DNA of 21,263 nucleotides, taken from a virus. Numbering within the stretch: position 1 is the first letter of the stretch; the number at the start of each line of letters is the position of its first letter. The DNA is taken from the IMG/VR virus record IMGVR_UViG_3300032294_000527, positions 1 through 21,263 of that record; one strand, 5' to 3'. The position numbers were made by a program, and so were the translations under genes. The notes beneath the pieces are model-generated. The model was not told the DNA's origin. It did not search any database and saw only the letters and a list, made by a program, of their open reading frames with translations. Below are positions 1-21,263 of this stretch, piece after piece.

Positions 1-805
1 CGTATTCTGGATCGAGCACCAGAGCGTCACGGGTACGCATGAAGCGGTTAGGAACCACAGACATAGTACCGAAGTCGCTCATGTACACATCAGCCGCACC
101 GATAATGGTGGTGGGTTCGTTGCCAGGAGCCATGTAACGCTGTGCTGCGATACCAGCAAAAGACGAAACGGCTTGCTTCTGGAATGGGCCAACCATCAAA
201 ATCTTGGGGTTGCCGCCAGAAGAATAAACCTTCTGAACCACATCCTTCAAGAAGGTTTCGGTGAAAGCACGTTGAGTGCCATCAGTACGGGTAGACACAC
301 CGATAGTGGTGGGGTCAACACCTGCGGTAGTACCAGACGATTTGTTAGTGTTGGTCTTAATCCAAGACAACATTGCGCCCATAGTGCGAGCAGTCGAGGC
401 ATCACCAGCAGAACGGCCTTGGTTGGCAGTCAAGATGGTCTCAATGTCACGCTTCAACTCAGCAGAAGCCTTGCTCAATTGGTAGGCTTTTTCGCTCTTA
501 CGACCAGCTTTGTCAACAGACTCCAAAGTGCCAGAAATCTTGATGGTTTTCTGAACGATTTGAGTGTAGTTGCCCAAACGGGTTGTGGGAGACATGGTAG
601 CGTCAGAAGCGTCAGCACCTTCAACTGCGGCGTTTGCAGTAGTAGCGGCTGACAGGCTGTCAGTTTGCCACTCATGGTAAACGGCGGTAGCTTTGCCACG
701 AGCCAAAGTGTTCAACAGGGGAGTGTCTGTGGGAGAAATGTTATAGATAACATCCGACAAATCTTCACGATTGCCGATTGATTGGTAGGTTTGATAGGTA
801 GCCAT
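1..805 (-). CDS. Major capsid protein (SU10/DUF5309-like), 3' end cut by window
   Basis: Reading leftward from the ATG at 803-805, the frame stays open to the window edge, giving 268 codons. The protein begins MATYQTYQSIGNREDLSDVI and continues with N-x-S-P-T-D-T-P-L-L-N-T, then HEWQTDSL, an AVEGADA segment, NYTQI and a VDKAGR/E-KAYQL helix, followed by an RDIE motif. This order is what I know from SU10-type (DUF5309, HK97-fold) major capsid proteins. It would form the icosahedral shell and is missing only its C-terminal part. A ribosome-binding site (AAGGA, about 6 nt upstream) supports the start. It lies directly downstream of the scaffold gene, the standard scaffold-capsid order. Assignment is from remembered family motifs, not a search. 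Confidence 0.87.
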   Translation of the reverse strand, partial: MATYQTYQSIGNREDLSDVIYNISPTDTPLLNTLARGKATAVYHEWQTDSLSAATTANAAVEGADASDATMSPTTRLGNYTQIVQKTIKISGTLESVDKAGRKSEKAYQLSKASAELKRDIETILTANQGRSAGDASTARTMGAMLSWIKTNTNKSSGTTAGVDPTTIGVSTRTDGTQRAFTETFLKDVVQKVYSSGGNPKILMVGPFQKQAVSSFAGIAAQRYMAPGNEPTTIIGAADVYMSDFGTMSVVPNRFMRTRDALVLDPEY

Positions 806-814
806 TTCGATTCC

Positions 815-1759
815 TTACAAGAATTTTTCAAAGAGTAAAGCTGCATCACGGACTTTGCCAGATTGACGCAACTTCTGGTGAAGTTTTTTGTTCTGTTCTG
901 CCTCTGCATTTCGAGCAACTGATGTACCTGCTTTTAGCATCTTCGGAGCAGCCTCAACCTTTTTAGCGATTGCGGGTTTATTGCTCTGAAGTTTGGCGTA
1001 CTTCATTCCCTGATACAGACTCAAAACAGCTCGAGAGTCATACAGATTTGCAAGCTCTTGGTCACTCCAACCGATAGACTTGGCGTATTCACGAATATCC
1101 TTGCGGATTTGGTCGCCTGTCTTTTGGTCGCCGTAACCAGGAATTAGGCTAGTCAGTTTCTGACTTTCTTCAGCGAGATGTTGCTGTAAACGTTCAGATT
1201 GCTCCGCTTGTTGCTGTTGTGCAATGCGTTGCTGTTCTTGTTGCAGAATAGCTAACTGTTTCTCTCGTTGTGCCTGTTCAGCCACCTTCACGGCATAACC
1301 GATAGGGTCGACTTCCTTTAGCGCTTCCAAATTTTCACCCTTGTTCTGTTGCTGGAGAAATTGCTCCATCATTTGCAGTCTTTGGGCGTATTGGTCTCTT
1401 AATTTTGTCGCTTCCTGAATCTTCGCTCTTTCGGCTTCCACCGCTTTGCGTTCTTCAGCAAGTTTCTGGGTTTTCTTTGTGTAATCTGCGCCTAATTGGT
1501 AGCCCTCAATAAGCTCAGTTTCAGTTACTTCTCGCTCCTCTCCAGCGGCTTTCACCCTGAATGTACGAGTAGGCTGTTCTTCAGCTTCTTCAGAATCTAC
1601 CAACTCTGGCTCATCGGCCTCAACATATTCCTCTGGCGCTTCCTCAGTTTCGGGTTGGCTCTCGGCTCCCTCTGCTGAATCCATCATCCCAAGAAATGCT
1701 GCTGCGGCTGTGTCCACCGTCAGCGGTCCACTACCTTGCGGTGTCGTGTTTTCGCTCAT
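815..1759 (-). CDS. Putative scaffolding protein
   Basis: 314 aa. Residues 25-65 are strongly acidic (runs of E and D). Next comes a segment reading TELIEGYQLGADYTKK (about 80-95), then a long Glu/Gln/Lys-rich predicted coiled coil (about 95-220). The C-terminal tail is basic (KKLHQKLRQSGKVRDAALL). An acidic N-terminus, helical coiled-coil middle and small basic C-terminus are typical of phage scaffolds, which direct capsid assembly and leave the prohead. The position immediately before the major capsid gene, 9 nt away, agrees. No protease motif is visible, so it is unlikely to be a fused protease-scaffold. Function is inferred from composition and position. Confidence 0.75.
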   Translation of the reverse strand: MSENTTPQGSGPLTVDTAAAAFLGMMDSAEGAESQPETEEAPEEYVEADEPELVDSEEAEEQPTRTFRVKAAGEEREVTETELIEGYQLGADYTKKTQKLAEERKAVEAERAKIQEATKLRDQYAQRLQMMEQFLQQQNKGENLEALKEVDPIGYAVKVAEQAQREKQLAILQQEQQRIAQQQQAEQSERLQQHLAEESQKLTSLIPGYGDQKTGDQIRKDIREYAKSIGWSDQELANLYDSRAVLSLYQGMKYAKLQSNKPAIAKKVEAAPKMLKAGTSVARNAEAEQNKKLHQKLRQSGKVRDAALLFEKFL

Positions 1760-1802
1760 TTGATTCCCAAATTGTCAGCCTAAACGGTAGGCCACCGCCT
1801 CG

Positions 1803-2048
1803 TTAGAGGATTTTCCAGCGCTTTTTAACTATCTCGCTCGTAGCTGCCATAGATTCAAAATGCGCTATGACTGATTGTAATGCGTTTATTTTCAAATACG
1901 CAACCTCTCGTTCATCAATATTGTGAGGCTGAGAATTGACAATAACCGCCAGTTCTGCGTTCTTTAGCTTCTCAATCTCTCCCATGAAAAACTCATCGGA
2001 GATTAGGTTTTTAGCTCGTTGCGCTTTGTCCAAGGATTGACCCCACAA
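1803..2048 (-). CDS. Small conserved-type phage protein between scaffold and virion protein
   Basis: Up to 81 aa, charged and helical, with no membrane segment. It overlaps the end of the upstream 470-aa gene by 38 nt in another frame. The outermost start is TTG with no clear ribosome-binding site. A second TTG at 2031-2033, preceded by GGGG about 7 nt away, would give MDKAQRAKNLISDEFF and is a credible alternative. Short helical proteins of this kind occur between portal and capsid genes in many podoviruses, but I do not recognise a named family. It may be an assembly accessory or a DNA-packaging helper; the sequence does not decide. Confidence 0.6.
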   Translation of the reverse strand: MWGQSLDKAQRAKNLISDEFFMGEIEKLKNAELAVIVNSQPHNIDEREVAYLKINALQSVIAHFESMAATSEIVKKRWKIL

Positions 2049-3423
2049 TTTGATTTATGTCCACAGGAGAACCCATTGGGGTCTGCTGTTGACCAGAGGC
2101 AAACATCTCATTAAATGTCTGTGCTTGAGGCATATTTTGCCATTGTGTTCCTTGTAAGGAAACGCCAGGGAATAAGTCCTCAAAAGTGACATTCTGCACA
2201 GGGCTGTAAGTGTAGGTCGGAGACTTCCAATCCTCTGGAATCGGCACTTGTGCGAATCCACTCTCTGCAAAGTTATTTCCTGCACTTCCACCAACATCAT
2301 TCAAACCAAGCGGGTCACCAGTTATGGCGTTAATCAACAGACCTGCCCGAGTAGCGTCTAAAGCCTGTTTAAAGGTCAAACCTTGGGCGGCGGCAGAGGT
2401 GGCGAATTGCGGAGAAACATAATTTTTCGCCAAATCCTGCATGGCTTGGTCGTAGGCGGCATTTTCTGCGGCAATACGGGCGGCTTCGCTAGCGGCTTGT
2501 TCTGCGGCAAATTGCTCGGCAGTCATTTGCATTGCGGCGTTTTCTGCGGCTATTTGTTCAGCGGCTGGAGTGGCAATCGCTTGAGTAATAGCTTCGGCAG
2601 TAGGAGCAGCAGGGTTAAATCCACCGCCAACATCAATGTTATCTGGCCCAGTTACGCCACCAACCGCATTGGGGTCTGTGGGCATACTTCCAGCAATACC
2701 AGCGCCGATATTAGCTGCTCGACCCAAATCGGTAGACAGGTTTTCTTGTGCGCCTCTACTGACTAGCTGAGAACTCAATAAAGAAGAACCAGGCAGGATG
2801 TAATTGCCATAAATAACACCAGCAGTTTGCAGAGCGTCACGAAAGTCAGTCCAGCCCAAATTAGGGCCTATACCTGTGCCAAACAAACCACCATCGTCAT
2901 CAGGAGCAATGTATTCTCTTGTCTGACCAGCGGGGTCAGTAAAGTAAGTGCGACCTGTGTTTTGAGTATCTTCGTTTAGATAAACGCTTTGACCATTTAT
3001 GTTGCCAATTCCCAACACTTTGCCAGGCGTGTCAACAATCTGCGAATCAAACGGAATACTACCCTTTGGAACCAAAACGCCAGAGGTTGTGGCTCCCATT
3101 TGGTCTTTTAGGTATCCACCAACATCGCTGTCAGATAGGTCAACTTTTTGCCCGACTTCGGCTAGTTTTTGCTGATTCTGTTGGTCAAGGAACCAAGGTA
3201 AATAATAAGACTTTCCAGAAACCCGAATGTCACTCCAAGGACTGTAAACACCCTGATTGATAACCGAATCAGGAATGAAGGTCATCACTTTTCCGTCAAT
3301 GTTCAGGTCTAGTGCGTAGTTCGCCTTCGGGTTGTTTTCGCCAGTAAAAACATCAGCGCCAGGGGGCCAAGCCCTAGCGACTGAATCCTCAAACCAATAT
3401 CTTGTATCAATTGAGATTGCCAT
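2011..3423 (-). CDS. Putative virion-associated protein, unknown family
   Basis: 470 aa, ATG start 2 nt after the portal stop, with AGG about 6 nt upstream. Residues 1-170 look globular with many aromatics (RYWFED, YYLPWFLD, NQSVYLNEDT-like stretches). A glycine/serine/asparagine-rich linker runs roughly from 235 to 275. It is followed by an alanine/glutamate-rich helical stretch (about 275-335) with repeating AAENAA and AEQAA units. The tail is Q/P/F-rich. Placement between portal and scaffold, in the head-gene cluster, suggests a structural or ejected protein. I do not recognise a family and see no enzymatic motif. Confidence 0.7.
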   Translation of the reverse strand: MAISIDTRYWFEDSVARAWPPGADVFTGENNPKANYALDLNIDGKVMTFIPDSVINQGVYSPWSDIRVSGKSYYLPWFLDQQNQQKLAEVGQKVDLSDSDVGGYLKDQMGATTSGVLVPKGSIPFDSQIVDTPGKVLGIGNINGQSVYLNEDTQNTGRTYFTDPAGQTREYIAPDDDGGLFGTGIGPNLGWTDFRDALQTAGVIYGNYILPGSSLLSSQLVSRGAQENLSTDLGRAANIGAGIAGSMPTDPNAVGGVTGPDNIDVGGGFNPAAPTAEAITQAIATPAAEQIAAENAAMQMTAEQFAAEQAASEAARIAAENAAYDQAMQDLAKNYVSPQFATSAAAQGLTFKQALDATRAGLLINAITGDPLGLNDVGGSAGNNFAESGFAQVPIPEDWKSPTYTYSPVQNVTFEDLFPGVSLQGTQWQNMPQAQTFNEMFASGQQQTPMGSPVDINQIVGSILGQSATS

Positions 3424-3425
3424 AT

Positions 3426-5507
3426 TTAGCCTGGTATTTCTACATTAGAAGTAATCCCTGCACCCACCTTCATGGCTTTCATTTGGGCTTCGGCTAAGAA
3501 TTCCTCTTGTTTCAATTGGAGTTCTGCGGCAGATTTCTCACGCTCAAACTGGAGTCGTGCGGCTTCTTTCTCACGCATTAACTGAATCTCGGCAGCGGCT
3601 TTTTCTCTTGCCAACTGAATGTCAGCTTGAGCCTTGGCTTGTTGAGCCTGAATGTCCGCTTGGGTCTTAGCCATGTATGCCTGCACTTCTGGCGGCATTT
3701 GTGGCTCTTGTGGCGGTGGGTTAGAGAGTTGTTGGTCAAGCTCTGGAGTGATGGATTTATAGAACTCGGCAGAATCCTTAAATCCTGCGGCTTCCACCAT
3801 CCGACCAAGAGTATTGCGGTACTGACCCATCGAAACCAATGGATTAGCTGGCCCCATTGTCTGAAGAACTTGCTCTTGTTTGGCAAGAACCATGTTCAAC
3901 ATTGCCATTTGTTCTTGGCGGTTACCAGCACCCAACCCGACATTTATATCAACATCGTACTGATTCGACCACTCACGGGGGTCAAACTGGACATATTGAC
4001 CACGCATCCGAATGATACGAGGCTTGTCTTGGTACTTACAGAGAAGATGCAAGATGCCTTGGAACAGCGACTTAACGCCAGTTTCAGCAAAGATTCTGGC
4101 AATCATCTCAATCTTGCCAGCGGCAGACTGTTGCATAGACGCAACAGCAGCGGCAGTCACATTCTGAAGAATAGACGGGTCAAGACCTTGGGAAGCCTCT
4201 GTAACACCTGTGCGCTTCTGTTGGATTGAGTCCAAATATTGAAGCATCGGGAAGGCTTGAGCCGCCACAGGTTGAACAGCCAATTGCTGAACAGCGCCTT
4301 GAGACTTAATGCGAACCACACCACCAGCGGTGGCAGTTAACAGGTCGTCTAAGTTAACTTGTCCGTCAACAGCGGTCACACGGGCGTTATTCGTCAAATA
4401 CAGGTTGTCAAGAATCTGTCGAGTGATAGTTGTCTTGATTAACTGCAAATCCATCGTTCTGTCAGCGAGAGATTCGCCAAAGAACTTGTGTGGAGTAGGA
4501 ATCGGGCAGAGTGAGTGGAAAGGAATGTAATCAGTTTCCTCATCGCTCAAAATCTCGTTTGAAGCGTAGAAAACTTGACGCAGTTCAGCAATGCCATCAC
4601 CATCAATATCGGCTGTGACATAACACTCGAAAACCTCGATTGTCTCCATTGATTCGTCAACAGATATTCCATCGTCAGGATTCTCGCCAGGTGCGACACG
4701 GGCTAAATACTCAGGTGAGTAAGTCAGCGAGTTAGAAGCCTGTAACCCATCCACAATGTCTTTATCAAAGCCCATTGCGATTAAGTCACTACGAGTAATC
4801 AAACGGCGGTGAGCAACGAAAGGCGCATCCTTTGGGCTTTTCTTGGCTCTCTTGGAGATGAGGAATTCTTCAGGTGGCACATTCTCAACAACCACATGGC
4901 CTGATTTCTTCTTTTTCTGGACTGTGACGCTATTTGACGAATACATCAAAGGCTGACCCATCGGGTCAATCACAGGATTGCCAGCAGGGTCTAGAACTGG
5001 ATTCTCTACCACTTCCTTTTCAACCACTTCCATAGTCTCATCAGAAAGCAACATCGCTAACTCGTCATCAGACAAGTCACGATATTTTTCTTTGGTCACA
5101 TCCTCTTTATCTTCCCAATAGGCTTTAACCACGCCAACCTTTTGTAAGAGAGCGTCTTTGAACCAATCGTGCATGATGATGAGACCAGCGTTATCACGCA
5201 TGAATACCCAATTACAGTATTCAGTCGCTTGCTTGGCTCCAGCTTCATCTTGTGGGCCACGAGGGTCGAAACGAACCACCTCATCGCTTGACGAGAAGAT
5301 TCGGACTAATGGGGGAAGCGCACCATCTACGGCCTCTGCCACTTCGCCAGTAACGATTGAGGATTTACCTTCAACTTCGTTGCCAAGTGGTTGTCGTAAA
5401 TAGAAAGATAGTGCGTCTGTGCGTTGCTGAGTTGTCTCAGTCTCTAGAAAACCAATCGAATTATCAATCTCCGATTCGATTATCGACTTCAGTTTGTCTT
5501 GGCTCAT
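3426..5507 (-). CDS. Portal protein
   Basis: 693 aa. The start is taken as the ATG at 5505-5507 (MSQDKLKSIIESEIDNSIGF) because AAAGG lies upstream at good spacing; a longer reading frame adds 32 unlikely residues. The N-terminal region has TDALSFYLRQPLGNE and SSIVTGEVAEAVDG, then GVVKAYWE, PEEFLISKRAK, FHSLCPIPTPHKFFGESLAD and MDLQLIKTTITRQILDN. These are hallmarks of P22-like/podoviral portals. The last about 100 residues are a long helix of KAQADIQ/REKAAAEIQ-type repeats, matching an extended C-terminal barrel or coiled coil. The dodecameric portal would sit at the capsid vertex and bind the terminase encoded just upstream. Confidence 0.9.
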   Translation of the reverse strand: MSQDKLKSIIESEIDNSIGFLETETTQQRTDALSFYLRQPLGNEVEGKSSIVTGEVAEAVDGALPPLVRIFSSSDEVVRFDPRGPQDEAGAKQATEYCNWVFMRDNAGLIIMHDWFKDALLQKVGVVKAYWEDKEDVTKEKYRDLSDDELAMLLSDETMEVVEKEVVENPVLDPAGNPVIDPMGQPLMYSSNSVTVQKKKKSGHVVVENVPPEEFLISKRAKKSPKDAPFVAHRRLITRSDLIAMGFDKDIVDGLQASNSLTYSPEYLARVAPGENPDDGISVDESMETIEVFECYVTADIDGDGIAELRQVFYASNEILSDEETDYIPFHSLCPIPTPHKFFGESLADRTMDLQLIKTTITRQILDNLYLTNNARVTAVDGQVNLDDLLTATAGGVVRIKSQGAVQQLAVQPVAAQAFPMLQYLDSIQQKRTGVTEASQGLDPSILQNVTAAAVASMQQSAAGKIEMIARIFAETGVKSLFQGILHLLCKYQDKPRIIRMRGQYVQFDPREWSNQYDVDINVGLGAGNRQEQMAMLNMVLAKQEQVLQTMGPANPLVSMGQYRNTLGRMVEAAGFKDSAEFYKSITPELDQQLSNPPPQEPQMPPEVQAYMAKTQADIQAQQAKAQADIQLAREKAAAEIQLMREKEAARLQFEREKSAAELQLKQEEFLAEAQMKAMKVGAGITSNVEIPG

Positions 5508-5682
5508 CTTTAACCTTTGGCGGTCTGCCCATCCGTGGGCGTTGCTCCGATTGTAGCGGTTTCGCCACATTTTCAAGCATTTCAATCCGCTTTTCAAGCT
5601 CAAGAATGGTTTGCTCCATTCGGGCTATTTTCTTTGCGTCAGCAATATCGCCTTGTTTTAAGAAATACATCAGATTACCCAT
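5464..5682 (-). CDS. Small coiled-coil protein between terminase and portal
   Basis: 72 aa. The start ATG overlaps the end of the large terminase gene by 13 nt, and the 3' end overlaps the portal start by 44 nt. Residues 12-42 form a heptad-like helix (KKIARMEQTILELEKRIEML). After this comes a basic, proline-containing segment with PRMGRPPKVKDE, reminiscent of an AT-hook-like GRP motif. Overlap on both sides and a clean frame argue it is expressed. The family is unknown to me; a DNA-contacting packaging accessory is possible but unproven. Confidence 0.55.
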   Translation of the reverse strand: MGNLMYFLKQGDIADAKKIARMEQTILELEKRIEMLENVAKPLQSEQRPRMGRPPKVKDEPRQTEVDNRIGD

Positions 5683-6926
5683 TTCGGTGGTTGGTTGATA
5701 GATTTACCCCATGAAGAACCCTCATCGAGTCCAATCGCAAGATAGCGGAAAGCATCAGAGCCGTGGCTTGACCAATCGTGTAAAGGTCGGTCATAAAAGA
5801 CTTTTCTCTTTTCGTCATACTCACGGCGGTAGTTTCTCAGGCAGTCAAGCCCTTGTTTCACAGCGGGGACATTGAACCAGCACCTCGGTAAAAGGCGGCG
5901 AACAGCCTGAATCCCGTCATCTACGCTCATCCTTGAGGCGATACGGACATTTAATCCTGCTTCCTGAAGAACCTCTAAGCGGCTCTTTCCAGACCCTAAT
6001 TCCCTGACCTGCACATCATGGGGAAGGATATGTTCAGCACTCGCCCAATTGTTATCCCGCAACCAAGAAACATATTTGTCCAGACCAACCCCGTTATTTT
6101 CGTAGTAGTCAACTAAGCGAATCTCTGAACCAGCTATTTGCGCCACCCAGATAGCCGTTGAGTCTCCCATGCCCAAATCCCATGCGGTAATCGTGCGGCA
6201 CAGGTCATCCCTCGGTATTTCCTGAATGTGATTCTTTGTCTCTAGGTCGTTCAGTATTTGTCCGTAATAAGACCCCTCTACGGCGGCGTTGAACGAACAC
6301 TCAAACTCTTGGAGATACTTATCTTCGCCCATCTCGGACTTGGCAGCGTCTAACTCTGTCTGGGCAATTACCCCTGTTTGACTAGCCTTGAACTCCAAAA
6401 GTCCCCAACCATCCTCTGTTTCAGCCCTGTCTCTCAGGTCTTTGAAGTGGTTGTGTCCCTTCGGTGTTCCGATAAACAAACACCAACCCAATCGGTCAGC
6501 TAGTGCAGGTCGGATAATGTCAGTCCAAATCTTTGGGTTTTGGTCGCCAATCTCATCAAGAATCACCCCATCAAAGTATTGACCCCGTAGCGCCTCTGGA
6601 TTGTCTGAGCCGTAAAGCTGGATTCGTCTACCCCAAAAGTCAACTCTCAGTTCAGAGATGTTCTGAGTCCCACCCAAAGGAGTGGAATACTTAACCAGAT
6701 AGTCCCAAGCCACCCGCTTTGCCTGTCCGTAGGTCGGAGCGATATAGGCGTAGCGAGGCGCTTCCTTTTGGTTTAGGACAGCATCCTTAATGATGTGGTT
6801 TATTGCAGAGACAGTCTTGCCCATCCTTCGATGCGCCACCACGACTGTAAACCGCTTGCTGTCGATTAGGTCGTGGATTTTTGATTGTTGGTCTCTTGGG
6901 GCGTAAGGGATGACTATTTCGCCCAT
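5670..6926 (-). CDS. terL: Terminase large subunit (packaging ATPase/nuclease)
   Basis: 418 aa. The ATPase domain has a Walker A-type AHRRMGKT (31-38), motif with IAPTYGQAKR (62-71), Walker B VILDEI (121-126, D124/E125) and the coupling motif FIGTPKG (151-157). The C-terminal RNase H-like nuclease shows ITAWDLGMGDS (D250), LPHDVQV (D304) and SSHGSDAFRY (D391), the expected acidic triad. It cuts concatemers and pumps DNA into the prohead through the portal. It overlaps the small-subunit gene by 13 nt upstream. All key residues are present and there is no frameshift. The length is slightly on the short side for the family. Confidence 0.95.
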   Translation of the reverse strand: MGEIVIPYAPRDQQSKIHDLIDSKRFTVVVAHRRMGKTVSAINHIIKDAVLNQKEAPRYAYIAPTYGQAKRVAWDYLVKYSTPLGGTQNISELRVDFWGRRIQLYGSDNPEALRGQYFDGVILDEIGDQNPKIWTDIIRPALADRLGWCLFIGTPKGHNHFKDLRDRAETEDGWGLLEFKASQTGVIAQTELDAAKSEMGEDKYLQEFECSFNAAVEGSYYGQILNDLETKNHIQEIPRDDLCRTITAWDLGMGDSTAIWVAQIAGSEIRLVDYYENNGVGLDKYVSWLRDNNWASAEHILPHDVQVRELGSGKSRLEVLQEAGLNVRIASRMSVDDGIQAVRRLLPRCWFNVPAVKQGLDCLRNYRREYDEKRKVFYDRPLHDWSSHGSDAFRYLAIGLDEGSSWGKSINQPPKWVI

Positions 6927-7231
6927 GAAACTTTCAACTCGATGGGTTTGTCAGAGTCACCAGTATGCTCAGTTCTTGATAGCTTCGGAGCCGCATACTC
7001 GGCAAGTTTTGCCATCAAGTCCAATGCTCGATAAGGGTCGGGCTTGCGGTCAACAGTCGGGTCTCCGTCTGCAACCGATTTAAGCCATTTCTCGACATTT
7101 TCCGAGTTGTTGGATAGCAGAGCGCTAATGGTCTCTCTAAACTCGGTTGTGGCCTTATTAGGCTTGCCCTTGGGCCTTCCTCTGCCCCTATTAGTTAGGT
7201 TTGCGGAATTTCCGCTCTCTATTTTTTTCAT
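6914..7231 (-). CDS. Putative terminase small subunit
   Basis: 105 aa from the ATG at 7229-7231; an upstream TTG at 7240 would add three residues but sits too close to the GAGG ribosome-binding site. The N-terminus reads NRGRGRPKGKPNKATTEFRE, a basic GRP-type segment common in small terminase or DNA-packaging proteins of this sort. A helical region follows (ISALLSNNSENVEKWLKSV, ALDLMAKLAEYAAPKLSR). It lies immediately upstream of, and overlaps, the large subunit gene, which supports the role of recognising phage DNA. Recognition rests on the N-terminal motif and position. Confidence 0.75.
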   Translation of the reverse strand: MKKIESGNSANLTNRGRGRPKGKPNKATTEFRETISALLSNNSENVEKWLKSVADGDPTVDRKPDPYRALDLMAKLAEYAAPKLSRTEHTGDSDKPIELKVSWAK

Positions 7232-7284
7232 TTTTACCAATTCCTCTCGGCTCGTTGGTTAGTTTTTAATTCTTTAGTGTAGCA

Positions 7285-8196
7285 TTATTCTGGGTAATAT
7301 CCGAATTCATGGATTGAGTCTGCGTTTGTCCAAATGTCTTTTGCTTTTACTTTTTTGCTCAAAATTTTGTATTGACCTTTTAAAGCAGATTCGCCATGTT
7401 CTTTTGCGTAATCTTTAGTCAAAGTCACCCAATCTCCAGAATTTATGTCATTGATGCCTTGAATTGGTTCATCAGGCAAATTCCGCAATTTTTCTCTTTG
7501 GTCATATGCCCAGTCATACCATTTACCACCATTGTCTGTAAAAGCATCTTTTGGCAAAGTCCCACGCTTCATGTAAGCTGCCATTTGTTTTTCAATTTCA
7601 GCTAACTTTTCAGAGTTTGATGTTTCTTTAGGAGCAGCACGATAAATCGTTACTGACGCATTTGGCTTATCTTTATATGATTGAGCAATGCTAAAGGCTT
7701 TAGCGTCATATGGGAGACTACCACCATAGTACTGAGCGGCTTTAGAAGAATAAACATCGGCAGGATACATTTGACCACCGCCTGTTAAATCATACAAAGG
7801 AGCGCCGAAGTCAGGGCCTGGCGCTGTATGGCTTCCACGATATGATGTGTCCAACAAACCAGCAACATCATCCATTGGCTTAACACTAGCGCCAACTGGT
7901 AGACCTTTTGTCGCTTTACCCAATAATCCAGCCACAGGAGCAACAGTTAAAGCCGCTTCCACAGCCTCTGGGCGAGGTCTTGTGGTCATACCCCTACCAG
8001 TAGTCAAAGGCTCACCATAAGCCAAACGCTCTGCTGTCTGCTGAACTGCTGGAATCCCCAACAGATTCATCAGCATCTCAGCGGGTGGGTTTTGGTATCC
8101 AAATGGCTTGGCGGCGAACTGTTGCGCTTGTTTCAAGCGTTCAGCAAGTAACCCCATGATGGGGTTTTGTTGGGGGGTTGCGCCAATGTAGTCCAT
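7285..8196 (-). CDS. ADP-ribosyltransferase-like phage protein
   Basis: 303 aa. The first about 110 residues are helical/linker-like (PEAVEAALTVAPVAGLLGK). Then comes a distinct domain: SYRGSHTAPGPDFGAPLYDL (118-137), YPADVYSSKAAQYYGG (144-159), SVTIYRAAPK (181-190, R186), GDWVTLTKDYAKEHGES (254-270) and IHEFGYYP (295-302, E297). The spaced R, S/T-containing strand and E, together with the GDWVTL/YA-x-HG pattern, resemble ART-fold domains seen in phage polyvalent and virion proteins. If active, it would transfer ADP-ribose from NAD+ to a host or virion target. It sits just upstream of the small terminase gene, so it may be packaged in the particle. The fold call is by motif memory; catalysis is unproven. 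Confidence 0.6.
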   Translation of the reverse strand: MDYIGATPQQNPIMGLLAERLKQAQQFAAKPFGYQNPPAEMLMNLLGIPAVQQTAERLAYGEPLTTGRGMTTRPRPEAVEAALTVAPVAGLLGKATKGLPVGASVKPMDDVAGLLDTSYRGSHTAPGPDFGAPLYDLTGGGQMYPADVYSSKAAQYYGGSLPYDAKAFSIAQSYKDKPNASVTIYRAAPKETSNSEKLAEIEKQMAAYMKRGTLPKDAFTDNGGKWYDWAYDQREKLRNLPDEPIQGINDINSGDWVTLTKDYAKEHGESALKGQYKILSKKVKAKDIWTNADSIHEFGYYPE

Positions 8197-8199
8197 AAA

Positions 8200-8469
8200 T
8201 CACCATTTCGTGTTTGCCGACCACCAAGCAGCACTCATCTTACCCTTGGCAATGTTGTCGGCGTGTCTAGCCTTGAAAGACTTTCTACGGGCTTTATCAG
8301 CTTCGCTTTCGCCTTTCTTTGGTGGGCTACCTGTCACGCCTTGTTGACCAAAACGAATCAGTTTCACCTCGTCACCGCTTTTCGCAAGAACCGCATGGCT
8401 CTTGGTTGGGTGGTTAGGTGTTCTCTTGGGTTTGTTGTAACCAGAGAATGATTCGTTTCCTCGCTTCAT
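8200..8469 (-). CDS. Small phage protein with RFG...KARH...W motif
   Basis: 89 aa. It overlaps the methyltransferase stop with ATGA. Visible motifs are GYNKPKRTPNHPTKSHAVLA (9-28), VKLIRFGQQGVTGSP (35-49), RRKSFKARHADNIAKGKMSA (61-80) and a terminal WWSANTKW. I recall this RFG-x-R+SF+ARH-W arrangement from many aquatic phages, either alone or as a domain at the end of structural proteins, but its role is not known to me. The high lysine/arginine content suggests contact with nucleic acid or an acidic partner. It is likely a late or structural component, given the neighbours. Confidence 0.7.
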   Translation of the reverse strand: MKRGNESFSGYNKPKRTPNHPTKSHAVLAKSGDEVKLIRFGQQGVTGSPPKKGESEADKARRKSFKARHADNIAKGKMSAAWWSANTKW

Positions 8470-9098
8470 GCTAGTTTCTCAACAGGGATAAAGACATTAT
8501 CAGACCACACTCTCTCAGCGAAAAAGTAGCCCATTCGTTGAATCATTATAGCGATTTCAGCGTCATTCATGCCATTTTTGGCTAGTTTCTTCTGCTCAAT
8601 AATGATAATCGGGCGGCTACGCATAATCGTATTTCTTGCCCCCCTGAGTGCGTTTTCCTCAAAGCCTTCCACATCCAATTGAATGAGGTCAGGGCTGAGA
8701 TTCAGGCTGTCAATGGTCATCATCGGGATACCCTCTTGGGTTTCCTCAATCTGGAGCGCACCAGCGTTAGCCTCGCCATCTCCCTCAACCATCTTGCAAA
8801 AACCCTCTTTGTCAGAGAGTCCAGCTTTGTAAATCTCTACATTCTCGTTGCTGACATTTCGCTTAAAGCACTCAAAGTTAACATCGTCAGGCTCAAAAGT
8901 CACCACTTTGGAAAAAAGCTCAGCGTAAATCTTTGACCAAACCCCACAGTTTCCACCAGCGTGAATCACTAGACCTCGGTGCGGAACCCATTTAACCAAA
9001 TCAGGGATAGCTTGCATCTCAACAGGAATCCACTTCCAAGCCTCTACATCAGACTTAGGCCACCACCAGCCATCACGATTTTCGATTAAATCTTCCAT
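8466..9098 (-). CDS. FkbM-family SAM-dependent methyltransferase
   Basis: 210 aa. SAM-binding motif I is recognisable as LVIHAGGNCGVWSKIYAELF (43-62). It is followed by VVTFEPDD (65-72) and the family signature MMTIDSL then LIQLDVEGFEENALRGA (138-154), and by RPIIIIEQ. FkbM-family enzymes O-methylate sugars or similar acceptors. It overlaps the glycosyltransferase gene by 13 nt upstream, so the two probably act together on a glycan, either on the virion or on the host surface. The substrate cannot be read from the sequence. FkbM genes are recurrent cargo in aquatic phages. Confidence 0.88.
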   Translation of the reverse strand: MEDLIENRDGWWWPKSDVEAWKWIPVEMQAIPDLVKWVPHRGLVIHAGGNCGVWSKIYAELFSKVVTFEPDDVNFECFKRNVSNENVEIYKAGLSDKEGFCKMVEGDGEANAGALQIEETQEGIPMMTIDSLNLSPDLIQLDVEGFEENALRGARNTIMRSRPIIIIEQKKLAKNGMNDAEIAIMIQRMGYFFAERVWSDNVFIPVEKLA

Positions 9099-9709
9099 TC
9101 CTCTTGCCTTTCATAACCTCTAGTTGAACCCCAAAATTGGGTAGCGAAACAATGCCCGTTTCCCTCATATCTGTAACCAGAAAAATGGTCTCTGGTGAAA
9201 TAGTGAGAAGGGTAGATTGTCAGGGGATATTCGGTCTCGTGATAGACCTCAGTTATGTGCATCGGCCCTGTCTCAATCCACGCCCTATCTTTTAGGGTTT
9301 CTTTCTTTCTGAGGCGCTCAATACACTCACCAAAGAACGGATTTTCAGGAACAGACCCCATCACGCTGACATTTATTAGGCCAGGCCTTCGGGTTTCCTG
9401 CTCCCAATGGGCAAAAGCATCAGGCTTTAGTAACCAATCTTCTAAAGGAGAAAGGCAGACAGAATCAGCGTCTAGCGTAATTCCACCCTCGTTATATAGG
9501 ATTTCATACCTCATCAAGTCAGCCACTCCACAGAGTTCTCGGCTTTCTTGAATGTGTTTGGCATTGAACCACTTATTCCCTCTAAGGGCATCATTCCCCC
9601 AAATCTTGACCTCGTAGTCAGGATTGAGGGTTTTCCAAGTGTTTATGCAATGGTCTGGGCGCTTGGTTTCGTCACCAATCCAGACAAAGTGAAGTTTTTT
9701 AGAAATCAC
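9086..9709 (-). CDS. Glycosyltransferase, GT32/DXD-type
   Basis: 207 aa with a GTG start whose bases overlap the TGA of the upstream 51-aa gene, implying translational coupling. The N-terminus has KLHFVWIGDETKRP, the usual first strand of DXD sugar transferases. GVADLMRYEILYNEGGITLD (61-80) then leads into the DXD motif D80-A-D82 that binds the metal and nucleotide sugar. Later residues include GPMHITEVY and SHYFT. This is the Gly_transf_sug (PF04488)/GT32 pattern. Paired with an FkbM methyltransferase, it likely builds a methylated sugar decoration. Donor and acceptor are unknown. Confidence 0.87.
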   Translation of the reverse strand: MISKKLHFVWIGDETKRPDHCINTWKTLNPDYEVKIWGNDALRGNKWFNAKHIQESRELCGVADLMRYEILYNEGGITLDADSVCLSPLEDWLLKPDAFAHWEQETRRPGLINVSVMGSVPENPFFGECIERLRKKETLKDRAWIETGPMHITEVYHETEYPLTIYPSHYFTRDHFSGYRYEGNGHCFATQFWGSTRGYERQEEWKI

Positions 9710-9861
9710 TTTTTGGCGGTTTTTGCAGCTTCTTTGAAGGCTTTAGCCGTGGGAGCGCCCTTTGTGCCAGGCTTTCTCATCCGTTCAGGTGTCTTGCCTG
9801 CGGCTTTCTGTTTCTCAATACGCTCACGCTTTGCAGCGATGTTGGCATAGAGACCCTTCAT
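9706..9861 (-). CDS. 51-aa basic phage protein (MKGLYANI... family)
   Basis: Start ATG at 9859-9861, stop TGA at 9706-9708. The translation starts MKGLYANIAAKRERIEKQ and continues with PERMRKPGTKGAPTAKAF and a KEAAKTAKK tail. I recognise this as a short protein found repeatedly in phage late regions, without known function. It is very lysine/arginine-rich. It overlaps the start of the glycosyltransferase gene (AAGTGA) and follows the upstream DUF6496-like gene by a 4-nt overlap, so it is embedded in the operon. The composition suggests nucleic-acid or membrane contact; that is inference. Confidence 0.72.
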   Translation of the reverse strand: MKGLYANIAAKRERIEKQKAAGKTPERMRKPGTKGAPTAKAFKEAAKTAKK

Positions 9862-10040
9862 TTTTTAGCCTTGTTCTTAGCTGTGCGCTGACCACGCATC
9901 GGCATCTTAGCCTCTGACATGGCGATGGCAATGGCTTGTTTTGGGTTGCTTACTTTCTGGCCTGAAGATGACTTCAGTTTGCCAGATTTATATTCACCCA
10001 TTACTTTGCCGATTTTCTTTTGAGATTTACTCATCATCAT
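9858..10040 (-). CDS. DUF6496-like small basic protein
   Basis: 60 aa at most. Three consecutive ATG codons (10032-10040) give MMMSKSQKK; AGAGG lies 6-12 nt upstream, so any of the three could be used. The core KKIGKVMGEYKSGKLKSSSG followed by KVSNPKQAIAIAMSEA is the DUF6496 pattern as I remember it (helix, GKLKSG-type turn, then KQAIAIALSEA). The tail is basic. Function unknown; such proteins are common in phages and some bacteria. It overlaps the upstream gene by 14 nt and the downstream 51-aa gene by 4 nt. Confidence 0.75.
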   Translation of the reverse strand: MMMSKSQKKIGKVMGEYKSGKLKSSSGQKVSNPKQAIAIAMSEAKMPMRGQRTAKNKAKK

Positions 10041-10455
10041 ATTCAGCCTCTTTCATAACAGGAGCCTTCTCCCAAGCCTTGCAGACTCGCAGATTGTGGC
10101 AAATGAACTCAAATTTATGGCAGTAACCACGACCACCACCATCAGCGTCAAACTCGTCTTGAGGCACGACTTCCATCGCCTCTAGAGTCTCGGGTTGGTC
10201 ATCAAAATATTCGCAGTTAGCGCACAGGCGGCGCTTGGCTTGGTCAGGGGAAATGCGCCATACATTCGCCAAACCACGCCAGAATTCTGAGTTTGGAGCG
10301 TCAACCTTGACAGGGCCGAGCATTTGTGTCTCAACCAATGTGTCACGGGTTTTCTTGTTTGATTCGGTAGTCAGACCTTCGATAACGGGCTTTTCTGCCT
10401 CGATTTCTTCAATCTCGATTTTAATTTCGGCAGCAGGGGCCAAGAGTCCAGCCAT
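10027..10455 (-). CDS. Cysteine-rich phage protein, possible metal/Fe-S site
   Basis: 142 aa. The N-terminal 35 residues are acidic and low complexity (EIKIEIEEIEAEKPVIEG). The C-terminal half has C78-A-N-C81-EYFD, then GYC112HKFEFIC119 and RVC125KAW. The pattern CANC...GYC...C..RVCKAWE resembles, in outline, the four-cysteine layout and terminal C-x-A-W of high-potential iron-sulfur proteins, though spacing differs and there are five cysteines. A zinc site is equally possible. Ribosome-binding site AAAGG lies 5 nt before the ATG. It is the first gene after the 10487-10530 terminator-like hairpin, so it probably heads the late transcript. Confidence 0.68.
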   Translation of the reverse strand: MAGLLAPAAEIKIEIEEIEAEKPVIEGLTTESNKKTRDTLVETQMLGPVKVDAPNSEFWRGLANVWRISPDQAKRRLCANCEYFDDQPETLEAMEVVPQDEFDADGGGRGYCHKFEFICHNLRVCKAWEKAPVMKEAEYDDE

Positions 10456-10466
10456 ATAAGCCTTTC

Positions 10467-10515
10467 AGGGTTTTATCCCATTCTACAAAAAAAGAGGCAG
10501 TCCGTAAACCGCCAA
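10467..10515 (-). promoter_or_regulatory. Weak candidate promoter before the late module
   Basis: On the minus strand a TAGAAT hexamer (10481-10486, one mismatch from TATAAT) lies 18 nt downstream of TTTACG (10505-10510). It could start transcription just ahead of the 142-aa gene. The -35 match is poor and the spacer contains the terminator T-run, so this is tentative; readthrough from upstream is an alternative. Confidence 0.25.
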
Positions 10516-10530
10516 AGTTGGCAACTGCTC
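10487..10530 (-). terminator. Rho-independent terminator-like hairpin, leftward
   Basis: Read on the minus strand, GAGCAGT (10524-10530) pairs with ACTG-C-CTC (10494-10501, one bulged base). An inner GCCA/TGGC pairing lies at 10511-10522, and the stem is followed directly by seven T residues (10487-10493). It lies in the only sizeable gap between 10455 and 10544. It would end the upstream operon (16395 to 10544) or act as an attenuator before the late genes. Confidence 0.65.
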
Positions 10531-10543
10531 AGATTCCCAACGC

Positions 10544-10855
10544 TTAAATTTTAACCTCATCAGGCCACAAATCAAGCTCTATCAATCTCTCAATCGTCTT
10601 TCTGTGGGCTTTTTCCCACATATCTATCCGTTCCTCTTTTGTTAGACTGCTTCCTTGGTCTATCAAAAAATGATCTTTAAAACAAAGAGCGGCTGTGTAT
10701 TCGTCACTTGCCTTGATGCCCCTTCCCTTTCCATGTTTGAGTTGGTTAGAGTGAGCCGCTTGGGTTGAGCCTTCTAGTCCGCAATGCTGACAAGCCAAAG
10801 ACGCAACATTTTTCAAATGCTTCTTTGAACGGAAATATTTGAACTTAGGTATCAT
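10544..10855 (-). CDS. HNH-like nuclease-related protein (YbcO/DUF1364-like)
   Basis: 103 aa. A zinc-type pair C22-QH-C25 precedes AAHSNQLKHGKGRGIKASDE (33-52), then AALC58FKDH62FLIDQG. The AHSN-GKGRGIKASD-ALC-H-IDQG order is what I associate with phage HNH/YbcO-like nucleases found among nin-type genes. A second CxxC-like pair is not intact: the position before H62 is Asp where related proteins often have Cys. Structural-zinc binding may therefore differ. A role in recombination intermediate cleavage or DNA degradation is plausible from family knowledge. It overlaps the previous gene by 11 nt. Confidence 0.65.
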   Translation of the reverse strand: MIPKFKYFRSKKHLKNVASLACQHCGLEGSTQAAHSNQLKHGKGRGIKASDEYTAALCFKDHFLIDQGSSLTKEERIDMWEKAHRKTIERLIELDLWPDEVKI

Positions 10856-11069
10856 TTTTTACCCAGATAGATAAAGATTGAGCCGTATCACCGAATGGTA
10901 GTTGTGCGATTTTTTGAGAAATGCGTTCTCTTTCCTTTTCTGCTACTAGCTTGGCAAAGTTCATCAAATGTTCGTTGTAAAAAACATAAGTTACTTCGCC
11001 AGAAGGATGTTTTTCAACACCATGCGATGCGGCTTCTCTAGCCATTTCAATGATTTCATCTTGTGTCAT
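10845..11069 (-). CDS. Small protein with MTQDEIIEMAREA N-terminus
   Basis: 74 aa, mostly charged helix. The ATG overlaps the stop of the previous gene as ATGA (11066-11069). The N-terminal segment MTQDEIIEMAREA followed later by NFAKLVAEKERERI is a pattern seen in many phage early-operon proteins, but no function is assigned to my knowledge. The next gene upstream begins almost identically (MTQEEIIEMAREA), with matching DNA, pointing to a duplicated 5' module. Confidence 0.6.
   Translation of the reverse strand: MTQDEIIEMAREAASHGVEKHPSGEVTYVFYNEHLMNFAKLVAEKERERISQKIAQLPFGDTAQSLSIWVKNDT
11035..11069. repeat. Direct repeat copy A (5' ends of two neighbouring genes)
   Basis: 35 bp that matches 11397-11431 with three differences. 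It covers the first about 11 codons of the 74-aa gene; the partner covers the first codons of the 121-aa gene. The mismatches lie at third codon positions, so protein selection on a duplicated N-terminal segment is as good an explanation as very recent duplication. Confidence 0.7.
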
Positions 11070-11431
11070 GCTTCACCTCTTGCTTCTAACCATCTACCAA
11101 ACTTACTCAGTTCAGGCATTTTTCGATAAAAATCTTCGGTTGCTTTTTGATTCAAAGATTTAACTCCATTTTCCAAATCAGATTGAACACAAGACCAATA
11201 TTCATCCGTTATGGCCTTACGCTCTGCTTTTACAGCATCCTGAAGTTCTTTGATGTGGTCGTTTACTTTTTTGATTACTGGCGCATTTTTCTCAGCGATT
11301 TCTTGGCGAACCTTGTCCTCTACCAGTTTGGCAAAGGTCACAAGGCACATAGTTCCAGCAATAAAGCCGCCATTTCCCAACGGCACACCGCCAGCCTCTC
11401 TAGCCATCTCAATGATTTCCTCTTGCGTCAT
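11066..11431 (-). CDS. Small helical phage protein, paralogous N-terminus to its neighbour
   Basis: 121 aa from the ATG at 11429-11431, which overlaps the previous stop (ATGA) and has GGGGTGG just upstream. A TTG four codons earlier is less likely. The N-terminus MTQEEIIEMAREAGGVPLGN is shared with the 74-aa neighbour. Then comes TFAKLVEDKVRQEIAEK and a long predicted helix (VNDHIKELQDAVKAERKAI), ending FGRWLEARGEA. No enzymatic motif is visible. It sits in the early/middle leftward operon and its role is unknown. Confidence 0.6.
   Translation of the reverse strand: MTQEEIIEMAREAGGVPLGNGGFIAGTMCLVTFAKLVEDKVRQEIAEKNAPVIKKVNDHIKELQDAVKAERKAITDEYWSCVQSDLENGVKSLNQKATEDFYRKMPELSKFGRWLEARGEA
11397..11431. 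repeat. Direct repeat copy B
   Basis: Partner of 11035-11069, with 32 of 35 bases identical. It encodes the MTQEEIIEMAREA start of the 121-aa protein. See copy A for interpretation. Confidence 0.7.
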
Positions 11432-11907
11432 AAACCACCCCAAAAGTTAGATTTATAGTCTTTCCACCTAATTCCACGCTTTATCTCCCACACGACCCGT
11501 TTAGAGACCCCATAGCGCTCTGCAAGTGCTTTCTGGGTGTCAGGGCTTAACCGAATTAAATTAGCCTTCTCTACGCTCAATTTACCCCGTTTACGGCTGC
11601 TTTCTGAAATCTTTGCCGCCCTCACAGGATTTGAGGCATAAGACTTGTCCATTTTCTCGGCTAAGACCTTTCGGCTCACCGCCCTCATGTGTCCTTCAGC
11701 CAAGCAGAGTTTGTTTTTACAGATTGTTGTGTAAACATCACCTTTGCGCTTTGACTTTCCGTAGTGAATCCCGATAACTGTCCTGACATTCCAAGTCTTT
11801 TGCGAAAACCGAATGGTCGGATAGCCGTTGTGGTTCAAGGTAGATTTCCAAATCAGGCAGTCTCCATCTTCCTCAGTTCTGCTTAACAGGCGCTGAAGTG
11901 AGGGCAT
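11428..11907 (-). CDS. HNH-homing-endonuclease-like protein with HTH, possibly degenerate
   Basis: 159 aa from the ATG at 11905-11907. The frame is open to 12048, but that extension lies out of frame within the well-formed neighbouring gene and is a Ser/Thr/Gln-rich shadow. Residues 15-35 (GDC17LIWKSTLNHNGYPTIRF) and 62-80 (IC63KNKLC68LAEGHMRAVSRK) follow the phage HNH pattern C-x-W...C-x-N-x-x-C-x-x-x-x-H. The His that usually precedes the CxN segment is replaced by Thr, so nuclease activity may be lost. Residues 121-148 (SPDTQKALAERYGVSKRVVWEI) look like a helix-turn-helix. It may be a free-standing homing endonuclease or a derived DNA-binding protein. Confidence 0.6.
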   Translation of the reverse strand: MPSLQRLLSRTEEDGDCLIWKSTLNHNGYPTIRFSQKTWNVRTVIGIHYGKSKRKGDVYTTICKNKLCLAEGHMRAVSRKVLAEKMDKSYASNPVRAAKISESSRKRGKLSVEKANLIRLSPDTQKALAERYGVSKRVVWEIKRGIRWKDYKSNFWGGL

Positions 11908-12283
11908 TGATCGCTCTGTTGAGGGTTTGGGGTGGAATTCTTGTCCATTGTTCTTGGCAGATTTCGAGGGCGTTGTCGATTGTGATTGTGTACTCTCGTT
12001 TCCACTTGAATCCTGATTCTGAGCATCGTAAAAGAATGTGTCCTGCACTTTTTAGCTTTCTGTATTCAACTGAGTCTGTCTGCTTGAGTTCTTCTAAACA
12101 AGTCATCATTGCATAGACGGGAAGGGAAGTAGCGACCATCTCGCTTGAGGCATCTTCACCATCGTCTAAAAGGAATATTGAGATTCTGTGGCTTGTTATT
12201 GATTCTTTTAGTTTCTGCTTGGCAATCGCTCTGGCAATCGGATTCATGCCAGTATTGCGATTTACTTTCGTTACAAACTTCAC
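11873..12283 (-). CDS. Conserved phage protein, unknown function
   Basis: Up to 136 aa. The outer start is GTG, overlapping the TGA of the upstream 35-aa gene. An inner ATG (12245-12247) gives MNPIARAIAKQKLKESITSH, the form in which I remember relatives. Both ribosome-binding sites are weak. The protein contains ISIFLLDDGEDASSEMVATS, VEYRKLKSAGHILLRC and YTITIDNALEICQEQWTRI. It is a compact alpha/beta-looking protein of a type recurrent in phages of betaproteobacteria, without assigned role. It overlaps the HNH-like gene by 35 nt. Confidence 0.65.
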   Translation of the reverse strand: MKFVTKVNRNTGMNPIARAIAKQKLKESITSHRISIFLLDDGEDASSEMVATSLPVYAMMTCLEELKQTDSVEYRKLKSAGHILLRCSESGFKWKREYTITIDNALEICQEQWTRIPPQTLNRAINALTSAPVKQN

Positions 12284-12387
12284 TTTTGTTTCTCAATATA
12301 GGCAATCACAGCATCACAAGCGGAAACCATAATCTTCAGATACAACGGAAACAAAGCGCCACAAATAAAAATCAAAATATCGTTCAT
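12280..12387 (-). CDS. 35-aa single-span membrane microprotein
   Basis: Start ATG 12385-12387 overlaps the previous stop as ATGA; stop TGA 12280-12282 overlaps the next GTG as GTGA. The protein begins MNDILIFICGALFPLYLKIM and ends AYIEKQK. Residues 4-20 are hydrophobic and could span the membrane, with a short charged C-terminus. Coupling on both sides is the main evidence that this very short frame is real. Function unknown. Confidence 0.55.
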   Translation of the reverse strand: MNDILIFICGALFPLYLKIMVSACDAVIAYIEKQK

Positions 12388-12719
12388 TTCATTCCCTTTC
12401 CAATTTCTGCTGCTGCTCTAACGATTGCTCTGCGGGTTGCTGCGTATCTATCGGTTGGCTCTGGCAGTTCATAAAAATATTCTTCTTTTGAGTAGCCATT
12501 CCCATAAACAGCCATTACACGATCAAAGTCAAACACAACATCAATATTCAATTTCACAGCCAAACGCAGCGCATCACCATCGTCTGTTAGTGGGTTCCAA
12601 GCATTTGGGCCTTCTGTGTATTCATATCTATTAGCTCCCATGTATTCGCCATCAAAATAAGGGTCTGTTGAATATCCAGCCGCTTTAGCAGCCAGTTCTA
12701 AAAGTTCTTTATCCGTCAT
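12384..12719 (-). CDS. NinX/DUF2591-like protein
   Basis: 111 aa, ATG overlapping the ninB stop (ATGA, 12716-12719). It begins MTDKELLELAAKAAGY and has WNPLTDDGDALRLAVKLNI (41-59), then a C-terminal RYAATRRAIVRAAAEIGKG helix. The WNPLTDDGDALRLAVKL segment is the signature I associate with phage NinX (DUF2591) and related small proteins whose biochemical role is not established. In lambda-type phages ninX-like genes lie with other nin-region genes, as here next to ninB. Confidence 0.7.
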   Translation of the reverse strand: MTDKELLELAAKAAGYSTDPYFDGEYMGANRYEYTEGPNAWNPLTDDGDALRLAVKLNIDVVFDFDRVMAVYGNGYSKEEYFYELPEPTDRYAATRRAIVRAAAEIGKGMK

Positions 12720-13126
12720 AATTTTTCCTCAAAAGTAATTCCATTATTTGCACCCCAAGAATGTAGCCATTCAACAAACTCGCTTGCTTGTTCTTTTGTG
12801 AAGTTGCGGGTTTGAAAGCCAAGTTGAACTAATCCGTTGCCATCTAGGTTTGCCATGATTTGACTATGCAAACCAATTTCACGAACATATTTATCAACTA
12901 AGAGTCGCTTCCAAGTCTCTGCATCCCACTTAGCACCCATGTGTTGTGCTTGCTTGGCAATCTCACCAATCATTGCATGGTAGAGGCGCTCTTGCTCTCT
13001 TGTTTTGCTTATCTCTTTAATCTCAAGCGATAGATGTTTACCGCCTTTGATAGCTTCTTTGACTTTAGGCCAAAGAGACTGCATCAAAGATGTTGCTTGT
13101 TCTGGTGTTCTTAATTCGTATCTCAC
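12716..13126 (-). CDS. ninB: NinB-family recombination protein
   Basis: 136 aa with a GTG start overlapping the previous stop (GTGA). Features include LWPKVKEAIKGGKHLSLEIK (19-38), SKTREQERLYHAMIGEIAKQ (40-59), WDAETWKRLLVDKYVRE (67-83) and FVEWLHSWGANNGITF at the end. These match NinB (lambda Orf) proteins, ssDNA-binding recombination mediators that help annealing or SSB displacement. It would complement the Erf/exonuclease pair encoded on the opposite strand. Length is close to the usual family size. Confidence 0.88.
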   Translation of the reverse strand: MRYELRTPEQATSLMQSLWPKVKEAIKGGKHLSLEIKEISKTREQERLYHAMIGEIAKQAQHMGAKWDAETWKRLLVDKYVREIGLHSQIMANLDGNGLVQLGFQTRNFTKEQASEFVEWLHSWGANNGITFEEKL

Positions 13127-13389
13127 TTGACCACTCCAATCATTCGTAAAGCTGCTTCAGGGCCATCAATGCGGCAGAGAGTTCCACCGCACCACTTCTC
13201 AAAAAACTCTGTCTGTAATTTTGTCAGTTTTTTCTTTGAATCTGTCTTAACCTCAACTAAAAAAGTCTTGTTGTTGTATCCAACCAACAAATCCACAGGC
13301 AATCCGATAATCCACACATAAGCGCCAGCCGCCCTCAAAGCAGAAACAATCTGCATTTGGTTTGCGTCTACCCTAGCGGCGTATCTCAT
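13123..13389 (-). CDS. VRR-NUC / PD-(D/E)XK nuclease-like protein
   Basis: 88 aa. It shows the short PD-(D/E)XK core GLPVD33LLVGYNNKTFLVE46VK48, then LTKLQTEFFEKW (55-66) and GG-x-LCRIDGPEAAL. The D-(x12)-ExK spacing and following KLxxxQxxFF helix are typical of VRR-NUC/Holliday-resolvase-like phage nucleases. The first helix, ANQMQIVSALRAAGAYVW, fits too. A role in branched-DNA cleavage during replication or recombination is inferred from the family. The start ATG overlaps the methyltransferase stop (ATGA). Confidence 0.8.
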   Translation of the reverse strand: MRYAARVDANQMQIVSALRAAGAYVWIIGLPVDLLVGYNNKTFLVEVKTDSKKKLTKLQTEFFEKWCGGTLCRIDGPEAALRMIGVVK

Positions 13390-14024
13390 AGAAAACTCAC
13401 CTGTTCTTGTTTTGGTGGTTCAATAAACATATCCACCTGTTTTGAGGCTTGTTCTATCCGTTTACAGGCAATGTCAAAGTATTTTTGTTCTCTCTCTATG
13501 CCTATGAACTTACGGCCCATTTGGATAGCCGCCACGCCTGTTGTGCCGCTTCCCATGAATGGGTCAAGGATTGTTTCAGGATTACCAAGTTGCTCAATGC
13601 ACCATTTCATTAGTGCAAGTGGCTTTTGTGTTGGATGGCCAACACGCTCTGGATTTGTAGCGGCAATTGACCATTGAAAGTAACCAGCCAATTTATCCAT
13701 ACTTGTCCATGCAAGTTCTATGCGGCTCATGCTTGGCGGGCCATCTGGCTTATGCCAAACAAACCAGCACCTTGAACATGGTAACTCAAAATAATTCCCA
13801 CCCCATATTACACATTTATCAGATAATTTAATTATTTTATTTATTAAATTTTTTTCAGGAGTTTTTTCATCCCATCCGCCTGTATTTCCCCAACTTCCAC
13901 CATTTAATTTTTTTCCAAGTCCATAAGGCGGGTCAGTAATCACCGCATCAACCTTGTCTAAGGTCGGCAGAATGTCCATGCAGTCACCCAAGTAAAGGGT
14001 TGCGTCACCGATTTCAACTTTCAT
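13386..14024 (-). CDS. DNA adenine/cytosine N-methyltransferase (DPPY type)
   Basis: 212 aa from the ATG at 14022-14024 with GAGG 7 nt upstream; a TTG two codons earlier is unlikely. Catalytic motif IV DPPY is at 31-34, HPTQKP at 130-135 and the SAM-binding FMGSGTT at 156-162, followed by GRKFIGIER. The order DPPY before FMGSGTT marks a beta-class N6-adenine/N4-cytosine methyltransferase. No restriction endonuclease gene is adjacent, so it is probably an orphan enzyme protecting phage DNA from host restriction. The target sequence cannot be inferred. Confidence 0.92.
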   Translation of the reverse strand: MKVEIGDATLYLGDCMDILPTLDKVDAVITDPPYGLGKKLNGGSWGNTGGWDEKTPEKNLINKIIKLSDKCVIWGGNYFELPCSRCWFVWHKPDGPPSMSRIELAWTSMDKLAGYFQWSIAATNPERVGHPTQKPLALMKWCIEQLGNPETILDPFMGSGTTGVAAIQMGRKFIGIEREQKYFDIACKRIEQASKQVDMFIEPPKQEQVSFL

Positions 14025-14040
14025 AAACAAACCTCACAGT

Positions 14041-14271
14041 TTATTTTTTGGCAGACTCCGAGTTCATCACAAGTTCTTTTTTTAATCTGTTCATGCGCTG
14101 CCTCAAATCCAAAGTAGCGGACTCGCCTCTGATTCTCCGCAAGTCCTCTAATACGCCCATCCACCATGCAAGCGCTTTTCTTGAGCCTAGAGTCGATTTC
14201 TTCTGTGCGTAGCGGTTCAGCCATTCTCGGCTCTCGCAATTCTTGAAGTGTTCCAATTCTTCTGGAGTCAT
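14041..14271 (-). CDS. Small conserved phage protein (ESREWLNRY...AWW)
   Basis: 76 aa from the ATG at 14269-14271 (MTPEELEHFKNCESREWLNR). A TTG at 14292 overlapping the upstream stop would add seven residues and is possible by coupling. The motif ESREWLNRY, then RKALAWWMGVLEDLRRIRG and LRQRMNRLKKE, is one I recall in many phage replication-module small proteins of unknown function. The helices are strongly amphipathic and basic. A 151-aa reading frame covering this segment in another frame is rejected. Confidence 0.65.
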   Translation of the reverse strand: MTPEELEHFKNCESREWLNRYAQKKSTLGSRKALAWWMGVLEDLRRIRGESATLDLRQRMNRLKKELVMNSESAKK

Positions 14272-14288
14272 GTTCTTTTGTGGGCCAA

Positions 14289-14501
14289 TCAAAAAACATC
14301 TTCAACCTCTGTATATGGTTTTTGTGGCGGTGTTTTTGGCGCTTGAAGTTTAGCCTTACCCCATTGGTGAAAACTGCACATCGGCCTGTCAATCTGGATA
14401 GACCAAGGCTTTCCGCAACCAGGTACGCTACACAAAAGACGCTTGAATTCATCATCGTCTGTTGGCTTTGAAACATTGTTTTTGAAGTTAGTTAGAGCCA
14501 T
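14289..14501 (-). CDS. Small zinc-ribbon-like phage protein
   Basis: 70 aa. C24-SVPG-C29 with later C43 and H46 (RPMCSFHQWG) form a plausible Cys3His zinc site. The SVPGCGKPWSIQ and RPMCSFHQWG segments are familiar from phage proteins next to DUF1376 genes, where they may help primosome loading or bind nucleic acid, though no function is established to my knowledge. The ATG overlaps the 3' end of the DUF1376 gene by 14 nt, and the tail ends EVEDVF. Confidence 0.7.
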   Translation of the reverse strand: MALTNFKNNVSKPTDDDEFKRLLCSVPGCGKPWSIQIDRPMCSFHQWGKAKLQAPKTPPQKPYTEVEDVF

Positions 14502-15249
14502 GATATTTACCCTCTATGATTTTTGCAAAATTGCTAGGTCTAAGAATCCACTCTAAATCAGCAGCAAAAGAGCGACCAGATTTATCGTTCACCCTTCCCG
14601 TCAAGAATTTTGATGTGGCAATGTGTTGGAAAAAGTCAGCAAACCAATTCAGCACATCATTCGCTTGAACCTGCTTTTCTTTAGACAGTTCTTCAGCCAC
14701 CTCACGCCATCTTTGGCGCAGAAAACCTTTTCTGGTGTCATTCCAAACCTCAACTCTACGCAATGTAGGCAAGTGCTGGTGATACAAGCCAATCACTTCA
14801 TCATGTTGGCAATTTGGCAAAAGACCACCGCTAGGTGGGCATATAGATATATTGTGTTCTGTGTCTTGTGTTCTGTGTATTGTGTTATGTGTAGCATTGC
14901 TTTCGGATTGCGTTTGCAATGCGTTCGCATCTTTAGCTTTGCTCCATCTAGCTTTAGCGCTCTCGCTTGCCTTGGTAGATTTCTCACCAGCCTTAGAAAT
15001 TTCCTTGTTTGCACGATGATTTACCCATCCGTCTGGAGTGCGCTCAAAATACTCTTGCAAAACAATCGCAATGCAATCGGTATGCGAACGCATACGAATC
15101 TGCCTTGCAGTCTCGTTAATATCAAGTGGAATTGGTGTTTCGTGAAGATAGTACCAATCGAGCAATCGCCGATAAGTTAAATCTTCCATTTCGGAAAGAT
15201 GTTCCGTGTGACTTTTGTAGTCACCAATGTTGAATTGGTAATAGTGCAT
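14488..15249 (-). CDS. DUF1376 replication protein (YdaU/O-like initiator)
   Basis: 253 aa. Residues 1-82 (MHYYQFNIGDYKSHTEHLSE, MEDLTYRRLLDWYYLHETPI, NHRANKEI) are the DUF1376 domain of phage replication initiators/loaders. A low-complexity linker spans about 88-145. The C-terminal domain (145-250) has VEVWNDTRKGFLRQRWRE, WFADFFQHIATSKFLTG and DLEWILRPSNFAKIIEGKY, typical of the same family. The linker DNA carries three tandem 14-bp repeats and palindromes, suggesting that the gene includes the origin it acts on. Start ATG with GCGAGAG upstream. Confidence 0.85.
   Translation of the reverse strand: MHYYQFNIGDYKSHTEHLSEMEDLTYRRLLDWYYLHETPIPLDINETARQIRMRSHTDCIAIVLQEYFERTPDGWVNHRANKEISKAGEKSTKASESAKARWSKAKDANALQTQSESNATHNTIHRTQDTEHNISICPPSGGLLPNCQHDEVIGLYHQHLPTLRRVEVWNDTRKGFLRQRWREVAEELSKEKQVQANDVLNWFADFFQHIATSKFLTGRVNDKSGRSFAADLEWILRPSNFAKIIEGKYHGSN
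14841..14851. other. AT-rich tract beside iteron-like repeats
   Basis: ATATAGATATA directly abuts the three 14-bp repeats. In lambda-type origins an AT-rich stretch next to the initiator-binding iterons is where strands open. Here it is short, so this is only supportive. Confidence 0.4.
14852..14893. repeat. Three tandem 14-bp iteron-like repeats
   Basis: The units are TTGTGTTCTGTGTC (14852-14865), TTGTGTTCTGTGTA (14866-14879) and TTGTGTTATGTGTA (14880-14893). They have no spacers and differ by one or two bases. They fall in codons 119-133 of the DUF1376 gene. Because 14 is not a multiple of three, the three copies are read in three different frames, so the repetition is not protein driven. 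Candidate binding sites for the DUF1376 protein. Confidence 0.8.
14894..14930. repeat. Inverted repeat and palindrome next to iterons
   Basis: GCATTGC (14894-14900) is inverted as GCAATGC (14916-14922). The second arm overlaps the palindrome ATGCG-TT-CGCAT (14919-14930). The same palindrome recurs at 15082-15093 as ATGCG-AA-CGCAT, again near a GCAATGC (15068-15074). Confidence 0.65.
15068..15093. repeat. Second GCAATGC plus ATGCG-AA-CGCAT palindrome
   Basis: GCAATGC at 15068-15074 and the 12-bp palindrome at 15082-15093 repeat the elements found at 14916-14930, still inside the DUF1376 coding region. Confidence 0.6.
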
Positions 15250-15354
15250 TACTCTCGCCTTTTACAGCTCCCTAAGAAAGAAACAAGCGGCAGGAGAGGG
15301 AGTTAACTCTTTTCGGTCTGCTCATGACTTCAGACCTAGCCGTGTTTCAAAACA
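15250..15354 (-). other. Structured leader between MazG-like and DUF1376 genes
   Basis: About 105 bases without a credible gene. On either strand two hairpins can form: GGTCTG (15315-15320) with CAGACC (15331-15336), and AGCTCCCT (15266-15273) with AGGGAGTT (15297-15304, one G-T pair). No T-run follows, so neither is a standard terminator. A 17-codon frame starting ATGAGCAGACC inside it is too short to claim. Confidence 0.45.
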
Positions 15355-15660
15355 TTATACCTCTTTCACAAAGATTCCGTCAGCCCCGAGATAACCCTTG
15401 CGGTCTTTGATTTCCTCGTAAGCGCCTTTGAAGCACTCCACAAGGTCTAAATCCGCACAGGCGCAGCCCATGACTAAAGTCACCAGAATATCTCCGTAGG
15501 CATCAGCCATAGCCGCCCTATCGCCAGATTTAATGGCCTCGATAAGCTCGTTGAGTTCTTCTTGGGTCTTTGTGGCTTGTGCCTCTGGGGTAGAGTTTTG
15601 AACGATTCCTCGCTTCTCCCCCCATTGCACAACCTTCATTTCAATGTCAGCGTAGCTCAT
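15355..15660 (-). CDS. MazG-like nucleotide pyrophosphohydrolase
   Basis: 101 aa. The metal-binding EExxE motif is EELNE (34-38) in KTQEELNELIEAIKSGD, followed by ADAYGD (52-57) in a second helix, VTLVMGCACADLD and a GYLGADGIFVKE end. This is the all-alpha NTP pyrophosphohydrolase pattern. Phage MazG-like enzymes hydrolyse noncanonical or signalling nucleotides, adjusting host pools during replication. The start shares one base with the upstream stop (TGATG). It lies before the DUF1376 gene with a 105-nt structured gap. Confidence 0.85.
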   Translation of the reverse strand: MSYADIEMKVVQWGEKRGIVQNSTPEAQATKTQEELNELIEAIKSGDRAAMADAYGDILVTLVMGCACADLDLVECFKGAYEEIKDRKGYLGADGIFVKEV

Positions 15661-15812
15661 CAGAAACAGTTAGTTGTGCATTGTTGACCATTGCCAAAGC
15701 ACGATGTGGTGCAAGTGACAGCCTTACCATTCACCCAATAGGTGTGGGTTGACATTTGAGCCTGTGCGACAAAAGAAGCCAAGGCTAGTGAGATTCCAAT
15801 CAAAGTTTTCAT
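15660..15812 (-). CDS. 50-aa secreted cysteine-rich microprotein
   Basis: Start ATG 15810-15812 overlaps the previous stop (ATGA); stop TGA 15660-15662 abuts the MazG-like start. The N-terminus MKTLIGISLALASFVAQA is a textbook signal peptide (K2, hydrophobic core 4-15, A-Q-A cleavage after residue 18). The mature 32 residues begin QMSTHTYWVNGK and contain Cys 34, 38, 45 and 49 in a CX3C-X6-CX3C array, suited to two disulfides in the periplasm. No lipobox. I recall similar tiny exported proteins in aquatic phages, without function. Envelope modification or exclusion of rival phages is speculation. Confidence 0.72.
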   Translation of the reverse strand: MKTLIGISLALASFVAQAQMSTHTYWVNGKAVTCTTSCFGNGQQCTTNCF

Positions 15813-16189
15813 AAAACACCTCTGTAAATACGCTCATCACCCATGAGCGAGGGATAGGCTAGAAAGTCATACGCACCAGGTCGCTGACAGGTTCTAGTCA
15901 ATTCTCTACCATCGTAATCACCGACAGTCGTGCCAGCTACGATTTTTCTCGTTGTCGCTACCTTTGGAGCATCGAGATTCTTTCTACCATGCTCCGTGAT
16001 ATGCCACATATCTTCGCCGTGTTGCGAAATTACAACAACGAGACCCTGTTGCGCCATTTCGTCTAGGTATCGCTGAAAGTGAACACCAAGCTGGCTGTTT
16101 CCTGAGTCTCCGTGAGTGAAAGACTTTGTGGATTTCGGGCCATAGGTCAGGCGTTTTAGTAGGTCTTTGTGAGCGTTTCTAAGTTTCAT
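15809..16189 (-). CDS. Winged-helix-like phage protein
   Basis: 126 aa. Residues 6-72 (AHKDLLKRLTYGPKSTKSF, HFQRYLDEMAQQGLVVVI, MWHITEHGRKNLDA) follow the winged-helix plan: two helices, a GLV turn, a beta wing with W-x-IT and a closing G-R-x-x-L. The C-terminal part (DYDGRELTRTCQRPGAYDFL, AYPSLMGDERIYRGVL) is a tail I remember from many phages of Burkholderiales. It could be a DNA-binding regulator of the leftward operon; it is its second gene. ATGA overlap on both sides. Regulatory role is inferred. Confidence 0.62.
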   Translation of the reverse strand: MKLRNAHKDLLKRLTYGPKSTKSFTHGDSGNSQLGVHFQRYLDEMAQQGLVVVISQHGEDMWHITEHGRKNLDAPKVATTRKIVAGTTVGDYDGRELTRTCQRPGAYDFLAYPSLMGDERIYRGVL

Positions 16190-16395
16190 TCAAACATCCC
16201 CTGTGAAAGTGATTTTCTGCCAATGACTAAGTTTTTTGTTAACCAATTCCTCTCGCATCTACCCTGTGATTTCATCTTGAGTTCATAGGAAACAAGACAG
16301 TCCTCGCAGGGAGAAACATTCTCTCTTGCTTGTTTGGCGTAACCAACCCATTCTCTATAAGTTTTGTGGTCAGGAAAGCATTTTGGGAAGTACAT
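16186..16395 (-). CDS. Small Cys-containing phage protein, first gene of leftward early operon
   Basis: 69 aa. It begins MYFPKCFPDHKTYREWVGYA and has PC30EDC33LVSYELKMKSQGRC47ERNW. The C-x2-C plus later Cys, with C6, suggests a zinc-binding site. PCEDC...Y...M...GRC is a repeated theme in short phage proteins. The ribosome-binding site is weak (AT-rich leader). It is the first coding sequence after the divergent control region. No function known to me. Confidence 0.65.
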   Translation of the reverse strand: MYFPKCFPDHKTYREWVGYAKQARENVSPCEDCLVSYELKMKSQGRCERNWLTKNLVIGRKSLSQGMFE

Positions 16396-16435
16396 AATTT
16401 ATTGTGTATCAAAAATGAGATAAAACTGTTTGGTT

Positions 16436-16464
16436 TTTACAACACACTAAAAATATTTTTGCAA
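16436..16464 (-). promoter_or_regulatory. Candidate leftward early promoter
   Basis: On the minus strand, TTGCAA (16459-16464) and TGTAAA (16436-16441) are 17 nt apart. Each matches the sigma70 consensus at four of six positions. It would drive the operon that begins at 16395. Confidence 0.35.
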
Positions 16465-16486
16465 GGCGTTGTTTTTGTCTTATGAT
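16459..16486 (+). promoter_or_regulatory. Candidate rightward early promoter
   Basis: TTGCAA (16459-16464) and TATGAT (16481-16486) are 16 nt apart; the -10 matches five of six positions. Because TTGCAA is its own reverse complement, the same hexamer could serve as -35 for both directions. Start would fall near 16493, close to the leader repeat. Confidence 0.45.
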
Positions 16487-16492
16487 TTATTC

Positions 16493-16522
16493 ATGCCATC
16501 GCTGTGAGGGTCTTTTAAGGAG
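16493..16522 (+). repeat. Leader repeat copy 1 with mini-ORF and strong SD
   Basis: Begins ATGCCATCGCTGTGAG (a four-codon ATG-to-TGA frame) and ends GGTCTTTTAAGGAG, which is a strong ribosome-binding site 5 nt before the 84-aa gene. Copy 2 lies at 16994-17021. Confidence 0.7.
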
Positions 16523-16527
16523 AAACC

Positions 16528-16782
16528 ATGTTTGATATTCTTACCCTCACCCACGAAGATTCCAGCGCTAAGTTCGTGTGTCACTTTGAACAGTACACAG
16601 GCAGCTTGTGGAATGTCTACATCAATTCTGAAGATTGCATTTATAACCTTCTCTCTGAAAGCGTCATCGAGGACTTTGAGCGCCAATACGCAAAGTATCA
16701 GAAAGACGATGCAATTCAGCGAGAGATTGATTACGCAATCGACACTCTCAATTTGAAGGCTCTTGATAATGTTTATCGCTAA
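16528..16782 (+). CDS. 84-aa acidic protein, first rightward gene
   Basis: ATG 16528, preceded by AAGGAG at 5-nt spacing. The protein starts MFDILTLTHEDSSAKFVCHF and has WNVYINSEDCIYNLL, SVIEDFERQYAKYQKDDAI and REIDYAIDTLNLKALD. It is acidic and mixed beta-then-helix in character, with no signal peptide or membrane span. I do not recognise it. As the first gene of the rightward early operon with an excellent translation start, it may be a host-takeover protein; that is position-based inference. Confidence 0.7.
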   Translation: MFDILTLTHEDSSAKFVCHFEQYTGSLWNVYINSEDCIYNLLSESVIEDFERQYAKYQKDDAIQREIDYAIDTLNLKALDNVYR

Positions 16783-16799
16783 AGGTTGGAGAAAACGCC

Positions 16800-16991
16800 G
16801 TGATAAAGACAATCGCCCTAATCCTGCTCCCGTTCGCTGTGACTCTTGCGTTCTTCTATCTCATCGGTTCATTCATCTCGGTTAGCTTTAACCCTGCTGA
16901 GTGGACAATTGAATGTCGCATTTTGACAACAACAATCGGATTTATTTTTGGCTTTATGGTCACATATAAGCTGGAATCAAGTAATATCTAG
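16800..16991 (+). CDS. Two-span small membrane protein
   Basis: 63 aa, GTG start with GGAG 8 nt upstream. Residues 4-28 (TIALILLPFAVTLAFFYLIG) and about 41-57 (LTTTIGFIFGFMVTY) are hydrophobic, separated by a loop with NPAEWTIECR. It ends KLESSNI. A two-span inner-membrane protein is predicted. It lies in the early operon, not beside the lysis genes, so it is less likely to be the main holin. Function unknown. Confidence 0.6.
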   Translation: MIKTIALILLPFAVTLAFFYLIGSFISVSFNPAEWTIECRILTTTIGFIFGFMVTYKLESSNI

Positions 16992-16993
16992 TC

Positions 16994-17021
16994 ATGCCTT
17001 CACCGAAGGTCTTTTAAGGAG
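16994..17021 (+). repeat. Leader repeat copy 2 with mini-ORF and strong SD
   Basis: Begins ATGCCTTCACCGAAGG, with a CCTTC/GAAGG hairpin (17 kb mark, 16998-17009), and ends GGTCTTTTAAGGAG. The ATG opens a seven-codon frame (MPSPKVF) whose TAA overlaps the ribosome-binding site of the next gene at 17027. It matches copy 1 over most of its length. Confidence 0.7.
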
Positions 17022-17026
17022 TAATT

Positions 17027-17218
17027 ATGGAAATCAATGACACCACCCGCACTTTCCCACGCACACTCAATGAGGCGTTCCCTGCCACACTTGAGAATGG
17101 CGCAGCAATAGAAATCCCAAGCGACACAATGCCTCTCGTTGACAAAGTAATGATTGCTGTCAGCTTGGTGGCTTTCGCTGTTGTTATCTTGGACATTTTC
17201 GTGTGGGGTGCAAAATGA
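17027..17218 (+). CDS. Small membrane protein with RTFPRTLNEAFP N-terminus
   Basis: 63 aa with AAGGAG upstream at 6 nt. The N-terminal TTRTFPRTLNEAFPATLENG resembles a short segment, R-T-F/Y-P-R-T-L-x-E-A-F, seen in small phage proteins. Residues 39-58 (DKVMIAVSLVAFAVVILDIF) form one transmembrane helix, followed by VWGAK. It overlaps the Erf gene by 4 nt (ATGA). Role unknown; the duplicated leader in front of it suggests shared translational control with the 84-aa gene. Confidence 0.65.
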   Translation: MEINDTTRTFPRTLNEAFPATLENGAAIEIPSDTMPLVDKVMIAVSLVAFAVVILDIFVWGAK

Positions 17219-17817
17219 AAAACATCGCAACAGCTTTGGTCAAGGCACAGAAAGCCTTTGGCCCTGCCCTCAAGACTTCCACTAACCCACACTTTCGCTC
17301 AAAGTATGCTGACCTGTCAGCTTGCGTTGAGGCTGTCATTGATGCCTTGAACGACAACGGCATTTTCCTTTTACAGAAAAACTACGATTGTCCTGATGGA
17401 ATCATGGTTGAGACTGTGTTTGTCCACGAATCAGGCGAAATGTTGGAGTGCGGGATTGTCCACTTTCCTGCCGCCAAGAAAGACCCACAGGGCTACGCTT
17501 CTGCGCTTACTTATGGCCGCCGTTATTCATTAATGGCAGCTTGCGGTATTGCGCCAGAAGATGACGATGGCAACATGGCTAGTCGTAAACCATCGGTTGA
17601 TACATCAATGATGGCAGACCACTTGGTAGCTATCCAAGACGCTAAGAACGCAGACGAATTGAAGAAAGCCTACACAGAAGCGTACAAGGCTTGCGGAACT
17701 GATGCAAACTGGCAAAAGAAAATCATTGCGGCCAAGGATGAGAAAAAAGCGTTGTTGGTTGCTGTTAGCGATTCTGTAAAGCAGGTTGTCAACGAAGTAA
17801 GAAAGATTGAAAAATGA
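17215..17817 (+). CDS. erf: Erf-family ssDNA annealing protein
   Basis: 200 aa from the ATG at 17215-17217 (ATGA overlap, GGGGTG upstream); an earlier in-frame start at 17203 is less likely. The N-terminal domain has MKNIATALVKAQKAFGPALK, then NPHFRSKYADLSACVEAV and DNGIFLLQ, and YASALTYGRRYSLMAACGIA. These are the core motifs of the ERF family (PF04404), ring-forming single-strand annealing proteins. It would anneal strands resected by the exonuclease encoded immediately downstream. The C-terminal 60 residues are lysine-rich helix. Confidence 0.92.
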   Translation: MKNIATALVKAQKAFGPALKTSTNPHFRSKYADLSACVEAVIDALNDNGIFLLQKNYDCPDGIMVETVFVHESGEMLECGIVHFPAAKKDPQGYASALTYGRRYSLMAACGIAPEDDDGNMASRKPSVDTSMMADHLVAIQDAKNADELKKAYTEAYKACGTDANWQKKIIAAKDEKKALLVAVSDSVKQVVNEVRKIEK

Positions 17818-18437
17818 TTGAACAGGGAACACCAGAATGGTTCGCACAGCGCTTGGGTAAAGTAACCGCAAGCCGAGTAGCTGATGTGATTGCCAAGACC
17901 AAAACAGGCTACTCAACTAGCCGAGATAACTACATGGCGCAATTGGTTTGTGAGCGCCTTACAGGGACTGTGGCAGAGTCTTTCACAAACGCAGCAATGG
18001 CTCATGGAACTGAGACTGAGCCGTTAGCTCGTGCGGCTTATGAAAGCAAAGCTGATGTTTTGGTTGACGAGGTGGCAATGATTAGTCACCCAACAATTGA
18101 AAACGCAGGCGCTTCACCTGATGGACTTGTAGGAGATGATGGTTTGGTAGAGATAAAGTGTCCCAATACTGCAACACATATTGATACGCTATTGACCCAA
18201 ACTGTGCCAGGCAAGTACATTACTCAAATGCAATGGCAAATGGCTTGCACAGGTCGAAAGTGGTGCGACTTTGTTAGCTTTGACAACAGACTTCCTGAAG
18301 AACTGCAAATTTTCATTAAAAGGATTGAGCGTGATGATGACTACATCAAAATGCTTGAGGAAGAAGTTATAAAGTTCCTGAAAGAACTGAATGACAAAAT
18401 TGAGAAACTTAACAAGCTGAAAGAAAACAATGGCTAA
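17814..18437 (+). CDS. YqaJ/lambda-Exo-type 5'-3' exonuclease
   Basis: 207 aa, ATG overlapping the Erf stop (ATGA). The N-terminus MIEQGTPEWFAQRLGKVTAS is the family's first motif (G-T-x-E-W). AHGTETEPLAR (63-73) follows, then the catalytic SPDG (101-104, D103), VEIK (112-115, E113/K115) and QMQWQMACTG (138-147). This is the YqaJ-like viral recombinase/exonuclease pattern with its PD-(D/E)XK core intact. It resects DNA ends for Erf-mediated annealing. The C-terminus (172-207) is a long charged coiled coil, perhaps for oligomer or partner contact. Confidence 0.92.
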   Translation: MIEQGTPEWFAQRLGKVTASRVADVIAKTKTGYSTSRDNYMAQLVCERLTGTVAESFTNAAMAHGTETEPLARAAYESKADVLVDEVAMISHPTIENAGASPDGLVGDDGLVEIKCPNTATHIDTLLTQTVPGKYITQMQWQMACTGRKWCDFVSFDNRLPEELQIFIKRIERDDDYIKMLEEEVIKFLKELNDKIEKLNKLKENNG

Positions 18438-18660
18438 AACACAATATGAAGTCTCCACAATCGTGGGCAAATACACAAATTCTGAAGGTCATGAAAAGAA
18501 TCGCTATCAGCGAATCGGCTCAGTCATTGAGACAAAGAACGGGCCAATGCTCAAGATTGACCAAGTTCCCGTAGTTGAGGGCGGTTGGTCTGGTTGGTGT
18601 TATCTGAACCAACCCAAGGAAAAAAACGACTTTCCTAAAGACGAAGATATAGATTTTTGA
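18430..18660 (+). CDS. Putative minimal SSB-like protein
   Basis: 76 aa overlapping the exonuclease by 8 nt. The beta-rich core YEVSTIVGKYTNSEGHEKNR (6-25), YQRIGSVIETKNGPMLKIDQ (26-45) and GGWSGWCYLNQP (51-62) looks like a short OB-type barrel with exposed aromatics. The tail KDEDIDF is acidic and ends in Phe, like the peptide bacterial SSBs use to dock partners. Located behind Erf and exonuclease, it is a good candidate to coat resected ssDNA. It is much shorter than classical SSB and I do not recognise it as a named family; the function is inferred. Confidence 0.65.
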   Translation: MAKTQYEVSTIVGKYTNSEGHEKNRYQRIGSVIETKNGPMLKIDQVPVVEGGWSGWCYLNQPKEKNDFPKDEDIDF

Positions 18661-18695
18661 GAAAATTCAAGCCAACTTAAGACGGAGTAAGACAC

Positions 18696-18989
18696 ATGGA
18701 ATTTGGCACATTTTTCGGTAAATTGTTTCGTAAAAACGACCCACAAACCTCTTTTGAGGCGGCTGAGAAGGTTGACACATCAAGGCTAGAAAAGCTCGTC
18801 TATGAGGCGATTAAGGGCTTTGGCGAGGCTGGTTGCATCAGCGACCAGATTCTTGAGATGTTTCCTTCTATGCCGTATTCCTCAATAACAGCAAGATACA
18901 AGGCGCTTTTAGACAAAGGCTTTATTCAGATAAACGGCACAAGGGTAGGAAAGTCAGGTAGACAGCAGAGAGTGATGGTGGCTAAATGA
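18696..18989 (+). CDS. Winged-helix DNA-binding protein
   Basis: 97 aa, GGAG 8 nt before the ATG. After DPQTSFEAAEKVDTSRLEKL (14-33) there is a helix, AGCISDQILEMF (45-56), a recognition-type helix MPYSSITARYKALLDKGFI and a wing INGTRVGKSGRQQRVMV. The order matches MarR-like winged helices that recur in phage early operons. It may regulate the operon or assist replication. No cofactor motif is visible. Confidence 0.72.
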   Translation: MEFGTFFGKLFRKNDPQTSFEAAEKVDTSRLEKLVYEAIKGFGEAGCISDQILEMFPSMPYSSITARYKALLDKGFIQINGTRVGKSGRQQRVMVAK

Positions 18990-19129
18990 TTTACTTAGTC
19001 TTGGGAGTGATTCTCATAGGGGAGTTGTATGACGAATATCTTGATTCTTGTAACGATTCTTGGTTTGGGCGCTCTTATAGTTGGATTGATATTTATCGCT
19101 CTCATGGCGATTTGGAGTGCGTCAAATGA
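18986..19129 (+). CDS. Possible 47-aa ORF overlapping a membrane microprotein
   Basis: ATG overlaps the winged-helix stop (ATGA) and the TGA overlaps the ATG of the gene at 19126. It starts MIYLVLGVILIGELYDEYL and is then Ser/Asp/Cys/Trp-rich (SWFGRSYSW). It is read in a different frame from the 34-aa membrane frame across the same DNA. Coupling at both ends favours it, composition does not. Only one of the two may be expressed. Confidence 0.35.
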   Translation: MIYLVLGVILIGELYDEYLDSCNDSWFGRSYSWIDIYRSHGDLECVK

Positions 19130-19133
19130 TTGA
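19029..19133 (+). CDS. 34-aa single-span membrane microprotein
   Basis: ATG 19029 with GGGGAG 4-5 nt upstream, one of the better ribosome-binding sites in the operon. The protein is almost entirely hydrophobic: MTNILILVTILGLGALIVGL then IFIALMAIWSASND. A single transmembrane helix of about 25 residues with a short polar tail is predicted. Phage microproteins like this can regulate host envelope functions or holin timing; here nothing decides. Confidence 0.6.
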   Translation: MTNILILVTILGLGALIVGLIFIALMAIWSASND

Positions 19134-19422
19134 AGCAGAGAAGCAAGAGCCTGTGGCGTGGGTTGACTTGCTAAAAGCCGCAGAACAGATTGTCAAAGAT
19201 AAGTTTTTATACAAACGATTTATTGATGGTACGCCTTTGGCAAACGACATTCCATGCTGGATGGCTGACTTTGTTCAGCAATACACCCACCTACAACCAA
19301 AGCGTGAATGGGTTGGGCTGACGGATGATGAGAAATATGCACTGTGCAAACAATTCCCGTTTAATTTGACATTTGACGCAATTGTCGCCATCGAAGCCAA
19401 ACTCAAGGAGAAGAACACATGA
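19126..19422 (+). CDS. 98-aa conserved-type phage protein
   Basis: Start chosen as the ATG at 19126-19128 (MIEAEKQEPVAWVDLLKAAE) because it overlaps preceding stops; a GTG three codons earlier is less likely. It has YKRFIDGTPLANDIPCWMAD (33-52) and REWVGLTDDEKYALCKQF (about 62-79). The EPVAW and WVGLTDDE phrases occur across small early proteins of phages of freshwater bacteria as I recall, with no known role. It is mostly helical and soluble. It overlaps the next gene by ATGA. Confidence 0.65.
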   Translation: MIEAEKQEPVAWVDLLKAAEQIVKDKFLYKRFIDGTPLANDIPCWMADFVQQYTHLQPKREWVGLTDDEKYALCKQFPFNLTFDAIVAIEAKLKEKNT

Positions 19423-19598
19423 GTAAAGGCAGCGCACCACGCCCAATCAGCGTTTCTCAGGAAGAATATAATTCCCGTTGGGATGCAATATTTGGCAGGG
19501 ACTTAGATGATAAGCCAGACAAAACAGACTTACCTACAAGCCCAGAAAGCCCTAGAGACGATGTTGGGCGGGACAAAATGCACCCCGACAGAGCGTGA
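19419..19598 (+). CDS. 59-aa phage protein (MSKGS...VSQEEYNSRWDAIFG)
   Basis: AAGGAG 8 nt before an ATG that overlaps the previous stop. Residues 1-28 read MSKGSAPRPISVSQEEYNSR then WDAIFGRD, a phrase I recall in short phage proteins. The rest is proline/aspartate-rich and probably disordered. The last 92 nt are shared in another frame with the following 61-aa gene, so the C-terminal half may have drifted into that overlap. Function unknown. Confidence 0.62.
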   Translation: MSKGSAPRPISVSQEEYNSRWDAIFGRDLDDKPDKTDLPTSPESPRDDVGRDKMHPDRA

Positions 19599-19692
19599 GT
19601 TCTTTATTCAGGGTTACATCCTAGCCGTTGAAAACATCAGAGAACGGCTAGAGCCTCACGGATATGCTTTATTCGATCAGCCTGTCCAATAG
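19507..19692 (+). CDS. 61-aa helical protein, last gene of rightward operon
   Basis: ATG with AGGGA about 6 nt upstream. The sequence TYLQAQKALETMLGG, then TPTEREFFIQGYILAVENIR and ERLEPHGYALFD, is a convincing amphipathic helical protein; EREFF-x-x-GY-x-x-A is common in small phage proteins. It overlaps the 59-aa gene by 92 nt upstream. Its last 56 nt lie antisense to the end of the endolysin gene. Confidence 0.6.
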   Translation: MISQTKQTYLQAQKALETMLGGTKCTPTEREFFIQGYILAVENIRERLEPHGYALFDQPVQ

Positions 19693-20260
19693 TCCCGCCA
19701 TTGATTTTCTTGGTTAAGTTAGCCCAAGTGGATTCTCCAGCCGAGTCTAAAGGCGTTCCATTCTCTGCAAGCTCGTTACAGTTGTGGGTTGACCAAAACC
19801 AACCAGCAGTCAGGGCGGCAAACTTAGGAGTTGCCACAAGGTCAGGCTCCATCACAAAGTCAACTCCGAGCGCTTTTCCTGCGTGGAAATAATTTGAATG
19901 CCCTGTCAATTGGATACATCCACGGCCTCTGAAACGATACCCATCGCCAGAAGCCTCATCACGATTCCCCATTCGACCGCTGTAAACCATATTGGCAATC
20001 TTTTTAGGGTTTCTCTCGTAGCTGTTGGCAATCTCTTGAGTTGGGAAGCGTTTAGGCCATAGCTTCATTAAGGTGGCGGCACGATAGTTTAGGTTTTCTT
20101 CAAGAATCCTGAAGTTACCGCACTCATGTGAGCATTGACCAATAAAGGCAGCTTGCTTGCGCTTAGTGTCAATATTAAACCTGTGGAAAGTATCGTTAAG
20201 CGCATCAACCCATTCAGCACCGATGTGGAGTTTTGCTAATTGTTCTGCGTTAACCGCCAT
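19637..20260 (-). CDS. Endolysin, glycoside hydrolase family 19 (chitinase-like muramidase)
   Basis: 207 aa, GGAG 7 nt before the ATG. IGQCSHECGNFRILEENLNY (40-59) carries the catalytic acid (E46) and a second acidic pair (E54/E55). The substrate-cleft motif GDGYRFRGRGCIQLTGHSNY is at 105-124; TAGWFWSTHNCNELA and the terminal KKINGGTIGQADRIKHI complete the GH19 fold. No signal peptide is visible, so it depends on a holin for release, matching the holin-like gene in the same cassette. It degrades peptidoglycan. It overlaps the i-spanin gene by 11 nt and converges on the rightward operon. Confidence 0.92.
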   Translation of the reverse strand: MAVNAEQLAKLHIGAEWVDALNDTFHRFNIDTKRKQAAFIGQCSHECGNFRILEENLNYRAATLMKLWPKRFPTQEIANSYERNPKKIANMVYSGRMGNRDEASGDGYRFRGRGCIQLTGHSNYFHAGKALGVDFVMEPDLVATPKFAALTAGWFWSTHNCNELAENGTPLDSAGESTWANLTKKINGGTIGQADRIKHIREALAVL

Positions 20261-20741
20261 TTATGGTCTCCCGAATCTTTTGGTATGCGTCTATACACGC
20301 ATTGAGTTGAGCCGTATTCCTATCGCCTTGGGCGATTATTTCTGCGATGGCTGCGAGGGTTTGTCGCTCTTGTTCGTCAATACTTGAATTAGCCTGTCCG
20401 TTAGGTTTACTTCCTGTTTCTTGGCTATCTCTGGCGGGAGAGGTGGAATTTGAGGCGGCTTGTACGCAACTTGAGGAGTTGAGCCGCACCCTACCAGCAC
20501 GAATGGCAGCATCCAAATCAGTTTGTTTTTTAGTGACAACATCGTTAGCCTCTCTCAGTTGTGAAGATGTGTTGTTTAAGTCTTGGGCAAGTTTCTGTTC
20601 TTTGGCACGAGATTCCTCATTTAACCGAGCAATCTCAGCTTGCATCTCAGCATCACGCTCTTTGTAACCAGTATGAGTGCCATACTTGTAAGTTCCGAGA
20701 ACGATACAAATTCCACCAATAATCAGCCACGGATTTATCAT
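20250..20741 (-). CDS. Rz: i-spanin (Rz-like)
   Basis: 163 aa. The ATG overlaps the holin-like stop (ATGA). An N-terminal membrane anchor (INPWLIIGGICIVLGTYKYG, 2-21) is followed by a coiled-coil periplasmic region (EIARLNEESRAKEQKLAQDL; NNTSSQLREANDVVTKKQTD). A variable Ser/Asn/Pro linker follows, with a C-terminal helix (AIAEIIAQGDRNTAQLNACI). This is the i-spanin architecture. It joins the lipoprotein encoded within it to bridge the inner and outer membranes in the final lysis step. Confidence 0.85.
   Translation of the reverse strand: MINPWLIIGGICIVLGTYKYGTHTGYKERDAEMQAEIARLNEESRAKEQKLAQDLNNTSSQLREANDVVTKKQTDLDAAIRAGRVRLNSSSCVQAASNSTSPARDSQETGSKPNGQANSSIDEQERQTLAAIAEIIAQGDRNTAQLNACIDAYQKIRETINGG
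20336..20542 (-). CDS. Rz1: o-spanin lipoprotein (Rz1-like), nested in Rz
   Basis: 68 aa entirely inside the Rz gene in another frame. Start ATG with GAGG 6 nt upstream. The N-terminus MLSLKNKLIWMLPFVLVGCG is a lipoprotein signal with lipobox LVGC (C19), so the mature protein begins C-GSTPQ. A proline-rich segment follows (YKPPQIPPLPPEIA), typical of Rz1. The tail is KSDKPSQPSQK. The nested arrangement mirrors lambda Rz/Rz1. It would sit in the outer membrane and bind the i-spanin. Confidence 0.85.
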   Translation of the reverse strand: MLSLKNKLIWMLPFVLVGCGSTPQVAYKPPQIPPLPPEIAKKQEVNLTDRLIQVLTNKSDKPSQPSQK

Positions 20742-21187
20742 TTCAGTTCTGCCCTTGCAAGTGCCAATTCTTCACGCTCATGGTCAGGCTCTAAATGGTC
20801 TGCTGGAGTGGTTGGCGGTGGTGGTGGAGTCCAAGTCTCATCTAGTTCAGGATTGACCCATACAGGCAACGCACCTGATGGGTCACTTGGCTTTGGGGGC
20901 GATTCTCCCTTTGGTGGCTCACTAGGTGAGCTAGATGAGCTAACAGCTCGTTTAGTCATCACCCCACCAATGCCACCAACAATCAGCAAAACAATGTCGT
21001 TCAGCATCTTGAGATAACCTTGGTCAATGGGAGCCATGCTCTTAATCGGCTGAGTCACGAATGTCACCGAATACAGCATGAAGAATACAATTCCAGCAAG
21101 AATTACAGTCACGATGCCGACCACAAAGGCCCACACCCTAACCTCAATCTCACTTGGACTCAGAGGCGGCTTGTTGGGGTTGTTCAA
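20738..21187 (-). CDS. Holin-like membrane protein
   Basis: 149 aa from TTG 21185-21187, chosen because GGAG lies exactly 7 nt upstream; another TTG at 21211 has no such site. Two hydrophobic segments are seen in the numbering from this start: about 20-38 (VWAFVVGIVTVILAGIVFFM) and about 60-76 (MLNDIVLLIVGGIGGVM). Between them lies PIKSMAPIDQGYLK. A long Pro/Ser-rich cytoplasmic-type tail follows, with PPPPPTTPADHLEPD. Two spans, position upstream of Rz and endolysin, and the KAPIDQ-like loop fit a phage holin. The family is not certain. Confidence 0.7.
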   Translation of the reverse strand: MNNPNKPPLSPSEIEVRVWAFVVGIVTVILAGIVFFMLYSVTFVTQPIKSMAPIDQGYLKMLNDIVLLIVGGIGGVMTKRAVSSSSSPSEPPKGESPPKPSDPSGALPVWVNPELDETWTPPPPPTTPADHLEPDHEREELALARAELK

Positions 21188-21263
21188 TTTTCTTCTCCAA
21201 GATAGGGGCAACTAAATATTCTGGGCAAGTCTGGGTAAACAAACACCGAGGCTTTTGGCACTC
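21150..21263 (-). CDS. Partial ORF at window edge, 3' end only
   Basis: 37 codons open to the right edge, ending at TGA (21150-21152) and overlapping the holin-like start by 38 nt. The visible C-terminus reads ECQKPRCLFTQTCPEYLVAP, then ILEKKIEQPQQAASESK. It contains three cysteines and looks protein-like. Its beginning is outside the window, so neither size nor function can be told. Confidence 0.45.
   Translation of the reverse strand, partial: ECQKPRCLFTQTCPEYLVAPILEKKIEQPQQAASESK

Follow-up and report, generated by a model that had tools for sequence, protein, structure and literature searches.

The window analysed here is a virus record of 21,263 bases, and all coordinates are given in its numbering. 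On the minus strand, at 14488-15249, it carries a gene for a 253-residue protein, our proposed replication initiator, in which residues 2-84 match the DUF1376 domain (PF07120; E 8.6e-21, 74.6 bits against a curated cut-off of 30.1). PF07120 is the sole Pfam match of the N-terminal domain, where we saw no homology to the N-terminal domain of lambda O, and a Pfam search returned no RepA_N match for the protein. Residues 137-250 match phrogs annotated as "replication initiation protein", "O-like" and "DnaD-like helicase loader", with an E of 6e-15 for this C-terminal part against phrog_345 ("O-like"). Pfam and phrog matches place Erf, NinB, MazG and a DNA methyltransferase around the gene, along with a RecE-like exonuclease. 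No helicase gene adjoins it in this fragment; in relatives, the gene that follows encodes a DnaB-like helicase (L082 and L083, and by annotation L092), a DnaC-like loader (L084) or a primase/helicase (L088). An HNH endonuclease-like gene (phrog_826, 11428-12048), possibly a homing endonuclease, also lies close to the replication region.

The AlphaFold2 model divides the protein into two domains and a linker. The N-terminal domain, encoded at 14938-15249 on the minus strand and proposed to bind the origin, is modelled with a pLDDT of about 95 over residues 11-80 and contains predicted helices at 8-15, 20-36, 44-50 and 57-67, strands at 69-71 and 74-76, and a long helix at 78-104. In the model these elements follow one another as they do in a winged helix. 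A solved relative was sought both by sequence and by fold and none was found; the model had no significant fold match in the PDB, and the weak, non-significant hits included the winged-helix proteins MarR, GntR, RuvB and ORC. Because a significant PDB match is lacking, DNA binding by this domain is proposed from its topology together with the co-inheritance of domain and repeats described below. The linker has a pLDDT of about 50, falling below 50 at residues 116-124. The C-terminal domain (residues 137-250; 14500-14841, minus strand), whose phrog matches make it our candidate for the helicase-recruiting part, includes a predicted helical domain at 149-245.

Within the linker-coding part of the gene lies a row of six spacerless 7-bp repeats, ACACANN, at 14851-14892 on the minus strand. 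On the gene strand the units are ACACATA, ACACAAT, ACACAGA, ACACAAG, ACACAGA and ACACAAT; they code for residues 120-133, inside the low-confidence linker, and are our proposed iterons. The initial annotation of this DNA had described three 14-bp repeats. The repeats are real, and the true unit is 7 bp: TRF reports both a period of 14 (3.1 copies, 14850-14893, 90% match) and a period of 7 (5.9 copies, 14852-14892), and a separate repeat search gave three copies at spacings of 14 and 14. With up to two mismatches, ACACANNACACANNACACA has four overlapping matches in the window, all at the array, where 0.06 would be expected. Besides the 7-bp unit, the 11-bp repeats adjoining the array and a hairpin just past it had been overlooked in that annotation.

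The array is bordered on both sides. Adjoining it at 14893-14925 on the minus strand are three 11-bp repeats (AACGCATTGCA, AACGCAATCCG and AAAGCAATGCT), for which TRF reports a period of 11 at 14894-14929 and which have a counterpart in an 11-bp periodicity in relatives. The flanking inverted repeat noted earlier is present, as GCATTGC at 14894-14900 and GCAATGC at 14916-14922. A motif search located the palindrome ATGCG-NN-CGCAT twice, as ATGCGTTCGCAT at 14919-14930 and, within DNA coding for the DUF1376 domain, as ATGCGAACGCAT at 15082-15093; no other ATGCGNNCGCAT site occurs in the window, where 0.01 would be expected. On the other side, the AT-rich tract reported beside the repeats is indeed there (ATATAGATATA, 14841-14852; ATATATCTATAT on the gene strand), a 12-bp stretch proposed from its AT content as the point of melting. 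Like the palindromes, it is assigned to neither strand. Just past it, at 14825-14838 on the minus strand, is a stem-loop, CCACC-TAGC-GGTGG.

We compared 68 dereplicated genes, the window gene and its viral relatives, which are related to one another so that counts among them are not independent; in 67 of the 68 a 7-bp array occupies the corresponding part of the gene. Two main dialects of the array were found, A (ACACANN, as in the window) and B (ACCANNA). When codons were shuffled synonymously, keeping the protein (300 shuffles per gene), the observed period-7 score was reached at most three times for 78% of the genes. A table of codon positions gives the same picture; its genes were collected by protein homology, and the arrays in them were placed solely by their periodicity. 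In dialect A, repeat positions 1, 2, 4 and 5 are near invariant whether they fall on codon position 1, 2 or 3, and the NN positions vary by 1.2-1.8 bits, including at codon positions 1 and 2 where the residue changes. Dialect B follows the same pattern. The identity of synonymous codons in dialect A genes is 0.77-0.90 over codons 101-130, compared with about 0.4-0.6 over the greater part of the gene; it peaks at codons 107-140, with many invariant codons over 107-132, and in an isolated peak at codons 55-57 that corresponds to the distal palindrome. From this profile, the constrained DNA comprises approximately 14830-14931 together with 15082-15093. The earlier suggestion that the DNA itself is kept is thus borne out by the fixed repeat positions, the drifting NN positions and the rarity of matching shuffles. 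Across DUF1376 genes of relatives the 7-bp periodicity persists while amino acids drift, the opposite of a gene that conserves its amino acids and loses its repeats, and these data indicate that selection acts on the DNA. Because the linker tolerates many residues, the DNA coding for it is free to act as binding sites. We also considered that units might be added in multiples of three to hold the reading frame, an idea left unsupported by the counts, among which 5 and 6 dominate.

The dialect follows one end of the protein. Trees were compared for 68 genes whose C-termini are homologous: the dialect changes 3 times on the N-terminal tree versus 10 times on the C-terminal tree, and no pair with an N-terminal identity above 70.2% differs in dialect. 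The last 100 residues of L012 and L014 are identical to those of L053, whereas the N-termini are 57% identical and the dialects differ. These comparisons indicate that the repeat dialect is co-inherited with the N-terminal DUF1376 domain and not with the C-terminal domain, which has been exchanged independently of the array. Some of the residues that best separate the dialects (57, 59, 60, 61 and 65) lie in helix 57-67, before the predicted wing, a separation that is confounded with ancestry. Dialect co-inheritance is the ground on which we propose that the putative initiator binds the repeats within its own gene.

The palindromes, too, are distributed by dialect. The initial annotation had one recurring some 150 bp away; both copies stand, with the correction that ATGCGNNCGCAT palindromes are restricted to dialect A. 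Of 108 dialect A genes, 100 have the motif in the domain-coding part and 99 have it in the linker; the corresponding figures for 118 dialect B genes are 6 and 8. In dialect A the central NN varies while adjacent synonymous sites are fixed, and the codons of the proximal, linker copy are fixed as well. This pattern assigns both palindromes to the dialect A element. Among the dialect B linkers, 44 of 118 have AACGNNCGTT, at offsets from the array that are mostly -16, -27, -49 and -71, an 11-bp lattice. In the DUF1376 gene of Vibrio phage 234P9 (L085), around position 356, the linker carries ATGCGAACGCAT three times with a spacing of about 21 bp.

Our best reading of these sequence comparisons is that DUF1376 proteins are phage initiators whose origin would lie in the DNA coding for their own linker. 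In the window, approximately 14825-14931 is likely the replication origin of the phage, and the palindrome at 15082-15093 is probably part of it. Several DUF1376 proteins would bind the row of heptamers and the flanking palindromes through their winged-helix-like N-terminal domain and would distort and open the adjoining AT-rich tract; the C-terminal domain, judging from its family matches and gene neighbours, would then recruit the replicative helicase or its loader. The genes have a mean AT content of 55-56%, and in the first 10 bp past the arrays it averages 68% (A) or 72% (B). Among the matches listed in a scan for arrays that made no use of protein sequence, given in detail below, nearly all the B arrays and most of the A arrays sit in DUF1376 genes, a sign that array and gene belong together. 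The strongest period-7 stretch of the whole genome falls in the DUF1376 gene in five of six phages and ties for strongest in the sixth. GC skew, for which the initial annotation had suggested looking for a turning point near the array, was computed on six whole phage genomes: the detrended minimum lies 0.2-3.7 kb from the DUF1376 gene in five of the six, and it coincides with switches in gene orientation that confound it. We regard a minimum near the gene as suggestive support for an origin.

Origins inside initiator genes are known from several systems. That of lambda lies in the middle of gene O and consists of iterons for the O protein and an AT-rich tract, and in lambdoid phages every iteron has the form of an inverted repeat (PMC7466680). 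The window gene resembles it in having repeated, here putative, initiator sites that are centrally placed in the gene of the proposed initiator itself and have an AT-rich tract on one side, an O-like phrog match at the C-terminus and, in relatives, a helicase or loader gene next to it. It differs in its N-terminal domain, which is DUF1376, in its repeats, which are 7 bp long, spacerless and devoid of dyad symmetry, and in having separate palindromes in 11-bp phase; the adjacent AT-rich tract is present as in lambda, though short. In SPP1, a phage of Gram-positive bacteria with two origins and with a phage-encoded loader and DnaB-type helicase, oriL lies in gene 38, which encodes the replisome organizer gp38, and comprises direct repeats and an AT-rich region (PMC6316719). 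The likeness extends to direct repeats and an AT-rich region in a gene that is here a proposed initiator gene, and to a loader and DnaB-type helicase as phage genes; it is one of layout, and the Gram-positive host and the two origins set SPP1 apart. In RepA_N plasmids such as pSK41, for which chimeric initiators have been reported, the N-terminal domain binds boxes central in the rep gene, and the origin codes for the central linker (PMC5703833). Repeat boxes central in the gene and a linker coded by the candidate origin are shared with the window, which differs in being a phage gene with another type of repeat and without a RepA_N Pfam match. The best reading of the window is that it would work like the in-gene origins of lambdoid phages, SPP1 and RepA_N plasmids, but its N-terminal domain is unrelated and its putative iterons are unusually short. 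Its N-terminal domain is neither that of lambda O nor RepA_N, and its repeats differ in type from lambdoid iterons. The initial annotation had proposed the logic of lambda with an unrelated DUF1376 initiator, and this proposal gains support from repeats that persist while residues drift and from a dialect that follows the DUF1376 domain. In a full-text search of the literature, DUF1376 was seldom mentioned, and we found no mention of it together with iterons.

The same sites could in principle serve as an operator, the DUF1376 protein or a repressor binding the array and palindromes within the gene to control its own transcription while replication starts elsewhere. The paired ATGCGNNCGCAT palindromes, 151 bp apart, do resemble dimer sites able to loop DNA, and co-inheritance with the N-terminal domain fits any site which that domain binds. 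We nevertheless find an operator unlikely, as 5-8 head-to-tail sites deep in an initiator gene and beside an AT-rich tract are the anatomy of an origin, as in lambda, SPP1 and RepA_N plasmids (PMC7466680, PMC6316719, PMC5703833), and both the C-terminal domain and the genes that follow belong to replication.

An element of the mRNA, in which translation or stability would be governed by an A/C-rich row of repeats and the hairpin after it, was considered in view of two observations. One is the hairpin itself: many relatives have a stem-loop with a 4-base loop a short distance past the array, and its stems differ between genes, with letters changed on both sides, yet keep pairing (CCACC/GGTGG, AAAGAAGG-TAAA-CCTTCTTT, GATGC-TTAC-GCATC and others). 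Of 83 genes, 17 have stems of at least 7 bp, compared with 6 of 499 other segments; stems of 4-5 bp, including the 5-bp stem of the window, are equalled by synonymous shuffles, and the window hairpin taken alone is not significant. The other observation comes from a reverse scan, in which exact five-unit arrays were sought in viral contigs with no protein reference. The matches listed comprise 119 A arrays, of which 99 fall in ORFs with a DUF1376-like domain, and 80 B arrays, of which 76 do so; all 175 arrays in such ORFs lie on the coding strand. Inheritance of the array along with the gene would produce this bias in any case. Palindromes, moreover, are dyad-symmetric sites in DNA, the dialect tracks one protein domain of the same gene, and an Rfam search of the window matched no family, so that an mRNA element seems distinctly improbable. 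Scarcely credible is an expansion of a low-complexity linker or microsatellite with selection, if any, at the level of the protein: the linkers are disordered and rich in T/N/Q/H/P, but the shuffles, the codon-position table and the synonymous conservation point to constraint on the DNA and rule out protein-level linker selection or a neutral microsatellite, and the NN positions are degenerate, unlike the copies of a microsatellite.

Among the matches listed in the reverse scan, five further arrays are recognisable linkers of genes cut by the end of a contig (L206, L224, L249, L277 and L287), and most of the remaining arrays outside DUF1376 genes are simple-sequence repeats; for the array of L120 no DUF1376 domain was found. 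In L186, a degenerate ACACANN array (11271-11303) lies in intergenic, AT-rich, non-coding virus DNA outside any DUF1376 gene; it may represent another origin, or a satellite that shares the same initiator. Heptamers with 11-bp repeats, some of them weaker, were also found in named phages and in prophage-like loci from Vibrio, Acinetobacter, Thalassomonas, Pseudomonas, Colwellia and others. The linkers of the DUF1376 genes of L058, L356 and L092 have 6-bp repeats in place of heptamers, coding for PTPTPT, PVPVPV or SPSPSP, and possibly represent a further repeat dialect.

Proteins that share the C-terminal domain alone (L094, L097, L099 and L100) come from genes without a clear heptamer array, as do many of the distant DUF1376 proteins, among them E. 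coli YdaU and several more. YdaU, from the Rac prophage of E. coli K-12, shares the DUF1376 Pfam domain with the window protein (hhalign probability 99), and its gene, unlike that of the window, has no clear heptamers; it is followed by ydaV, which encodes a putative ATP-binding protein. The Rac prophage has been described as having an active origin, oriJ (PMC3945230). The ydaU gene (L106, 3120-3977) contains two copies of TGTTCAAAC at a distance of about 33 bp, and an inverted copy close by. Because distant DUF1376 genes often lack heptamers, our claim applies to a large subgroup of phage proteins with an MHYYxFNI start, and not to PF07120 as a whole.

More tentatively, phage initiators with DUF1376 might form a large class whose members read a spacerless row of 7-bp units, in which the fixed letters on the coding strand are A and C only, possibly as a spiral of protein on duplex DNA or on a melted strand. 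The DNA-binding domain and the origin would then move together, as a single cassette, from one helicase-recruiting domain to another, by recombination just past the origin.

The origin reading gives DUF1376, a domain carried by many phages and prophages, a concrete function that can be tested, and it offers a short DNA pattern by which the probable origin of such phages may be marked in raw sequence. The co-inheritance of dialect and N-terminal domain offers a natural experiment on two questions: how a proposed initiator keeps its match to its origin through exchanges of other parts, and how one stretch of DNA may serve both as code and as a proposed binding site.
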